From positions 1,444,387 through 1,508,386 of the forward strand of contig NZ_CP019434.1 in NCBI RefSeq assembly GCF_001975725.1: 64,000 nucleotides of DNA, in the 5' to 3' direction. Position numbers and translations under genes: made by a program. Under the pieces are notes generated by a model. It searched no databases. It was not told the DNA's origin and saw nothing but the letters and a program-made list of their open reading frames with translations. Position 1 is the first letter of the stretch. Each line of letters begins with the position of its first letter. The stretch is from Acidihalobacter ferrooxydans. GTDB taxonomy: Bacteria; Pseudomonadota; Gammaproteobacteria; DSM-5130; Acidihalobacteraceae. Of this stretch, positions 1-64,000 are shown piece after piece.

Positions 1-390
1 AGTCCAGATGCTAAGGATCACGACTGCGGCGCTGAACAGCGCGGCGGCGTAAAGCATGGCACCGGTGCGGGTGATGCGGCCGTTGGCGAGGGGGCGCAGA
101 TGCGTGCGGCGCATATGCTGATCGATGACGGGCTCGACCAGCTGATTGAGCACGCCCCCGGCGCCGCCGGCCAGAGCGATGCCGGCGAGACCGGCGAGGG
201 CACCGGGCCAGTGCCGCCAGAAGTCGGGCGCGAGCAGCTCGCCGACGATGGCGGTGAACACGAGCAGGGAGACGACCTTGGCCTTGGCCAGGGTGAGGAG
301 GTCCTTGAGGAGGCTCGGGGCGGCGACCGGCGGGGCGGTGCCGAGTAGTTCCTGTGCCGGGCCTTTGCGCCCGATTTCAAGTGGGTTCAT
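1..390 (-). CDS. cyoE: Protoheme IX farnesyltransferase (heme O synthase), partial
   Basis: Transfers a farnesyl group to heme b to make heme O, the high-spin heme of bo3 oxidases; a polytopic UbiA-superfamily inner-membrane enzyme. The 130 codons in the window begin at ATG 390 and run off the left edge, so the C-terminal half is missing. Visible family marks are the first helix with LAKAKVVSLLVFTAIVG and the prenyl-diphosphate region LNQLVEPVIDQHMRRTHLRP. The usual NxxxDxxxD motif reads NxxxExxxD here, a conservative Asp-to-Glu change. It is the last visible gene of the cyo cluster, 60 bp downstream of the CtaA-like gene. The identity is secure from sequence and context. Confidence 0.88.
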   Translation of the reverse strand, partial: MNPLEIGRKGPAQELLGTAPPVAAPSLLKDLLTLAKAKVVSLLVFTAIVGELLAPDFWRHWPGALAGLAGIALAGGAGGVLNQLVEPVIDQHMRRTHLRPLANGRITRTGAMLYAAALFSAAVVILSIWT

Positions 391-450
391 AGGTTTCTCT
401 GGCCCGGTCGACGGTGGGCTCTGTTTTCGTTTGGATTGGTAGGCGGGTGC

Positions 451-1386
451 TCACCAGTGCCACATCAGCACGACGCCGCTGGTGATCAGCAGGGCCATGA
501 CCTGATGGAAGACGACCATCACGCCTGGCGATTTCGGTTTCAGGTTGACCGCATGGAACAGGAAGAATCCGACCGCCGCCTGCAACAGGGCGAGTGCGAA
601 GGCGACGGGATAAAACGGGCTGAACCAGCCCAGGGTGCCGATGACGATGAGCGCGGCAAGGCCGTGTACCATGAAAATCCACTGCGAGGTTCGCTGCGGG
701 TGTAGAAAAGGTTCGATGGCGGTGCCGAAGCCGCGCTGGCCGGTCACCATGCCGCCCATGAAGATGGCGAACAGGATCGAATGCAGCGCGACGGTGTCGT
801 CGATATAGGGCAGCAGTTCGGTGCCGGGGTAGTTCAGCCCCAGCAGGTAATTCAGGAAGACCAGGTAAGCCAGCAGGCCGTGTGTGCCGTGCACGAAGGC
901 CGGCGCGCGGCCGGCGAGCACGTAGAGCGTGCCCATGCCGAACAGGGCGGTGATGATGATCAGGCCCAGTCCCATGAAGGTGGTGTAGCGCGGGTCGAGA
1001 ATGACCAGCGCCAGTGCGCACAGGCCGACGGCGGTGGCGAGCACGCGATGCGCCGCTTCCGGGTCGCCGCGCAGCATGAGAACGACGATATTGCGCGTGT
1101 AAGGCCATTTGGTGCCCAGCGAGAGGCCGTAACCGAAACCTTCGACGATGCTGCCGAGCATGATGAGCGCGGCAGCGAAGATGACTTCCGAAATCATCAG
1201 GCCGTCGACGATCGCGGCCTTGCCAGTCGCGGGGCTGACCAGGCCGCGCCAGATTCCCAATGCGACCGCCAGCGCCACCATGCCCGCGATTAGCAGGCCG
1301 ATGATGCGCACCGTGAGGGTCATTTCTCCCTCGACGACATGCTGCGTTTCGGCGGCGTTTGGCGGTAGATTGGGATTCGGGTTCAT
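451..1386 (-). CDS. CtaA/COX15-like membrane protein in the cyo cluster
   Basis: A 311-residue polytopic protein with about eight hydrophobic segments, lying between cyoD and cyoE. Histidines sit at regular places in alternating helices: H113 (AAHRVLATAVGL), H166/H169 (VHGTHGLLAYL), H241 (VHGLAALIVIG) and H294 (FHQVMALLITSG). This resembles the heme-ligand pattern of heme A synthase (CtaA/COX15), although overall similarity by eye is weak. The position, after cyoD and before cyoE, matches cyo clusters of acidophiles that carry ctaA and ctaB. If it converts heme O to heme A, the oxidase here would use heme A rather than heme O. The family call is an inference; a cytochrome oxidase assembly role without catalysis is the main alternative. 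Confidence 0.5.
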   Translation of the reverse strand: MNPNPNLPPNAAETQHVVEGEMTLTVRIIGLLIAGMVALAVALGIWRGLVSPATGKAAIVDGLMISEVIFAAALIMLGSIVEGFGYGLSLGTKWPYTRNIVVLMLRGDPEAAHRVLATAVGLCALALVILDPRYTTFMGLGLIIITALFGMGTLYVLAGRAPAFVHGTHGLLAYLVFLNYLLGLNYPGTELLPYIDDTVALHSILFAIFMGGMVTGQRGFGTAIEPFLHPQRTSQWIFMVHGLAALIVIGTLGWFSPFYPVAFALALLQAAVGFFLFHAVNLKPKSPGVMVVFHQVMALLITSGVVLMWHW

Positions 1387-1422
1387 TGCGGTTGCTTCCT
1401 TGCTTGTAGCCGGTGCCGGGCC

Positions 1423-1782
1423 TTACATCCCCATGCCGGGCAGGGGGATCATCGTGCGCTGCATCAGCGTGTGGAACATCCAGATCGTCAGACCGACCGC
1501 CATGACGAACAGTGGCGCTGTCATCACGATGGACACGGTATGCCAGATCTGCGTGCTTGAGAGATCGAGTTTGAAGAGGAAGTATAGCTGCACGATCACC
1601 GATACGAGTGCGATGACCGATACGGCCGTGGTCAGCCCGACCGGGGTCAGCGTGTGATTGAGCACCATCCACAGTCCGAGCAGCATGGCGCCCAGACCGA
1701 AGGCATACGCGAACAGGTAGCCGCCGGCGCTGGCGAGCTGGACTTCGGGGTGATCGATAGGGTTGTGGTGATCGTGCGACAT
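1423..1782 (-). CDS. cyoD: Cytochrome bo3 quinol oxidase subunit IV
   Basis: Small accessory subunit of the quinol oxidase: 119 residues with three predicted transmembrane helices and a His-rich N-terminus (MSHDHHNPIDHPE). The family is recognised from VSVIALVSVIVQLYFLFKLD and from its size, close to that of E. coli CyoD. The start ATG at 1782 shares one base with the TGA of cyoC, so translation is probably coupled. A longer upstream reading frame exists but overlaps cyoC out of frame and is rejected. Confidence 0.88.
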   Translation of the reverse strand: MSHDHHNPIDHPEVQLASAGGYLFAYAFGLGAMLLGLWMVLNHTLTPVGLTTAVSVIALVSVIVQLYFLFKLDLSSTQIWHTVSIVMTAPLFVMAVGLTIWMFHTLMQRTMIPLPGMGM

Positions 1783-2411
1783 CAGATGCCTCCCATCAGG
1801 TAGACGAAGGTGAACACGCAGACCCAGATGATGGCCTGGAAGTGCCAGAAAAGTTTCAGGTTGATCAGGCGATACACGTTGTTCTGGGTGAACCCGTTGG
1901 TCATGATCTGGACAATCATCACGGCCATCCAGATCAGGCCGAAAAACACATGCGCGGCGTGAGTCAGGACAATGACCCAGAAATCCGACAGGAAGCCGCT
2001 GACCTGCGGCACGGCGCCCATGGCGGCCAGTTCGGAGAACTCCCGGTACTCCATGAGCAGGAAGCCGACGCCCAGGATGAAGGACAGGAGCAGGGCGTTG
2101 ATAACGCCTGAGCGGCTGCCTTTTTTGAGCGCGACCATGCCGAAGCCGTAGATCAGGACGCTGGTGAAAATGAACAGCGTCGGCCACAGGGCGTTGATCG
2201 GGTGGATGACTTCGTTGGCGGTGAAGCTGCCGGCAAAGTTGTGCACATAGACGCCGTGCGCGGCGAACAGGCCGGCAAAGATCATCGCGTCGCTCATCAT
2301 GTACAGCCAGAAGCCGATCGAGCGGGTGCCGATGAAGTCGTGGCCGTGATCCTCATAGTCCCACAGGACAACGTTGTTCGGATCGACGGGCGCGGTTGCG
2401 TGTGAACTCAT
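1782..2411 (-). CDS. cyoC: Cytochrome bo3 quinol oxidase subunit III
   Basis: Subunit III of the heme-copper oxidase, 209 residues with five hydrophobic helices. Typical stretches are GFWLYMMSDAMIFAGLFAAH near the N-terminus and HAAHVFFGLIWM followed by FWHFQAIIWVCVFTFVYLMG at the end. The ATG at 2411 is preceded by a GGAG ribosome-binding site at a normal distance; the frame stays open upstream to 2588, but that part lacks family character and overlaps the end of cyoB. Subunit III stabilises the catalytic subunit. Confidence 0.92.
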   Translation of the reverse strand: MSSHATAPVDPNNVVLWDYEDHGHDFIGTRSIGFWLYMMSDAMIFAGLFAAHGVYVHNFAGSFTANEVIHPINALWPTLFIFTSVLIYGFGMVALKKGSRSGVINALLLSFILGVGFLLMEYREFSELAAMGAVPQVSGFLSDFWVIVLTHAAHVFFGLIWMAVMIVQIMTNGFTQNNVYRLINLKLFWHFQAIIWVCVFTFVYLMGGI

Positions 2412-2490
2412 TGTCGATACTCCAATCTGTGTAATCTGTCGTGTCGTTCGGGTTCGCCCGGGCCGCGCAAGCGGCTCGGGCGGGTTCCAA

Positions 2491-4614
2491 TCAGGTGTCT
2501 TTGCGAGACTGGCTTGGCGCGTGCCTGGAGGCGTATGCACCGCCCGCGCCGCCACCGATGGGCGCATCGGCTGTGTCGCCAGTCGCACCTGCCGCGCGTG
2601 ACAGGATTTCCTGCTCCATTTTTTCGACTTCGGCGGCCGGAATGATGTAGTCGGTGTCTTTGTCGAAGGAGCGGATGATCATGACCACGATGATGGCAAT
2701 GAGCGACGCCGCGGCCAGCCACCAGATACGCCAGACCATGGCAAAGCCGAAGAACAGCGTCAGCATGCCGATGATCAGCGGCACTGCGGTATTTTTGGGC
2801 ATGTGGATGTCCAGATAGCGGTCAGGGACCAGGCTGGTCAGGCCGTGTTCGCGGCGCCAGGCCCATTCGTCCCGATCATGAATGACCGGTGTCACCGCAA
2901 AGTTGTAGAACGGCGGCGGCGTATGCGTCATCCACTCCACCGAACGCGAGGTTTCCCAGGCGTCGGAGCCGGTCACGCGATTCTTCTCGCGGTCACGGAT
3001 GCTGACGGCAAGCTGCGCCACGAAGGCCAGCACGGACAGCGTGTAGAGCGCAATGCCCAGCATTTCGAGCAGCAGCAGCGGTTGCCAGCTGGTGTGCGCG
3101 ACATAGTCGAGGCGGCGCGTCATGCCCATGAAGCCGAGGGTGTACATCGGGATGAACACGAGCAGCGTGCCCGCGGTGAACAGCCAGAAGAAGAGCTTGC
3201 CGAGCTTTTCGTCAAGTCTGAAGCCGAACACCTTGGGCCACCAGAACGCGACCGCGCCGAAACTTGCGTAGGCGATCAGCAGGAACATGTTGTGGAAGTG
3301 GGCAATCACGAACACGCTGTTGTGCACGAGATAGTTGATCGCCGGCACCGACAGCATCATGCCGGTCATGCCGCCCGTGATCAGCAGGAACAGCGAGCCC
3401 AGCGCCCAGAGCATCGGGGTGGGGAACCGCAGGCGCCCGCGATACATGGTGAAGGCCCAGTTGAACACTTTCACGCCGGTGGGGATGCCGACCAGCATGG
3501 TGGCGATACTGAAGTAACTGTTCACGCCGGGGCTGGCGCCCATGGTGAAGAAGTGATGCAGCCACACGGTCCAGGACACCAGAGCGATGGCCATGGAAGC
3601 GAGCACCATGGTGATGTAACCGAACAGCGGCTTCTCGGAGAACGTGGGGATGATTTCCGACAGGAAACCGAACGCCGGAATGACCACGAAGTACACTTCC
3701 GGGTGGCCCCAGATCCAGAACAGGTTGGTGTACATCATCAGGTTGCCGCCCAGATCGGCGGTAAAGAAATGCGTGCCGACGTAACGGTCGAAGGTCAGCA
3801 GGCCGAGCGCGACGCCGAGAACCGGGAAGGACGTCAGCGCGATGATGTTGCTGGCCAGCGTGGTCCAGGTGAAAATCGGCAGACGGCCCCAGGTCATGCC
3901 CGGTGCGCGCATCTTGATGATGGTGGCGATCAGGTTTACCGCACCCAGGGTGGTGCCGATACTGCCGAGCTGAATCGACCAGATGTAATAGTCGACGCCG
4001 ACGCCCGGACTGTATGGCAGTTCGGTCAACGGTGTCAGGCCCACCCAGCCGGCATGTGAAAAGTCGCCGACGAACAGGGCGATCATCACCAGTGCGGCGG
4101 CGACCACGGTCAGCCACAGACCCAGTGCGTTGAGGTAGGGGTAGGCCATGTCACGCGCGCCGATCTGGATCGGCATGATGATGTTCATGAAGCCGACCAG
4201 AATCGGGGTCACGGCGAGCAGGATCATGATCATGCCGTGCGCGGTGAACACCTGATCGAAGTGATACGGTGGCAGATAGCCATGCGCCGCGCCAAGTATC
4301 CCGGGTGAGTCGGGGCCGACGGCCATGGCTTGCTGCGTGCGGATCATTATGGCGTCGGAAAAGCCGCGGAACATCATTACGAGGCCGACCAGGATGTACA
4401 TAATGCCGAGTTTTTTATGGTCGACGGTGGTCAGCCAGTCTTTCCACAACCATTTCCAGCGATTGGTGCAGGTGAGCCAGAAGGCGAGCAGCGCGCCACC
4501 AACCACCACCAATTGAAAGGCGAAAAAAATCACCGGATTGTTGTAATGAACGTCCAGCAATAAGCCGAGTCGTCCGAAAATTGGACTCCAGGGTCCCTGT
4601 AGGTCTACAAGCAT
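2491..4614 (-). CDS. cyoB: Cytochrome bo3 quinol oxidase subunit I
   Basis: Catalytic heme-copper subunit, 707 residues, reducing O2 to water and pumping protons. Visible marks: WGHPEVYFVVIPAFG (copper ligand and the cross-linked Tyr), WLHHFFTMG (the CuB His pair) and HNSVFVIAHFHNM (heme ligands). The residues that bind ubiquinol in E. coli CyoB have equivalents here: R83 and D87 in RGFSDAIM, H118 and Q121 in HFDQ. This identifies a quinol oxidase rather than a cytochrome c oxidase. Start ATG 4614 has GGGAG upstream. The C-terminus is slightly extended and Gly/Ala-rich. Electrons probably arrive from the quinol pool that the neighbouring DoxDA fills. Confidence 0.95.
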   Translation of the reverse strand: MLVDLQGPWSPIFGRLGLLLDVHYNNPVIFFAFQLVVVGGALLAFWLTCTNRWKWLWKDWLTTVDHKKLGIMYILVGLVMMFRGFSDAIMIRTQQAMAVGPDSPGILGAAHGYLPPYHFDQVFTAHGMIMILLAVTPILVGFMNIIMPIQIGARDMAYPYLNALGLWLTVVAAALVMIALFVGDFSHAGWVGLTPLTELPYSPGVGVDYYIWSIQLGSIGTTLGAVNLIATIIKMRAPGMTWGRLPIFTWTTLASNIIALTSFPVLGVALGLLTFDRYVGTHFFTADLGGNLMMYTNLFWIWGHPEVYFVVIPAFGFLSEIIPTFSEKPLFGYITMVLASMAIALVSWTVWLHHFFTMGASPGVNSYFSIATMLVGIPTGVKVFNWAFTMYRGRLRFPTPMLWALGSLFLLITGGMTGMMLSVPAINYLVHNSVFVIAHFHNMFLLIAYASFGAVAFWWPKVFGFRLDEKLGKLFFWLFTAGTLLVFIPMYTLGFMGMTRRLDYVAHTSWQPLLLLEMLGIALYTLSVLAFVAQLAVSIRDREKNRVTGSDAWETSRSVEWMTHTPPPFYNFAVTPVIHDRDEWAWRREHGLTSLVPDRYLDIHMPKNTAVPLIIGMLTLFFGFAMVWRIWWLAAASLIAIIVVMIIRSFDKDTDYIIPAAEVEKMEQEILSRAAGATGDTADAPIGGGAGGAYASRHAPSQSRKDT

Positions 4615-4631
4615 GGTGATAACGCTCCCGG

Positions 4632-5579
4632 TCAGTTCGAATGCTGCTTGAATTCGTTGGACAACATGTTCTCGGTCAGAAACATGGGGGTCTTGTACAA
4701 AAGTTTGCCGTCACGCACGTTTTTGATGACGTGGCCGAACAGGTCAGGCAGAACGTCCGTGAAGTACTGGACTTTCCCGCCCGTGTTGATAGTCGGCTTG
4801 GCGAAGGTCTTGAACGTGGTGTAGGTGAGCTTGTCGGTACTCTGCTGAGCCTTGCTGACCCATGCGTTGAAGTCTGCTTCGGTCACGGCTTTGACTTTGA
4901 ACTCCATCCAGGACGTGCCGCCGCCGCTCAGCGCGGCGGTGAAACCGTGATACTCGCCAATGTGCTGTACCACCATTGACTGCTTGCTGCGCATGCCGGG
5001 CATGACGTACACCTGACCGACGATCTGCGGAATGAAAAAGTTGTTCGTGACCGAGGTCGAGGTCAGGCGAAAATTGACCGGGCGATCCACGGGGACGACC
5101 AGTTCATTGGATGCGGCGACGTTCTGCGAGGGATACACGAACAGCCACTGCCAGTCCGTGGTGATGACATCGACCTCAAGCGGTTTCGCCTTGCTGTATT
5201 TGGCGTGCTCGCTGACGATGGTCGGGTTCCAGGGATTGACCTGGTGCGTGCCGATATACGAGTAGACGGCAAGCACTACGACAATAACGACCGGCACGCC
5301 CCAGACGAGCACTTCCAGCGCGTTCGAGTGCGACCACTTCGGTGCGTGAGTGGCATTGTTGCCGGCGCGATACTTGATCATCACCCAAACGGTGAACAGG
5401 ATGGTCGGGACGATGATGACGAGCATGATCGCCACATCGACGATCATGTAATAGAGCTCGGTCTGGGCGATGATGCCCTTGGGGTTGAATAGCCAAAAAT
5501 CAGAACTGCAACCGCCTAAGAACAATAAGGGCAGTAAAGCCAGATAGCGGAAAAAGCCTGGGATTTTTTTCCTCGTCAT
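4632..5579 (-). CDS. cyoA: Cytochrome bo3 quinol oxidase subunit II (lipoprotein)
   Basis: Subunit II, 315 residues. It has a lipoprotein signal (LLFLGGC, Cys at about residue 24), two transmembrane helices and a periplasmic cupredoxin-like domain. The CuA site of cytochrome c oxidases is absent: there are no Cys ligands around LSGGGTSWMEFKVK, as expected of a quinol-oxidising enzyme. Start ATG 5579 follows AGGAG. It is the first gene of cyoABCD-ctaA-like-cyoE, with 17 bp to cyoB. Confidence 0.93.
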   Translation of the reverse strand: MTRKKIPGFFRYLALLPLLFLGGCSSDFWLFNPKGIIAQTELYYMIVDVAIMLVIIVPTILFTVWVMIKYRAGNNATHAPKWSHSNALEVLVWGVPVVIVVVLAVYSYIGTHQVNPWNPTIVSEHAKYSKAKPLEVDVITTDWQWLFVYPSQNVAASNELVVPVDRPVNFRLTSTSVTNNFFIPQIVGQVYVMPGMRSKQSMVVQHIGEYHGFTAALSGGGTSWMEFKVKAVTEADFNAWVSKAQQSTDKLTYTTFKTFAKPTINTGGKVQYFTDVLPDLFGHVIKNVRDGKLLYKTPMFLTENMLSNEFKQHSN

Positions 5580-5747
5580 GGTCGAATTCGTCTCCTGAAA
5601 GGCGGTGAATTGATGAGCTGCGCCATTGCGCTGCGGTATACCGCACGCGTCACGACCGGGTTAGACTTTCGCTAACTCGCTGAAATTATGATGGATAATT
5701 CACTTCGAATGATGCGTTGTAATGTCTATTGCCCGTTGCGGGATGAT

Positions 5748-5775
5748 TGTATATTCGAAGTCGATACGAGTGCAA
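5748..5775 (-). promoter_or_regulatory. Candidate sigma-70 promoter of the cyo operon
   Basis: On the minus strand TTGCAC (5775-5770) and TATACA (5753-5748) are separated by 16 bp, about 170 bp before cyoA. They lie in a markedly AT-rich island (about 5690-5880) inside the 455-bp gap between tetH and cyoA. An inverted repeat GTTAG-N7-CTAAC at 5660-5676 lies between this promoter and the gene and could be an operator. Nothing else was recognised in the gap. Confidence 0.35.
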
Positions 5776-6034
5776 AGAAATGCTAAGAAAACGCAATTGA
5801 AATTAATTTGTCATGGATTAGTGTTAGTAATGCTCGCCTATATTAAATAATAATATTCTTAATTACTAAAACTAACGGCGTCGATTGATCATGCAATCGA
5901 AGGGTGGTCTGCTTGATATTTCCTGCCAATCGTCGCTTCAGGATACGATGATCGACGGCCTCTTGCGGGCCACTGATCGGATAACCCTGGAAGCCACGGC
6001 ATGGCCGGCTGGTAGGGCCATGCCGTGTAGTGTG

Positions 6035-7574
6035 TCATCCGCGATAGTTCGGATTGACCTCCGACACCGGAATGGCATTGATCCAATCCCAGGAGTTGCC
6101 GAGATAAATCGTGCCGCCGACGATGGTTGGATTGACAATGCCGAAGCGTCCGCCGACGTAGTGTTTCCCGATCAGGGCGCTGGTCTTTGGATTCAAGGCG
6201 TAGACGTATGGGCCGGTGGAGACATAAAGCGTGCCCTTGTAGTACGTGGCCGGGCCGCGACCGGCGCCCGCCGGGCCTGCGTCGGGTACATGCCAGGTCC
6301 ACAGGAGTTTGCCGGTTTTAAGGTTCCGCGCCTGATAGACGCTGTTGACCGGGGTGCCGACATAGACCACTCCGTCATGGATCATCGGCATGCCGCCCTT
6401 GAAGGCGGGGGGGCAGGGGACCGCGGCCCATGTTCGCCTTCCAGAGAATTTTTCCGGTTTTGGCCGACATGGCCTCGATGATGGTATCCACGGTTTTGTG
6501 ACCGTCATGCACGCGCTTGTCCGCAACGGTATCCTGCACGACGATGCCATTGTCCACGACCGGGGCTACATCGCCCATGCCCGTGTTGACCGCGCCCTTG
6601 ATCGTCTGTTTCCACAGAACCTTGCCCGTCTTGGCGTCGAGACAATAAACATAGGGCACCACCGACATGCTCAGGTAGACGCGCCCCTTATAGACGACCG
6701 GGTCTGACATGTTCGCAATGCCGCCAACATGGGTTTCCCAGATTTTTCTGCCATTACTGGCGTCGATTGCGAACACGTTGCCGGCGCCGGTGGATACAAA
6801 CAAAGCGCCGTACGCATAGGCGGGCGTGGGCATTGCTTCGCCTTGAGTCAGGAACAGCCACTGGAATTTTCCGGTGTTCTTATTCAAGGAAACGACACCG
6901 TTGAAACTTTCGTCCTCGCCGCGGGAGGTTTTTCCGGTTTTGGCGTATTTGATGACATGCGCAAAGTTGAACGACACGCTCCCGGCGGAAAGATAAACGC
7001 TGTTCCCTGCCACGACAGGGTCGCCCATCAGGTTGTTCTGCAGAGGACTGGCGCGCCAGATCAATTGACCGGTGCGGGCATTCAATGCATAGGCGAACAT
7101 ATCGTCGCTTTCGGCATAAATAACGCCATCGACGGCTGTAACGCCTAAGGCGTTGCCCATGAACTGAGTCTGTACGGGAAGGGCTTCACGTTCACCATAG
7201 ACCTTGTCTCCGAACGGTAATTTGTCGCTAAGTGGCCAGGCGCGCGCCTCGGCGTAATTCCATCCAACGCCCTGACGCAGCCAGGCGGGGGCATCATGGC
7301 TGACGGGGAATGCGGCATTGTGCCGGGCGTTGGCATAGACCGAGGTCCATTCGTGAGGAAATCCTGCGCGATTGGCTGCGGACGGTGCGTTCTGCGGCAT
7401 GTAAATTCGCTGGAAGGGGCCGAAAGGCGCTATCGGGAGCGTCCCCGTCCAGGTTTCCGAACTGGGCTTGTTCGAAGTTCCCGCAGCGAATGCGGCCAGT
7501 GGCGCACTCAGGCCCGCTGCGCAGCAACCGCAAAGGGCCAGCTTCAAAGCTCGGGAAATTATTTTGTTGTTCAT
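6035..7574 (-). CDS. tetH: Tetrathionate hydrolase-like PQQ-type beta-propeller protein, frameshifted
   Basis: A secreted beta-propeller protein of about 510 residues once the frame is repaired. It starts at ATG 7574 with a signal peptide (MNNKIISRALKLALCGCCAA ending in AAFAAG) and a good AAGGTG ribosome site. Repeated blades of the type DPVVYKGRVYLS and LDAKTGKVLWKQ are typical of PQQ-binding-like proteins. Tetrathionate hydrolases of Acidithiobacillus belong to this fold, have this size and sit next to doxD, which is the basis of the name. The frame breaks in a run of seven C (7 G on the plus strand, 6407-6413). Reading six C restores GRGPLPPAFKGGMPMIHDG and the remaining blades to the stop at 6035. 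Sequencing error, phase variation and a true pseudogene are all possible. A quinoprotein dehydrogenase is the alternative function. Confidence 0.7.
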
Positions 7575-7871
7575 GATCGACACCTTTTGTGATGGAAGGT
7601 GCCAAGTGAGACTTTCGAACACCCGGATTGTTCTATGGAAAATACTTGTATCCGGTTAATTCGTTTAATGAAAACAAATAATAATATTATGTATTTATGA
7701 AATATTGGAGACAAAACGCACGTGCTCTAAAGCCCACAAAACCCCATTTAAAATAATAAAATCCGGGTTTCATTAACGTTTGGTAGGAACTTTTTTTGAG
7801 TGAAGCGGGTCGTACCTTCCATATACGGTCGCTTGCTTTCATAAACCCAATTTCTGGGGAGCCTGTTTCTC
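7575..7871. promoter_or_regulatory. Divergent tetH/doxDA control region
   Basis: A 297-bp AT-rich gap between the divergent tetH and doxDA starts. It is strikingly richer in A+T than its surroundings, with TTTAATGAAAACAAATAATA-like tracts around 7660-7700. One copy of ATCCGGGTTTCAT at 7771-7783 resembles the end of the dispersed CCCGAATGTTTCA repeat family. A shared regulator acting here would co-control both sulfur genes; no specific operator is identified. Confidence 0.45.
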
Positions 7872-8957
7872 ATGGACACATCAAGCAATTCTGCACGTCA
7901 ATGGACCCCGGAAAGTCTATTCGCCATGGCCGGTCTGATGGCTCTGGCGGTTCGTCTGGTACAGGGCTGGATATTCTGGGGTGGTGCTTCGCGCCGTTTT
8001 TTCTATGATTTTCACTCGATCCATGGCAGCGAATACGCCGTCAAGCTTGATCCTAACGTACACGGCTATCTGGCCAATAAACTCGTGCATGCCATGCCCG
8101 GTTCGATGTTCCCGGGGCTCCTCCAGTGGGTGGTGATGCATGGCGGTTTTCTGCTGTTCATGGTCTGGTTCTGGTCCCTGGTCGAACTGGTGGTTGGCGT
8201 GGGGCTGATTCTGGGTATCGCCACGCGTCTATTGGCGTTCGCCAGTCTGGGGCTGAATATTTCCCTGATGCTGATTTTCGGCTGGATGGGTTCGACCTGC
8301 GTGGATGAATGGACTATGGCGTCCGCTGGATTCGCCATGGGCGCCACGCTGATGGTTACCGGCAGCGGGCTATGGTCGGTCGATCACTGGATCGCCAATC
8401 GGTGGCCCTCGCTGGGCGAAAAAGGGTGGTTCCGGTGGTTGTTTTCCGGGCCCTTGCCCATGCAGGCGACGCGCCGCTGGGGCGCGGCACTGGGTATCTT
8501 GTCCTTGCTCTTCACCGTCGGTTTTTATCAGTATATTCATGGTGCCGTAATCAGTCCGCTGCACGCGCGTGTCAGTTTCCACAAGCACGATTTGGCGCTG
8601 AACACGCTCAGTGCGCAAACGGATGGCAAGCTGCGCTTCCATGCCTATGTTGACGCCGGGCCGGATACGGCCAAGCTTTATCTGATCGATGCCCGCTTGG
8701 TGAATGCTCAGGGTAAAACCGTCGAGAACTGGAACGGCAAGCAGTTAAGCACCTTGCCCAAGTCGGCTATCGACAACTTGTTCCATCAGCCCTGGGCCTC
8801 GCAAATCAAGCCGACCCGGTATGGTTTGGGCGGTATCACCGGCGCCAAGGCATTTATCACTTTGCCGGGGCAGCATAGCTTGGCGAGCGGGCGCTACACG
8901 TTGCGCTTGATGAATATTGACGGGCGGACCTGGTCTGCTCCGGTCACGGTTTCATAA
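7872..8957 (+). CDS. doxDA: Thiosulfate:quinone oxidoreductase, DoxD-DoxA fusion
   Basis: A 361-residue fusion. Residues 1 to about 190 are the DoxD membrane domain with four to five helices (FWSLVELVVGVGLILGIATR, LLAFASLGLNISLMLIFGWM). Residues about 205-361 form the DoxA domain, one helix plus an extracytoplasmic beta-rich part ending GRYTLRLMNIDGRTWSAPV. TQO couples thiosulfate to tetrathionate and passes electrons to the quinone pool. Acidithiobacillus carries similar fusions, while Acidianus has two separate subunits. The ATG at 7872 follows GGGGAG at 7857. The divergent tetH-like gene would hydrolyse the product, and the bo3 oxidase upstream would reoxidise the quinol. Confidence 0.85.
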   Translation: MDTSSNSARQWTPESLFAMAGLMALAVRLVQGWIFWGGASRRFFYDFHSIHGSEYAVKLDPNVHGYLANKLVHAMPGSMFPGLLQWVVMHGGFLLFMVWFWSLVELVVGVGLILGIATRLLAFASLGLNISLMLIFGWMGSTCVDEWTMASAGFAMGATLMVTGSGLWSVDHWIANRWPSLGEKGWFRWLFSGPLPMQATRRWGAALGILSLLFTVGFYQYIHGAVISPLHARVSFHKHDLALNTLSAQTDGKLRFHAYVDAGPDTAKLYLIDARLVNAQGKTVENWNGKQLSTLPKSAIDNLFHQPWASQIKPTRYGLGGITGAKAFITLPGQHSLASGRYTLRLMNIDGRTWSAPVTVS

Positions 8958-9013
8958 TCGCGCGCCAGGCGTGCAGACAGGTGAGCGCGTGCGTTGCGTC
9001 GCAGCGCATGCGC

Positions 9014-10345
9014 TCAGTCCGCCGGGCGACCCGGTGGCGCGGTCAGTGTGTGGCGCACGATTTCTCCCACCGGCAGGCGCACTTTGAGACGCGACAGCAA
9101 CAGATAGAGCCCGCTGATCTTGCGGTGGAGGTAGAGCACGTCGGTCGGCGGGATGCGGTGGAATTTGTCCCGCACGCGCAGTTGCACCAGCACTTCACGC
9201 ATCCGTTGCGGCAGATCGGAGCCGGAGAAGGCGAAGGGTTCGGCTGCGCGCGCAGGTTCGGCGGCGAGGCGCAGCAGGCGGACGAAGGCGTCGCGGTAGT
9301 GCGCGGAGTCCTCGTCGGCGAGGTAGCCGACCTGGACGGCGGTGCGGGCCACGGCGGCATCGCTACCGTCTATGGCGGCCAGCAGCAGGGCGCGCAAGGC
9401 GTCGCGGCGGTCAGGCGCATACAGGCGCGTCGCGCCGAAGTCGAGCAATTGCAGAGCGCCATTGACGGGGTTGTAGCGGTAGTTGGCGAAATTGGGATCG
9501 GATTGCACCACGCCCCAGACGAAAACCTCGCGCAGGGCGAGTTCGAACAGGGTGTTGGCGAGTTCCGTGCGCTCAGTGGCCGGCAGGTGTTCGAGGCTTT
9601 CGATGGGTTGTCCGTCGAGGAAGCGCATGCACAGCACTTCGGCAGTGGTGCGCTCGGGCAGCGGCAGGGGCAGTTCGAAGCGGGGATCGTCGCCGAGCAG
9701 CGTGGCGTAGCGCTCGATGTGCCGGGCTTCGAGCAGGTAGTCGGCTTCCTCGTGTAACTGTTGCTTGGCTTCTTCGAGCAAAGGGGCGATGTCGAAGCCA
9801 TCCGGCAGGGCGTGGGTGAGACGCAGCAGGGTGGCCATGTTGTCGACGTCGCTGTCGATGCTGCGGCGCACGCCGGGGTATTGCACCTTGACGGCGATGC
9901 GCCGGCCGTCGCGCAGGAGGGCGTCGTGCACCTGACCGATGGAAGCGGCGGCCAGCGGGGTGAAGATGAAGCGTTCGAATGCGCGGTCCCAGTCCTTGCC
10001 CCAGGCGGTTTCGAGCACTTGGGCAACCTGCCCGAGCGGCATGTAGTGCGCCTTGTCGCGCAAGCGGGCCAGCGCTTCGCTCAGTTCGGGCGGGAGTACG
10101 TTGCCACCGTCCATGGAGATGATCTGACCGAGTTTCATGGCGGCGCCGCGCATTTCGGAGAGGCGGTCGCCGAGGCGGCGGGCGTTGGCGGGAGTGAGCA
10201 GGAGTTGGTCGAGGCGCGGACGCTTGCCTTGGGCCAGTTGACGCGTACCTTCGCCGATGGCGCCGCCGGCCAGTCCGCCGGCGAGACGGCCCATTTTGGC
10301 GAACCGGGCAAGGCGGGAGCTGGGCATGCGGTGTTCTTTGGACAT
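9014..10345 (-). CDS. ABC1/UbiB-family atypical kinase (ADCK/COQ8-like)
   Basis: A 443-residue member of the ABC1 kinase-like family, which supports ubiquinone biosynthesis or lipid homeostasis. Motifs in order: KLGQ (AMKLGQIISMDG), the Ala-rich nucleotide loop AAASIGQVHDA, VKVQYPG, EEADYLLEA, QSDPNFANY as the catalytic-loop equivalent, and LLDFG. The QSDPN form resembles mitochondrial COQ8/ADCK3 more than the HADPHPGN of E. coli UbiB, and the C-terminal membrane helices of UbiB are not seen. Start ATG 10345 has GGAG upstream; the frame is open to 10633 but that extension has no family features. Confidence 0.85.
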   Translation of the reverse strand: MSKEHRMPSSRLARFAKMGRLAGGLAGGAIGEGTRQLAQGKRPRLDQLLLTPANARRLGDRLSEMRGAAMKLGQIISMDGGNVLPPELSEALARLRDKAHYMPLGQVAQVLETAWGKDWDRAFERFIFTPLAAASIGQVHDALLRDGRRIAVKVQYPGVRRSIDSDVDNMATLLRLTHALPDGFDIAPLLEEAKQQLHEEADYLLEARHIERYATLLGDDPRFELPLPLPERTTAEVLCMRFLDGQPIESLEHLPATERTELANTLFELALREVFVWGVVQSDPNFANYRYNPVNGALQLLDFGATRLYAPDRRDALRALLLAAIDGSDAAVARTAVQVGYLADEDSAHYRDAFVRLLRLAAEPARAAEPFAFSGSDLPQRMREVLVQLRVRDKFHRIPPTDVLYLHRKISGLYLLLSRLKVRLPVGEIVRHTLTAPPGRPAD

Positions 10346-10669
10346 GGTGTATCTCCGGGTGGTGCAATGGATGACGCGTGGTGTGGCCGCCTGCTGTGAG
10401 AGGCCCGCACCGTCGATGACGGTGCCCCGCCAAGTCGTGCGGGTCATCGATACGGATGCCGCATGCCTTGCCGGCAACGACATCAACCATGGGCGCTTCC
10501 GATACAGCGGGGCGCTGCCTGTCATGCGCCTGGCGCCAGAGTTGCGCGATCCTTTCGCGGCTGCTGGCGTGGCCGACGATTGGCTGTGGATCGGGCGTGG
10601 CTCAACAGGGCGAAAAACGGGTCTGCCAGCCACTCGCTTCGCAAGGATCGTCGCGAACCCGAGCTCTTC
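10346..10669. other. Intergenic region without recognised content
   Basis: Between the DUF6134 gene and the start of the ABC1-kinase gene. Open frames here are short, mutually contradictory and show no protein-like composition. It presumably holds the promoter of the ABC1 gene; no terminator with a T-tract and no repeat was recognised. Confidence 0.4.
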
Positions 10670-11365
10670 TTAACCGCCGGTCGAATTGCCGGTGACGCGT
10701 TCGTAGCGCAGGGTGCGTCCGCCGTCGACCTTGGATTGCAGTGCGATCCATTGTGCGCCGGATTGATACCAGAGGTCGATAGCCAGTTTCTTGCCGGTGA
10801 GGCGATAGTGCGTGGCGGCGACGCGGTGGCCGTTGATCGTCGTGGTGTCCTGGCCGAGCGCGGCGACGTGTACCGGCAGGTATTGGCCGGTCTGCACATT
10901 GAGCAGCGGGCCGCTGTGCAGCCGCACGTGCGGGTCCCAGTAGGCGAAGCTGCGCACGCAGCCGTGCTGCACGGTCTGTCCTTGTTGCGTCTTGATCGTG
11001 AAGCCATGCGGCCCGGCCTGGGCGTCGACGCGTTCGTGTTTGCCGTCGTCGTTGGTGGTCGAGTGCAGCGAGACCAGGCAGCCGTTGCGCCAGTGCGCGG
11101 TGTAATGAAGGTGATAGTGGTAGACGGTCACGAAGAAGAATTTGACCGTGAAGCGGGCGGTGCTGACGACGCGCCGGGTGTCGCCGTGGGTGGTGACGGT
11201 GTAGGTCTGCAGGCCGATGGGGCTGCCGTCGAGCAGGACGCGGTAGCGCAGCGTTTGCGTGTTGGTCGTGTCGGGCGCGGCGGTCGGCGACGCGGCCGCT
11301 GCCGACGCCGGCGATAGACAGGCGATCAGCAGCAGGCCGGCGGTGATGGGGCGGGCGTGGCTCAT
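10670..11365 (-). CDS. Secreted DUF6134-like protein
   Basis: 231 residues, beginning with a signal peptide (MSHARPITAGLLLIACLSPA, then SAAAA). The mature part is predicted beta-rich: YRVLLDGSPIGLQTYTV, VYHYHLHYTAHW, LHSTTNDDGKHERVDA. This resembles DUF6134 proteins of unknown function that occur near CFA-synthase-like and DUF1295 genes. The start ATG at 11365 overlaps the stop of the DUF1295 gene by four bases, so the two are co-translated. The function is not known; a periplasmic lipid-handling role is only a guess from the neighbours. Confidence 0.6.
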   Translation of the reverse strand: MSHARPITAGLLLIACLSPASAAAASPTAAPDTTNTQTLRYRVLLDGSPIGLQTYTVTTHGDTRRVVSTARFTVKFFFVTVYHYHLHYTAHWRNGCLVSLHSTTNDDGKHERVDAQAGPHGFTIKTQQGQTVQHGCVRSFAYWDPHVRLHSGPLLNVQTGQYLPVHVAALGQDTTTINGHRVAATHYRLTGKKLAIDLWYQSGAQWIALQSKVDGGRTLRYERVTGNSTGG

Positions 11366-12108
11366 GCGCGGTTCTCCGTGTGGCGTTTGGGCGGTCGCGG
11401 GATGAAGGCGCTGGTGCGGGCGATGTAGTCGCGGTAGGCCGGGCGGCGTTCGCCGATGTCTTTTTCCATGAGGCTGACGCCGGAGACCTTGAGTAGCAGG
11501 GCGGTCATCAGCGCGGGCGCGAGCAGGCTCCACAGGCTCCCGGCGGCGACGCCGATGAGGCCGAAGCCGAGCCATACACAGGCCTCGCCGAAGTAGTTGG
11601 GATGGCGGCTCCAGCCCCACAGGCCGGTGTCGAGCACGCGGCCGTGATTGGCTGGATCGGCTTTGAAGGCGCTCAGCTGACGGTCGGCAATGGCCTCGAA
11701 GGCGATGCCGCCGAGCGCGATGGCGAGGCCGATCAGGTCGAGTATGTTGCAGGGCGCGGGCGAGACGGCCGCGACAAACAGCGGCAGGGAGATCAGCCAG
11801 GCGAGCACGGCCTGCAGGCCGAACACGAGGTACAGGCTTTTCCAGGCGAAGCCGGGCGAGTGATTACGTCGGATGGCCTGATAGCGCCGATCTTCGGCCT
11901 TGCCGTGATTGCGCACCGCGAGATGGAGGGCCAGGCGCAGCGCCCAGAGCGCGACCAGCGCGACCATGGGCACGGCGCGCGTGCCCTGGCCGAAACCGGC
12001 GTAGACCAGCGTGGCGACGAGGAAGAACAGCGCCCAGAGCGTGTCGACGATGTTCACGTTGCCGCGCGCGAGGCTGTGCAGCCAGGCGAGCAGGGCGATG
12101 ACGAGCAA
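11362..12108 (-). CDS. DUF1295 (steroid 5-alpha-reductase-like) membrane protein
   Basis: About 248 residues with several transmembrane helices and the signature of the family: DTGLWGWSRHPNYFGEACVW, then a C-terminal YRDYIARTSAFIPRPPK. Members resemble isoprenylcysteine methyltransferases and 5-alpha-reductases but their substrate is unknown. The start is uncertain: TTG at 12108 has no ribosome site, while an in-frame CTG at 12144 follows GAGGAT and would add PWSLWPAALAP. It lies downstream of the CFA-like methyltransferase and upstream of the DUF6134 gene. Confidence 0.75.
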   Translation of the reverse strand: MLVIALLAWLHSLARGNVNIVDTLWALFFLVATLVYAGFGQGTRAVPMVALVALWALRLALHLAVRNHGKAEDRRYQAIRRNHSPGFAWKSLYLVFGLQAVLAWLISLPLFVAAVSPAPCNILDLIGLAIALGGIAFEAIADRQLSAFKADPANHGRVLDTGLWGWSRHPNYFGEACVWLGFGLIGVAAGSLWSLLAPALMTALLLKVSGVSLMEKDIGERRPAYRDYIARTSAFIPRPPKRHTENRA

Positions 12109-12210
12109 TGGGGCGAGGGCGGCGGGCCAGAGCGACCAGGGCAGATGAGATCCTCATGATCAACGCCGGGCGCGCCACGGCGCTGGCCCGGCAGTCGGGA
12201 TGAGCGTCCC

Positions 12211-13257
12211 TCAGGCCGGGCGCTCGAACAGGTAGTGGCTGACCCACCACTGGCGCCCTTGTTCGTAGCCGAACAGCTCGGCGCAGGCCATGAAGAAAAT
12301 GCGCCAGCGTTGCAGCCATGCGGCCGCCTCTTGCGCGCCATAGGTCGCTTCCAGGATCGGCATGATATGCGCGCGGCGGCTGTCGGTCAGGGCGAGCCAT
12401 GCATTGAGGGTGCGCTCGTAGTGGCGTCCGTCCCAGCGCCATTGACGCTGCAGGCGCAGATTACCCTGAAACCGCAGCGGCAGTGCGTCGCTCGGCATCA
12501 GGCCGCCGCTGAAGAAATGACGGCTCATCCAGTCGTCGTCGCCTTCATCCTCGAAAAAATAGGGTGTCGAGCGGTGCACGAAAATGTGCATGAAAAACTT
12601 GCCGCCGTCGCGCAGCCAGCCGTGGACACGCTCGAATAGCGTGGGCCAGTTGCGCATGTGTTCGAACATCTCGACCGAGACAATGCGATCGAAGCGGTGT
12701 TCGGTGGCGAAGTCGTTCATGTCCACGGTGACGACCTCGACATTGGCAAAGCCCCTGTGCCGGGCCTGATCGAGGATGTACTCGCGCTGCGAGTGCGAGT
12801 TGGAGACGGCGGTGATGCGCGCGTTCGGGTAGCGCTCGGCCATCCACAGGGTGAGCGAACCCCAGCCGCAGCCGAGTTCGAGAATGTCCTGTCCGTCGCA
12901 CAGATCGGCGTGTGTGCAGGTTTCCAGCAGCGCGGCGTCTTCGGCGGCGGCCAGGTCGTCGATGCCCTCGGACCAGAGGCAGGCACTGTATTTGCGCCGC
13001 GGGCCGAGCGCTTCGGCGAAGAATGCGGCGGGCACTTCGTAATGCTGTTCATTGGCCAGTTCGGGCAGGGCGGCGATGGGCGAGGCGTGCATCGCGGCGA
13101 CGATCCGCTCGGTCTGCGCAGCGGAGCGCTCCGGATCGGCGGCTTCGATCTCGCGCAGGCGCGTGGCGAGCAGGCGGCGGATGCCCTGGCGGATGACGGT
13201 GTCCGGAACCAGGCCCTGTTCGACCCAGCCGATGGCTAGTCTGGTGGCGGTGCTCAT
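12211..13257 (-). CDS. CFA-synthase-like SAM-dependent methyltransferase
   Basis: 348 residues of the cyclopropane-fatty-acyl-phospholipid synthase superfamily. The SAM site is ILELGCGWGSLTLWMAER, followed by SNSHSQREYI and SVEMFEHMRNW, the usual motifs II and III. It is shorter than canonical E. coli Cfa (382 residues) at the N-terminus. This subfamily commonly lies with DUF1295 genes, photolyase and LitR/ChrR-type regulators, as here. A role in modifying membrane lipids under light or oxidative stress is inferred from context. Start ATG 13257 is followed by STATRLAIGWVEQGLVPD, typical of the subgroup. Confidence 0.8.
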   Translation of the reverse strand: MSTATRLAIGWVEQGLVPDTVIRQGIRRLLATRLREIEAADPERSAAQTERIVAAMHASPIAALPELANEQHYEVPAAFFAEALGPRRKYSACLWSEGIDDLAAAEDAALLETCTHADLCDGQDILELGCGWGSLTLWMAERYPNARITAVSNSHSQREYILDQARHRGFANVEVVTVDMNDFATEHRFDRIVSVEMFEHMRNWPTLFERVHGWLRDGGKFFMHIFVHRSTPYFFEDEGDDDWMSRHFFSGGLMPSDALPLRFQGNLRLQRQWRWDGRHYERTLNAWLALTDSRRAHIMPILEATYGAQEAAAWLQRWRIFFMACAELFGYEQGRQWWVSHYLFERPA

Positions 13258-13288
13258 GGGTGTTCTCCCGTGGTGGTGGCGGACGCGA

Positions 13289-13831
13289 TCAATTTCCGAC
13301 CGGCATCAGTTCTTTGAGTCTGGTGAGGATTTCCTGCGGATTCCTGGCCGGATTGACGTCCATGTACATGGCTGCGATGCGGCCCTGCGGGTCGATGATG
13401 AAGGTATGGCGTTTGGCGAATTTCATGATGCCGAACAGGTTGTACAACGAGTGGTAGGCGGCGGCGACCTTGCCGTTGTCGTCGGCGAGCAGGGTGTAGT
13501 TCAGGTGATATTTGGCGATGAACTTGACGTGGTTTTCGACGCTGTCTTCGCTGATGCCGACCACGGACGCGCCGAGTTTCTGGATGTCGGGCACCACGTC
13601 GCGAAAGTGCTGCGCTTCGGTGGTGCAGCCGGGCGTGAAGTCTTTCGGATAAAAGTAGAGCACCAGCCACTTGCCGTGATAGTCGGCGAGGGTGGTGATC
13701 TTGTTGTCCTGATTGGGCAGGGCGAAGTCCGGGGCGGGCTGACCGACGGCGAGCCGGGTGGCAGCCGAGGCGCCGAACGGCAGAACGCTCAGCGTGGCGA
13801 GGGTGATGAGGCTGCGCAGTAGTCGGATCAT
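13289..13831 (-). CDS. Secreted peroxiredoxin (AhpC/TSA, BCP-like)
   Basis: 180 residues with a signal peptide (MIRLLRSLITLATLSVLPFG, cleavage near ASA) and a thioredoxin-fold peroxiredoxin domain: PAPDFALPNQDN, LVLYFYPKDFTPGCTTEAQ with the peroxidatic Cys, and KRHTFIIDPQGRI. The Cys of BCP proteins five residues after the peroxidatic one is absent, suggesting a 1-Cys type or a resolving Cys on a partner. Start ATG 13831 follows AGGAG. Placement beside photolyase and the CFA-like gene fits removal of peroxides formed in light. Confidence 0.85.
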   Translation of the reverse strand: MIRLLRSLITLATLSVLPFGASAATRLAVGQPAPDFALPNQDNKITTLADYHGKWLVLYFYPKDFTPGCTTEAQHFRDVVPDIQKLGASVVGISEDSVENHVKFIAKYHLNYTLLADDNGKVAAAYHSLYNLFGIMKFAKRHTFIIDPQGRIAAMYMDVNPARNPQEILTRLKELMPVGN

Positions 13832-14082
13832 GGTGAAACTCCTGGGATGACGATCAGCCGCGGTTAAGGGCGGCGAGTACGGGTGAGGCAAGCGTGAGCC
13901 ATCTGAGCAGGTATTCGTACGCAAAAGGAAAAAAGATTCAACCCGGATGGTTCACCAGGCAAGGCACGGTGATGGGATGTGGCGACGGGACAATCGGCCA
14001 AAACCGTCCTTCACTGATCTTGAAAATCTCTATTGTCTTTTTGAGAAACACAAAAACCGAGTGACATTTCTCATTTGCCGCG

Positions 14083-14403
14083 TCACGCTCCGCTCTTTCC
14101 GACGCGGCCCCCGGCCTCGTCGAGCCAGGCGGCAAGCTCCGGTTCGCCGCCGATGAATGCGCCGCGCACGAATATCATGGGCAGGTGATGCCAGCCGGTG
14201 GCGGCGGACAGCCGATGGAAACGGTCGCGTTCGGCGGCGCGGCCCATTGGCATGTCGACGAAGACGCAGCGCAGCAGCGGCGTGGCTTGCAGACGGCGTT
14301 CCAGCGCACGGGTGTCGGTGACAGGTGAGCGGAACACGACGATGTCGGCCTGCCTGGCCAGCGCGGCGAGATCGGGGTCGAGCTCGGTGACGGATGTTTG
14401 CAT
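14083..14403 (-). CDS. Glutaredoxin-like protein lacking the redox-active cysteines
   Basis: 106 residues. The fold is suggested by ADIVVFRSPVTDTRALERRL at the position of the first strand and active site, and LPMIFVRGAFIGGEPELAAW, which matches the cis-Pro and FIGG glutathione-binding region of glutaredoxins. The CPxC or CGFS active site is replaced by SPVT, so ordinary redox catalysis is not expected. Its start overlaps the tspO stop by one base (TGATG), making it the third gene of a coupled phrB-tspO-grx unit. A structural or regulatory role is possible. Confidence 0.65.
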   Translation of the reverse strand: MQTSVTELDPDLAALARQADIVVFRSPVTDTRALERRLQATPLLRCVFVDMPMGRAAERDRFHRLSAATGWHHLPMIFVRGAFIGGEPELAAWLDEAGGRVGKSGA

Positions 14404-14897
14404 CAGGGCGCTCCTGCGTGGTCGTGTCGGTTGCGGTTCAGCCACCAGATCGAGGCGTTGAGATAGAGCGCGACCCATAGCCATAGCCAGTACGGGGCCA
14501 GCAGCGCGGCACTGAGCCGATCGACGGCGGCGAAGACAATCAGCGTGGCGCTGAGCAGAGCCAATAGCGCGAGCAGATCGAGCAGTGCGTAGTCCGCACG
14601 ATGGCGACCGAAGAACAGCCATGACCAGGCAGCGTTGGTGAGCAGTTGCAGGGCGTATAACCACAGTCCGGCGGTGCGTGCCGGACTGTCCGGCGCGAGG
14701 TACACCCGTGCGGCGGCGATCGCCATCAGCACGTACAGTGTCGTCCATACGGCGGGAAATACCCAGCGCGGCGGCAGTCCGGCCGGCTTGCGTTGCATGG
14801 CGTACCAGGCATCTGGCGCGAAGCGCGCGCCGCTCGCGGCCACGGCGGCGGTGAGCAGCAGGCTGCACAGCAGCGTGAGGGCGGCGTCGGTGTTCAT
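14403..14897 (-). CDS. tspO: TspO/MBR family tryptophan-rich sensory protein
   Basis: 164 residues, five hydrophobic helices, rich in Trp and aromatic residues. Family motifs: WYAMQRKPAGLPPRWVFPAV near the N-terminus, LTNAAWSWLFFGRHR in the middle, and LLAPYWLWLWVALYLN at the end. TspO proteins bind porphyrins and take part in light- and oxygen-linked responses. It overlaps phrB by four bases (ATGA) upstream and the glutaredoxin-like gene downstream, indicating one transcript. Confidence 0.93.
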   Translation of the reverse strand: MNTDAALTLLCSLLLTAAVAASGARFAPDAWYAMQRKPAGLPPRWVFPAVWTTLYVLMAIAAARVYLAPDSPARTAGLWLYALQLLTNAAWSWLFFGRHRADYALLDLLALLALLSATLIVFAAVDRLSAALLAPYWLWLWVALYLNASIWWLNRNRHDHAGAP

Positions 14898-16357
14898 GCC
14901 GGCATCACGCGGATTCGGGCGTAGGCGTCCAGCGCGCGTTGCCGACTTGCGCGCAGTTCGACGATGGGTCGTGGATAGTCGCTGCCGAGGCGCACCCTTG
15001 CGCTACGCAGGACGTGTTCTGGTGCCTCCCAGGGCGCATGCAGCGCGGTGTCGGGCAGGCAGGCGAGTTCGGGCAGCCAGCGGCGCAGGTAAACCCCGTC
15101 GGGGTCGAATTTTCTGCTTTGCAGCACGGGGTTGAACACGCGAAAGTACGGCGCCGCATCAGCCCCGCAACCGGTGGTCCACTGCCAGCCCTGGGTGTTG
15201 TTGGCCAGATCGGCATCGACCAGGGTATCCCAGAACCAGCGCGCGCCGTCCTGCCAGGGCAGCAGCAGATTTTTGGTCAGGAACGAGGCGACGACCATGC
15301 GCACGCGGTTGTGCATCCAGCCGGTGTGCCAGAGTTCGCGCATGCCGGCGTCGACCAGCGGGATGCCGGTGCGCCCGCGCTGCCAGGCGGCGAGCAGGTC
15401 GGCGTCGTCGCGCCGCCACGCAAAGCGCGCGAAGCGCTCGTCGAGGGCGGTGGCGGGCGTGTGCGGGAAATGGTAGAGCAGATGGTGCGAGAATTCGCGC
15501 CAGCCGAGTTCGCGCAGAAGACTGTCGAGGCTGGCGTGGGCGCCGGGGCGGGCATCGGCGGCCTGCCGGGCACGCACGGCGTGCACGATCTGGCGCGGGC
15601 CGATCTCGCCGAAGTGCAGGTGCGGCGACAGGCGCGAGGTGCTGCGCTGGCCGGGGCGGTCGCGATCCTTGGCGTAGCGCGCACCGGCGTGGTCGAGAAA
15701 TTCGCGCAGCATGTTCCACGCGCCAGCTTCGCCCGGTTGCCAGTGATCGTTGAATCCGGCGTCCCAGGGAATCGTCGGCAACAGGCCGAGCGTGTCGAGG
15801 GCGGCGCTGTGCGCGGCGGATGGCAGCAGGGTTTCGGGCGGGATTTCGGATAACGCTTCGCCCTGTTCCGGCAGGCCCTGGCGCAGACAGGCTTTCCAGA
15901 ACGGGGTGAACACGCGGTAAGGGCCACCGCTCTGGGTGGTCAGCGACCAGGGCTCGAAGAGCAGGGCGGCATTGTGGCTGTGCGCGGCGGTGCCTTCGGC
16001 ACGCAGCGCCTCCTTCACCTCGGTGTCGCGGGCGATGGTGGCGGGTTCGTACAGTCGGTTCCAGTGCACGGCGTTGGCGCCGGTCTCGGCAATCAATTGA
16101 CGAAGCGTTTCGAGCGTCCGGCCATGCCGGATGACGAGTCCGCTGCCGTGCTCGCGCAGCCGGGCGTCGAGCGCGGTGAGGCTGTGCTGCAGCCACCAGC
16201 GTGAGGCGGCGCCCGGCGCCCAGGGCGCTTCTTCGTCGGGTGCGTGGATGTATACCGGCACGATGCGCCTGTGGTTGTTCAACGCGGCTGCCAGCGCAGG
16301 GTTGTCGGCCAGGCGCAGGTCGCGGCGGAACCAGACAATGGCAGGGTGGGCGGTCAT
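14894..16357 (-). CDS. phrB: Deoxyribodipyrimidine photolyase
   Basis: 487 residues, blue-light DNA repair of cyclobutane pyrimidine dimers with FAD. The N-terminal antenna domain starts IVWFRRDLRLADNPAL; the C-terminal FAD domain has the RSTSRLSPHLHFGEI region, LRELGWREFSHHLLY and WQWTTGCGADAAPYFRVFNP, including the conserved Trp and Asn region near the flavin. Full length. First gene of the minus-strand unit phrB-tspO-grx-like. The promoter and possible CarH operator lie about 160-190 bp upstream. Confidence 0.95.
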   Translation of the reverse strand: MTAHPAIVWFRRDLRLADNPALAAALNNHRRIVPVYIHAPDEEAPWAPGAASRWWLQHSLTALDARLREHGSGLVIRHGRTLETLRQLIAETGANAVHWNRLYEPATIARDTEVKEALRAEGTAAHSHNAALLFEPWSLTTQSGGPYRVFTPFWKACLRQGLPEQGEALSEIPPETLLPSAAHSAALDTLGLLPTIPWDAGFNDHWQPGEAGAWNMLREFLDHAGARYAKDRDRPGQRSTSRLSPHLHFGEIGPRQIVHAVRARQAADARPGAHASLDSLLRELGWREFSHHLLYHFPHTPATALDERFARFAWRRDDADLLAAWQRGRTGIPLVDAGMRELWHTGWMHNRVRMVVASFLTKNLLLPWQDGARWFWDTLVDADLANNTQGWQWTTGCGADAAPYFRVFNPVLQSRKFDPDGVYLRRWLPELACLPDTALHAPWEAPEHVLRSARVRLGSDYPRPIVELRASRQRALDAYARIRVMPA

Positions 16358-16436
16358 GTGGGCGGTCCGGGGTTCAACAAGCGGTGTTTGCGCGGTCGGC
16401 AGTCATCGCCGATACGCGCCGCCCCTTCCGGGCGCC

Positions 16437-16490
16437 CTCGTGTAACCCGTATCCGACGCGCTGTCAGCATACAATCGTGAAACATCCGGG
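16437..16490. repeat. Dispersed repeat family 1, partial copy
   Basis: Carries the inner part shared with the copies at 20266-20322 and 28205-28260 (TATCCGACGCGCTGTCAGC here, TATCCGGCGCG elsewhere) and ends with TGAAACATCCGGG at 16478-16490. It lies within the predicted 5' untranslated region of phrB. The left inverted end is not clear. Confidence 0.6.
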
Positions 16491-16516
16491 GTTGAGTTCA
16501 AGTAGTATTGTTTCAC

Positions 16517-16547
16517 TTGTATAGGATATGTATAAGTATTGTCAATT
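16517..16547 (-). promoter_or_regulatory. phrB promoter overlapped by a CarH-type operator candidate
   Basis: On the minus strand, TTGACA (16545-16540) and TATACA (16523-16518) are 16 bp apart, a near-consensus sigma-70 promoter reading toward phrB. The same bases hold three direct half-sites at exact 11-bp steps: ATTGACAA, TTATACAT and CTATACAA. The second and third match the nTnTACAn half-site reported for Thermus CarH, and the first has one mismatch. Three half-sites at 11-bp spacing covering the -35 and -10 boxes is the architecture known for CarH repression. The cognate regulator gene starts at 17934. Confidence 0.65.
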
Positions 16548-16603
16548 AATTCGAGCCATCCACCCGGCGAGGTGAGGAGTGCGCAGGGATTCGGGTTCAA
16601 CCC

Positions 16604-16763
16604 AGGAACCTGTCGGACCTGGAAAGAATCGGCTGCGGCGATGGAAAATGGGCCCACAATCCACTCTTTATCGCCGAATAGAACCCCTCGTGCTCAAAAG
16701 ACGAGCAACTGGCCTCCCTCCGCTCGCATCGCTTCGCGATCCTGCACGTCCGACAGACTTCCA
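16604..16763 (+). repeat. Dispersed repeat family 2, long copy
   Basis: Starts AGGAACCTGTCGGACCTGG, continues with the family core GGAAAGAATCGGCTGCGGCG and GATGGAAAATGGGCCCA, and ends CGACAGACTTCCAG. The ends are degenerate inverted repeats of one another. It aligns along its whole length with 35897-36060 and, shorter, with 43566-43663 on the other strand. Confidence 0.75.
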
Positions 16764-16847
16764 GGGTGGGCTGACATGCGTCGTCAGCGCATCCGAAGGC
16801 GGTTGGTTTGCGAATCGAAGCAGAGCGGTCAATCAGGAATGGAAGGT

Positions 16848-17765
16848 ATGCGCGTGTTGACGGATACACTCAAAAGGCTGGGATCGGCGTCGCCGCTGGC
16901 ATCGATGATGCGTGCGTTGAGCGATTTTTCCGGTGCCGGCGTACTGAACGTTCTGGCGTCGAGTTCGGGGCTCGAAATCAGCTGCGGTATCACGTTCGAT
17001 CTGTGCAACGGGCTGGCCCTGGATGTGTACCGTCCGCGGGCTGCGGAGCAGGCTCCGGTGATCGTGTTTTACTGGGGCGGGCGATGGGAAGAAGGCGACC
17101 GCTCGATGTATCGCTTCGTCGGTTGTGAGCTGGCCCGGAAGGGTTTCGTGGTGGTGATTCCGAACTATCGGCTCTATCCCACGGTGCGGTTCCCGGCCTT
17201 CATCGAGGACTCGGCGCGTGCCGTGGGCTGGGTGCATGCCAGGGCCGCCGATTACGGCGGCGACCCGGAGAAAATCGTGTTGCTGGGGCATTCAGCCGGT
17301 GCCTACAACGCCGCCATGCTGGCGCTGAATCCGGCGTATCTGGATGCGCTTGGCGGCTCGCGTGAATGGCTGCGCGGCATGATTGGCCTGGGCGGGCCTT
17401 ATGACTTCCTGCCGCTGGTCGATGAGGATCTCAAGGATATGTTCGGCCCGCCGAGCGGGTATCCGCTGACGCAACCGATACACTGGGCGGACGGCAGCAA
17501 TCCGCCGCTGCTGCTCATCGAAAGCTGGGACGACAGGATCGTTTATCCCAAAAATACGCTCAATCTCTACGCGCAAGTCAGGGCTAACGGCGGGCCGGTC
17601 GAAAAATACCTGCCGCATGGGCTCAGCCATGAAATGCTGATCGGGGTGGTGTCGAATGTGCTGGCGTTCCGCTCCGACATCGTGTCGCGCATCGTGGAGT
17701 TCACGCATCGGGTCACCGACACGGCGCCAGCAGTGGACCGGGCGCCAAGGCCGTGCGGAGGTTGA
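16848..17765 (+). CDS. Alpha/beta hydrolase, carboxylesterase-like
   Basis: 305 residues. The nucleophile elbow is LLGHSAGAYNA, the acid is probably the Asp in ESWDDRIVYPKN, and the His is in HGLSHEM. The usual HGGG oxyanion motif reads FYWGGRWEEGD. This places it among BD-FAE/lipase-like esterases; the substrate is unknown. The frame is open from 16539 but that stretch is the family 2 repeat. ATG 16848 lies nine bases after AGGA and is preferred over ATG 16839. It is transcribed away from phrB and upstream of the MerR regulator. Confidence 0.78.
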   Translation: MRVLTDTLKRLGSASPLASMMRALSDFSGAGVLNVLASSSGLEISCGITFDLCNGLALDVYRPRAAEQAPVIVFYWGGRWEEGDRSMYRFVGCELARKGFVVVIPNYRLYPTVRFPAFIEDSARAVGWVHARAADYGGDPEKIVLLGHSAGAYNAAMLALNPAYLDALGGSREWLRGMIGLGGPYDFLPLVDEDLKDMFGPPSGYPLTQPIHWADGSNPPLLLIESWDDRIVYPKNTLNLYAQVRANGGPVEKYLPHGLSHEMLIGVVSNVLAFRSDIVSRIVEFTHRVTDTAPAVDRAPRPCGG

Positions 17766-17860
17766 GTACAGGCGTCCCGATGTCTTGCACGCACAACGGA
17801 CAGATCGGGATTGAGCATGGGCGAACCGCGTGGCGGAATCGTTTGCACGAGCGGTCTGTC

Positions 17861-17896
17861 CGATCGCTTTGCCGGTCGCTTTGCCGATCACTTTGC
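17861..17896 (+). repeat. Three tandem 12-bp repeats before the MerR-family gene
   Basis: Units CGATCGCTTTGC, CGGTCGCTTTGC and CGATCACTTTGC follow one another without gaps and end 37 bp before the GTG start at 17934. Their position in the promoter region and the presence of three units suggest an operator, possibly for the MerR protein itself. Their sequence differs from the nTnTACAn sites before phrB. Confidence 0.55.
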
Positions 17897-17933
17897 TAAG
17901 ATACTTGGGCAATAGTGATACAAAGAGTCGACG

Positions 17934-18881
17934 GTGAGTTCAGAGCACAATCCACAGCCGGCGGAAGAGCCGTATTACCCGATCCGCACAGTGGCGAATC
18001 TGACCGGCATCAATCCGGTTACGCTACGGGCGTGGGAACGGCGCTATGCGCTGTTGCAACCGCACCGCACGCCGAAGGGGCACCGCCTGTACACGCGGCA
18101 GGACATCGAGCGGGTTCGCGAGACGGTCATGCTGCTCAAAACAGGTATCCCGATCAGCCAGGTGCGCACGCATCTGGATCAGCGCGCCGCGCCGATTGAC
18201 GAGCTGCCGGCGCCGGCGCCGGCGCAGGAGGGGAGCGGGCCCTGGACGCAGTATTTCGACCGCATGCTCGCTGCCATCGAACGCTTCGACGACACTTTGC
18301 TGGATGCGGTGTACAACGAGGCACTGTCGCTCTATCCGGTCGATCTGGTCACGGTGCGCTTGATCCAGCCGTTGCTCAGACGGCTGGGCGAGCAATGGCA
18401 GACGCGCCCCGGCGGGGTGGCCGAGGAGCACTACTTCAGCACCTATCTGCGCAACCGGCTGGGTGCGCGTCTGCATCATCTGGCGCCGCGCCGCGCCAGG
18501 CCGCGGGTGCTCGCCGCCTGCCTGCCGGGGGAGCAGCATGAGACGGGCCTGCTGCTGTTCTGTCTGATAGCCGCGTCGCGGGGCTATGGCTTGCTGATGC
18601 TCGGCGCGAACACGCCATTCGATCAGGTGGCCTATGCGGCCAGAACCGGTGGCTGCGATGCGATTGTGTTTTCCGCCACGACTCCGCCACCGGCGGAAGC
18701 CGTCGGCGCGCAATTGGCCGAACTGGTGAGCACGGTGGGGATGCCGGTGCTGCTCGGCGGCCATGCCTGCGCCGGGTTGGAGCGTACGCCGGTTGCGAGC
18801 AGCGGGGTCATCCTGCTCGGCGAGGATCTCTACGCCGCCGCCGAGCGGCTGCGCACTCTGCTGGGGCCGGCGCACGACTGA
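17934..18881 (+). CDS. litR: MerR-family regulator with cobalamin-binding domain (CarH/LitR type)
   Basis: 315 residues. Residues about 15-85 are a MerR winged helix-turn-helix (YPIRTVANLTGINPVTLRAW, ERRYALLQPHRTPKGHRLYT). Next comes a helical bundle with the diagnostic Wx9EH motif (W in GEQW, nine residues, then EH), and then a Rossmann-like B12 domain with PGEQHETGLLLF carrying the lower-ligand His. In CarH/LitR proteins, adenosylcobalamin binding makes the tetramer that represses DNA, and light breaks the complex. All key residues are present, so this should be a functional B12 photoreceptor. GTG start; photolyase, tspO and the CFA-like gene lie on the opposite strand nearby. Confidence 0.88.
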   Translation: MSSEHNPQPAEEPYYPIRTVANLTGINPVTLRAWERRYALLQPHRTPKGHRLYTRQDIERVRETVMLLKTGIPISQVRTHLDQRAAPIDELPAPAPAQEGSGPWTQYFDRMLAAIERFDDTLLDAVYNEALSLYPVDLVTVRLIQPLLRRLGEQWQTRPGGVAEEHYFSTYLRNRLGARLHHLAPRRARPRVLAACLPGEQHETGLLLFCLIAASRGYGLLMLGANTPFDQVAYAARTGGCDAIVFSATTPPPAEAVGAQLAELVSTVGMPVLLGGHACAGLERTPVASSGVILLGEDLYAAAERLRTLLGPAHD

Positions 18882-18920
18882 ACCGCCGCCACATCCGGCA
18901 GCTGCTCGGGTTGGGGTTGG

Positions 18921-19065
18921 CCCGAATATTTCACTAGGGCGCTGTAAAATACTGATAAATCACTGATAAAAATAAGAATATTTCGTATATCGGCAGGTGA
19001 CGAACTGTTACCGGGCGAACGCCCAGCTCGGCGCGATCATCGCATCTCCGGGTGAAACATTCGGG
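18921..19065. repeat. Dispersed repeat family 1, complete element
   Basis: Bounded by CCCGAATATTTCAC (18921-18934) and GTGAAACATTCGGG (19052-19065), inverted repeats with a single mismatch. The inside is AT-rich with a direct repeat of ACTGATAAA. The element fills the gap between the litR stop and the pyrC stop, two convergent genes. It may double as the transcription end for both. Confidence 0.7.
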
Positions 19066-19069
19066 CTGG

Positions 19070-20122
19070 CTACAAGCGCTCTGATCCGATTGTCTGTATC
19101 TGCCAGTCGAGCTGCATCCCGGCCAGCAGCGGGACCAGCGTGCCGCCGCCGGGCAGTGCGATCCGTTCCGGTATCGACCACGGTTGTCTGACCAGCGTTA
19201 CGTGGCCGGTGTTTCTGGGCAGGCCGTAAAAATCGGCGCCGTGATGGCTGGCAAAACCTTCCAGTCGGTCGAGCGCGCCCAGTTCGTCGAAGATCTGCGC
19301 GTAGAGTTCCAGCGCGGTCGGCGCGCTGTAGCACCCTGCGCAGCCGCAGGACGATTCCTTGGCCATCTGTTCGTGCGGGGCTGAGTCCGTGCCGAGAAAG
19401 AACTTGCGCGAACCCGATACGGCTGCTGCCCTCAGCGCTTCCTGATGGGTGCGGCGTTTGAGTACGGGCAGGCAGTAATTGTGCGGCTTGAGGCCGCCGA
19501 CCAGCAGGTCGTTGCGGTTCAGCAGCAGGTGTTGGGGCGTGATGGTGGCGGCGACGTTGGCGCCGGCCTCCGTCACGAATTCGACCGCCTCCCGGGTGCT
19601 GATGTGTTCCAGTACGATTTTCAGATCCGGCATGCGCTCGGCGATGCGGCGCAGATGCCGGTCGATGAACTCGCGCTCGCGGTCGAAGACATCGACCGCG
19701 GGGTCGACGACTTCACCGTGTACCAGCAGCAGCATGCCGTGGGCCTGCAAGGCTTCCAGCGTTGGGTAGATGCTGTCCAGGTCACCGACGCCAGCCTCGG
19801 AATGGGTGGTCGCGCCCGCCGGGTAGAGCTTGACCGCACGGATGCCGGCGGCGGCGGCACGGGCGATCTCGGTCGCGTCGAGGGTGGGGGTCAGATAAAG
19901 CGTCATCAGCGGCTCGAAGGCCGATCCTGCGGGGCGCGCGTCGAGCAGGCGCTGTTTGTAGGCGCTTGCCGCAGCGGTGGTGCTGACGGGCGGAACCAGA
20001 TTCGGCATTGCAATTGCGCGTCGAAACACGCGCGCAGTCGCCGGGACGGTTTCGCGCAGCAGTGCAGTATCGCGGAAATGGACGTGCCAGTCGTCGGGCG
20101 TCTGGAGGGTGAGTGTCTGCAT
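19070..20122 (-). CDS. pyrC: Dihydroorotase (class II)
   Basis: Third step of de novo pyrimidine synthesis. 350 residues with the metal-site motifs in order: DDWHVHFRD near the N-terminus, KLYPAGATTHSE with the carboxylated Lys, LLVHGE, VLEHISTREA and FFLGTDSAPH. Length and motifs fit the homodimeric E. coli PyrC type. A single gene between two family 1 repeats, one beyond each end. Confidence 0.96.
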   Translation of the reverse strand: MQTLTLQTPDDWHVHFRDTALLRETVPATARVFRRAIAMPNLVPPVSTTAAASAYKQRLLDARPAGSAFEPLMTLYLTPTLDATEIARAAAAGIRAVKLYPAGATTHSEAGVGDLDSIYPTLEALQAHGMLLLVHGEVVDPAVDVFDREREFIDRHLRRIAERMPDLKIVLEHISTREAVEFVTEAGANVAATITPQHLLLNRNDLLVGGLKPHNYCLPVLKRRTHQEALRAAAVSGSRKFFLGTDSAPHEQMAKESSCGCAGCYSAPTALELYAQIFDELGALDRLEGFASHHGADFYGLPRNTGHVTLVRQPWSIPERIALPGGGTLVPLLAGMQLDWQIQTIGSERL

Positions 20123-20163
20123 CGGCGAATCGTGTCTGTGAGAGAGAGTCGGGCTGTACTTTA

Positions 20164-20322
20164 CCCGAATGTTTCACAAATTCCCGCCGCTCTCGCGGGC
20201 ATCTTGATTCCACCAGGGATATTTCCTCAGTCGACCGTCCTCACCGATACGCCGCTCCTTCTGTTGTCCCTTGTGAAAACAATATCCGGCGCGATACCGG
20301 CACTGGTCATGAAACATTCGGG
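20164..20322. repeat. Dispersed repeat family 1, complete element with perfect ends
   Basis: A 159-bp element bounded by a perfect 13-bp inverted repeat, CCCGAATGTTTCA at 20164-20176 and TGAAACATTCGGG at 20310-20322. The left half is shared with 48719-48806 (CTTGATTCCACC, CCTCAGT, GATACGCCGC), the right half with 28205-28260. There is no open frame of note inside, so a MITE-like non-autonomous element is the best description. Confidence 0.8.
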
Positions 20323-20388
20323 CAAGCACGGGTGACGCTTCTGCCTGATTTTCCGGGTTTAACAGCGGCTTCGCGCGGCGCTGACGGG

Positions 20389-21555
20389 TCATGCCGCGAT
20401 CAGGCGTAGCCGGGTGATTTCGGAAGGAGCCCCGAGGCGTTTGGGCGGCCCCCAATAGCCGGTGCCACGGCTGGTGTAGACCCACATCGTGCCGGCATGG
20501 CAATGGAGGCCGGCCGTATAAGGCTGCTGCATGCGCACAAAGTGGTTCCAGGGCCAGAACTGGCCACCGTGCGTGTGCCCCGAAAGTTGCAGATCGAAGC
20601 CGGCGGCAGCGGCAGCATCCGCGCTGCGCGGTTGGTGGGCAAGCAGCACGCGCGCGCCGGCGTCGGCAGGGGCGCCGGCGATGGCAGCCTGCGGATCGCT
20701 GGGTTCCTCGGGGACGTACTGCTGCGAGGTGAAGTCGGTGACGCCGCCGAGCACGAGGCGCGCGCCGGCGTGTTCCAGTACGACGTGGCGATTCTTCAGC
20801 ACGCTCAGGCCGAGGCGGGCGAATTCCGCCGACCAGGCCGCTTCGCCGGAGTAGTACTCATGATTGCCGGTGACGAAGAAGGCACCGTGGCGGGCTTTGA
20901 GACGCGCCAGCGGCGCGGTATGCGGCGCGAGGTGCTCGACGCGGCCGTCCACTACATCGCCGGTCACGGCGATGGCGTCGGCATCGAGCGCGTTGACCGC
21001 ATCGACAATGGCGTCGAGGTAACGGCGCTTGATGGTCGGGCCGACATGGATATCGCTGATCTGCACGAGGGTGAAGCCCTCGAGTGCGGGCGGCAGGCCG
21101 CGCAGCGGCACATCGACGTTCACGACCCGTGCGCGGCGCCGCGCGTTGACGAAGCCGAGCAGGCTGACGAGCAGGGCAAGCGCGGGTACGGCCACTGCCG
21201 ACCACATGGCGCTGTCGTGTTCCAGAGCGCCGGGCAGAAACAGCAGGCCGAGGGCAAGCAGCACGTCGCGCAGCAGGGTAAACACGAGCAGAGTCGAGAA
21301 CAGGCCCATGGCGATGGAGCCGACCCAGCCGAGTGCGTCCGCCAGGCCGCGGTGGCGGATGAAACGCGAGAGGATGGTCAGCGGCAGCACTATCCAGGAG
21401 AACGCCAGATAGGCCGCGCCGAGCCAACGGACTGCGTTTGCGGCCGGCAGATCGGGCAGCAGGCTCAGGCCGACGAAGGCGTGCAGCAGGGCGAGGATGA
21501 CGCTGACGATCAGCAGGAAGCGGTAGGGCGGTTTACGCTCTTCGGTGGCAGGCAT
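20389..21555 (-). CDS. Membrane-anchored metallophosphoesterase
   Basis: 388 residues: four hydrophobic helices in the first 140 residues, then a calcineurin-like phosphoesterase domain of the YkuE/YaeI type. Metal motifs: [38 protein letters not shown] and [14 protein letters not shown]. Relatives act on lipid headgroups such as UDP-diacylglucosamine or phosphatidylinositol phosphates; the substrate here is not known. The start at 21555 is preferred over 21636, whose extra residues are a His-rich string without family similarity. Confidence 0.85.
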
Positions 21556-21644
21556 GGGGTGGTGGCGGTGGCGGTGGTGGCAGAATACGTCGATATGGTG
21601 GTGGTGGTCGCGCAAGGCAAGGTTTGCGCGGCGCAAGATTCAAA

Positions 21645-21676
21645 CCCGGGTGTTTCACAATGAGGAAACATCCGGG
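21645..21676. repeat. Dispersed repeat family 1, minimal palindrome
   Basis: CCCGGGTGTTTC and GAAACATCCGGG are only eight bases apart, so this copy consists almost only of the two ends. It lies just before the ribosome-binding site of the SDR gene at 21698. Confidence 0.6.
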
Positions 21677-21697
21677 TCAGGTGCAAGGAGGGGCGCG

Positions 21698-22480
21698 ATG
21701 AAACTTGCAGGCAAGACGGCACTCGTGACGGGCGCGGCCAGCGGTATCGGGCGCGGTATCGCGCGGATGCTGGCGCACGAGGGCGCGGCCGTGGCGGTTG
21801 CCGATATCGATGCGGCAGCGGCGCACACGGCGGCGCAGGCGATTGTCGATCGTGGCGGCCGGGCCATCGGCGTGCCCATGGATGTGACCGACGAGCAGGC
21901 GGTGAATGCCGGCACGCAGCAGGTGGTCGAGGCGTTTGGTGGCGTCGACATTCTGGTGGCGAACGCGGGTATCCAGATTGTCAATCCGATTCAGGACTAC
22001 GCGTTCGCGGACTGGAAGCGCATGCTGGCAATTCACCTCGACGGCGCGTTTCTGACCACCCGGGCGGTGCTGCCGCAGATGTACCGCGATGATCGCGGCG
22101 GCACCGTGATCTATATGGGTTCGGTGCATTCGCACGAAGCCTCGCCCCTCAAATCAGCTTATGTAACGGCCAAGCACGGCGTGCTGGGTCTGGCGCGGGT
22201 GCTGGCCAGTGAAGGCGCTGCGCATAACGTGCGCTCGCACGTGGTTTGCCCCGGGTTTGTGCGCACGCCGCTGGTCGAAAAGCAGATTCCGGAGCAGGCA
22301 CGCGAGTTGGGTATCAGTGAGGACGAAGTGGTGCAGCGGGTGATGTTGGGCGGGACGGTCGACGGGGTCTTTACCACCCTCGAAGATGTCGCGCAGACTG
22401 TGCTGTTTTTATGCACATTTCCGTCCGCAGCGCTGACCGGACAGTCCATCGTGGTCAGTCATGGGTGGTTTATGCAGTGA
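21698..22480 (+). CDS. bdhA: Short-chain dehydrogenase, 3-hydroxybutyrate dehydrogenase-like
   Basis: 260 residues, classical SDR fold: GAASGIGRG for NAD binding, NAGIQ, catalytic Ser in [11 protein letters not shown] and the YVTAKHG Tyr/Lys pair. The C-terminal [19 protein letters not shown] and the GISEDE stretch are typical of D-beta-hydroxybutyrate dehydrogenases, which link ketone body or PHB turnover to acetoacetate. ATG 21698 is preceded by AAGGAGG. No PHB genes are nearby, so the substrate remains an inference. Confidence 0.78.
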
Positions 22481-22604
22481 AGGAGGGATTGGGTCGGATG
22501 CCGCGTTCCGGGGGCGTTTTGAGAGTCTGTATTTCGATGCGCCACGGGGCCGTGCCCGCGCGATCCTGTTCGACGCGCCCATGCGCCTGACTGTGCGGGA
22601 GCGC

Positions 22605-23366
22605 TCAATTCACGTCAGAAGCTCGTGTGGTTTGCCCATCGGCCATGACATTCTTCGGTGATGCCTGTGCTGTGCTTTGTGCCTCAAGCGCCTCGAACAG
22701 GTCGAGCAGGTCGCCGCCCAGCGGCCCTTCGAGATCTCCGGGGTGCAGGGCGATGCGCAGATGATTCGACGTTTTTGCCCATTGGCGATTGAGGCGATTG
22801 TTCAGGCGCAGAGCCTGAGCGCGCCAGGCCCGGTCGGCTTCGTAGCCGAGTAACGGTAGACGCACAAAGCGTGCGCTGCTCGCGTCATAGACGCCGCTCA
22901 AGGTTTCATAGTACTGAAAGGGCAGTGTTTTGAGCCGCGCGCGGCTGATCGGACCCATGGCCCAGGCCGGCGGCACGTAAAGTGCCGGTGGCGGCAGTGC
23001 ATTGTCGGCAAACCAGCGATAACAGCGCAGGATAATGCGTTCGCAACCGGCGCTGTCTTCACCGAGGTGCTCGGCGGCGCGATTGGAAATCAGCCAGCCA
23101 TGCAGCCGGTGGCGCCAGCCGCCCCAGCGCTCGATCCGATGCGTCCAGCCGTGTCCGGCCGGTACATGGCCGCGCGCGAGGAGGGCGCGCAGTCGTGTCA
23201 GGGAGGCGTCGTCCCAGCCGGAATCGGGAATGATCAGCAGTGTGGCGCGGTGCTGCGTGCGTTCAATCCGCGCCGCCAGGGCTTCAACGCGGGTGAGGGT
23301 AGCGGGCGCGACGTCATGGATCGAAATCCAGGGCCAGTCGTTGGTGCGGGGGAGCGGTAGCCTCAC
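22605..23366 (-). CDS. DUF2334 polysaccharide deacetylase-like protein
   Basis: 253 residues with the divergent deacetylase motifs of DUF2334: WISIHDVAP, PAGHGWTHR, LYVPPAWAMG and IALHPGDLEGP. The Asp and His of the first motif and the later His are candidates for metal binding. It overlaps the glycosyltransferase gene by four bases (ATGA), so the pair probably builds or trims one glycoconjugate. The substrate is unknown. Confidence 0.75.
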   Translation of the reverse strand: MRLPLPRTNDWPWISIHDVAPATLTRVEALAARIERTQHRATLLIIPDSGWDDASLTRLRALLARGHVPAGHGWTHRIERWGGWRHRLHGWLISNRAAEHLGEDSAGCERIILRCYRWFADNALPPPALYVPPAWAMGPISRARLKTLPFQYYETLSGVYDASSARFVRLPLLGYEADRAWRAQALRLNNRLNRQWAKTSNHLRIALHPGDLEGPLGGDLLDLFEALEAQSTAQASPKNVMADGQTTRASDVN

Positions 23367-24532
23367 GAAGTGGCACGCGTGCAGGCGACCGTTGCGGTGG
23401 TATCGACTTTCTCGGCTACCCCGGCTCTGGCGGTGTTCTGGATCAGCGTTTTCCAGCCGCTGAGGGCCGCCGCATTCATGTTCAGCGCGGCCGAGCGCGC
23501 GGATCGGGCCATTTCGTGACGCAGTCGAGGATCGATGCGGCGCAGGCGTTCGATGGCTGTCGCCAGGTTTTCGTTCTTACCCAGCACGGCGACTTTGGAG
23601 GCCAGCCCTGGCCACTCGACCAGACCGCAATGCGCAGAAACCAGGACCAGACGTGCGCGAGCCATGGCTTCCAGCGCAACGGTGCCGAACGACTCGACAT
23701 GCGAAGGCAGTACCAGCAAATCACTGGCATCCATGAGTTCGCGCAGGGAGTGGCGTTGGCACCATCCGTGGTAATGCAGGTTTGGCAGGCGGGCGCACGC
23801 GGTGATGACCTCATGCCGGCCGGGGCCGTCGCCGGCAATGTGAAAGTCGAGGTCCGGCAGACGTTCGACGGCTCGAAGGAAGGCGGCAAGGTTCTTTTCT
23901 GCCGCGAGACGCCCGGCGAACAACACCGACCGCAGGGGTTTTGCATCCACGCTCGGCGGGGTCAGAAACTCAGGGCCGAGCACGGCGCCCAAGTGATGGG
24001 TCTGCGCCGCTCCGAGAATCTGAACCTGTTCCGCCAGCCTGGCACAGGTGGTGACTACGGCGGCGGAATGACGAAAGAGTCGGCGATTCACGCCGCGCCA
24101 GCTCTGGCGTACCAGCCGGTCCCACGGCGCGCGACAGTAATGGGCAGTCAAGGCCTCGAAGTCCGTATGAAATCCTATGATGACCTTGAGTTTGAGGCGT
24201 CGTGCCAGCCACAGACCGTACAGACCATAGGCTCCCGGCGTGGGCAGAATCAGCACATGGGGCGCGAAGCGCTCGATGCGGTCTTTCAGATCGCGCAGTG
24301 CCGGCAACCATAAACGTTGAGTCGAATCGCCGGGCAGCGGCAGTGACCAGCCGTTGCGCTCGTCCGGATGGAAGACTTCGATGCGCACGCCCTGGGCTTC
24401 GAGCTGCGGGGCAAAGTCCCGGTAATAGGAGCCGACACCATTGCGCTCGGGTATCGCATCCGACACGACGGCTGCGCGCGGCGTGTCGTTCAGCAGGGGA
24501 GGAGATATGACGCCTGCCCGGGATGTATTCAA
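23363..24532 (-). CDS. GT4-family glycosyltransferase
   Basis: 389 residues, GT-B fold of family 4. N-terminal acceptor domain: VVSDAIPERNGVGSYYRDFA; C-terminal donor domain: SVLFAGRLAAEKNL, HIAGDGPGRHEV and the ESFGTVALEAMA loop with its conserved Glu. This most resembles GDP-mannose-dependent mannosyltransferases of the MgtA/PimB kind. First gene of a two-gene unit with the DUF2334 deacetylase; acceptor and product are not deducible. Confidence 0.78.
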   Translation of the reverse strand: MNTSRAGVISPPLLNDTPRAAVVSDAIPERNGVGSYYRDFAPQLEAQGVRIEVFHPDERNGWSLPLPGDSTQRLWLPALRDLKDRIERFAPHVLILPTPGAYGLYGLWLARRLKLKVIIGFHTDFEALTAHYCRAPWDRLVRQSWRGVNRRLFRHSAAVVTTCARLAEQVQILGAAQTHHLGAVLGPEFLTPPSVDAKPLRSVLFAGRLAAEKNLAAFLRAVERLPDLDFHIAGDGPGRHEVITACARLPNLHYHGWCQRHSLRELMDASDLLVLPSHVESFGTVALEAMARARLVLVSAHCGLVEWPGLASKVAVLGKNENLATAIERLRRIDPRLRHEMARSARSAALNMNAAALSGWKTLIQNTARAGVAEKVDTTATVACTRATS

Positions 24533-24793
24533 TTGCGCTCCTTTGCCGAGGCCGGATGCGGCCCGCCGCGTGCGTCCAGGTTATGTTTTCTGTTTTGCAG
24601 CAGCGCAAATGGTATCAGTCCCTGAACGTTCAGGCAGGTCGGACAGTCATACATTACCAATTCTTCATCAACCCGTTAACGTCACCGGAGGGGCGCCTCG
24701 AAAAACCGATTGCGCTGCCCGATTGCGGTGTCGCATGAGCGTTTGCGCCTCGTCTATCGGTTTGATCGGTCTTGTGGCGCGCTGCGCGTTCCT

Positions 24794-25504
24794 TCAGGCG
24801 GCCGCGCCGGCCAGGGCGCGCACGCGTTCGCGGTCGTTCAGCAGTGCTTGCGCCGGCCCTTCGTGGACGATCTTGCCGTTGTCGATGACATAGGCGCGGT
24901 TGGACACTTCCAGTGCCATGAAGGCGTTTTGTTCGGCGAGCAGGATCGAGATGCCTGAGTCGGCCATTTCTCGGATCAGATGATAAATTTCCTGCACGAT
25001 CTTCGGCGCAAGGCCCTGCGACGGTTCGTCCATGATGAACAGGTCGGGGTTGGTGATCAACGCGCGGGCCACGGCGAGCATTTCCTGCTCACCGCCGGAG
25101 AGCTGGCCGCCCGCGTGGCGGCGGCGCTCGTGCAGGCGCGGGAAGAATTTGTAGACCTCCGGTATATTCCAGCGCCCGGGACGCGCGGCCGGCACGGTGA
25201 GATTTTCCTCAACCGTCAGATCGGGAAAGATTTTGCGGCCCTCCGGTACGTAACCCACGCCGAGGCGGGCGATACTGTGCGGCGGCATGCGCGTGGCGTT
25301 GCGCCCGGCGATTTCGATCTGGCCGTCCATGCGCTGAGCGAGGCCCATGATGCCCTTGATGGTGGTGGTCTTGCCGGCGCCATTGCGCCCGAGGAGGCAG
25401 ACCACTTCACCGGCGTTCACGGTGAGCGAGACGCCGTGCAGGATGTGGCTTTTGCCGTAGTTGACGTGCAGGCCGTCGACCCGCAGCAGTGGGTGTTCGC
25501 TCAT
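24794..25504 (-). CDS. livF: Branched-chain amino acid-type ABC transporter, ATPase LivF
   Basis: 236 residues. Walker A GRNGAGKTT, signature LSGGEQEMLAVARA, Walker B LFIMDEPSQGLAP and the short LivF layout with VGYVPEGRKIFPDLTVEENL. One of two ATPases of a HAAT-family importer. It is the last of four genes (livH-livM-livG-livF in transcription order), each overlapping the next by four bases. Confidence 0.93.
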   Translation of the reverse strand: MSEHPLLRVDGLHVNYGKSHILHGVSLTVNAGEVVCLLGRNGAGKTTTIKGIMGLAQRMDGQIEIAGRNATRMPPHSIARLGVGYVPEGRKIFPDLTVEENLTVPAARPGRWNIPEVYKFFPRLHERRRHAGGQLSGGEQEMLAVARALITNPDLFIMDEPSQGLAPKIVQEIYHLIREMADSGISILLAEQNAFMALEVSNRAYVIDNGKIVHEGPAQALLNDRERVRALAGAAA

Positions 25505-26253
25505 GCTGCGTTGCTCCCCAGATAGGCGGCCTGCACCCGTTCGTCGGCAGCGATCTCCTGCGGGGTGCCTTCGGCCAGCCAGCGGCCATTGTCCAGAATC
25601 GTGATGCGCTCGGCGAGGTTGAACACGAGGTGCATGTCATGCTCGACGAAGAGAATCGTGAGGTCGAACTCCTGATGCAGCTGGCGTAGCAGTTGCACCA
25701 TGTGTTCGGTTTCGTGGTCGCTCATGCCCGCGGTGGGTTCGTCCAGCAGCAGGAGGCGGGGACTCATCGCCAGCGCCATGGCGACCTCGACCACGCGCTG
25801 GTCGCCGTGCGCCAGTTCGCCCACTTCGCGATAGGCCTTGCCGCTCAGGTGCGTCGCGTCCAACAGTTCCTCCACGCGGCGACGTACGGCGTGTTTGCGC
25901 GCCGCGCTGAGCCACGGGCGCAGGCTGATGCCGCTGTCCGCTTCGACCGCGATGCGCAGATTTTCGTAGACGCTGAGTTCTTTGAAGATTTCAGTGATCT
26001 GGAAGGTGCGCACGATGCCCGTGCGTACGCGCTGTTCGACGCTCTGGCGGGTAATTTCCACGGCATCGAAATGGATCGAACCGGTGGTTGGCGCGAACAT
26101 TCCGCTGATCAGGTTGAACAATGTGGTCTTGCCGGCGCCATTCGGGCCGAGCAGGGCGCGGATTTCGCCTTGTTCGACCTTGAGGTGGATGTCCGAAAGC
26201 GCGGCAAGCTGGCCGAATTTCTTGGAGACGTTTTGTACATTGAGCAGGCTCAT
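25501..26253 (-). CDS. livG: Branched-chain amino acid-type ABC transporter, ATPase LivG
   Basis: 250 residues. Walker A GPNGAGKTTL, signature ELAHGDQRVVEVAMAL, Walker B LLLDEPTAGMSDHET and the LivG-type C-terminus ILDNGRWLAEGTPQEI. ATG 26253 overlaps the livM stop; the longer open frame to 26562 lies inside livM. Partner of LivF. Confidence 0.93.
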   Translation of the reverse strand: MSLLNVQNVSKKFGQLAALSDIHLKVEQGEIRALLGPNGAGKTTLFNLISGMFAPTTGSIHFDAVEITRQSVEQRVRTGIVRTFQITEIFKELSVYENLRIAVEADSGISLRPWLSAARKHAVRRRVEELLDATHLSGKAYREVGELAHGDQRVVEVAMALAMSPRLLLLDEPTAGMSDHETEHMVQLLRQLHQEFDLTILFVEHDMHLVFNLAERITILDNGRWLAEGTPQEIAADERVQAAYLGSNAA

Positions 26254-27245
26254 GCCTTGACCCTCGCACGCAGCAGGCCGAGCACGCCCTTGGGGAAGAA
26301 CAGCACGATCAGGATGAAAATCAGGCCGAGGAAACTCATCCAGTTGTCGGTGTAGGAGCTGAGCGTGTTTTCGGCGACGACATAAATCGCCGCACCGAGC
26401 AGTGGCCCCCAGAAGCTGCGCATGCCGCCGAGCACACACATCATCACGAAGTCGCCCGACAGCGTCCAATGCAGCGAGGACGGGGAAATGAAGTTGTTGA
26501 GCAGTGCGTAGAGCGAGCCGGCCAGGCCGGCGATCAAGCCGGAAATCGTGAAGGCGATCCACAGCAGCGTGCCGGCGCGCACGCCGAAAAATTGCAGGCG
26601 TCGTTCGTTTTCGCGAATGGCAACGAAGGCATGGCCGAGCGGAGAGCGCAACAGTGCGGCGATGAAGGCGGCGACGAGCGCGAAGCAGAACAGCGCAAGA
26701 TAGTAATAGTTCACGCCGTGCAGCGGGATAGTCATGGTGTCGAAATGCAGCGGCTGGCGGTTAAAGCCGAGCAGGCCGTCCTCGCCACCGGTGAAGCTGT
26801 TCCAGTTGACCACGATGAAGAAAAATGCCTGGCCGAAGGCGATGGTGATCATGGCGAAATAGATGCCGCGCAGTCGCACGGCGATCGGCCCGAGAACGGC
26901 AGCGATGACGCCACTGGTCAGCATGCCAATGAGGAGTGCCAGCGGCGTGCTGGGAGCGAGGTGGAGCAGGGTCTCGCCAGCGGCGTAGCCGCCCAGACCG
27001 AAGAATGCGGCCTGACCGAAGGACAGTGCGCCGGTGGTGCCGAGCAGCAGGTTCAAACCCATGGCGGCCATGGCGAGCACAAGCACGCGCGTGGCGAGGA
27101 GTGTGTAGCCGCCGAGCAGTGGCATCCAGGCCGGGGCGGTCAGCAGGATCAGCCAGACGAAGACGTGCGGCAGGTAGTGGTGCCACTCGCGCCTGTCGTT
27201 ACGGCGTGCGGAAGATGCGCTGGGTGTCAGTTCCTTGGCGCTCAC
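26250..27245 (-). CDS. livM: Branched-chain amino acid-type ABC transporter permease LivM
   Basis: 331 residues, about nine hydrophobic segments. Family marks: LVLAMAAMGLNLLLGTTGAL, SFGQAAFFGLGGYAAG, the EAA-like loop AIRENERRLQFFGV, and the C-terminal LVLFFPKGVLGLL. Overlaps livH by four bases. Pairs with LivH to form the translocation pathway. Confidence 0.93.
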   Translation of the reverse strand: MSAKELTPSASSARRNDRREWHHYLPHVFVWLILLTAPAWMPLLGGYTLLATRVLVLAMAAMGLNLLLGTTGALSFGQAAFFGLGGYAAGETLLHLAPSTPLALLIGMLTSGVIAAVLGPIAVRLRGIYFAMITIAFGQAFFFIVVNWNSFTGGEDGLLGFNRQPLHFDTMTIPLHGVNYYYLALFCFALVAAFIAALLRSPLGHAFVAIRENERRLQFFGVRAGTLLWIAFTISGLIAGLAGSLYALLNNFISPSSLHWTLSGDFVMMCVLGGMRSFWGPLLGAAIYVVAENTLSSYTDNWMSFLGLIFILIVLFFPKGVLGLLRARVKA

Positions 27246-28108
27246 TCGAAGACTCCTTTCTTGCCGAGCAGGCCGCGCGGGCGGATCGCCAGCACGAGGG
27301 CCATGATGAGGTAGATGACCAGCTGACTGGCCTGTGGATAGAAGGCGCTGGTCACGCCGGAGGCGACTCCGATCAACAGTCCGCCGAGCAGACTGCCGAG
27401 CAGACTGCCAACGCCGCCGACGATGATGGCGACGAAACTCGGCATGATCAGGCTATCGCCCATCTGCGGGCTCAGGCCCTGCCAGCCGGCGGCGAGCACG
27501 CCGGCGACGCCGGCGAGGAAGATGCCGGCGGCGAAACTCACCGCGCGCAGCAGATGAATGTTCACGCCGAGCGCGGAGATCGTGTCGAGATCCGAGGCTC
27601 CGGCGAGAATGCGCAGGCCGATTTTCGTGAAACGCAAAAACAACAGCAGGCCGATGGTGAGGGCGACCGCGATGCCAAGGATCAGGACGCGGTATCCGGT
27701 GATGAAGAAATACGTCTGGCTGAGCGCGCTCTGGAGCACGGCAGGGATCTGCAATGGCAGCCCCTGCGCGCCCCATATCGTACGGATCATGTCCTCCATG
27801 ATGAGCACGAGTCCGAAGGTCAGCAGCAGGCTGAACAAGGGGTCGCGCCCATACAGGCGCTTGATCAGCAGGCGCTCGACCAGAACGCCTAAAACGGCCG
27901 TGAGCAAGGGCGCGACGATCAGTACGCCGAAAAACCCCAGGTACGGGAGCAGTGAATAGGCGATATATCCGGCCAGTGCCAGGAATCCGCCGTGGGCGAA
28001 GTTGATGATGCGGTTCAGCCCCAGAATCAGAGACAGGCCCATCGCCATCAATGCGTAGAACACGCCCAGCAGCAGTCCGTTGAGTACGTTGAAAAGCAGC
28101 AGTTCCAT
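27242..28108 (-). CDS. livH: Branched-chain amino acid-type ABC transporter permease LivH
   Basis: 288 residues. FNVLNGLLLGVFYALMAMGL, then LILGLNRIINFAHGGFLAL, are the usual LivH N-terminal helices, and the end IRPRGLLGKKGVFE is typical. First gene of the permease/ATPase unit. Transport specificity cannot be read from it; HAAT systems also import urea and short amides. Confidence 0.93.
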   Translation of the reverse strand: MELLLFNVLNGLLLGVFYALMAMGLSLILGLNRIINFAHGGFLALAGYIAYSLLPYLGFFGVLIVAPLLTAVLGVLVERLLIKRLYGRDPLFSLLLTFGLVLIMEDMIRTIWGAQGLPLQIPAVLQSALSQTYFFITGYRVLILGIAVALTIGLLLFLRFTKIGLRILAGASDLDTISALGVNIHLLRAVSFAAGIFLAGVAGVLAAGWQGLSPQMGDSLIMPSFVAIIVGGVGSLLGSLLGGLLIGVASGVTSAFYPQASQLVIYLIMALVLAIRPRGLLGKKGVFE

Positions 28109-28204
28109 GCCGAAGCCTCAGTTACGAAAGTTCTCATTGAATCGTGAACGGCGCTCTCCCGGCTGGGTATGCGCCGCTGCGGTGCTGCGGATTTCGCCAA
28201 AATC

Positions 28205-28260
28205 CCCTTGTGAAACCCATATCCGGCGCGCTATCGACACACAGTTATGAAACATCCGGG
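28205..28260. repeat. Dispersed repeat family 1, partial copy
   Basis: Shares CCTTGTGAAAnCnATATCC with the right half of the 20164-20322 element and ends TGAAACATCCGGG. It lies in a 395-bp gap between livH and the binding-protein gene. The rest of the gap holds a 12-bp palindrome TTCCTTAAGGAA (28378-28389) and no gene. Confidence 0.6.
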
Positions 28261-28503
28261 TGAAGAATATTCCCTGTGAATCCAACTCTGCGTAATCATC
28301 GCCGCGTCTGATGGCATATCCGATGTGAAGCGGCTTATCCCATCGCGTCCGTTCATTTGTGCGGGTTCACTCGGAGATTCCTTAAGGAAATACACTCGAT
28401 ACGCAGGCTGCAGCGCAGTGCACACGCACCGGGCCATCAGTCATGCCTTGTTCACGGCGCGTTTTGCGCTGCAACCTGCATGCTCATCGTGTCCGCGTTT
28501 GCC

Positions 28504-29796
28504 TTAGCTGGGGAAGGTCATCTGGCAGCCCTTTTGCTCCGCACTTTGCGCGATGGACGCGCCGGGTTCGTACTTGATGACGTTGAACAGGTCCGGATAA
28601 GTGCCGCCGGCATTGACCTCGCCCGCGTAGATACCGGCCATCAGCTGATGGTCGGATGTACGAAACTGCAAGCTGGCCGGTTCCAGCGCGACCTGGGGCG
28701 GCAGTGTCATGCCGGCCATCGCGCGTGCGACTTTCATCGAGTTCAGGCTCTTGGCCTCATTGGCGGCCTGGGCGATGGCGTGCGTGGCTACGTAGCCGAA
28801 CCAGCTGCGCGCGGTCGGGTACTCATTGCTGCCGTAGCGTTTGCGGTAGCCATCGACGAAGCGCTTGACGTGCGGCGTGTTCGGCTGATTCCACCACCAC
28901 TCGAAACTCCACGCGCCGACGCGTGCGGCCCGAGGCAGCGCCTTGAGGACTTCGAGTTCCATCATGCCGCCGGCGACGCCGAATTTGTGTTGCAGTCCGA
29001 ACTGGTTGATCTGGGTCAGTGCATGCACGAGGTCGTCGCCGGCCTGGAGGATGATCAGGCAGTCCGGCCTGGCGGCTTGCGCCTGGATCAGATACGACGA
29101 GAAATCCGTGGTGCCCAGCGGGGCCAGCGCGGCGCCGAGCACGGTGCCTCCGTTTGCCTTGAGAATGCTCTCGAAGGCGGCCTGTTCGGTCAGACCGAAG
29201 GCGTAGTTGGGCGTGAGGAAATACCAGCGCTTGCCGTATTTTTTCATCAGCGTGTCGGCGATGCCGGCGGCCAGCATGTACGTGGTGGTGCAGACACGGA
29301 AAGTGTTCCAGGTGCAGTACTTGCCCGTCACCGGGGTGGCATGCCCGCCGGAGTCGACGAACAGCGTATCCATGCCTTTGCTGGCCTGCTCGATCGCCTC
29401 AGACACCGCCGAAGATACGGTGCCCTGCAGGAAGTGCACGCCGTTCTGGCGCACCAGTTGGTGCGCTTTGGACACGGCGAGCCCGGTCTTGGACGAGGTG
29501 TCGGTGACGATCAGTTCGAGCGGACGGTTCATGACGCCGCCAGCTGCGTTGATCTCGGCGGCAGCCATTTGCGCGCCACGGGTCTGGTTCTTGCCGAGTT
29601 CGGCATACGTGCCGGTGGAGGGGTTCAGCACGCCGATGCGAACCGCGTCGGAGGCGGCGAACGCATTGCTGGCGCCGAAACCGAGGGTCTGGGCCGCGGT
29701 CAGTGCCACGCCTGCTTTCAGGAAGGTGCGTCTGGACATCGACGAACCCTGTCGGCGCTCGTCGTCCGGATCGTTGCAGTGCTTGGTGTCGGTCAT
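28504..29796 (-). CDS. Liv-type ABC transporter substrate-binding protein, Tat-exported
   Basis: 430 residues. The N-terminus carries a twin-arginine signal (SRRTFLKAGVALTAAQ, cleavage near NAFAAS), so the protein should fold, perhaps with a ligand, before export. The mature part is a type I periplasmic binding fold: RIGVLNPSTGTYAELGKNQ, GAQMAAAEINAAGG, and ECs of the form TPNYAFGLTEQAAFE. It resembles urea/amide and amino-acid binding proteins of the LivJ family. Separated from livHMGF by 395 bp with a repeat, but on the same strand and upstream, so it probably serves that transporter. Confidence 0.85.
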   Translation of the reverse strand: MTDTKHCNDPDDERRQGSSMSRRTFLKAGVALTAAQTLGFGASNAFAASDAVRIGVLNPSTGTYAELGKNQTRGAQMAAAEINAAGGVMNRPLELIVTDTSSKTGLAVSKAHQLVRQNGVHFLQGTVSSAVSEAIEQASKGMDTLFVDSGGHATPVTGKYCTWNTFRVCTTTYMLAAGIADTLMKKYGKRWYFLTPNYAFGLTEQAAFESILKANGGTVLGAALAPLGTTDFSSYLIQAQAARPDCLIILQAGDDLVHALTQINQFGLQHKFGVAGGMMELEVLKALPRAARVGAWSFEWWWNQPNTPHVKRFVDGYRKRYGSNEYPTARSWFGYVATHAIAQAANEAKSLNSMKVARAMAGMTLPPQVALEPASLQFRTSDHQLMAGIYAGEVNAGGTYPDLFNVIKYEPGASIAQSAEQKGCQMTFPS

Positions 29797-29967
29797 CTCT
29801 CTCTCCTCGTGGGGCTGTTTGTGTTTTATGGGTGACGGCGATCAATGGCAGCGCGTGGGCTGACTCACGGAGTGTAGATCGGCTTGTCGAGTTGGCAAGT
29901 CGCATCTGTTGAAACACATTGCACAATGTGAAATCGCACTGGCCCCTCCGGACTGCGTGATTGCGCA

Positions 29968-30030
29968 GGGTGGATACGCGCGGCGCGTTCGGCGCTGTGG
30001 TGGATGCGCTGTCGCTTATCCGCCCTGCAC
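29968..30030. repeat. REP-like inverted repeat
   Basis: GCAGGGTGGATA near 29975 and TATCCGCCCTGC near 30018 face each other, and GGATGCGCTGTCGCTTATCC (30001-30020) equals, on the other strand, the core of the tandem array at 33510-34003. It lies in the 386-bp gap between the binding-protein gene and the SRP RNA. Confidence 0.55.
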
Positions 30031-30182
30031 GGGCTCAAGCTATCCGGTGCTGGCTGCCGGCGGATCTGGTGTGCTGCGCTCCATGCGCGTTGACGATGCG
30101 AGGCGTAGCCCGTAGCATTCATCGTCTGACTGACCGCGCGTTGGTCGGGGATGCGAAGATCGACGCGCAGACACCGTTTTAT

Positions 30183-30293
30183 GGTGGCCCGTATCGGTTC
30201 CCCGCGACGATAGACTGTGAACTCCGCCAGGCCCGGAAGGGAGCAACGGCAGCAGTGGACTCGTGCGCCGGGGCGTGCTGGTACGGGCTGCCT
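30183..30293 (+). ncRNA. ffs: Signal recognition particle 4.5S RNA
   Basis: The universally conserved SRP apical domain is present: CCAGGCCCGGAAGGGAGCA at about 30228-30246, with the GGAA-type tetraloop and asymmetric loop. The ends pair: GGTGGCCCGTA at 30183 with TACGGGCTGCC at 30282-30292, giving the long hairpin of a bacterial 4.5S RNA of about 110 nt. It lies directly upstream of dnaX, a common gammaproteobacterial arrangement. Ends are approximate to a few bases. Confidence 0.88.
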
Positions 30294-30355
30294 CCACTCT
30301 AGTATATTCACATGCCGTTTCCTCCAATCGACGCGTCTGCGCACAGAACTCCGGC

Positions 30356-32134
30356 ATGAGCTATCAAGCCCTCGCCCGCAAGTGGCGACCTCGCAGTTTC
30401 GACCAGTTGGTCGGCCAGGCGCCTGTGCGTCGGGCGCTGATCAACGCACTCGAAACCGGGCGCATCCATCCGGCCTATCTGTTCACCGGCACACGCGGCG
30501 TCGGCAAGACGACATTGGCGCGGCTGCTGGCCAAATGCCTGAATTGCGAGCAGGGAGTCAGTGCGCAACCCTGCGGCGAATGCGAGGCCTGCCGCGAGAT
30601 CGAGGAGGGGCGTTTTATCGACCTGATCGAGGTCGACGCGGCTTCGCGCACCAAAGTCGAGGACACCCGCGAGCTGCTCGACAACGTGCAGTACGCGCCG
30701 GTACGCGGCCGTTACAAGGTGTATCTCATCGACGAGGTGCACATGCTCTCCGGGCACAGTTTCAATGCGCTGCTCAAGACGCTGGAGGAGCCGCCGCCGC
30801 ATGTGCAGTTCCTGCTCGCCACCACCGATCCACAGAAAATCCCGCCGACTATTCTGTCGCGTTGCGTACAGTTCGGCCTCAAACGCATTCCTGAAACGGC
30901 CATTGCCGAGCATCTGGCCGACGTGCTCGAACGCGAGGGGCTGACGAGCGAGCCGCGCGCGCTCACGTTGCTGGCAACGGCGGCTGACGGCAGCCTGCGC
31001 GATGCTCTGAGCCTGTTGGACCAGGCCGTTGCGTATGGTGGCGCCAGCGTGGCCGAGGCTGATGTGCGCGAAATGCTCGGCACGATTCCGCGCGATGCCG
31101 TGTACGGGATGCTGCGCGGGCTGGCGGCACAGGACGGCGCGGCGTTGCTTGCTGCCGTGGCCGGTCTGGCCGAGGCGGCGGCGGATTTTGGTGCGGTACT
31201 GGCCGAGCTGCTGGGCGTGTTGCACCGGCTGGCAGTGCAGCAGGTCGTACCGGAAAGTCGCGTGGACGACGATCCGGAACTGCTTGAGCTGGCTGCGGCA
31301 CTGGCACCGGAGGACGTGCAACTGTTCTACCAGATTGCGCTGCTTGGGCGCCGCGATCTGCCCTACGCCGGCGATCCGCGCAGCGGTTTCGAGATGATTG
31401 TGCTGCGGATGCTGGCGTTTCGCCCGCAAAGCGGCGGCCCGCCCCAAGCCGCGCGTGCCGGCACAGGGGCGGCCGAGGTTGAGGCGCCCGCCGCCACGCG
31501 GGCTGCGCCGGCGGCGCGGGAGGAAGCCGCGCCGCCGCGGTCGAGCGCCGAGCGGGTGGCGGAAATGTTCGCGGCGGAGAAACCGCCGGCCCGTGCGAGC
31601 GCCCGCGTGCGCACAACTGCGGAGCCGCCCGTGGCGGATGCGGCTGCTGGCGAGGATGCGCTTGTGGAGGCGAACGACGACACCCCGCAAATGCCTCAGC
31701 CGGCCCGCGTGGCCGCGCCTGTCGAAGCCGCCGATGTCGACGACGATTGGGCGGCCAGGATTGCGCGGATGCGGCTGAGCGGTATGGCGGGTCAGCTGGC
31801 AAATCATTGCATGCTGGATGGCGTGCAGGGCGATCAATATCGATTGTCCATCGCGCGCAGTTCGGAGAGCCTGCTCAACGATATGTCGCGACAGCGTCTG
31901 ATCGAAGCCATCAGCGCGCTGGAAGGGCGGCCCATGCGGGTCGAGTTTCGCCTAGTCGACGAGATCGGGGACACGCCGGCCGCGCAGCAGCAGCGCGCCG
32001 CTGCGGCCCGGCAGGCGGCAGCGGAGCAGGCCATCGAGGATGATGAGGCAGTACGGGCGATTCGGGAACGGTTCGCGGCGCAGGTCGTGCCCGGTTCGGT
32101 GCGTCCGCGTCACGATATTGATCACAATCACTAG
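30356..32134 (+). CDS. dnaX: DNA polymerase III subunits tau/gamma
   Basis: 592 residues. The clamp-loader AAA+ core carries Walker A GTRGVGKTT, a zinc module with CLNCEQGVSAQPCGECEAC, Walker B VYLIDEVHML and the sensor 1 region LLATTDPQKIPPTILSRC. A Pro/Ala-rich linker spans about residues 360-470, followed by the tau C-terminal domain (WAARIARMRLSGMAGQLA onward). No A-AAA-AAG slippery heptamer was seen in the linker, so an E. coli-style frameshifted gamma is not indicated. Start ATG 30356 (MSYQALARKWRP) is the family start. Confidence 0.95.
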   Translation: MSYQALARKWRPRSFDQLVGQAPVRRALINALETGRIHPAYLFTGTRGVGKTTLARLLAKCLNCEQGVSAQPCGECEACREIEEGRFIDLIEVDAASRTKVEDTRELLDNVQYAPVRGRYKVYLIDEVHMLSGHSFNALLKTLEEPPPHVQFLLATTDPQKIPPTILSRCVQFGLKRIPETAIAEHLADVLEREGLTSEPRALTLLATAADGSLRDALSLLDQAVAYGGASVAEADVREMLGTIPRDAVYGMLRGLAAQDGAALLAAVAGLAEAAADFGAVLAELLGVLHRLAVQQVVPESRVDDDPELLELAAALAPEDVQLFYQIALLGRRDLPYAGDPRSGFEMIVLRMLAFRPQSGGPPQAARAGTGAAEVEAPAATRAAPAAREEAAPPRSSAERVAEMFAAEKPPARASARVRTTAEPPVADAAAGEDALVEANDDTPQMPQPARVAAPVEAADVDDDWAARIARMRLSGMAGQLANHCMLDGVQGDQYRLSIARSSESLLNDMSRQRLIEAISALEGRPMRVEFRLVDEIGDTPAAQQQRAAAARQAAAEQAIEDDEAVRAIRERFAAQVVPGSVRPRHDIDHNH

Positions 32135-32146
32135 AGGAATCGACAC

Positions 32147-32470
32147 ATGAAGGGTGCTATCGGAAACCTGATGAAGCAGGCCCAGAAGATGCAGGCCGAA
32201 ATGCAAAAAGCGCAGGAAGAACTGGCCAATATGGAGGTCACCGGCGAGTCCGGCGGCGGTCTGGTCAGCGTGTTGATGACCGGCAAGCACGAGGTGCGCC
32301 GCGTGCGCATCGACCCGAGCCTGCTCGGCGACGACAAGGATATGCTGGAGGATCTGGTGGCCGCAGCGGTCAACGACGCCACGCACAAGATCGAGGTCGA
32401 GACCAAGGAGCGGTTCTCGAACATGGCGGCCGGAGTGAATCTTCCGCCGGGGCTCAACCTGCCGTTCTGA
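32147..32470 (+). CDS. ybaB: YbaB/EbfC nucleoid-associated protein
   Basis: 107 residues. [20 protein letters not shown] forms the N-terminal helix, followed by the strand region [20 protein letters not shown]. It binds DNA as a dimer. AGAGGA lies before the ATG at 32147. Located between dnaX and recR as in E. coli. Confidence 0.95.
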
Positions 32471-32483
32471 GCCGGCTTCGACC

Positions 32484-33083
32484 ATGTCATCTTCCAGTGC
32501 GCTGCTGGCCCAGCTGATCGACGCCTTGCGCTGTCTGCCCGGCATCGGCCCGCGGTCGGCCAGCCGGATCGCCTACCATCTGCTTGGGCGCGATCGCGAC
32601 GGCGCGCGACGTTTGTCCGACGCGCTGCGCGATGCGGCCGAACGGGTCGGGCATTGCGAACGCTGTCGCAACTTCAGCGAAACGCCGCTCCGCCCGGTCT
32701 GCAGCGATGCGCGGCGCAGCGGCGATACGCTCTGCGTGGTCGAAAACCCCGCGCAGCTCGCCGCCATCGATCAGGCGACGCATTTCCGCGGCGTGTATCA
32801 CGTGTTGATGGGGCGCTTGTCGCCGCTCGACGGTATCGGGCCGGAGGAGCTTGGGCTGGACCGGCTGGAAGAGCGTCTGCGCGAAGGGCAGGTGCGGGAA
32901 TTGATCATCGCGGTCAGCGCGACGGTCGAGGGCGAAGTAACGGCACATTATCTGAACGAAATGGCGCGTGCGCTGAACATCCGGGTCACGCGGCTGGCTC
33001 AGGGCGTACCGATGGGTGGCGAGCTCGAAGCGCTGGACAGCGGTACGCTGACCCAGGCCTTCGAACTGCGCCGCGATTACTGA
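32484..33083 (+). CDS. recR: Recombination mediator RecR
   Basis: 199 residues: helix-hairpin-helix start (LRCLPGIGPRSASRIAYHLL), a zinc finger beginning CERCRNFSETPLRPVC, a Toprim domain (LCVVENPAQLAAID) and the C-terminal region ITRLAQGVPMGGELE as RVTRLAQGVPMGGELEALD. Works with RecF/RecO in loading RecA at gaps. Follows ybaB by 13 bp. Confidence 0.96.
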   Translation: MSSSSALLAQLIDALRCLPGIGPRSASRIAYHLLGRDRDGARRLSDALRDAAERVGHCERCRNFSETPLRPVCSDARRSGDTLCVVENPAQLAAIDQATHFRGVYHVLMGRLSPLDGIGPEELGLDRLEERLREGQVRELIIAVSATVEGEVTAHYLNEMARALNIRVTRLAQGVPMGGELEALDSGTLTQAFELRRDY

Positions 33084-33098
33084 GGGAGAATGTCAAGC

Positions 33099-33443
33099 AT
33101 GAGCGATTGCCTGTTCTGCAAAATAGCAGCCGGCGAAATTCCGGTCGAGTTCGTTTACGAGGATGCGGAGGTGGTTGCCTTCCGCGACATCAATCCGCAG
33201 GCACCGGTTCACACGCTGGTCGTCCCGCGTCGACACATCGCAACTCTGAACGACGTGCAGCCCGCCGATGCCGAGCTGATCGGGCGCCTGTATCTGGCCG
33301 CGCAAAAGATAGCGGCCGATGCCGGGATCGCCGAACCCGGCTACCGTACGGTTTTCAACTGCAACGCGCAGGCCGGGCAGACCGTTTTTCACCTGCATCT
33401 GCATGTGCTCGGCGGGAGAGCGATGCATTGGCCCCCGGGTTGA
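33099..33443 (+). CDS. hinT: HIT-family purine nucleotide hydrolase
   Basis: 114 residues with CLFCKIAAGEIP at the start and the catalytic HLHLHVLGGR histidine triad. HinT proteins cleave phosphoramidates such as AMP-lysine. Two ATGs are possible; 33099 has GAGGGA ten bases upstream, whereas at 33090 that site would be only one base away, so 33099 is chosen. Confidence 0.93.
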   Translation: MSDCLFCKIAAGEIPVEFVYEDAEVVAFRDINPQAPVHTLVVPRRHIATLNDVQPADAELIGRLYLAAQKIAADAGIAEPGYRTVFNCNAQAGQTVFHLHLHVLGGRAMHWPPG

Positions 33444-33509
33444 GCGCAGGCGTTTCCGGCACGGCGTAATAGCCTATCGTGAGCCGTAGGTTCATTTCGC
33501 CTGAGCCGT

Positions 33510-34003
33510 TGGATGCGCTTCGCTTATCCCCCTACGCGGAATCGGTGGGGGGCGGTGTGCGGGCGCTGTGCGTGTATTTCCCGAACCGGAGCTGATTGCC
33601 ATTGGTCGGGTTTGCCATAGGGTGGATAAGCGACAGCGCATCCACCGCGGAGGGCGGGTGCGGCGTTGAGGCTTGGGTTGGGGGAGCGCTTCACTTATCC
33701 CCCTACGCGGAATCGGTGGGGGGGGCGGTGTGCGGGCGCTGTGCGTGTATTTCCCGAACCGGAGCTGATTGCCATTGGTCGGGTTCACCGTAGGGTGGAT
33801 AAGCGACAGCGCATCCACCGCGGAGGGCGGGTGCGGCGTTGAGGCTTGGGTTGGGGGATGCGCTTCACTTATCCCCCACGCGGAATCGGTGGGAGGCGCT
33901 GCGCATGTATTTCCCGAACCGGAGCTGATTGCCATTGGTCGGATTCGCCGTAGGGTGGATAAGCGACTGCGCATCCACCGCGGAGGGCGGGTGCGGCGCA
34001 TGA
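33510..34003. repeat. Three-unit tandem array of REP-like repeats, unit about 170 bp
   Basis: Three head-to-tail units: GCGGAATCGGTGGG recurs at 33536, 33707 and 33880. Each unit contains an outward pair, GGATGCGCTTC-CTTATCCC and GGGTGGATAAGCGAC followed by GCGCATCCACCG, forming long imperfect inverted repeats, with TTTCCCGAACCGGAGCTGAT between. The third unit lacks about 13 bp. Repeat-to-repeat identity is very high, so the array is recent. No coding capacity is credible. It fills the 564-bp gap between hinT and the small membrane-protein gene. Confidence 0.85.
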
Positions 34004-34007
34004 GCGT

Positions 34008-34277
34008 TTAAACGGCGCGCAGGGGTCTGGCTGTCGCGGTGCACGCGGTTGGGTGAATGCTGGCATAGCGTGCGTCGTAGCCGCGCTGGTCGATAACCTT
34101 GACGCTGAGTGCGATGGCCATCAGTGCGAAACAGGCCAGCGCGATCAGCCCGTTACGGCGCAGCGCGTCGCGCCGGCTGCGGACAAGGCCGAGGCGCGGC
34201 TCGTGGAGGCCCAGCAGAGTCAGCGCGGTGAACGCGAGTGAAAGGATGAGCAGAAGGTCAATGAGCAGGGTGAGCAT
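34008..34277 (-). CDS. Small hypothetical membrane protein
   Basis: 89 residues with two hydrophobic helices (MLTLLIDLLLILSLAFTALT and IALACFALMAIALSV) joined by a basic loop (RLGLVRSRRDALRRNG). AGGA lies about ten bases before the ATG at 34277. No family is recognised. It stands alone between the tandem array and rsgA, so the call rests on composition and the start signal only. Confidence 0.45.
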   Translation of the reverse strand: MLTLLIDLLLILSLAFTALTLLGLHEPRLGLVRSRRDALRRNGLIALACFALMAIALSVKVIDQRGYDARYASIHPTACTATARPLRAV

Positions 34278-34330
34278 GCTGATGATCTGTCCTGGTTGAT
34301 TCCGGTGGGCGTTTACGCGCTGCGCCCGGG

Positions 34331-34400
34331 AGTCTGGGGGATGGAAAGAATCGACGCGGCGCTGGGATTGAATAGCACGCTATCGTCCTCAAACAAAGGA
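34331..34400 (+). repeat. Dispersed repeat family 2, degenerate fragment
   Basis: GGATGGAAAGAATCGACGCG and the following GGCGCTGGGAT resemble the family core GGAAAGAATCGGCTGCGGCG. The ends are not recognisable. It lies in the gap before the rsgA stop. Confidence 0.4.
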
Positions 34401-34492
34401 AACGGGCTGCCATTGTCCGATTGCTTTGCCACGATGCGCCAAGCTCGGCAGGTCCCGGAGAGTGATGCGCCGGCGCAATCAGTGTGTCGCGC

Positions 34493-35398
34493 TCAGACGC
34501 AGTTCCTCGCCAGAGCATGATAACTGCGCAGGCGGGTGGGCGCGAGACGCCCGGCGTCGACGGCATCTTTGACCGCGCAATCCGGTTCGGCGAGGTGTCG
34601 GCAGTCGTGGAAACGGCATTCGCGGGCGCGTGCGGCGATTTCCGGGAAGCCTGCGGCCAGGTCGTCTGCGCTGGGTTGGTAGGGGGCGAAGTCACGCACG
34701 CCGGGCGAGTCGATCAAGTCGCCGCCGGAGGCAAGGGCATAGAGATGGGCGACGGTGGTGGTATGCCGACCTTCGCCGCTGATGGCCGATAGCTCTCCAA
34801 CGCGTACGCTCAGCGCGGGGTCGAGCGCACGGATGAGGGATGATTTGCCAACGCCCGACTGGCCGACCAGCAGGCTGGTCTGCCCTTGCAGGCGCTCTCG
34901 CAGGGCGTCGATGCCGGCACCGTGAAGCGCGCTCACACACAGCAGCGGATAGCCGAGGCCGGTGTACAGGCTTTGCGTGGCGCGAAGCAGCGGATTGCTC
35001 GCAGTTTCAGGCAGATCGCATTTGTTGAGTACGAGCAAGGGTGCCGCAGGCAGCGCGGCGATAGCCGTCAGGTAGCGGTCGAGCATGCCCCAGTCGGGCG
35101 TTGGCTGGGCGGCGATCACGATCAGCACCTGGTCGATGTTGGCGGCGCCGGCAGTGGGGCGGCCGCGGTGGTCCGGGCGGACCAGCACGTTGCGCCGCGG
35201 TTCGAGCGCGGTGGCGATGGCCTTGGCGCCGTCGCCGGCGGTGTAACGCACCCTGTCGCCGCAGACCGGAGCGCGCAGGTGGGGCGGTTCGCCTTTGGCC
35301 AGGTTGCGGCGCGAGACTGCGCGCAGCAGCGCGCCGTCGGCTGTGCGCAGAATCAGTTCTGCGCCGAAGCGGGTGACGACGCGTGCGAGGTCGCTCAC
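34493..35398 (-). CDS. rsgA: Ribosome small subunit-dependent GTPase A
   Basis: 301 residues: an N-terminal OB-fold, then a circularly permuted GTPase with NKCDLPE (G4), GQSGVGKSSL (G1) and DSPGVRDF (G3), and a C-terminal zinc motif in CRFHDCRHLAEPDC. Assists 30S maturation. Its start overlaps the pterin dehydratase stop by four bases. Confidence 0.95.
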   Translation of the reverse strand: MSDLARVVTRFGAELILRTADGALLRAVSRRNLAKGEPPHLRAPVCGDRVRYTAGDGAKAIATALEPRRNVLVRPDHRGRPTAGAANIDQVLIVIAAQPTPDWGMLDRYLTAIAALPAAPLLVLNKCDLPETASNPLLRATQSLYTGLGYPLLCVSALHGAGIDALRERLQGQTSLLVGQSGVGKSSLIRALDPALSVRVGELSAISGEGRHTTTVAHLYALASGGDLIDSPGVRDFAPYQPSADDLAAGFPEIAARARECRFHDCRHLAEPDCAVKDAVDAGRLAPTRLRSYHALARNCV

Positions 35399-35730
35399 AC
35401 GCCGAGTCCGTCCATTTTCGCGGCGCAGATGAAGTCGTTGTCGGACAGTCCGCCGATGGCGTGCGTGCTGTAGCGTACGCGGCAGCGGTTGTAGCCGACC
35501 TCGAGGTCGGGGTGGTGGTTTTCCTGATGCGAGATCCAGGCGCCGGCATTTACAAAGGCCATGGTTTCATAGTAGTTGGCGAAGTGGAATTCGCGGGCGA
35601 TTTCTCTGCCGTCGGCGTCGAGTGTCCAGTCTGCGTGCAATTCGCGCAGCAGGGCTGCGGCCTGTTCCCGGCTCAGGGGTTGGACGCCGCCTTCGCAGGC
35701 GATGCAGTGGCGTTGGGTGAGATCGGTCAT
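35395..35730 (-). CDS. phhB: 4a-hydroxytetrahydrobiopterin dehydratase
   Basis: 111 residues of the PCD/DCoH family: the catalytic stretch AWISHQENHHPDLEVGYN contains the conserved HxxxHHP histidines, preceded by FHFANYYETMAFVN. ATG 35730 follows AGGAG; the frame open to 35952 runs into repeat sequence. No aromatic amino-acid hydroxylase is in view, so the wider role (pterin recycling or molybdopterin-linked) is unknown. Confidence 0.9.
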   Translation of the reverse strand: MTDLTQRHCIACEGGVQPLSREQAAALLRELHADWTLDADGREIAREFHFANYYETMAFVNAGAWISHQENHHPDLEVGYNRCRVRYSTHAIGGLSDNDFICAAKMDGLGV

Positions 35731-35896
35731 GGGAGCGCTCCTAAGGTCAGTGTTTGATGTGTGAAAGAACGGCGTCCGAAGGTGCTTTGCTCCAGGGGCG
35801 CCGTAAAAGCGCAATGCAGCCCCGAAACAGGCCGTTGCGAGGCGTGCTGTTTGGGCTTCGATGGGTCGGCATGCGCCTGTGTCGGCTGGGTTGCAA

Positions 35897-36060
35897 AGAG
35901 CCGGTCGATCCTGGAAAGAATCGGCTGCGGCGACGGGATATTGGGGCCACAACCGACACTATTTTCCTCGAATAGAACCGCTATTGCCTTCATAAAGACC
36001 GCGCAACTGGCCAGCATTTTCCGCTCGTCTCGCTTCAACCCTCCAAGACCGACAGGCACC
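35897..36060 (+). repeat. Dispersed repeat family 2, long copy touching the M48 protease stop
   Basis: Begins AGAGCCGGTCGATCCTGG, core GGAAAGAATCGGCTGCGGCG, then GATATTGGGGCCACA, and ends CCAAGACCGACAGGCACC. The last bases plus TA form the TAG stop codon of the minus-strand protease gene (36062-36060). Aligns with 16604-16763 over its full length. Confidence 0.75.
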
Positions 36061-37304
36061 TACCGGCTGGCCGCGTTCAAATGCTGGATGCGGATCGATG
36101 CAGGTGGATGCGAATCGTAGAATGCGGAATGTACCGGATCGGGCGTGAGCGTGCTGGAGTTGTCGCGGTAGAGTTTGGTCAGCGCCTGTATCAGCGGCGC
36201 GGCGCCGGTTTGCGTGCGGGCGTAAGCGTCGGCCTCGAACTCCTGGCGGCGCGAACGCCAGGAGAACAACGGGGTGAGCAGATAGGTGAACTGCGGCAGT
36301 GCGATGACGAACAGCAGCAGGGCCGACCATGTCGAGGGGGAGTGCACGCCCAGATCGGCGTAGAACCACGGCTGAGTCATCAGCCAGGCAAGCAGGGCGA
36401 AGCCGGCGAGGCTGAGGGTGGTCATCAGCACCATGGCCTTGAGCACATGGCGATGGCGGAAGTGGCCGAGTTCGTGGGCGAGCACCGCTTCGACTTCATC
36501 GGGTTCGAGCGTGTTCAGCAGGGTGTCGAAGAACACGATGCGCTTGTTACGGCCGAATCCGGTGAAGTAGGCGTTGCCATGACCGGAACGGCGCGAACCG
36601 TCCATGACGAAGATGCCCCGCGAACGGAAGCCGGCGCGGTCGAGCAGCCGACCGACGCGCGTGCGCAGTTCGCCGTCGTCGAGGGGCGTGAAGGTGTTGA
36701 ACAAGGGCGCGATGAAGCGCGGGTAGGCCCAGGCGAGACCGAGAGTGAATGCGGTCCACACCGCCCAGACCCAGAGCCACCACCAACCGCCCATGCGCTG
36801 CATAAGCCAGAGTATAAGCAGCACGAGCGGCGTGCCGATGAACAGGGCGAGCAGCGTCTGCTTGATCAGGTCGGTGGCGAAGACGCCCGGGGTGGTGTGG
36901 TTGAAGCCGTGGCGCGTTTCGATGACGAAGGTGCGCCAGAGGGTGAACGGCAGATCGAGCAAACCCATGATCACAGCGGCGCTGATGAGAACGCCGGTGC
37001 CGGTCAACAGCGGGGAGAGACCGAGCGCGAGCCAGGCACGGTTCAGCGCATCCAGGCCGCCGCCCAGCGTCCAGGCCAGTACGATCACGGTCTCGCCCAT
37101 ATTTTCGAAACCGCCAAAGCGCGTTCGGTCAATCGTGTAGTCCGCCGCGCGTCGATGCGCACTCAGTGAAATTTTCTCGGCGAAAACGGCGGGCACGGCG
37201 TCGCGGTGGTTGCGCACATAGCTGACCTGACGCCATCTGAGCCACAGGCGCAGCCCGAGGCCGAGCATGACGACAAGAACGAACAACAGGGAAAACATGG
37301 GCAT
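36060..37304 (-). CDS. M48-family zinc metalloprotease (Ste24-like)
   Basis: 414 residues with several transmembrane helices and the zinc motif VLAHELGHFRHRH, followed by the third ligand region RRQEFEADAYA. The architecture matches CAAX prenyl protease 1/Ste24 homologues of bacteria, thought to act in membrane protein quality control. Start ATG 37304 (MPMFSLLF). Its last codons end abruptly at a TAG formed with a family 2 repeat, so the native C-terminus may have been altered. Confidence 0.88.
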   Translation of the reverse strand: MPMFSLLFVLVVMLGLGLRLWLRWRQVSYVRNHRDAVPAVFAEKISLSAHRRAADYTIDRTRFGGFENMGETVIVLAWTLGGGLDALNRAWLALGLSPLLTGTGVLISAAVIMGLLDLPFTLWRTFVIETRHGFNHTTPGVFATDLIKQTLLALFIGTPLVLLILWLMQRMGGWWWLWVWAVWTAFTLGLAWAYPRFIAPLFNTFTPLDDGELRTRVGRLLDRAGFRSRGIFVMDGSRRSGHGNAYFTGFGRNKRIVFFDTLLNTLEPDEVEAVLAHELGHFRHRHVLKAMVLMTTLSLAGFALLAWLMTQPWFYADLGVHSPSTWSALLLFVIALPQFTYLLTPLFSWRSRRQEFEADAYARTQTGAAPLIQALTKLYRDNSSTLTPDPVHSAFYDSHPPASIRIQHLNAASR

Positions 37305-37420
37305 GGTGCGGTGCGTTCGGTGTTTAAAGGAATACAGTGTACCGCTTCGGTACCGGCCGGGGCAGGCATCCTCTACAATCGCGTGCTGTGCCGAGTTCTG
37401 CAACTTTCAAGGAGTGAATC

Positions 37421-37969
37421 ATGCCGACCAAGCCGGATAACCTGATCTGGATCGATCTCGAAATGACCGGGCTCGATCCCGGCAGCGATGTGATCATCGA
37501 AATCGCGACTCTCGTGACCGACAAGGATTTACAAGTGCTGGCCGAGGGGCCGGTGCGCGCGATTCACCAGCCGGAGGCGGTTTTGGCCGGCATGGATGCA
37601 TGGAATCAGCGCCAGCACGGCGGCTCGGGCCTGCTGGAGCGGGTGCGCGGCAGCGACTGCGACACCGCGCAGGCCGAGGCGGAAACGCTGGCCTTTTTGC
37701 GCGAATGGGTGCCGGCGCGGACCTCGCCGATGTGCGGCAACAGTATCTGTCAGGACCGGCGTTTCATGGCTCGGCTGATGCCCGAGCTGGAGGCGTTCTT
37801 CCACTATCGCAATCTGGATGTGAGCACGCTCAAGGAACTGGCCAAACGCTGGTATCCGCAGGCGCTCGACGGCTTCAGGAAGGATTCGCGCCATCTGGCG
37901 ATGGACGATATTCGTGATTCCATCGACGAGCTGCGCTACTACCGCGAGACCTTGTTCAAGTCGGCGTGA
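37421..37969 (+). CDS. orn: Oligoribonuclease
   Basis: 182 residues, DEDDh 3'-5' exonuclease degrading RNA dinucleotides including pGpG. Motifs: [13 protein letters not shown] with the first Asp and Glu, [11 protein letters not shown], and [18 protein letters not shown], ending with the [11 protein letters not shown] Asp/His site. Divergent from the M48 gene. Confidence 0.96.
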
Positions 37970-38005
37970 AGCGTTGTTCACTGACCACGCGCGCGGCACG
38001 CCTGC

Positions 38006-38308
38006 TTATGGAAACACCTGCTTGAACGGTCGCACGACCACGTCCGCGTACACCCCGGCGGCCTGATACGGGTCGTCGGCGGCCCAGCTTCGGGCTTCTT
38101 CCAGAGACGCGAACTCAGCCACCACGAGACTGCCGGTGAAGCCGGCCGCGCCGGGGTCGGGGCTGTCGATGGCTGGCAGCGGGCCGGCGAGCACCAGACG
38201 GCCGGCATCCTGCAGCGTCTGCAATCGGGCAAGGTGGGCGGGGCGTGCCGCGAGACGCTTTTGCAGGCTGTCGGGGTGGTCGTGCGCGAGGATCGCGTAG
38301 AGCATCAT
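38006..38308 (-). CDS. yciI: YciI-family protein
   Basis: 100 residues of the ferredoxin-like YciI fold: [37 protein letters not shown] and the conserved His-Asp pair near the start. The biochemical role is unresolved; relatives are small dehydrochlorinase-like proteins. Its start overlaps the yciB stop by four bases, as in the yciB-yciI order of other gammaproteobacteria. Confidence 0.88.
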
Positions 38309-38931
38309 GGTTCCTCTTTGGTCGGTGGTTCCTGCATGAAACGGGCGAGGTAGAAGGCCTGGGCGATGATGAATACGACGCTCAGGCCGAGCAGGCCGAA
38401 CAGCTTGAAGTCGACCCAGATTTCCTGGCTGAACTGGTAGGCCACCCAGATATTCAGCGCGCCGGAAACAAAGAAGAACACGACCCAGCCGATGTTCAGG
38501 CGCCGCCAGATACTGTGCGGCACAGTGATCGCGTGGGACATGATGCGCTCGACGAGGGTTTTGCGGCCGATGAACTGACTGCCGAGGAAGGCGATGCCGA
38601 ACAGCCAGTTGATGGCCGTCGGTTTCCATTTGATGAATTCGGGGTTGTGCAGAACCAGCGTCGCGCCTCCGAACAGAGTGATCAGCGCCAGCGAGACGAG
38701 ATGCATGGTTTCGGCTCGGCGATGACGCACCCAGTAGAACCCGACCTGCAAGAACGAGGCGACGATGGCGACGGCGGTGGCGAGAAAGATCGCATCGCTG
38801 TGCTGGCCCGGCACCAGCGTGAGCGGCAGCAGCGGGTTGATGGCGTGAATGGCGTCAGGCGGGATTGCGCCGTAGAACTTGTAGACGACGAAAAACAGGA
38901 TGACGGGGAAAAAATCGTAGAGCAGTTTCAT
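38305..38931 (-). CDS. yciB: Inner membrane-spanning protein YciB (septation protein A)
   Basis: 208 residues, five to six helices. Family marks: [20 protein letters not shown] at the start, [20 protein letters not shown], and [20 protein letters not shown]. Links envelope synthesis and division in E. coli and Shigella. Full length for the family. Confidence 0.94.
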
Positions 38932-39056
38932 TGATGTGCAACCGTGGCCACTCGAACAAGTCTGATGAAGAATACGTTATCCACGGGGCGCGCGTCATCG
39001 CAAAGCGTTATCATCGCGCCCCATATTAGTCACTGTCGTAGCATGGTCGTGCCGTC

Positions 39057-39680
39057 ATGAGCCAGTTTTTCGCCATTCATCCGGTCAATCCGCAGGCCCG
39101 TCTGGTGCATCAGGCGGCGGAAATTCTGCGCGACGGGGGCGTGGTCGTCTATCCGACGGATTCCTGCTATGCCATCGGCTGCACCATCGGCAACAAAACG
39201 GCGCAGGAACGCATCCGCCGTATCCGTCAGCTGGACGATACGCATCACTTCACGCTGGTCTGCCGCGATCTGTCCGAAATCGCCACATACGCCAAGGTCG
39301 ATGATGCGGCCTACCGGCTGATGAAGGGCCTGACGCCCGGTGCCTACACGTTCCTGCTGCCGGCGACGCGTGAGGTGCCGCGGCGCCTGCAGAATCCGAA
39401 GCGCAAGACCATCGGTCTGCGCGTGCCGGACAACAGCATCGTCCGGGCGCTGCTGGACGAACTCGGCGAGCCGTTGATGAGCAGCACCTTGCTGCTGCCT
39501 GACGAGGATTTGCCGCATACCGATGCCGTGGATATCCGCCAACGGCTGGAAAATCAGGTCGACCTGGTGATCGACGGCGGCAACTGCGGTGTGGAGCCGA
39601 CCACCATAGTCGATCTCTACAGCGGGATGCCGGAGGTGCGTCGGCGCGGCAAGGGCTCGACCGACTGGCTGGCGGACTGA
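39057..39680 (+). CDS. yciO: YciO-family (Sua5/YrdC-like) protein
   Basis: 207 residues. The start MSQFFAIHPVNPQARLVHQA, then GGVVVYPTDSCYAIGC and KRKTIGLRVPDNSIVRALL, is typical of YciO, a paralogue of the threonylcarbamoyl-AMP synthase TsaC. YciO has weak activity in E. coli and its role is debated. Divergent from yciB-yciI, followed by an M50 protease. Confidence 0.9.
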   Translation: MSQFFAIHPVNPQARLVHQAAEILRDGGVVVYPTDSCYAIGCTIGNKTAQERIRRIRQLDDTHHFTLVCRDLSEIATYAKVDDAAYRLMKGLTPGAYTFLLPATREVPRRLQNPKRKTIGLRVPDNSIVRALLDELGEPLMSSTLLLPDEDLPHTDAVDIRQRLENQVDLVIDGGNCGVEPTTIVDLYSGMPEVRRRGKGSTDWLAD

Positions 39681-39720
39681 AAGCGCGGCGCACCGGCGCA
39701 TCACGTATACTCTTTACCCC

Positions 39721-40386
39721 ATGAACCTCGATCAATTAATTCAGACCATCAGCATCTGGATTCTGCCGGTGCTGTTCGCCGTCACCATCCACGAAGCGGC
39801 ACACGGCTACGCGGCCCGCCGCCTGGGCGACACCACGGCGCAGATGCTGGGCCGCCTGAGCCTCAATCCGTTGCGTCACATCGACCCGATCGGCACGCTG
39901 CTGGTGCCCGGCGTGCTGCTGGCACTGGGCGGTTTCGTCTTCGGCTGGGCCAAGCCGGTGCCGGTCAATATGAACAATCTGCGCAATCCGCGCCGCGACA
40001 TGGCGCTGGTCGCCGTGGCCGGGCCGGGCTCGAATCTGCTCATGGCGCTGGGTTGGGCGATCATTATGAAGTTCGGGATCTGGCTGGTGCTCACCGCCGG
40101 CTACGACTTCGCCAAACCCATCGTCTACATGGGCGCGGCCGGTATCACCATCAATCTGGTACTGCTGGTGCTGAATCTGCTGCCCATCCCGCCGCTGGAC
40201 GGCGGGCGCGTGCTGTCGGGCATCGTGCCGCCGCGCTGGGCGGACATTCTCGACCGCATCGAGCCGTATGGGCTGATCATTCTCATTGCGCTGCTGTTCA
40301 CCCATGTGCTCGGATACGTGCTCTATCCGGTCATCAGTTGGTTGACTAATCTCATCTACGGCGTGTTTCATCTGCCCATGCTCTAA
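39721..40386 (+). CDS. Site-2 protease-family (M50) membrane protein
   Basis: 221 residues, about five helices. HEAAH in VTIHEAAHGYAARRLGD is the zinc motif, and NLLPIPPLDGGRVL gives the third ligand Asp. The short form without PDZ domain is widespread and of unknown substrate. It begins 41 bp after yciO and precedes trpS by 14 bp, so the run may be one operon. Confidence 0.88.
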   Translation: MNLDQLIQTISIWILPVLFAVTIHEAAHGYAARRLGDTTAQMLGRLSLNPLRHIDPIGTLLVPGVLLALGGFVFGWAKPVPVNMNNLRNPRRDMALVAVAGPGSNLLMALGWAIIMKFGIWLVLTAGYDFAKPIVYMGAAGITINLVLLVLNLLPIPPLDGGRVLSGIVPPRWADILDRIEPYGLIILIALLFTHVLGYVLYPVISWLTNLIYGVFHLPML

Positions 40387-40399
40387 ATCAGGAGATCGT

Positions 40400-41617
40400 G
40401 TGAGTTCCGTTTCACCCGCCAACAACCGCGTGCTGTCGGGCATGCGCCCGACTGGCCGTTTGCATCTGGGCCATTATCACGGCGTACTCAAGAACTGGGC
40501 CGATTTGCAGCACACCCATGAGTGCTTTTTCTTCGTTGCCGACCTGCACGCGCTGACCACGCATTACGAAGACCCGCGCGGGATACCGGACAGCGCCTAC
40601 GAAATGGTCATCGACTGGCTGGCCGCAGGTGTCAACCCCGGCTCGGCCACATTGTTCGTGCAGTCATGGGTGCCGCAGCATGCCGAACTGCATCTGCTGC
40701 TGTCGATGATTTCGCCGCTGGGCTGGCTGGAGCGCGTGCCGAGCTTCAAGGATCAGCAGGAGCAGCTCAAGGATCGCGATCTGGCCACCTACGGCTTCCT
40801 TGGCTACCCGCTGCTGATGAGCGCCGATATTCTCATCTATCGCGCCGGTCTGGTGCCGGTGGGCGAGGATCAGGTGCCGCATCTGGAAGTCACCCGCGAG
40901 TTGGCCCGACGCTTCAACCACATCTACGGGCGTGAGCCGGGCTTCGCCGAGCGTGCCGAGCAGGCCATTGCCAAGATGGGCAAGAAAAACGCCAGGCTCT
41001 ACCGCGAACAACGCCGCCGCTTCCAGGAACAGGGCGAGGCCGAGGCGCTGGACGTGGCGCGTGCCTTGCTCGACTCGCAACAGAATATTTCGCTGGGCGA
41101 CCGCGAACGCCTGTTCGGGTATCTCGAAGGCGGTGGCCGTATCATCCTGCCCGAACCGCAGCCGCTGCTGACCCAGGCCTCGAAGATGCCGGGTCTGGAC
41201 GGTCGCAAGATGTCCAAGTCCTATGCCAACACCATTGCGCTGCGCGACAAACCGGCCGACGTGGAGCAGAAAATCCGCACCATGCCGACCGATCCGGCGC
41301 GTGTGCGTCGGACCGATCCGGGCGAACCGGAAAACTGTCCCGTGTGGCAGTTGCATCAGATCTATTCTGACGACAGCACCCAGGCCTGGGTGCAGGAAGG
41401 CTGCCGCAGCGCCGGAATCGGCTGCATCGACTGCAAGCGGCCGGTAATCGAAAGCGTACTGGCCGAGATCAAACCCTTCCAGGAGCGCGCGGCCGAGTAC
41501 GAATCCGACCCCGCCCTGGTGCGCAACGTGCTCAACGAAGGCACCCAGGCGGCCCGCGAAGAGGCCGAGGAGACCATGGACGAAGTGCGTCGCGCAATGG
41601 GGCTGGTTTACCGTTGA
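40400..41617 (+). CDS. trpS: Tryptophanyl-tRNA synthetase
   Basis: 405 residues. HIGH-like motif in GMRPTGRLHLGHYHG, KMSKS in LDGRKMSKSYANT. It belongs to the longer bacterial TrpS type with an insertion in the middle (residues about 190-260). GTG start at 40400 with CAGGAG before it. Class Ic synthetase. Confidence 0.95.
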   Translation: MSSVSPANNRVLSGMRPTGRLHLGHYHGVLKNWADLQHTHECFFFVADLHALTTHYEDPRGIPDSAYEMVIDWLAAGVNPGSATLFVQSWVPQHAELHLLLSMISPLGWLERVPSFKDQQEQLKDRDLATYGFLGYPLLMSADILIYRAGLVPVGEDQVPHLEVTRELARRFNHIYGREPGFAERAEQAIAKMGKKNARLYREQRRRFQEQGEAEALDVARALLDSQQNISLGDRERLFGYLEGGGRIILPEPQPLLTQASKMPGLDGRKMSKSYANTIALRDKPADVEQKIRTMPTDPARVRRTDPGEPENCPVWQLHQIYSDDSTQAWVQEGCRSAGIGCIDCKRPVIESVLAEIKPFQERAAEYESDPALVRNVLNEGTQAAREEAEETMDEVRRAMGLVYR

Positions 41618-42423
41618 CCGGGCAACCGGCCGACTGGCAGGAGTACGCCCAGGGCGAAATGCCCTTCGCGCTGGTGCGTGGCGAGCCGTTGACCCGTCCG
41701 CCGCAGGATCTCTACATCCCGCCCGACGCCCTCGAAGTCTTCCTCGAAGCCTTCGAGGGACCGCTCGATCTGCTGCTCTACCTCATCAAGCGCCAGAATC
41801 TCGATATACTCGACATTCCCGTCGCCGAGATTACGCGCCAGTACATGGCCTATATCGACCTGATGCAAGAGCTGCGCCTGGAGTTGGCCGCCGAATATCT
41901 GGTGATGGCCGCCATGCTGGCCGAGATCAAATCCCGCATGCTGCTGCCGCGGCCACCGGCCGATGACGGCGAGGAAGATCCTCGCGCCGAACTGATCCGG
42001 CGCTTGCAGGAATACGAGCGCATCCGCCAGGCGGCGGAAGACCTCGATCAACTGCCGCGCCTGGAGCGCGACATCGCGCTGGCCCGCGCGCAGCCACCGC
42101 TGCGCGATGCCGTGAAACCCGAGCCGGATGTCGATCTGCGCGAACTCCTGCTCGCGCTGCGCGAGGTCATGGCCCGCGCGCAAATGTTCACCCACCACCA
42201 GATTCAGCGCGAACCGCTCTCGGTGCGCGAACGCATGTCGCGCGTGCTCGAAGCGCTGACTGACGAGTTCTGCGACTTCACCACCTTTTTCGATGCCGAA
42301 GAAGGACGGCGCGGCGTGGTGGTCACGCTGCTCGCGTTGCTGGAACTGCTCAAGAGCCAGCTCATCGAACTGCTGCAGAACGAACCCTTTGCGAAGATCT
42401 ACGTGCGCCGCGCCACTGCCTGA
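41614..42423 (+). CDS. scpA: Segregation and condensation protein A
   Basis: 269 residues, the kleisin of the Smc-ScpAB condensin. The N-terminal part has FEGPLDLLLYLIKRQNLDIL and LAAEYLVMAAMLAEIKSRML, which contacts the Smc neck; the C-terminus is winged-helix. Start is TTG 41614, overlapping the trpS TGA (TTGA), so translation is coupled. Confidence 0.93.
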   Translation: MTGQPADWQEYAQGEMPFALVRGEPLTRPPQDLYIPPDALEVFLEAFEGPLDLLLYLIKRQNLDILDIPVAEITRQYMAYIDLMQELRLELAAEYLVMAAMLAEIKSRMLLPRPPADDGEEDPRAELIRRLQEYERIRQAAEDLDQLPRLERDIALARAQPPLRDAVKPEPDVDLRELLLALREVMARAQMFTHHQIQREPLSVRERMSRVLEALTDEFCDFTTFFDAEEGRRGVVVTLLALLELLKSQLIELLQNEPFAKIYVRRATA

Positions 42424-42456
42424 AGGTTCCGGGCAGGGCACACAGAGGAAACTTGC

Positions 42457-42849
42457 ATGCTTGACCATACTGGAATCGCTGTCGGCGACTATGCAAAGAG
42501 CAAAGCCTTTTACATGGCCGCTTTATCATCGATCGGTTATGAATTGTTGCTTGAGGTCCCCGCAGAACTGACCGGCAACCAGGACGCGGCAGGGTTTGGC
42601 GTTGCACCAAAGCCGGATTTCTGGGTGAGCGGCGGCGGCCCCAATATCCCGCCGATAAACCTCGCTTTCCGTGTCAGCAGCCGGTCTCTCGTTGATGCCT
42701 TTTATGCCGCGGCGATCGCGGCCGGTGGAAGTGATAACGGCAGGCCTGGTGTACGTCCGCATCACCACCCGGATTATTACGGCGCCTTCGTGCTCGATCC
42801 GGATGGGCATAATATCGAGGCTGTGTGTCATGAGCCGGGTGCGTCATGA
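42457..42849 (+). CDS. VOC-family (glyoxalase-like) protein
   Basis: 130 residues with the paired beta-alpha-beta-beta-beta modules of the vicinal oxygen chelate superfamily: MLDHTGIAVGDYAKSKAFYM and YYGAFVLDPDGHNIEAVCHE. GAGGAAA lies before the ATG. It interrupts the scpA-scpB pair, which is otherwise nearly contiguous in most relatives. The substrate is unknown; candidates include dioxygenases and resistance proteins. Confidence 0.85.
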   Translation: MLDHTGIAVGDYAKSKAFYMAALSSIGYELLLEVPAELTGNQDAAGFGVAPKPDFWVSGGGPNIPPINLAFRVSSRSLVDAFYAAAIAAGGSDNGRPGVRPHHHPDYYGAFVLDPDGHNIEAVCHEPGAS

Positions 42850-42925
42850 GCAGTGCCGTCGCACCAAGGCGTTTCAGACGACTGCTGACCCGCCTGCACG
42901 GTTCGTCGTCGGCTGAGTCCGAGTG

Positions 42926-43534
42926 ATGGACGCCGCTCAGCTCAAACGCATTCTCGAAGCTGCGTTGCTCGCCGCTGGCGAACCGCTGCCGATCGAGCGC
43001 ATGGAAAAACTGTTCGCAGGCGAATCGGACGCCCCCGACCGGCGCGCCCTGCGCGACGCCCTCAAGGCGCTGGACGAGGACTGCGCCGCGCGCGGTTACG
43101 AACTCAGGGAGGTCGGCAGCGGCTATCGCTATCAGGTGCGTCAGGAGCTTTCGCGCTGGGTGGGCCGTCTGTGGGAGGAACGCCCGCCGCGCTACTCGCG
43201 CGCCACGCTCGAAACCCTGGCGCTGATCGCCTACCGCCAGCCGGTCACGCGCGGAGAGATCGAAGACGTGCGCGGTGTCGCCGTCAGCAGTCACATCATC
43301 AAAAGCCTCCAGGAACGCGACTGGATCCGTGTGGTCGGCCATCGCGAAGTGCCCGGCCGCCCGGCGCTGTACGCGACCACGCGGGGCTTTCTCGACTACT
43401 TCAATCTCAAGTCGCTGGACGAACTGCCTCCGCTGGCCGAGCTGAAAAACATCGACAAGCTACATCCCGAACTCGACCTGAACGACCCGGATGGCCGTGC
43501 TGACGAGGCGGCTGCCGCCCGGCCTGAGGCATAG
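42926..43534 (+). CDS. scpB: Segregation and condensation protein B
   Basis: 202 residues with two winged-helix domains: RILEAALLAAGEPLPIERME and TLETLALIAYRQPVTRGEIE, then HREVPGRPALYATTRGFLDY. It pairs with ScpA across a 502-bp interruption that holds the VOC gene. ATG 42926 is used; a GTG three bases earlier is also in frame. Confidence 0.93.
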   Translation: MDAAQLKRILEAALLAAGEPLPIERMEKLFAGESDAPDRRALRDALKALDEDCAARGYELREVGSGYRYQVRQELSRWVGRLWEERPPRYSRATLETLALIAYRQPVTRGEIEDVRGVAVSSHIIKSLQERDWIRVVGHREVPGRPALYATTRGFLDYFNLKSLDELPPLAELKNIDKLHPELDLNDPDGRADEAAAARPEA

Positions 43535-43565
43535 AAGCCTGCGTCACCCTGAAATAGCCGGTCTG

Positions 43566-43663
43566 GGAGCCTGTCCTCCTTGGAGGATCGTAGCGAGGCG
43601 AGTGGGGAATGGGCCCATTATCCCATCGCCGCAGCCGATTCTTTCCAAGTCCGACAGGCTCCT
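43566..43663 (-). repeat. Dispersed repeat family 2, short complete element
   Basis: A 98-bp element with clear terminal inverted repeats: GGAGCCTGTCCTCCTTGG at 43566 and, on the other strand, AGGAGCCTGTCGGACTTGG ending at 43663. The core GGAAAGAATCGGCTGCGGCG and GATGGGATAATGGGCCCA reads on the minus strand. One end supplies the TAG stop of the csaA-like gene. Confidence 0.8.
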
Positions 43664-44012
43664 AGCCCAGCCGCGCCCCGTTCGGCACTTCCCGGTCCGG
43701 CACGCACAGCACCACTGCGCCATCCTCGCGGTAGAAACCCGACACCAGACATTCGGACATGAACGGCCCGATCTGCTTGGGCGGGAAATTGACCACGGCG
43801 ACCACTTGCCGACCGAGCAGATCATCGCGCGAGTACAGCTCGGTGATCTGCGCGCTGGACTTGCGCAGGCCGAGCTCCGCGCCGAAGTCCACGCGCAGCC
43901 GCCAGGCCGGGCGGCGCGCCTGCGGGAAGTCTTCGACTGCGACGATGGTGCCGACGCGCAGCTCGACGCGCGCGAAATCGTCCCAGCCAATCGTTTCCAG
44001 GGTTTCGCTCAT
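43662..44012 (-). CDS. csaA: tRNA-binding domain protein (CsaA/YgjH-like)
   Basis: 116 residues, an OB-fold EMAP/Trbp domain: [40 protein letters not shown] and [17 protein letters not shown]. CsaA of Bacillus has export-chaperone activity, YgjH of E. coli binds tRNA; both fit. The ATG at 44012 is shortly after moaB's stop in the transcription direction. The gene ends in a TAG created at the junction with a family 2 repeat. Confidence 0.85.
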
Positions 44013-44015
44013 GCT

Positions 44016-44537
44016 TCAGCGCTCCAGCAGGCGCGGCATCAGCATCACCAGATTGCACGGACGCGTGCGGTGGTCGAGCTGCGCCTCGATGAGCTTGTCC
44101 CAACCGGTGCGACACGCGCCGGATGAGCCGGGCAGACAGAACACATAAGTGCCATTGGCAACGCCGGCGAGCGCGCGCGACTGGATGCTGGAAGTCTTGA
44201 TTTCCTCGTAGGAAAGTACACGGAACAACTCGCCGAAGCCGCTGATCTGCTTGTCCAGCAACACCTCGATGGCCTCCGGCGTGCCGTCGCGCCCGGTCAC
44301 GCCGGTGCCGCCGGTGGTGATCACGGCCTGCACCTGCGGGTCGGCGATCCAGCGCGAGAGCGTGGCGCGGATGCGGTAGATGTCGTCCGGCTCGATGACT
44401 TTCTCGGCCAGCCGATGACCGGCCTTCTGCAAACGCTCGACCAACACCTTGCCCGAGGTGTCGTCGGCGTCCGTGCGCGTGTCCGAAACAGTCAGAACGG
44501 CGATGTTCAGCGGGATGAATTCAGCTTGCTCGGTCAT
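44016..44537 (-). CDS. moaB: Molybdenum cofactor biosynthesis protein B
   Basis: 173 residues of the MoaB/Mog fold. VLTVSDTRTDADDTSGKVL and ITTGGTGVTGRDGTPEAIE contain the molybdopterin-adenylylation residues, and the end SSGACRTGWDKLIEAQLDHR is typical of MoaB. Supports Moco synthesis, which the nitrate reductase encoded at 56873 needs. Followed after 3 bp by the csaA-like gene. Confidence 0.94.
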   Translation of the reverse strand: MTEQAEFIPLNIAVLTVSDTRTDADDTSGKVLVERLQKAGHRLAEKVIEPDDIYRIRATLSRWIADPQVQAVITTGGTGVTGRDGTPEAIEVLLDKQISGFGELFRVLSYEEIKTSSIQSRALAGVANGTYVFCLPGSSGACRTGWDKLIEAQLDHRTRPCNLVMLMPRLLER

Positions 44538-44613
44538 GTAACGCTCCAGGGCGGATGTGAAAAGCGTTCAGTCTGCGATCTTCACGGGCAGCGGGCAAGG
44601 TACAATGTGCGCT

Positions 44614-45447
44614 ATGAGCAAACACTCCCCCCCAGAACGTCTACAGAAGCTGCTGGCGCGTGCCGGTCTTGGCTCGCGCCGTGAAATCGAGGGCTGGATC
44701 GCGGCCGGCGAGGTAACCGTCAACGGCGAGCCTGCGACACTCGGCATGCGCGCCAGCCTGACCGACCGCATCAAGCACAAGGGCAGGCTGCTGTCGCTCA
44801 ACCACGCCCGTGCGCAAGCCCCGCGCGTGCTGGCCTACCACAAACCGGAAGGCGAGGTGAGCACGCAGCGCGATCCGCAAGGACGGCCGACGGTCTTCCA
44901 GGCCTTGCCCAAGGGGCGCTGGATCAGTATCGGACGGCTCGATGTGAACACACTGGGGCTGCTGCTGTTCACCAACGATGGTGAACTGGCGCATCGCCTG
45001 ATGCATCCGTCGAGCGAACTGGAGCGCGAATACGCCGTGCGCGTGCGCGGCGAGTTGAGCGAGGCGCAGCGTACGCAATTGCTGGAGGGCGTGATGCTGG
45101 AGGATGGCGCGGCAAAATTCGCCTCCGTCGAGGCCGGCAAGGCAGGCGAGGGCGCCAATCACTGGTATCACGTGGTGCTGCGCGAGGGCCGCAAACGCGA
45201 AGTACGCCGCTTGTGGGAGGCGGTCGGGCTGACCGTTAGCCGGCTGATCCGCGTGCGCTACGGCGATGTGAAGCTGACGCGCTGGCTGAGCGCCGGCAAA
45301 TGGGAGGAACTGGACGAAGCGCAGGTGCGCGGGCTGTACCACGCGGCCGGACTGGATTTTCCGCAGCCCGATGCTGAACACTCCCAATCCGGGAAGCGGT
45401 CACGCCCAGTGCCGAAGCGCCATCAGACGCCGCGCCAGCGCGGTTGA
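44614..45447 (+). CDS. rluB: 23S rRNA pseudouridine synthase, RluB-like
   Basis: 277 residues. An S4 domain at the N-terminus (RLQKLLARAGLGSRREIEGW) and the RsuA/RluB catalytic part with SIGRLDVNTLGLLLFTNDG (catalytic Asp) and EGRKREVRRLWEAVGL. It modifies U2605 of 23S rRNA in E. coli. Divergent from moaB. TACAAT sits eight bases before the ATG at 44614 and could be the -10 of a near-leaderless transcript; the in-frame ATG at 44605 is the alternative start. Confidence 0.92.
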   Translation: MSKHSPPERLQKLLARAGLGSRREIEGWIAAGEVTVNGEPATLGMRASLTDRIKHKGRLLSLNHARAQAPRVLAYHKPEGEVSTQRDPQGRPTVFQALPKGRWISIGRLDVNTLGLLLFTNDGELAHRLMHPSSELEREYAVRVRGELSEAQRTQLLEGVMLEDGAAKFASVEAGKAGEGANHWYHVVLREGRKREVRRLWEAVGLTVSRLIRVRYGDVKLTRWLSAGKWEELDEAQVRGLYHAAGLDFPQPDAEHSQSGKRSRPVPKRHQTPRQRG

Positions 45448-45734
45448 CGTGAACCGGTGAAATGTCGCAGCGGAACTTATCGCATGGCATGCGGTCAGAA
45501 TCTGCAACATCGCCGCAACCGGCATCGACAGCAGACGCAAGGCACGCGCGCTGGCCGGTTTCCCCATCCGGATCGATAGGGGCGCGATGTTCATGCAAGC
45601 GCTTTGCATGATGCAAAACCAGTTCGCCGAACGAGCAAGGATGCGATCACGCGAATGAGGCGCAGGATGCGCCCGACCGCGAACCGATAGGGACATCGTG
45701 CGGTCGATTGCCGCGCGGACGATACGGCATCAGG

Positions 45735-45768
45735 AAAACCGCAGGGGCGCAGCCTCTGCGGTTTTTTT
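45735..45768 (+). terminator. Intrinsic terminator
   Basis: Perfect stem AAAACCGCAG / CTGCGGTTTT around a GC-rich loop that can itself close (GGC/GCC), followed by a run of seven T. It faces the plus strand and lies 288 bp past rluB. Confidence 0.8.
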
Positions 45769-45898
45769 GTATCCAGCCTTTATGTGCCGTCTACCTGGAG
45801 GATCGTGGCGAGGCTAATGAAGGTAAGCGAATAATCTGTGGTGCGGCGAACACTGATCGGTGCGTAGTGCGCGGCTGCCGACCGGCACGGCGGGCAGT

Positions 45899-45915
45899 TG
45901 GCATGGGATTCGCTT
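45899..45915 (+). promoter_or_regulatory. Candidate sigma-54 promoter of nasT
   Basis: TGGCATGGGATTCGCTT has GG at 45900-45901 and GC at 45912-45913 with exactly ten bases between, as RpoN promoters require; only the -12 box departs from TTGC (TCGC). It lies 128 bp before the nasT start. No good NtrC site was found just upstream. Confidence 0.45.
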
Positions 45916-46040
45916 ACGCATTCCCGTATGAAAGAATCCGTTTCATCGAACGCGCGCATGTCCGAGTCGGTGCAAACCGTCGATGGCGTTGACTTCGAGG
46001 TGTGCCGGTGGTGCGCAACATTCCTGCCTGAGGGCTGATT

Positions 46041-46619
46041 ATGGCGCTGCGCGTGATTCTGGCCGATCGTTCCAGTGGCCGCTCGGCGATGCTGGAGCAG
46101 GCGCTCAAGGACCACGGCTACGAGGTGGTCGCCCGGTTGGGCGAAAATCAGGATCTGCTGAGCAGTGTGCGCGACCTGCAGCCCGACATCATTCTTATCG
46201 ATATGGACATGCCGGATCGCGACACGCTCGAATCCATGCGCATGATCAACCAGCAGGTACCGCGCCCGGTGGTGATGTTTGCCGACCAGAGTGACGGCGG
46301 CATGATCGAGTCAGCAGTGCGGGCGGGGGTGAGTGCGTACATCGTCGACGGGCTTGATCCCAAGCGACTCAAACCGATTATGGATGTGGCGATTGCGCGT
46401 TTCCGCGAGTTTCAGGCGCTGCGCAATGAGTTGGAGGAAACCCGCGGCAAGTTGGCCGACCGCAAGGATGTCGACAAGGCCAAAGCCATTCTCATGAGGC
46501 AAAAAGGGATCAGCGAAGAGGCCGCCTATGCGGCGCTGCGCAAGCTGGCGATGGATCGCAATCAGCGCCTGGGCGAGGTGGCGCGGATGCTTATCGCGGC
46601 GGCCGAATTGCTCGGTTAA
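46041..46619 (+). CDS. nasT: Nitrate/nitrite response antiterminator NasT (ANTAR domain)
   Basis: 192 residues. An N-terminal pseudo-receiver domain (VILADRSSGRSAMLEQAL, DIILIDMDMPDRDTLESMRM) is followed by a coiled coil and a C-terminal ANTAR domain (LADRKDVDKAKAILMRQKGI, EEAAYAALRKLAMDRNQRLG) that binds paired RNA hairpins and prevents termination. In known systems NasS holds NasT inactive until nitrate or nitrite binds. Target hairpins are visible in the two leaders at 46946 and 49142. Its partner nasS lies 6 kb away at 52721, not next to it. Confidence 0.93.
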   Translation: MALRVILADRSSGRSAMLEQALKDHGYEVVARLGENQDLLSSVRDLQPDIILIDMDMPDRDTLESMRMINQQVPRPVVMFADQSDGGMIESAVRAGVSAYIVDGLDPKRLKPIMDVAIARFREFQALRNELEETRGKLADRKDVDKAKAILMRQKGISEEAAYAALRKLAMDRNQRLGEVARMLIAAAELLG

Positions 46620-46763
46620 CAAGGCTGTTGTCGTCGCTCAGGCGAGTGCAAGAGAAGGAAAAAACGGGCGGAAAAGCGCAGTTTACGGCGCGTTAATGGG
46701 CACCAGAACATGGTTTTGACGTTCTGTCTGGCCGCATGAGTAGTCAACAACAGCTTTGTCAAT

Positions 46764-46809
46764 GCACTCGTAGCGCGCATCGGGTCACTCTGTCGCACGT
46801 ATGTGGTGC
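46764..46809 (+). promoter_or_regulatory. Two NtrC-like enhancer sites
   Basis: GCAC-N7-GTGC is perfect at 46795-46809 and GCAC-N7-GCGC (one mismatch) lies at 46764-46778. The centres are 31 bp apart, three helical turns, and the nearer one is about 109 bp upstream of the predicted start of transcription, the usual place of NtrC enhancers. Confidence 0.6.
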
Positions 46810-46884
46810 GTGCGGACGGGGCTGGCGGCATGCTTCTCTACCCGGCGGCCAGTCGTCATGCGGCCTATCAGGGAAAAATAATAT

Positions 46885-46900
46885 TGGCATGAGGGTTGCT
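46885..46900 (+). promoter_or_regulatory. Sigma-54 promoter of the nitrate transporter transcript
   Basis: TGGCATGAGGGTTGCT fits the RpoN consensus TGGCAC-N5-TTGCW, with GG (46886-46887) and GC (46898-46899) ten bases apart. Predicted transcription start is near 46911, giving a 190-nt leader before narK. Confidence 0.75.
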
Positions 46901-46945
46901 TGATCGACAATCATCGACTCGTCCAACGGCGGGCTGGTCGATCCA

Positions 46946-46983
46946 GGGGATCGGGAGTGATCCTCGCAAAGACAACGGCGTCT
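46946..46983 (+). promoter_or_regulatory. Two-hairpin ANTAR target (NasT antiterminator), leader 1
   Basis: Hairpin P1: GGGGATC (46946-46952), hexaloop GGGAGT, GATCCTC. Linker GCAA. Hairpin P2: AGAC (46970-46973), hexaloop AACGGC, GTCT (46980-46983). P2 has the A at loop position 1 and G at position 4 that ANTAR proteins read; P1 does not show A1/G4, so its exact register is less certain. P2 shares GCGTCT with the 5' side of the terminator that follows, so the two structures exclude each other. Confidence 0.65.
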
Positions 46984-47015
46984 CTTGCACACGGGTGCAA
47001 GCGGCGCTTTTTTTT
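46978..47015 (+). terminator. Leader terminator before narK
   Basis: GCGTCTC TTGCAC (46978-46990), loop ACGG, GTGCAA GCGGCGC (46995-47007): a 13-pair stem with one mismatch, directly followed by eight T (47008-47015). It ends 88 bp before the narK start, so transcription must pass it to express the gene. Confidence 0.85.
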
Positions 47016-47103
47016 GCCCGTTCCGCCAGGATGTGGATGGCTGGTCGCTGATGACTGGCCTGGCTTCCGGGGCGGTGCGTTTCACGCTACGGAGGAACGA
47101 GTT

Positions 47104-48420
47104 ATGAAAACGCACAAGGTCGAGCAACTCGTCATCGCGACGGTAGGCTTTTTCTGGTGTTTCCTGATGTGGTTTTCCACGGCGGCATTCAGCCCGAGCA
47201 TCGCCGCGCATTACCATCTCAATATCGCCGAGTTGGGCCTGCTGGCCAGTTCCGCCATTTGGATGGCACCCATCGGGCGCATCATTGCCGGCTGGGCGGC
47301 GGATCGTTTCGGCGCGCCGCGCACCTTCGCCATCATCCTGGCCGGCTGCGGTCTGGTGTCGATCGCCTCGGCCTTTACCAGCAGCTACGAAGTGCTGTTC
47401 ATCGAGCGCGTGATCGTGGCCATCGCCGGGGTGTCTTTCGTGGTCGGCATCCAGCATGTCGCGCAGTGGTTCGACGCCAGCGAAATCGGCACCGCCGAGG
47501 GGTTGTACGCCGGCACCGGCAATGTCGGCGCCGGCGTCGGCGCGCTGGTTCTGCCGCGTCTGTTCGGGTTGGACTATCAGGGCGCGTTCCTGTGGCTGGG
47601 CGTGATCGCGCTGGCGCTCGCCGCCTGGTATCTGTGGCGCGGCGAGGCGGCCAGGCACGAAACCGCACGCCACACCGCGCGTCAGTCGTCCGATCTGCGC
47701 GGCACGGTCTTTGTGTGGACCCGCTACATCGCCATCGCGCTGATGCTGGCTTACGCCATGTCCTTCGGTCTGGAGATTGCCATGAACGCGTGGCTGCCCG
47801 GTTACTTCAGCCGCGGCTTCCACGAGGCGATTCTGGCGCTGGGCTTTTCGAGCGTGGTCGGGGTGCAGATTGCGGCGGGCACCTTCGCCGCCGTGCAGTC
47901 GTTCTCTGCCTCGCTGTTCCGTCCGTTCGCCGGTTTCATGTCGGACGTGTTCCAGCGCCGCGGCTGGACGCCGATGCCGTTCATCGCCAAGACCTTGCCT
48001 TATGCGCCGCGCCTGCACTGGCTGGCGATCGCGCTGATCCTCATCACCCTGTCGATGATTGCCCTCACGATTGCCGGCTTGGCCGGTTCGCTGCCGCTGT
48101 CGGTCCTCGTGCTGGTGCTGTTCGGCGTGTTCGTGTCCTTCGGCCCAGGCGGCACCTTCGCGCTCGTGCCGTTGCTGTTCCCGGATCGGCCCGGCGTGGC
48201 AGCCGGTTTCATCGGTGGCGTGTCGACCGCCGGCGGCATCGTCTATCCGCTGATCTTCGCGCACTCCGGCAACATCCACATGGGGTACCTGTATGCAGCC
48301 GTGACAATGCTCATTCCCTTCGTGCTGTTCTATTTCTGGGCCGCGCGCTATGAGCGTCATCCGGAAGAGCACGGGCTGTTCGAACTGCCGCCGCCTGCCG
48401 CCGAGACGGAAAAGGCCTGA
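47104..48420 (+). CDS. narK: NarK/NasA-family nitrate/nitrite MFS transporter
   Basis: 438 residues, twelve transmembrane helices. The two nitrate signatures are visible: AGTGNVGAGVGALVLPRLFG in TM5 and GGVSTAGGIVYPLIF in TM11, with FGPGGTFALVPLLFPDRPG between. Takes up nitrate for assimilation. ATG 47104 follows GAGGAA at a good distance; the frame open from 46900 covers the structured leader and is rejected. Regulated by the upstream RpoN promoter and ANTAR leader. Confidence 0.92.
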   Translation: MKTHKVEQLVIATVGFFWCFLMWFSTAAFSPSIAAHYHLNIAELGLLASSAIWMAPIGRIIAGWAADRFGAPRTFAIILAGCGLVSIASAFTSSYEVLFIERVIVAIAGVSFVVGIQHVAQWFDASEIGTAEGLYAGTGNVGAGVGALVLPRLFGLDYQGAFLWLGVIALALAAWYLWRGEAARHETARHTARQSSDLRGTVFVWTRYIAIALMLAYAMSFGLEIAMNAWLPGYFSRGFHEAILALGFSSVVGVQIAAGTFAAVQSFSASLFRPFAGFMSDVFQRRGWTPMPFIAKTLPYAPRLHWLAIALILITLSMIALTIAGLAGSLPLSVLVLVLFGVFVSFGPGGTFALVPLLFPDRPGVAAGFIGGVSTAGGIVYPLIFAHSGNIHMGYLYAAVTMLIPFVLFYFWAARYERHPEEHGLFELPPPAAETEKA

Positions 48421-48467
48421 AAAGCCGGCCCTGGGAAATTCACTTGAACGACATTGGAGACCAAATC

Positions 48468-48629
48468 ATGACGCAAGAAACGACAACGCAAACCTCTGGC
48501 ACGCCGGGTGGCTGGTATCGCTACGGGGTGATGTTTCTGTACCTGGAAATGTTTATCGCCATCGCGGTGAGCGCCTATTCGCTGTACATGGCGTTCACCG
48601 GCAAGGGCGGGTTTCCCGGCAAGCACTAA
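48468..48629 (+). CDS. Small single-pass membrane protein downstream of narK
   Basis: 53 residues: a polar, Thr-rich N-terminus (MTQETTTQTSGTPGG), one hydrophobic helix (YGVMFLYLEMFIAIAVSAYS, then LYMAF) and a basic Gly-rich tail (TGKGGFPGKH). GGAG lies before the ATG at 48468, and it starts 47 bp after narK, before the transcript's end hairpin. No family is recognised. Co-transcription suggests a partner or stabiliser of the transporter. Confidence 0.7.
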   Translation: MTQETTTQTSGTPGGWYRYGVMFLYLEMFIAIAVSAYSLYMAFTGKGGFPGKH

Positions 48630-48635
48630 AGAGAC

Positions 48636-48674
48636 CGATCCGCCGCCTTCACGGCTGTCGAAGGCGGCGGATCG
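48636..48674 (+). terminator. Large GC-rich hairpin ending the narK unit
   Basis: CGATCCGCCGCCTTC (48636-48650) and GAAGGCGGCGGATCG (48660-48674) form a perfect 15-pair stem with a nine-base loop. There is no T-tract after it, so it may stop transcription with help of Rho or protect the 3' end. Confidence 0.6.
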
Positions 48675-48718
48675 CATGATCGAGCGTATCAACCCGGCTA
48701 TTTCAGGCGCATATTTCA

Positions 48719-48826
48719 CCCGAATGTTTCACAAACTTACACCGATCTCACGGGTCTCTTGATTCCACGAGGGGTATTCCCTCAGTTGGCCGTAATCACT
48801 GATACGCCGCACTCATGAAAGAGGGG
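48719..48826. repeat. Dispersed repeat family 1, right end decayed
   Basis: Starts CCCGAATGTTTCACAAA and follows the left half of the 20164 element for about 90 bp (CTTGATTCCACGAGGG, CCTCAGT, GATACGCCGCACT). The right end CATGAAAGAGGGG is a decayed TGAAACATTCGGG. Confidence 0.65.
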
Positions 48827-48859
48827 TCATGGAGAGGGAGATTGCCGGATGAGCGAGCG

Positions 48860-48960
48860 AAACGCGCCAATGGTTCTATGCGATGCAAAAGAGCGGGGAG
48901 GTGAATCCATGATCCCATCGCTACAGCCGATTCTTTCCAGACCTGACAAGCGACTGGGCA
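48860..48960 (-). repeat. Dispersed repeat family 2, diverged copy
   Basis: The core reads on the minus strand: CTGGAAAGAATCGGCTGTAG, then CGATGGGATCATGG. Ends are degenerate (GACAAGCGACTGGGC at the right). It directly follows a family 1 copy, in the gap between the narK unit and the nrtA leader. Confidence 0.6.
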
Positions 48961-48970
48961 TTGAGATAGG

Positions 48971-48987
48971 TGCACACGAATGGAGCG
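48971..48987 (+). promoter_or_regulatory. NtrC-like enhancer site before nrtA
   Basis: TGCACACGAATGGAGCG keeps GCAC-N7-GAGC, one base from the GCAC-N7-GTGC consensus. It is about 130 bp upstream of the predicted start of the nrtA transcript. Confidence 0.45.
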
Positions 48988-49082
48988 TCATCCCTGTACG
49001 CGACCTTTCATAGTGCAATAGTCGCACATTCAGGGATGCGTAAAATTGATCAATAGTTTGAAATAAAAGGAATAATTGTTTT

Positions 49083-49098
49083 TGGCACGAATGCTGCT
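49083..49098 (+). promoter_or_regulatory. Sigma-54 promoter of the nrtA transcript
   Basis: TGGCACGAATGCTGCT has GG at 49084-49085 and GC at 49096-49097 with ten bases between; the -24 box TGGCACG is perfect. Predicted transcription start near 49109, leader about 160 nt. Confidence 0.72.
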
Positions 49099-49141
49099 AA
49101 CTATAGAATCAAGATTGGGAAAAGCAATTGTCAGATCCAGG

Positions 49142-49185
49142 GGCCAATGAGGGTTCGGACGATCTGAAACCGAGCAAAGGCGCTC
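49142..49185 (+). promoter_or_regulatory. Two-hairpin ANTAR target (NasT antiterminator), leader 2
   Basis: Hairpin P1: GGCC (49142-49145), hexaloop AATGAG, GGTT, enclosed by TCAGATC (49131-49137) and GATCTGA (49161-49167). Hairpin P2: GAGC (49172-49175), hexaloop AAAGGC, GCTC (49182-49185). Both loops have A at position 1 and G at position 4. The P2 loop differs from leader 1 (AACGGC) by one base, and P2 again overlaps the 5' arm of the terminator. Confidence 0.68.
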
Positions 49186-49227
49186 ACATACGAGGACATT
49201 ATGTCCTACGGTGTGGGCGTTTTTTTT
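49181..49227 (+). terminator. Leader terminator before nrtA
   Basis: CGCTCACA (49181-49188) pairs with TGTGGGCG (49212-49219), including one GU pair; an inner stem AGGACA/TGTCCT (49193-49207) closes the loop. Eight T follow (49220-49227). A frame open through this structure from 49201 is not the gene start. Confidence 0.85.
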
Positions 49228-49269
49228 GCCCTGAAACTAACCGTTAGATCCATTGAGGAAGTACTGAAG

Positions 49270-50694
49270 ATGTCCGAGCACGACGAAAAGCGCACACTGA
49301 ATAATCCCAAACGCCGCCGTTTCATGCAGCTATCCGCGACGGCTGCCGCTGTTGGCGCCGCTTTGGGTACAGGTCTGACTTCGCCGTCCGCGTTCGCCTC
49401 CGGAAAGCTTGGCTACCCGGAAAAAGAGCAGTTGACTTTCGGTTTCATCAAGCTCACCGACATGGCGCCATTGGCGATCGCCTACGAGAAGGGTTTCTTC
49501 GAGGATGAAGGCCTGTACGTCTCGCTGCAGGCGCAGGCGAACTGGAAAGTGCTGCTCGACGGCGTGGTGAGCGGCTCGCTGGACGGCGCGCACATGCTGG
49601 CCGGTCAGCCGCTGGCGGCGACCATCGGTTACGGCACCAAGGCTCACATCGTGACCCCGTATTCCATGGATCTGAACGGCAACGGCATCACCATGTCGAA
49701 CTCCGTGTGGGCGCAGATGAAGGAACTCGTGCCGCACAATAACGGCAAGCCGGTGCATCCGATCGGCGCCGATTCGCTGGCCCCGGTGGTCGAGCAGTAC
49801 AAGAAGGCCGGCAAGCCGTTCAACATGGGCATGGTCTTTCCGGTGTCCACGCACAACTACTATCTGCGCTACTGGCTGGCCGCCGGCGGCCTCAAGCCGG
49901 GCTACTACAACTCGCTCAAGGGCGACACCTCCGGCCAGCTCGGTGCGGACGTGCTGCTGTCGGTCACTCCGCCGCCGCAGATGCCGGCGACCCTGGAGGC
50001 CGGGACCATCGAGGGTTATTGCGTCGGCGAGCCCTGGAACGAACAGGCCATCGTCAAGGGTATCGGCGTGCCGGTAATCACCGACTACGAAATCTGGAAG
50101 AACAATCCCGAGAAGGTGTTCGGCCTGACCAGTGAATTCGTCAGCAAATATCCGAACACCGCCGTGCGCGTGGTCAAGGCGCTGATCCGCGCCGGCCACT
50201 GGCTGGACGAGAACAACAACGCCAATCGCCTGGAGGCGGTCAAGCTGCTGTCCAAGCCGCAGTACGTCGGCGCCGATGCCGCGGTCATCGCCAAGTCCAT
50301 GACCGGCACCTTCGAATACGAGAAGGGTGACGTGCGCAAAGTACCGGATTTCAATGTTTTTTTCCGTCATGACGCGACCTACCCGTTCTATTCGGACGCT
50401 GTCTGGTTCCTCACTCAGATGCGCCGCTGGGGACAGATTCCGACCCAGCAGCCGGATAGCTGGTATTTCGATGTGGCCAAGAAAGTCTATCGCCCGGATA
50501 TCTATCGCCGTGCGGCCGAGGCGCTGGTTGCCGACGGGAAATTCAAGCCCTCGCAGTTCCCGGACTTTGCCACCGAAACCGGCTTCAAGCCGGCCACCGA
50601 CGATTTCATCGACGGGGTGACCTACGACGGACGCAAGCCCAATGAGTATCTCACGCAGTTCGACATCGGCCTGAAGGGCAAAGAGACCGTATGA
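49270..50694 (+). CDS. nrtA: Nitrate ABC transporter substrate-binding protein, Tat-exported
   Basis: 474 residues. [19 protein letters not shown] is a twin-arginine signal, ending near SAFAS. The mature protein is a CmpA/NrtA-type binding protein: [52 protein letters not shown] and [17 protein letters not shown]. It delivers nitrate to the NrtB/NrtC importer. The start at 49270 lies after the leader terminator; GAGGAA is 11 bases before it. The cytosolic paralogue NasS is encoded at 52721. Confidence 0.92.
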
Positions 50695-50740
50695 GGTCTC
50701 GCACCCTTCGACACTCAAGCATTCACACTGGAGAACGCAG

Positions 50741-51742
50741 ATGAAACCGGTTCAAACAAGCGCGTCGATCGGGTCAGAAACCCGGTCGGCAGGTATGGCG
50801 CTGATGGGCGGCCTCGCCACCAGGGTCATGTGGGGGCTCGGCTTGCCGCTGCTCGGCCTCTCGGCCTTTTTATTGGTGTGGTCGCTGGCGGCCAGTCATA
50901 TCAACACCTCGCTGGGCAAGTTTCCCGGTCCCGTGGCCGTGGCACAGCAGGTCCAGAACATGTATCAGGAATACGAGCGCGCGCAGCAGAAAAAGGCCGC
51001 CTTCTATCAGCGCCAGGAAGCACGCAATGCGGCGCGGGTCGCCAGCGACCCGAGCTACAAACCGCGTGTCGTTCCCTATACCGGTCAGCCGACATTCGTC
51101 AGCCAGATCGGTACCAGCCTGTTCACCGTGCTTTCGGGATTTCTGCTGGCTTCGCTGATCGCCATTCCCATCGGCATCGCCATCGGTCTGTCGGCGGGGC
51201 TGTACGCGGCGTTCAATCCGCTGATCCAGCTCTTCAGGCCGGTCTCGCCGCTGGCCTGGCTGCCCCTGGTGACCATCGTGGTCAGCGCGGTCTATGTCAG
51301 CAGCGACCCGATGTTCTCCAAGTCCTACCTGGTATCGATGATCACTGTGATGCTCTGCGCGCTGTGGCCGACCATCATCAATACGGCGGTGGGCGTGGCG
51401 AGCATCTCGCGGGATTTGCAGAACGTCTCGCGCGTGCTGCGCCTGGGTTGGTGGACGCATGTGCGCAAGATCGTGTTGCCCGCGTCCCTGCCGATGATGT
51501 TCACCGGGCTGCGCCTGTCACTGAGTATTGCCTGGATGGTGCTGATCGCTGCCGAGATGCTGGCGCAAAATCCCGGGCTGGGCAAATTCGTGTGGGATGA
51601 ATTCCAGAACGGCTCTTCGCAATCGCTGAGCCGCATCATGGTGGCGGTGATCGTCATCGGTCTGATCGGCTACATGCTCGATCAGGTCATGCTCCTGCTG
51701 CAACGACTCATTTCCTGGGACAAGAAGGCGGTGCTGCGATGA
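50741..51742 (+). CDS. nrtB: Nitrate ABC transporter permease
   Basis: 333 residues, six to seven helices, binding-protein-dependent transport family: LIQLFRPVSPLAWLPLVTIV, ALWPTIINTAVGVASI and the EAA loop RLGWWTHVRKIVLPASLPMM. A hydrophilic stretch (residues about 70-110, EYERAQQKKAAFYQRQEARN) is inserted after the first helix. GGAG before ATG 50741. Overlaps the ATPase gene by four bases. Confidence 0.92.
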   Translation: MKPVQTSASIGSETRSAGMALMGGLATRVMWGLGLPLLGLSAFLLVWSLAASHINTSLGKFPGPVAVAQQVQNMYQEYERAQQKKAAFYQRQEARNAARVASDPSYKPRVVPYTGQPTFVSQIGTSLFTVLSGFLLASLIAIPIGIAIGLSAGLYAAFNPLIQLFRPVSPLAWLPLVTIVVSAVYVSSDPMFSKSYLVSMITVMLCALWPTIINTAVGVASISRDLQNVSRVLRLGWWTHVRKIVLPASLPMMFTGLRLSLSIAWMVLIAAEMLAQNPGLGKFVWDEFQNGSSQSLSRIMVAVIVIGLIGYMLDQVMLLLQRLISWDKKAVLR

Positions 51743-52623
51743 ACCTCAGACTTCTGATAGACAACGCGCCTGAGCCGGATGCCGCGCGCCAGACAGTCGA
51801 AGCCCCTGGCGTTGAAAGCAACCGCGATCCGGCCTCGGCGCACCTGCTGATCAGCCACGTTTCGATCGATTTTCCGACGCCCAAGGGGCCTTTCCGGGCG
51901 CTTGACAAGATCGATCTGAATATCCAGCGCGGCGAGTTCGTATCGCTCATCGGGCACTCCGGTTGTGGCAAGTCCACCGTCCTCAACATCGTCGCCGGAC
52001 TGTATCGGGCGACCGAAGGCGGCGTGATTCTCGACGGGCGCGAAGTGACCGAACCCGGCCCGGAACGCGCGGTGGTGTTCCAGAACCACTCGCTGCTGCC
52101 CTGGCTGACGGCCTACGAGAACGTGGCGCTGGCGGTCAAGCAGGTGTTCAAGGGCAAAAAGTCCAAGGCCGAGATGCGCGAATGGATCGAGCACAACCTC
52201 AGGCTGGTGCATATGGATCATGCCATGCACAAGCGTCCGGACGAGATTTCCGGCGGCATGAAGCAGCGCGTCGGCATCGCCCGCGCGCTGGCCATGGAGC
52301 CGACGGTGATGCTGATGGACGAACCTTTCGGCGCACTGGACGCGCTGACCCGCGCTCATCTGCAGGACTCGCTGATGGAAATCCAGCGCGATCTTAAGAA
52401 CACCGTGATCATGATTACGCACGACGTGGACGAGGCCGTGCTGCTTTCGGATCGGATCGTGATGATGACCAACGGTCCGGCAGCCACGGTGGGTGAGGTG
52501 CTCGACATCGACCTGCCGCGTCCGCGCGACCGCCTGACCATGGCCGACGACGCGCAGTACAACCATTTGCGCCACGAAGTGCTCAAGTTCCTGTACGAAA
52601 AGCAGCGCAAGGACGAGACCTGA
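51739..52623 (+). CDS. nrtC: Nitrate ABC transporter ATP-binding protein
   Basis: 294 residues. Walker A GHSGCGKSTV, signature EISGGMKQRVGIARALAM, Walker B VMLMDEPFGALDAL, D-loop and the H of MITHDVDEAVLL. It resembles NrtD/NasD-type ATPases; the fused binding-protein domain of cyanobacterial NrtC is absent, so nrtD is an equally good name. About 35 residues precede the first strand. ATGA overlap with nrtB. Confidence 0.9.
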   Translation: MNLRLLIDNAPEPDAARQTVEAPGVESNRDPASAHLLISHVSIDFPTPKGPFRALDKIDLNIQRGEFVSLIGHSGCGKSTVLNIVAGLYRATEGGVILDGREVTEPGPERAVVFQNHSLLPWLTAYENVALAVKQVFKGKKSKAEMREWIEHNLRLVHMDHAMHKRPDEISGGMKQRVGIARALAMEPTVMLMDEPFGALDALTRAHLQDSLMEIQRDLKNTVIMITHDVDEAVLLSDRIVMMTNGPAATVGEVLDIDLPRPRDRLTMADDAQYNHLRHEVLKFLYEKQRKDET

Positions 52624-52661
52624 GCGGCGCTTGAATGCTGCGCGTCAGGCCGGCTCAAGCA

Positions 52662-52686
52662 ACACGGCGAGGCATGCTCGCCGTGT
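52662..52686 (+). terminator. Intercistronic hairpin between nrtC and nasS
   Basis: ACACGGCGAG and CTCGCCGTGT form a perfect ten-pair stem around GCATG. No T-tract follows, so it more likely protects the upstream mRNA or lowers expression of the downstream sensor than fully stops transcription. Confidence 0.5.
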
Positions 52687-52720
52687 CCAAACAACAAGTA
52701 CGAAGACTGGAGGCAGTACG

Positions 52721-54106
52721 ATGGTTTTGAAGAACACCAAAGGGGGCGGCAATGTGCTGGCCCTACGCCGTTCGGGCGGGGAGGACAGGAACGTGCGACT
52801 GGGATTCATACCGCTGACTGACTGTGCGCCGCTGGCGGTGGCGCAGGAACTGGGGCTGTTCGCGCAGGAAGGCTTGCAGGTCGAGCTGTCGCGCGAGCCG
52901 TCGTGGGCCAACATCCGCGACAAGGTCATGCTCGGCGCGCTGGACGGCGCGCAGATGCTGGCCGGCATGCCGGTGGCGAGTCAGCTCGGCATCAGCGCCC
53001 TGCGCCGGCCGCTGACCACGGCGCTGAGTCTGGGTCTGAACGGCAATGCGATCACTGTGTCGAGCCGCCTGTTCGAGTGGATGCGCGAGGCCGGCATGGA
53101 CACGGCGCAACGGCCCATCAGCGCACGCAGTTTGCGCACCGTGGTCACGCAGCGACGCGAACAGGGTCTGGAACCGCTGTCCTTTGCCGTGGTGTACCCC
53201 GTGTCCAGCCACAACTACGAGCTGCGTTACTGGCTGGCCGAGGCCGGCATCGACCCGGAGCGCGACGTGAACATCGAGGTGGTGCCGCCGCCGCGCATGG
53301 TCGAGCGCATGGCCGCCGGCGAGATCGACGGTTTCTGCGTCGGCGAGCCGTGGAACAGCGTGGCGGTGCGTGAGGGGCACGGCCATATTCTCATCACCAG
53401 CCACCAGCTCTGGGCCAACAAGCCGGAAAAGGTGCTCGGCGTGACCGAGGACTGGGCCGCGCGCCATCCCGACGTACACCGCCGGCTGCTGCGCGCGCTG
53501 TTGCAGGCCGGCGTGTGGCTGGACGAGCCGGGCAACCGCGATGCCGCCGCCGCGTTGCTCGCGCAGCCCGAATACGTCGGCATCGACGCCGATGTACTGC
53601 GCGTGCCGCTGTCCGATCGCCTCGTCTATGACCCGGGCACGCACGAAGTCGAGCATCCGGATTTCAACGTGTTCCACCGCCATGCGGCGATGTTTCCCTG
53701 GCGCTCGCACGCGCTGTGGTTCATGACCCAGATGCTGCGCTGGGGGCAGCTCGACAAGGCGCTGGATCTGCCCGCTGCTGCGGCGCGCGCCTATCGCCCC
53801 GAGCTGTACCGCGAGCTGGCCGGCGAACTGGGCTGGCCGTACCCGACCATCGACGAAAAACCCGAAGGGCTGAACGCCGGCGGCTGGATGCTGGCGCAGG
53901 CCACGCCCGCGTCGTTGCCGATGGGCGCGGATCGGTTCTTTGACGGCGGCCGCTTCGATCCGGCCGACGTGGTCGGCTATCTGGAAAGTTTTGCCATGAC
54001 TCATCTGCAGGTGCCGGTGTCGGCCCTGCGCGGCTGCAATCCCTGCCGCAAGACCCTGCCGGAGCTGAACTCCGCCGGGCCGCGGCATTCCCATCAGGAG
54101 ACCTGA
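52721..54106 (+). CDS. nasS: Cytosolic nitrate sensor NasS
   Basis: 461 residues, plainly paralogous to NrtA: FIPLTDCAPLAVAQELGLFA, ALDGAQMLAGMPVASQLG and DGFCVGEPWNSVAV. It has no signal peptide (MVLKNTKGGGNVLALRRSGG), so it must act in the cytoplasm. This is the known form of NasS, which binds nitrate/nitrite and releases NasT. A Cys pair near the C-terminus (RGCNPCRKT) is a possible redox or metal addition. GGAGG before ATG 52721. It sits between the transporter and reductase genes, while nasT is 6 kb upstream. Confidence 0.85.
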   Translation: MVLKNTKGGGNVLALRRSGGEDRNVRLGFIPLTDCAPLAVAQELGLFAQEGLQVELSREPSWANIRDKVMLGALDGAQMLAGMPVASQLGISALRRPLTTALSLGLNGNAITVSSRLFEWMREAGMDTAQRPISARSLRTVVTQRREQGLEPLSFAVVYPVSSHNYELRYWLAEAGIDPERDVNIEVVPPPRMVERMAAGEIDGFCVGEPWNSVAVREGHGHILITSHQLWANKPEKVLGVTEDWAARHPDVHRRLLRALLQAGVWLDEPGNRDAAAALLAQPEYVGIDADVLRVPLSDRLVYDPGTHEVEHPDFNVFHRHAAMFPWRSHALWFMTQMLRWGQLDKALDLPAAAARAYRPELYRELAGELGWPYPTIDEKPEGLNAGGWMLAQATPASLPMGADRFFDGGRFDPADVVGYLESFAMTHLQVPVSALRGCNPCRKTLPELNSAGPRHSHQET

Positions 54107-54109
54107 TCC

Positions 54110-56557
54110 ATGACTCAACGCAAGAAACTCGTGCTCGTCGGCAACGGCATGGCCGGCATGCGCACGCTGGAAGAGCTGCTCAAGCTGAGCGACACGCTGT
54201 ACGACATCACCGTGTTCGGCGCCGAGCCGCACGGCAACTACAACCGCATCATGCTCTCGCCGGTGCTGGCCGGGGAAAAGACGGTTGACGACATCATCCT
54301 CAACGACGATGCCTGGTACGCCGAGCGTGGTATCACCCTGCACAAGGGCAAGCAGGTGACGAAGATCGACCGCGTGCGCCGCCGCGTCGAGGCCGCCGAT
54401 GGCACGAGCGCGGAGTACGACCGCCTGATCCTGGCCACCGGCTCCAATCCGTTCATCATTCCGGTGCCGGGGCACGACAAGCAGGGCGTGGTGGGCTTTC
54501 GCGACATCGAGGACGTCGATCACATGATTGCCGCGGCCGGCGACCACCAGCACGCCGTCGTCATCGGTGGCGGCCTGCTCGGGCTGGAAGCGGCCAACGG
54601 TTTGCTTAAACAGGGCATGCAGGTCACCGTCGTTCATCTCATCGATCAGCTTATGGAGCGTCAGCTCGATCCGGCCGCGTCCGGCCTGTTGCAGCAGGCG
54701 TTGGCGCAGCGCGGTCTGAACTTCAAGATGAAAGCCCAGACCAGCGAGATTCTGGGCGAGGACCGGGTGACCGGCGTGCGCTTCGCCGACGGCAGCGAGG
54801 TCGAGGCCGGCCTGGTGGTGATGGCGGCCGGCATCCGGCCCAACATCGCGCTGGCGCAATCCGCCGGGCTGCACTGCGAGCGCGGCATCATGGTCGACGA
54901 CACCATGCTCACCTACGACCCGCGCATCTACGCCGTGGGCGAATGCGTGCAGCACCGCGGCGCGCTGTACGGTCTGGTCGCGCCGCTGTTCGAGCAGGCC
55001 AAGGTCTGCGCGAATCATCTGGCCCGTTACGGCATCGCCCGCTATCAGGGTTCGGTGACCTCGACCAAGCTCAAGGTGACCGGCATCGATCTGTTCTCGG
55101 CCGGCAACTTCAACGGCGGCGAGGGCACCGAGGAAATGGTGTTCCAGGACGCCGCGCGCGGCATCTACCGGAAACTGGTACTCAAGGACGACCGCATCGA
55201 CGGCGCCGTGATGTACGGCGACACGCTGGACGGCCCCTGGTACTTCCAGCTCATGCGCGACGCGGCGGACATCGCCGATATCCGCGAGAACCTGCTGTTC
55301 GGCCAGGCCCATATCGGCGATACCGGCCACGGCGACGAAGAAACGCGCATCGCCAATCTGCCCGACGACGCCGAAATCTGCGGCTGCAACGGCGTCTGCA
55401 AGGGCGAGATCGTCAAGACCATCACCGCCAAGAAGCTGTTCACCCTGGAAGATGTGCGCCTGCACACCAAGGCCAGCTCGTCCTGTGGCTCCTGTACCGG
55501 GCTGGTGGAGAACATCCTTGCCGTCACCGTCGGCGGCGACTATTCCACCGCGCCCTCGCGCAAGCCGCTGTGCGGCTGCACCGAGGCCACCCATGACGAG
55601 GTCCGCGCGGCCATCGTCGGGCAGAAGCTCAAGACCATGCCGGCGGTGTTCCGGGCGCTGAACTGGAACAACGACACGGGATGCCCGACCTGCCGCCCGG
55701 CGCTGAACTATTACCTGCTGTGCGCCTGGCCGGGCGAATACGAGGACGACAAGCAGTCGCGCTTCATCAACGAGCGCGCCCACGGGAATATCCAGAAGGA
55801 CGGCACCTACTCCGTGGTGCCGCGCATCTGGGGCGGCGTGACCAATCCCGCCGAGCTGCGCGCCATCGCCGAGGTGGCGGAAAAATACCAGGTGCCGACC
55901 GTCAAGTTCACCGGCGGCCAGCGCCTCGACCTGCTCGGGGTGAAAAAAGAGGATCTGCCGGCGATGTGGGGCGATCTGGCCGCTGCCGGGTTCGTCTCCG
56001 GCCACGCCTACGGCAAGGCACTGCGCACGGTCAAGACCTGCGTCGGTTCCGAGTGGTGCCGTTTCGGCACGCAGGACTCGACCGGCCTCGGTGTCAGGCT
56101 GGAGCGGCTCACCTGGGGGTCGTGGATGCCGCACAAGTTCAAGTTCGGCGTCTCCGGCTGCCCGCGCAACTGCGCCGAGTCCAACGTCAAGGATGTCGGG
56201 GTGGTGTGTGTGGATTCCGGCTATGAACTGCACATCGGCGGCAACGGCGGCACCAAGGTGCGCGCCACCGACTTTCTGTGCAAGGTCGCCACCGAGGACG
56301 AGGTACTCGAATACAGCGCCGCCTTCATCCAGCTCTACCGCGAACAGGCGCACTATCTGGAGCGCACCGCGCCCTGGGTGGAGCGGGTGGGCGTGTCCTA
56401 CGTCAAGCGCTGCATCGTCGAGGATACCGCCCAGCGCGCCGCGCTGTATGAGCGATTCATGTATTCGCAGACCTTTGCCCAGGTCGATCCTTGGAAAGCG
56501 CGCGCCGAGGGCATGGACGCGGACGAATTCAAACCGATGCTGGAGGTGCAGGCATGA
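54110..56557 (+). CDS. nirB: Assimilatory nitrite reductase, large subunit
   Basis: 815 residues; reduces nitrite to ammonium with NAD(P)H. Domains: an N-terminal FAD/NAD oxidoreductase (LVGNGMAGMRTLEEL, VVIGGGLLGLEAANGL), BFD-like [2Fe-2S] clusters (CGCNGVCKGEIVKTI, SSCGSCTGLVENIL, GCPTCRPALNYYLLC), and a siroheme/[4Fe-4S] domain with CVGSEWCRFGTQDS and VSGCPRNCAESNVKD. All cluster ligands are present. It begins 3 bp after nasS and overlaps nirD by four bases. Confidence 0.96.
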   Translation: MTQRKKLVLVGNGMAGMRTLEELLKLSDTLYDITVFGAEPHGNYNRIMLSPVLAGEKTVDDIILNDDAWYAERGITLHKGKQVTKIDRVRRRVEAADGTSAEYDRLILATGSNPFIIPVPGHDKQGVVGFRDIEDVDHMIAAAGDHQHAVVIGGGLLGLEAANGLLKQGMQVTVVHLIDQLMERQLDPAASGLLQQALAQRGLNFKMKAQTSEILGEDRVTGVRFADGSEVEAGLVVMAAGIRPNIALAQSAGLHCERGIMVDDTMLTYDPRIYAVGECVQHRGALYGLVAPLFEQAKVCANHLARYGIARYQGSVTSTKLKVTGIDLFSAGNFNGGEGTEEMVFQDAARGIYRKLVLKDDRIDGAVMYGDTLDGPWYFQLMRDAADIADIRENLLFGQAHIGDTGHGDEETRIANLPDDAEICGCNGVCKGEIVKTITAKKLFTLEDVRLHTKASSSCGSCTGLVENILAVTVGGDYSTAPSRKPLCGCTEATHDEVRAAIVGQKLKTMPAVFRALNWNNDTGCPTCRPALNYYLLCAWPGEYEDDKQSRFINERAHGNIQKDGTYSVVPRIWGGVTNPAELRAIAEVAEKYQVPTVKFTGGQRLDLLGVKKEDLPAMWGDLAAAGFVSGHAYGKALRTVKTCVGSEWCRFGTQDSTGLGVRLERLTWGSWMPHKFKFGVSGCPRNCAESNVKDVGVVCVDSGYELHIGGNGGTKVRATDFLCKVATEDEVLEYSAAFIQLYREQAHYLERTAPWVERVGVSYVKRCIVEDTAQRAALYERFMYSQTFAQVDPWKARAEGMDADEFKPMLEVQA

Positions 56558-56880
56558 GCTGGCTGGAAATCGGCAGTCTCGACGACATTCCGCGCCTCGG
56601 CGCGCGCGTGGTGCGCACGCCGCAAGGCGACATCGCCGTGTTCCGCACTCTGGACGATCAGGTCTTCGCCCTGCGCGATGCCTGTCCGCACAAGGGCGGG
56701 CCGCTGTCGCAAGGCATCGTGCACGGCCACCGCGTCACCTGCCCGCTGCACAACTGGAAGATCGAGTTGGCCAGCGGCGCAGCCGTCGCGCCCGATGAAG
56801 GCTGCGCCGGGCATTACCCGGCGCGTGTCGAAAACGGACGCGTGTCCCTGAATCTTGCCCCGGAGACCGCCAATGCCTGA
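56554..56880 (+). CDS. nirD: Nitrite reductase small subunit (Rieske-type)
   Basis: 108 residues. A Rieske-like fold with ACPHKGGPLSQGIVHG and TCPLHNWKIELASG, so both Cys-His pairs for a [2Fe-2S] cluster are kept, unlike E. coli NirD, which has lost them. Overlaps nirB (ATGA) and the nitrate reductase start (8 bases). Confidence 0.93.
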   Translation: MSWLEIGSLDDIPRLGARVVRTPQGDIAVFRTLDDQVFALRDACPHKGGPLSQGIVHGHRVTCPLHNWKIELASGAAVAPDEGCAGHYPARVENGRVSLNLAPETANA

Positions 56881-59524
56881 GGCCGCGTTCACCACCTGTC
56901 CGTACTGCGGCGTCGGCTGCGGCGTCGAAGTCACGCGCGAGGCCGACGGCTGGAAGGTGCGCGGTGACGACGCGCACCCGGCCAACCTCGGCCGGCTGTG
57001 CTCCAAGGGCGCGGCGCTGGGCGAAACCCTGTCGCCCGACGGACGCCTGCTGTACCCGGAAATCGGCGGCCAGCGAGTGAATTGGGACACGGCGCTGGAC
57101 GCCGTGGCCGACGGCTTTCGCCAGGTCATCGAGAAACACGGCCCGCAGGCCGTGGCGTTCTACGTTTCCGGCCAGTTGCTCACCGAAGACTATTACGTCG
57201 CCAACAAGCTGATGAAGGGCTTCATCGGCAGCGCCAACATCGACACCAACTCGCGCCTGTGCATGTCCTCGGCGGTGGCCGCCTACAAGCGCGCCTTCGG
57301 CACCGACACCGTACCGGTCTGCTACGAAGATCTCGAACAGGCCGATCTGGTGGTGTTCGCCGGCTCCAATGCCGCCTGGGCGCACCCGGTGCTGTATCAG
57401 CGCGTCGCCGCCGCCAAGCGCAAACGCCCGCACATGAAAATCGCGGTCATCGACCCGCGCCGCACTGCCACCAGCGACATCGCCGACTGGCATGTGGCGC
57501 TCAAGCCGGGCAGCGACGCCGTGCTGCTCGATGGCCTGCTGGTGCATCTGGCCGATGCCGGAAAGCTCGACGAAACCTTCATCGCCGCCCACACCGAGGG
57601 CTTCGATGCCGCCCTGGATGCGGCGCGCGCCGCCGCGCCGACCCTCGACGCCGTGGCCGCGGCCTGCGAGCTGGATCCGCACCTGCTGGCCGGGTTCTAC
57701 GCCGCCTTCACCGACACGGAAAAAGTGGTCACCTTGTGGTCGCAGGGTCTGAACCAATCGTCCAGCGGCGTGGACAAGGGCAACGCCGTCATCAATCTGC
57801 ATCTGGCCACCGGCCGTATCGGACGGCCCGGCATGGGGCCGTTCTCCATCACCGGCCAGCCCAACGCGATGGGCGGGCGCGAGGTCGGCGGTCTGGCCAA
57901 CCAGCTGGCCGCCCACATGGACTTCGCGCCGGCCGATGTCGACCGCGTGCGCCGCTTCTGGAACGCGCCACGCATTGCCGCAGCGCCCGGCCTCAAGGCC
58001 GTGGATCTGTTCCAGGCAGTGACGAGCGGCGCGGTCAAGGCGGTCTGGATCGTCGCCACCAATCCCGCTTTCAGCCTGCCGGAGGCCGACGCCGTGCGCG
58101 CCGGGCTGGCCGGCTGCGAACTGGTCGTGGTTTCCGACTGCGTGCGCGACACCGACACCGTGCGCGAGGCCCACATCTGGCTACCGGCGCTGGGTTGGGG
58201 CGAGAAGGGCGGCACGGTGACCAACTCCGAGCGCTGCATCTCGCGGGTGCGCCCGTTTCTCGACCCGGCCGGCGAAGCGCGGCCGGACTGGTGGATGTTT
58301 GCCGAAGTCGGACGGCGGCTCGGCTACGCGGATGCCTTCGATTTCGCCGACGAAGCCGCCGTATTCCGCGAATACGCGGACATGACCAACTTCGAGAACG
58401 ACGATACGCGCGACCTGCGCCTCGGCCCGCTGGCAACCCTGGACACCGCCGCTTACGCCGACTTGCAGCCGGTGCAATGGCCGCTGGCCGACGACGGCAC
58501 CTCGCGCGCCCGGCTGTTCGCCGACGGGCGCTTCTATCACCCCGATCGTCGCGCGCGCTTCGTCGCCGTGACCCCGCGCCCGCCGGCGCGGGCCGCCAAC
58601 GGCGCGGACACGCTGGTGCTCAACACCGGCCGCCTGCGCGATCAGTGGCACAGCATGAGCCGCACCGCCAAGACGGCACGACTCACCGCGCACCGACCCG
58701 AACCCTTCGTCGAGGTGCATCCCGACGACGCCCGCCGCCTGCATCTGGCCGACGGCGGGCTGGCGCACCTGCTCGGTGCGGATGGCGAGATGCTGGCGCG
58801 GGTGCGCCTCGACGACGGCCAGCGCCCCGGTTCGGTGTTCGTGCCGATGCACTGGAGCGACGCCCACGCCCGCCGTGCGCGTGTCAATGCGCTGCTCGGC
58901 ACGATCACCGATCCGATTTCCGGGCAACCCGAGTTCAAGCACGCGCCGGTGGTTGTTGCGCCCTGGCGTCCGCACTGGCAGGCCTTCCTGCTCAGCCGCC
59001 AGCGCCTCGCCGATCTGCCGGGCGAATATGCCTGTGAGGTGCGTGCCAAGGGCCACTGGCGCTATGAACTGGCCGGCGACGGGAAGCCGGCCGATTGGGG
59101 GGTATGGGTTCACGACACCCTGCGGGGGTCCGGCGAATGGCTGGAATATGCCGACCCGACCGGCGGACGCTTTCGCGCCGCGCGCCTGCGTGACGGGCGG
59201 CTGGAAGCGGCGGCCTTCGTCGCCCGGGGCGATTCCACGCTGCCGGAACGCGACTGGCTGGGGCGCATGTACGCCGAAGACCATATCGACGACGCCGCGC
59301 GCATGAGCCTGCTGGTCGGCCGCCCCGGCAAGGGCATGGTCGACGCCGGTCAGAGCGTGTGCTCCTGCTTCAGCGTCGGCCTCAACACCATCATCGAAGC
59401 CATCCGCGAGCACGACCTGCAAACGCCCGAAGCCATCGGTGCGCTGCTTCAGGCCGGCACCAACTGCGGCTCCTGTGTACCGGAGCTGCGCCGCATCATC
59501 GCCGAAACCCGCGTCGCGGGCTGA
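56873..59524 (+). CDS. nasA: Assimilatory nitrate reductase, catalytic subunit
   Basis: 883 residues, molybdopterin oxidoreductase of the Nas/FdhF kind. N-terminal [4Fe-4S] site [10 protein letters not shown] ... LCSKG; Mo-bisMGD domains with [31 protein letters not shown] and HMDF; MPB-binding domain [19 protein letters not shown]. The C-terminus adds a BFD-like [2Fe-2S] domain ([25 protein letters not shown]), as in Klebsiella NasA, which accepts electrons from a reductase. No separate electron-donor subunit (NasC/NasB) is seen; NirB or a ferredoxin may supply electrons. ATG 56873 is chosen over 56855. Confidence 0.93.
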
Positions 59525-59546
59525 GTCGATTTCGGGAGTTATACGC

Positions 59547-60962
59547 ATGGACTATTTGCCGATCTTCATGAACCTGCGCGGCCAGCGTTGTCTGGTGGTC
59601 GGCGGCGGCGAGGTGGCTGCGCGCAAGGCGGCGCTGTTGCTCAAGGCCGGCGCACGGTTGCGCGTGGTCGCGCCGCGGCTGGCGTCCCCGGCGCACGAAT
59701 TGCTGGCCGCGCGCGACGACGTGGAGCTGCTGCGCGCGCCGTTCAACCCCGGCCATCTCGACGGCTGCGTGCTGGCGGTGGCTGCCACCGATCAGCAGGC
59801 GGTCAACCGGCGCGTGCATGCGCTGGCCACCGCGCGCGGCGTGCCGGTCAACGTGGTCGATCAGCCGGCGCTGTGCAGCTTTATTTTTCCCGCCATCGTG
59901 GACCGCGCGCCGGTGACCATCGCGGTGTCTTCGGGTGGTGCGGCGCCGGTGCTGACGCGGCTGTTGCGCCGCAAGCTGGAGAGCACGATTCCGGCCGGTT
60001 ATGGGCGTCTCGCCGCACTGGCCGGCGCATTGCGCGACAAGGTCAGGACGCGCCTCGACTCCTTACGCGCGCGCCGCCTGTTCTGGGAGCAGGCGCTGGA
60101 AGGCCCGGCTGCCGAGGCGGCGCTGGCTGGCGACGTGCCCGGCGCGCAGGCCATGTTGGAGCGTGAGCTGGATGGTTTCGGCGTGCCTGCGGGCGAAGTG
60201 TTCCTGATCGGCGCCGGGCCGGGCGACCCGGATCTGCTCACGTTCAAGGCGCTGCGCCTGCTGCAGAAGGCCGACGTGGTGGTCTATGACCGGCTGGTGC
60301 CGGAGGCCATCGTCGATCTGGCGCGGCGCGAGGCTGAACGCATCTATGTCGGCAAGCGGCGCGGCGAACACAGCCTGCCGCAGGAAGACATTTCCCGACG
60401 GCTGGCTGAGTTGGCGCGTCAGGGCAAGAAGGTCGCACGGCTCAAGGGCGGCGATCCCTTCGTGTTCGGCCGCGGCGGCGAGGAGATCGAAACGCTGGCC
60501 GCGGCGGGCGTGCCGTTTCAGGTAGTGCCGGGCATCACCGCCGCCAGCGGCTGCGCGGCCTACGCCGGCATTCCGCTGACCCATCGCGAGCATGCCCAAT
60601 CGGTGCGCTTCGTTACCGGCCACACCCGCGACGGGCGGCTCGATCTCGACTGGGCCTGCCTGATCGACACGCGCGAGACGCTGGTGTTCTACATGGGACT
60701 GGCCAATCTCGAAACCATTTGCGCCGAACTGCGCGCACACGGCATGGCCGCAGAGACGCCGGCTGCGCTGATCGAACGCGGCACCCTGCCCGGGCAGCGC
60801 GTGCACACGGGCACGCTGGCTGATCTGCCGGCCAGCGCGGCCGCAGCGCAGGCGGCTTCGCCGGCGTTGCTGATCGTCGGCGGCGTGGTCGGGCTGCACG
60901 CCTTGCTGGGCGCTTGCGGTGACGCAGCGCAGGTCGAAGACAAGGAGATGGCATACGCCTAA
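59547..60962 (+). CDS. cysG: Siroheme synthase
   Basis: 471 residues, the trifunctional enzyme. The N-terminal precorrin-2 dehydrogenase/ferrochelatase half has [20 protein letters not shown] and [18 protein letters not shown]; the C-terminal uroporphyrinogen-III methyltransferase has [20 protein letters not shown] and [12 protein letters not shown]. It provides siroheme for NirB. GGGAG before ATG 59547, 22 bp after nasA. Confidence 0.95.
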
Positions 60963-61079
60963 GCGGATCCACGGGAGGACGCGAGCTTTATCCCTATAGA
61001 AGCACGTTGCGCCGGACTCGGACATGAGCCGGACGACAGCGGCCGACAATCACTTGAACTTTCTCACGAGGTAATTGAT

Positions 61080-61913
61080 ATGACTGGAAAAATAGGTGCG
61101 GACTACGTCAGTCCGAATGAACTGGCGAAATTGATGGTGGATGCGGGCGAGTCCAAAGCCTGCCTTTCCACACGCGATACCCTGATCCGGGCGTTCATGG
61201 CGGGCGCTATCCTCGCGCTCGCCGCCGCGTTCGCCATCACCGTGGCGATCAAGACCGGCTCGCCGCTGGCCGGGGCGATCCTGTTCCCGGTCGGCTTTAT
61301 CCTGATCTACCTGCTGGGCTTCGATCTATTGACCGGCGTGTTCATGCTGGTGCCGCTGGCCTGGCTGGACAAGCGCCCCGGCGTAAGCATGGGGCAGGTG
61401 CTGCGCAACTGGGGGCTGGTGTTCATCGGTAACTTCGCCGGCGCGGTGACCGTGGCATTTATGATGTCGTTCATCCTGACCTACGGCTATACCAGCAGCG
61501 GCGGCATCATTGCCGAGAAAGTGGCGCATATCGGCATGGCGCGCACCGTGGGCTACGAGGCGCACGGCATCATGGGTTGGTTCACCATTTTTATCCGGGG
61601 AATCCTGTGCAACTGGATGGTGTCCACCGGCGTGGCTGCCGCCATGGTCTCCACCTCGGCCATCGGCAAAATCTTTGCCATGTGGATGCCCATCATGCTG
61701 TTTTTCTACATGGGCTTCGAGCACTCGGTGGTGAATATGTTTCTGTTTCCGTTCGCGCTGATCATGGGTGGCGACTTCACGTTCATCGATTATCTCACCT
61801 GGAACGAGGCTCCCACGGCGCTGGGGAATCTCGTGGGCGGGCTGATGTTCGTCGGTCTGATCATGTACATCACGCACTACAAAACCGCGCCCAAGCGGGT
61901 GTTGGATATCTGA
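61080..61913 (+). CDS. nirC: Formate/nitrite transporter family channel (NirC-like)
   Basis: 277 residues with six helices of the FNT fold. GFDLLTGVFMLVPLAWLDKR marks the first half, and GFEHSVVNMFLFPFALIMGG carries the central His of the pore. Given its place after nirB-nirD-nasA-cysG, nitrite is the likely substrate. It starts 117 bp after cysG and ends before a strong terminator. Confidence 0.9.
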   Translation: MTGKIGADYVSPNELAKLMVDAGESKACLSTRDTLIRAFMAGAILALAAAFAITVAIKTGSPLAGAILFPVGFILIYLLGFDLLTGVFMLVPLAWLDKRPGVSMGQVLRNWGLVFIGNFAGAVTVAFMMSFILTYGYTSSGGIIAEKVAHIGMARTVGYEAHGIMGWFTIFIRGILCNWMVSTGVAAAMVSTSAIGKIFAMWMPIMLFFYMGFEHSVVNMFLFPFALIMGGDFTFIDYLTWNEAPTALGNLVGGLMFVGLIMYITHYKTAPKRVLDI

Positions 61914-61943
61914 GCGCGTCCCCTGGGTCACAAGTCTGAGACC

Positions 61944-61980
61944 ACGACGCCCACTGTTGGTGGGCGTCGTGTTTCGTTTG
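61944..61980 (+). terminator. Intrinsic terminator after the FNT gene
   Basis: ACGACGCCCAC (61944-61954) and GTGGGCGTCGT (61960-61970) make a perfect 11-pair stem with loop TGTTG, followed by GTTTCGTTTG. Marks the end of the nitrate assimilation transcript; the HemD-like gene begins 25 bp later. Confidence 0.8.
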
Positions 61981-62004
61981 GCCCGCCGCATGGAGAACGA
62001 TATC

Positions 62005-62859
62005 ATGAGTCGAAATATGGAGTTGCCGGAGAGTTTGCAAGATCGTTGCGTGGCACTGCCGGAATCGCGCCAGCTTGACGTGCTGGCCGGTCTGCTGGAG
62101 CGACGCGGGGCGCAGGTGCTGCGCTGTCCGCTGGTGTCGATCCTCGACACGCCTGATCAGGCGCACGTCGCCGCCTGGCTGCGGCGGTTCATCAGTGATG
62201 CGTCGATCCGCGATTTCATCCTGCTCACCGGCGAGGGTTTGCGCCGCTTGCTCGCGGCCAGCGAGCGGATCGGCGTGCGCGAGGCGTTCGTGCAACGTCT
62301 GGCGCAGGTGCGTAAGATCGCGCGCGGACCCAAGCCGGGGCGGGCGCTGCGGGAAATCGATCTGGCCAGCGACGTGGTGACCGAGGTGCCGACCACGGAA
62401 GGGGTCATCGCAATCATGGACGGTCTGTCCTTCGCAAGCGATCAGGTCGCGGTGCAGCTTTACGGCAGCGAAGCCAATCCGCTGTTGCAGGACTATCTGC
62501 GCCAGCGTGGGCTGGAGCCGGTGTGCGTGGCCCCCTATGTGTACGCCGACGAGAGCGACGAGCAGCGCGTGCTGGCGTTGATCGACGATCTGGCGCAGGG
62601 GCGCGTGGATGCGATTGCGTTCACCAGCCAACCGCAGGTCCGTCGTCTGTTCGCCGTGGCCCGCGCTCATACCTGCGAACCGGCTCTGCGTGCCGGACTG
62701 GAACACGGTACGGTGGCGGCTGTGGGGCCGGTGGTGGCGGATTGCCTGACCGATGCCGGCGTGCGTGTCGATGCGATGCCCGACGAGCGTTTCTTTATGC
62801 GGCCTCTGGTCGACGCGTTGTTGGGGAAGATGGCGGCAGATACGCCGCATTCAAGGTGA
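62005..62859 (+). CDS. hemD: Uroporphyrinogen-III synthase family protein
   Basis: 284 residues of the HemD fold, two similar alpha/beta domains: [20 protein letters not shown] with [12 protein letters not shown] in the first half, and [18 protein letters not shown] with [20 protein letters not shown] in the second. HemD-like genes are frequent next to nitrate/nitrite assimilation genes and presumably help siroheme supply; this one may be extra to a housekeeping hemD. Start 62005 has GGAG nine bases upstream; 61990 and 61957 are alternatives, the latter inside the terminator. Confidence 0.8.
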
Positions 62860-62902
62860 TGATGACTGGACCGGTCCAACTTCTACGCGGAGCAGTGACA
62901 AG

Positions 62903-64000
62903 ATGACTAAGCGCATTGGAGTGCTCACTGCGGGCGGCGACTGCCCTGGATTGAACGCGGCGATCCGGGGTGTGGGCAAGACTGCGCAGGGGACTTACGA
63001 CATGCGCGTACTGGGCTTTCGTGACGGTTTTCGTGGCCTGGTCGAGAACCGTGTTGTCGATCTTGATCGTGCGAAGCTGTCTGGAATTCTCACCATCGGC
63101 GGCACTATTCTCGGCACCAGCCGCGACAAGCCGCACAAGATGCGCGTCGATGGCCGCAACGTGGACATGACCGACGTGATTGTGCGCAACTACGCGGCAA
63201 ACCATCTGGATGCACTGGTCTGTCTGGGCGGCGGCGGCACGCAGAAAAACGCCCTGGTGCTACAGGAACATGGACTGAACGTGATCACGCTGCCGAAAAC
63301 GATCGATAACGATGTCGGCCTGACCGACGTCAGCTTCGGTTTCGATACGGCGCTCGGCATCGCCACTGACGCTATCGACCGGTTGCACAGTACGGCGCAC
63401 AGCCACCACCGTATCATCGTGGTGGAAATCATGGGGCATCGTTCCGGCTGGCTGGCCCTCGGCGCAGGCATGGCGGGTGGTGCCGACGTGATCCTGCTGC
63501 CGGAGATCCCCTACGACATTCAGGCCGTCGCCAAGGCCGTGACCGATCGGGTCCGATATGGCTTGAATTTCAGTATCGTGGCTGTTGCCGAGGGTGCCAT
63601 GAGCATGCAGGACGCGGCGCGCGTGCAGGATTACCAGCAGCGCATCGCATTGGCGCAAGAGCGCGGTGACCGCAAGGCGCGCAAGAAGGCCAAGGCAGAA
63701 CTCAAAGCCTTCGAGGCCAGCGGCGCCGACCAGCATACCCTGCGGCTCGCGCGCCAACTTGAAGCCTTGACCGGGCTGGAGTCGCGTCCGACTATTCTGG
63801 GGCACTTGCAACGCGGCGGCACGCCATCGGCGGCCGATCGTCTGCTCGCGACGCGGCTCGGCAGTGTTTGCGCGGACCTGATCGATGCGGGACATTATGG
63901 CGTGATGGTGGCTGCGCGGGGCGACAGTGCCGAACCGGTGCCGTTGGAACAGGTCGCCGGAAACAAGAAACTGGTGCCGCCCGACCATCCGTGGGTCAAG
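62903..64000 (+). CDS. pfkA: 6-phosphofructokinase, partial
   Basis: 366 codons to the right edge, no stop reached. Family marks: [57 protein letters not shown] and [15 protein letters not shown]. The active-site loop reads GGGGT instead of GGDGS, so the usual Asp is absent, while the PKTIDND Lys is the form found in PPi-dependent and mixed-group enzymes. The Gly where PPi enzymes have Asp points to ATP. Substrate choice is therefore uncertain. GGAG lies ten bases before the ATG at 62903. Confidence 0.85.

Follow-up and report, generated by a model that had tools for sequence, protein, structure and literature searches.

A predicted class I LitR/CarH photoreceptor-repressor and its putative operator at the photolyase promoter of Acidihalobacter ferrooxydans

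Within a 64,000-nucleotide stretch of the Acidihalobacter ferrooxydans genome (the window), the gene beginning at position 17934 probably encodes a class I LitR/CarH photoreceptor-repressor that acts on the promoter of the nearby photolyase gene phrB; we assign this reading a probability of about 0.77. DNA binding, AdoCbl binding, repression and the relief of repression by light are properties that we infer for the 17934 protein from its sequence, its putative operator and its relatives. The regulator gene is the following:

17934..18881, + strand: litR/carH-like gene, encoding a MerR DNA-binding domain, a B12-binding_2 four-helix bundle and a B12-binding Rossmann domain

Pfam recognized the first two domains of the 17934 protein (MerR_1, 4.6e-16; B12-binding_2, 4.6e-9), while the match to the Rossmann B12-binding family (2.7e-5) fell under the gathering cut-off. 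Among solved structures, its closest matches are Thermus CarH 3whp/5c8d (E ~3e-30). The MerR recognition-helix motif RxWERRY is present as RAWERRY at residue 32. The first-pass annotation had credited this MerR protein with a Wx9EH motif and an EQHxxG region, and we located both: Wx9EH, the contact to the adenosyl group, is WQTRPGGVAEEH at residues 155-166 and aligns with Thermus W131/E141/H142, and ExHx2G occupies residues 200-205. Under the class I B12 motif criterion (D/ExHx2G/P-x41-SxT/V-x22-27-GG), an exact regular-expression match, ExHx2G-x41-SxT-x25-GG, spans residues 200-276 and includes the lower axial His. A loose regular expression for the motif undercounted intact relatives because motif spacing varies, and an alignment was used instead. 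In this alignment, Thermus W131, E141, H142, E175 and H177 are all retained in the 17934 protein and in most relatives, the ligand residues being kept in 34 of 41. The protein has every sequence feature that defines a B12-binding CarH/LitR regulator, and AdoCbl binding is predicted. Against the NCBIfam CarH equivalog model NF052513 it scores 131.8 bits, with a curated cut-off of 400, and by this score it is a relative within the CarH family, not a Thermus-type equivalog. A homologue search of genome contigs returned one weak Desulfobacterales match, and a single-sequence AlphaFold model was discarded as too poor (pLDDT 58).

Elsewhere in the genome, the B12-binding family matched only one further protein, a large one (1241-residue frame) that is probably MetH. 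The genome encodes a PduO-type adenosyltransferase (C1:2702746), which can supply AdoCbl from cobalamin; a CobA-type adenosyltransferase was not found.

The residue that follows the Trp, His132 in Thermus, is Gln156 in the 17934 protein, and His is absent from this position in all 34 aligned sequences whose ligand set is intact. A His after the Trp is a common, not a universal, feature of class I LitR/CarH proteins. In the light state of Thermus CarH, His132 serves as the upper ligand of cobalt, and an H132A variant stays largely tetrameric in light (PMC10442372); an earlier report, as cited in that paper, describes H132A as disassembling in light. With Gln at this position, the photoswitch chemistry may therefore differ. 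We tentatively propose, at slightly less than even odds, that the photolyase-linked class I LitR clade, which keeps the AdoCbl site and lacks His132, switches via a photochemical end state other than that of Thermus CarH, with water-ligated or otherwise ligated cobalt. The absence of His132 across the clade constitutes a natural test of whether the CarH switch needs bis-His ligation, a requirement on which the two reports on Thermus H132A disagree.

The same position bears on a reading in which the protein does repress at the operator but senses cobalamin supply, or the redox or ligand state of cobalt, through B12 and not light. Such a role would fit the Gln, the lack of His among those 34 relatives and the Thermus H132A tetramer that persists after illumination (PMC10442372). 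However, it sits poorly with the light-induced disassembly in the report cited there, with the retention of the Trp, Glu and His of Wx9EH together with the lower His, and with photolyase and folE as targets, which suit light. We regard it as unlikely.

The predicted light-responsive repressor would act on a putative operator on the minus strand before phrB, made up of three direct repeats:

16536..16546, - strand: putative operator direct repeat 1, ATTGACAATAC; contains the -35 hexamer TTGACA (16545-16540) and fits nnnnTnnACAn (PMC9304148)
16525..16535, - strand: putative operator direct repeat 2, TTATACATATC; within the promoter spacer, outside both hexamers
16514..16524, - strand: putative operator direct repeat 3, CTATACAAGTG; contains the -10-like TATACA (16523-16518)

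The half-sites ATTGACAA, TTATACAT and CTATACAA lie at 16546, 16535 and 16524 of the minus strand. Their spacing in steps of exactly 11 bp, described earlier, was confirmed, as was the phrB promoter TTGACA-N16-TATACA that the repeats overlie. No fourth repeat was found on either flank of the 16546-16514 array. Only two of the half-sites had been counted as full matches in the first-pass annotation. The published CarH repeat consensus is nnnnTnnACAn, and in Myxococcus the -35 TTGACA itself lies within a repeat (PMC9304148); by this consensus all three phrB repeats are full and the first is not imperfect. The original observation is real and even stronger than claimed. The phrB promoter was missed by a promoter scanner that demands a final T, which TATACA does not have. 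Rfam gave no riboswitch or other element near the predicted operator. The sole Rfam match in the window was the bacterial small SRP RNA RF00169 at 30191-30287 (+).

The genes around the operator are arranged as follows:

14894..16357, - strand: phrB, deoxyribodipyrimidine photolyase-family gene (Pfam DNA_photolyase and FAD_binding_7), with a leader of ~150 nt
14403..14897, - strand: TspO/MBR family gene (Pfam TspO_MBR, 1e-36), with a 4-nt overlap with the phrB stop
14083..14403, - strand: gene for a small protein whose relatives lie close to litR in two further genomes
10670..13924, - strand: peroxiredoxin, cyclopropane-fatty-acid-synthase-like (cfa), DUF1295 and DUF6134 genes (Pfam)
16842..17765, + strand: alpha/beta hydrolase gene (Pfam BD-FAE), between the operator and litR

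phrB probably leads the controlled unit; it overlaps with the TspO gene, and the latter with the 14083-14403 gene, and the three very likely form a single unit, the TspO gene probably sharing the phrB transcript. The unit had been described as photolyase, TspO and a glutaredoxin-like protein; Pfam bears out the first two members, whereas the small protein labelled glutaredoxin-like matches no Pfam family. A gap of 160-250 nt with a weak terminator-like hairpin (13960-13941) separates this unit from the peroxiredoxin-to-DUF6134 genes, for which no operator of their own was detected at up to two mismatches, and we therefore put their control no higher than possible. The cfa, DUF1295 and DUF6134 genes adjoin litR in relatives and so might belong to the regulon through read-through. 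The hydrolase has no homologue in the relatives' litR loci. Directly upstream of litR there is no clear operator; relatives often have one. A possible divergent promoter, TTGTTT-N17-TATAAG, read by eye at window 16508-16538 (+), lies beneath the phrB operator and could possibly serve the hydrolase gene and litR.

Homologues of the regulator occur in 57 of 369 sampled genomes of the class, so that 'unexpected', the word first used for this regulon, was too strong; none was present in the 4 other genomes of the order examined. In about half of the relatives' loci litR is directly followed by phrB, and in others by cfa-DUF2878-DUF1295-DUF6134. Genes for RudS (2-thiouracil desulfurase-DUF1722), glutathione peroxidase and lipocalin recur near the relatives' litR. 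Across 41 litR loci, the window locus included, we counted 30 tandem TnTACA runs at the 11-bp step versus 0-4 at steps of 7-10 and 12-17, and runs of at least three repeats numbered 5 at the 11-bp step and 0 at other steps. More than half of the 11-bp-step runs (19/30) fall in the 500 bp upstream of litR. Exact three-repeat sites are found in 10 of the 369 genomes, eight of which have a regulator homologue (hypergeometric P 7e-6, nominal because genomes of the class sample are not independent), and a reversed-pattern control was not associated with the homologue across the 369 genomes.

Two sister-genus genomes (L091 and L092) carry a phrB 71% identical to that in the window with an ABC1-kinase gene immediately after it, and have neither the regulator nor the repeats nor the TspO-to-DUF6134 block. 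Within window positions 8999-16357, that block sits between phrB and the ABC1-kinase gene. This photostress block appears to have been gained or lost together with litR, and operator and regulator are thus present or absent as a pair.

In two other, distant relatives (L069 and L070), the EH of Wx9EH and the lower axial His are lost and 11-bp-step TnTACA repeats near the regulator are retained, as if DNA recognition had outlasted B12 binding. Both the latter proteins and a regulon content the same as that in Pseudomonas would agree with a regulator that is B12-independent, like Pseudomonas class II LitR, and relieved by a blue-light LOV partner. In the window, however, the B12-binding motif is complete, 34 of the 41 sequences keep its ligand residues, and class II sites have the form TGTACA-N12-TGTACA, not an 11-bp step, which makes this reading very improbable.

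The case for a B12-binding class I regulator with an operator at phrB was extended to the complete 3.45-Mb genome through pattern and profile searches alone. The pattern TNTACA-N5-TNTACA-N5-TNTACA, with at most one mismatch, matched once in the window, against 0.00 expected from 100 dinucleotide shuffles, and once in the whole genome, at the phrB site (reversed-pattern control, 0; i.i.d. expectation, 0.02). When loosened to three copies of the published TnnACA, the search gave two genome matches, the phrB site and a site in the dnaA-dnaN gap. The latter (C1:1421), whose TTATCCACA is a DnaA box, was set aside as chance, as was a candidate with two mismatches at C1:2105267.

The two-repeat core TnTACA-N5-TnTACA matched exactly three times in the genome, ahead of phrB, folE and a DUF1475-DUF2062 gene pair, and the same three sites were the top genome matches of a profile built from the relatives' sites only. 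Base composition alone predicts ~0.9 such cores per genome (i.i.d.), so any single site could be chance; the set persuades less through its number than through the positions of its sites. The core TGTACA-N5-TATACA at C1:2004429-2004445 lies about 40-55 bp ahead of folE (GTP cyclohydrolase I) and overlaps a TATAAT on the folE strand, marking this promoter as a probable second one under LitR control. A core of the same form at C1:871104-871120 lies ~85 bp ahead of the DUF1475 gene, with the DUF2062 gene next, and identifies a probable third. The LitR regulon of P. putida includes PhrB, UfaM and FolE, and in P. mendocina light induces folE (PMC9758184). Because folE, a known Pseudomonas LitR-regulon gene, was found here by sequence alone, it provides independent support. 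The first-pass annotation had called for such a genome scan and had held that equally frequent matches at random genomic positions would speak against an operator; the core instead occurs three times, always before a gene, and two of these genes, phrB and folE, are known LitR-regulon members. We give scarcely any credence to the view that the repeats arose by chance in an AT-rich sigma-70 promoter (TTGACA, two TATACA) and are no operator, since, although two of the three coincide with promoter hexamers and nearly one two-repeat core is expected at random, the three-repeat form is rare in window shuffles and in the whole genome, all three cores stand before genes, folE among them, the 11-bp peak in relatives is sharp, and sister genomes devoid of litR are devoid of the repeats.

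The interpretation of this locus as a CarH/LitR regulator with its operator is thus supported. In the dark, AdoCbl would be bound base-off via His202 of the 17934 protein (Thermus His177), Trp155, Glu165 and His166 would cap its adenosyl group, and the bound cofactor would hold the protein as an oligomer. The MerR domains of this oligomer would sit on the three 11-bp repeats over the phrB -35 to -10 region and block RNA polymerase. In light, the Co-C bond would break, the oligomer would release the DNA, and transcription of phrB-tspO together with the small gene downstream would follow. Likely further targets would be the DUF1475-DUF2062 pair and folE, which serves pterin synthesis and is a possible source of the photolyase antenna pterin. 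Counted against this reading were Gln156, the NF052513 score (131.8/400), the Rossmann domain below the Pfam gathering score and a litR gene without a clear operator of its own.

AdoCbl photoreceptors that have been studied well control carotenoid genes. The same type of sensor here appears to govern DNA photorepair (phrB), pterin synthesis (folE) and TspO, in a predicted regulon that is compact, with three promoters. Thermus thermophilus CarH (5C8D, 3WHP) and the 17934 protein have in common their domain order, RxWERRY, Wx9EH and the ExHx2G B12 motif, and the Thermus operator, like the phrB site, consists of three tandem 11-bp repeats, one of which contains the -35. The two proteins are, however, only ~33% identical, and the 17934 protein lacks the His after the Trp. 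Whereas Thermus CarH controls carotenoid genes, the predicted targets here are photolyase, TspO and folE, and regulator and target stand on opposite strands with the hydrolase gene between them. Pseudomonas class II LitR (PplR, PmlR) resembles the present system in a regulon of photolyase, the cfa-like UfaM and FolE and in dark repression, which we infer here; yet the class II proteins lack the B12 Rossmann motif, have a short LOV partner and use TGTACA-N12-TGTACA sites, whereas at the 17934 locus the motif is intact and the repeats follow an 11-bp step, which places the protein outside class II. In Vibrio cholerae, the MerR-like VCA0056 and the phr gene VCA0057 similarly link a LitR-family regulator to a photolyase gene, with a blue-light response, but Vibrio LitR (class IV) is reported to be without a B12-binding domain, and the 17934 protein has the B12 motif. 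Since Pseudomonas and Vibrio are both known to have LitR-family regulators next to photolyase genes (PMC9758184; PMC5241685), and photolyase-LitR-RudS operons have been noted in work on RudS (PMC11417400), the regulator-photolyase arrangement itself is no surprise. We take the 17934 protein to be a new, mildly unusual member of class I LitR/CarH, placed among photorepair genes, and the points of interest are the predicted intact B12 site in a photolyase-linked clade and the lack of His132.
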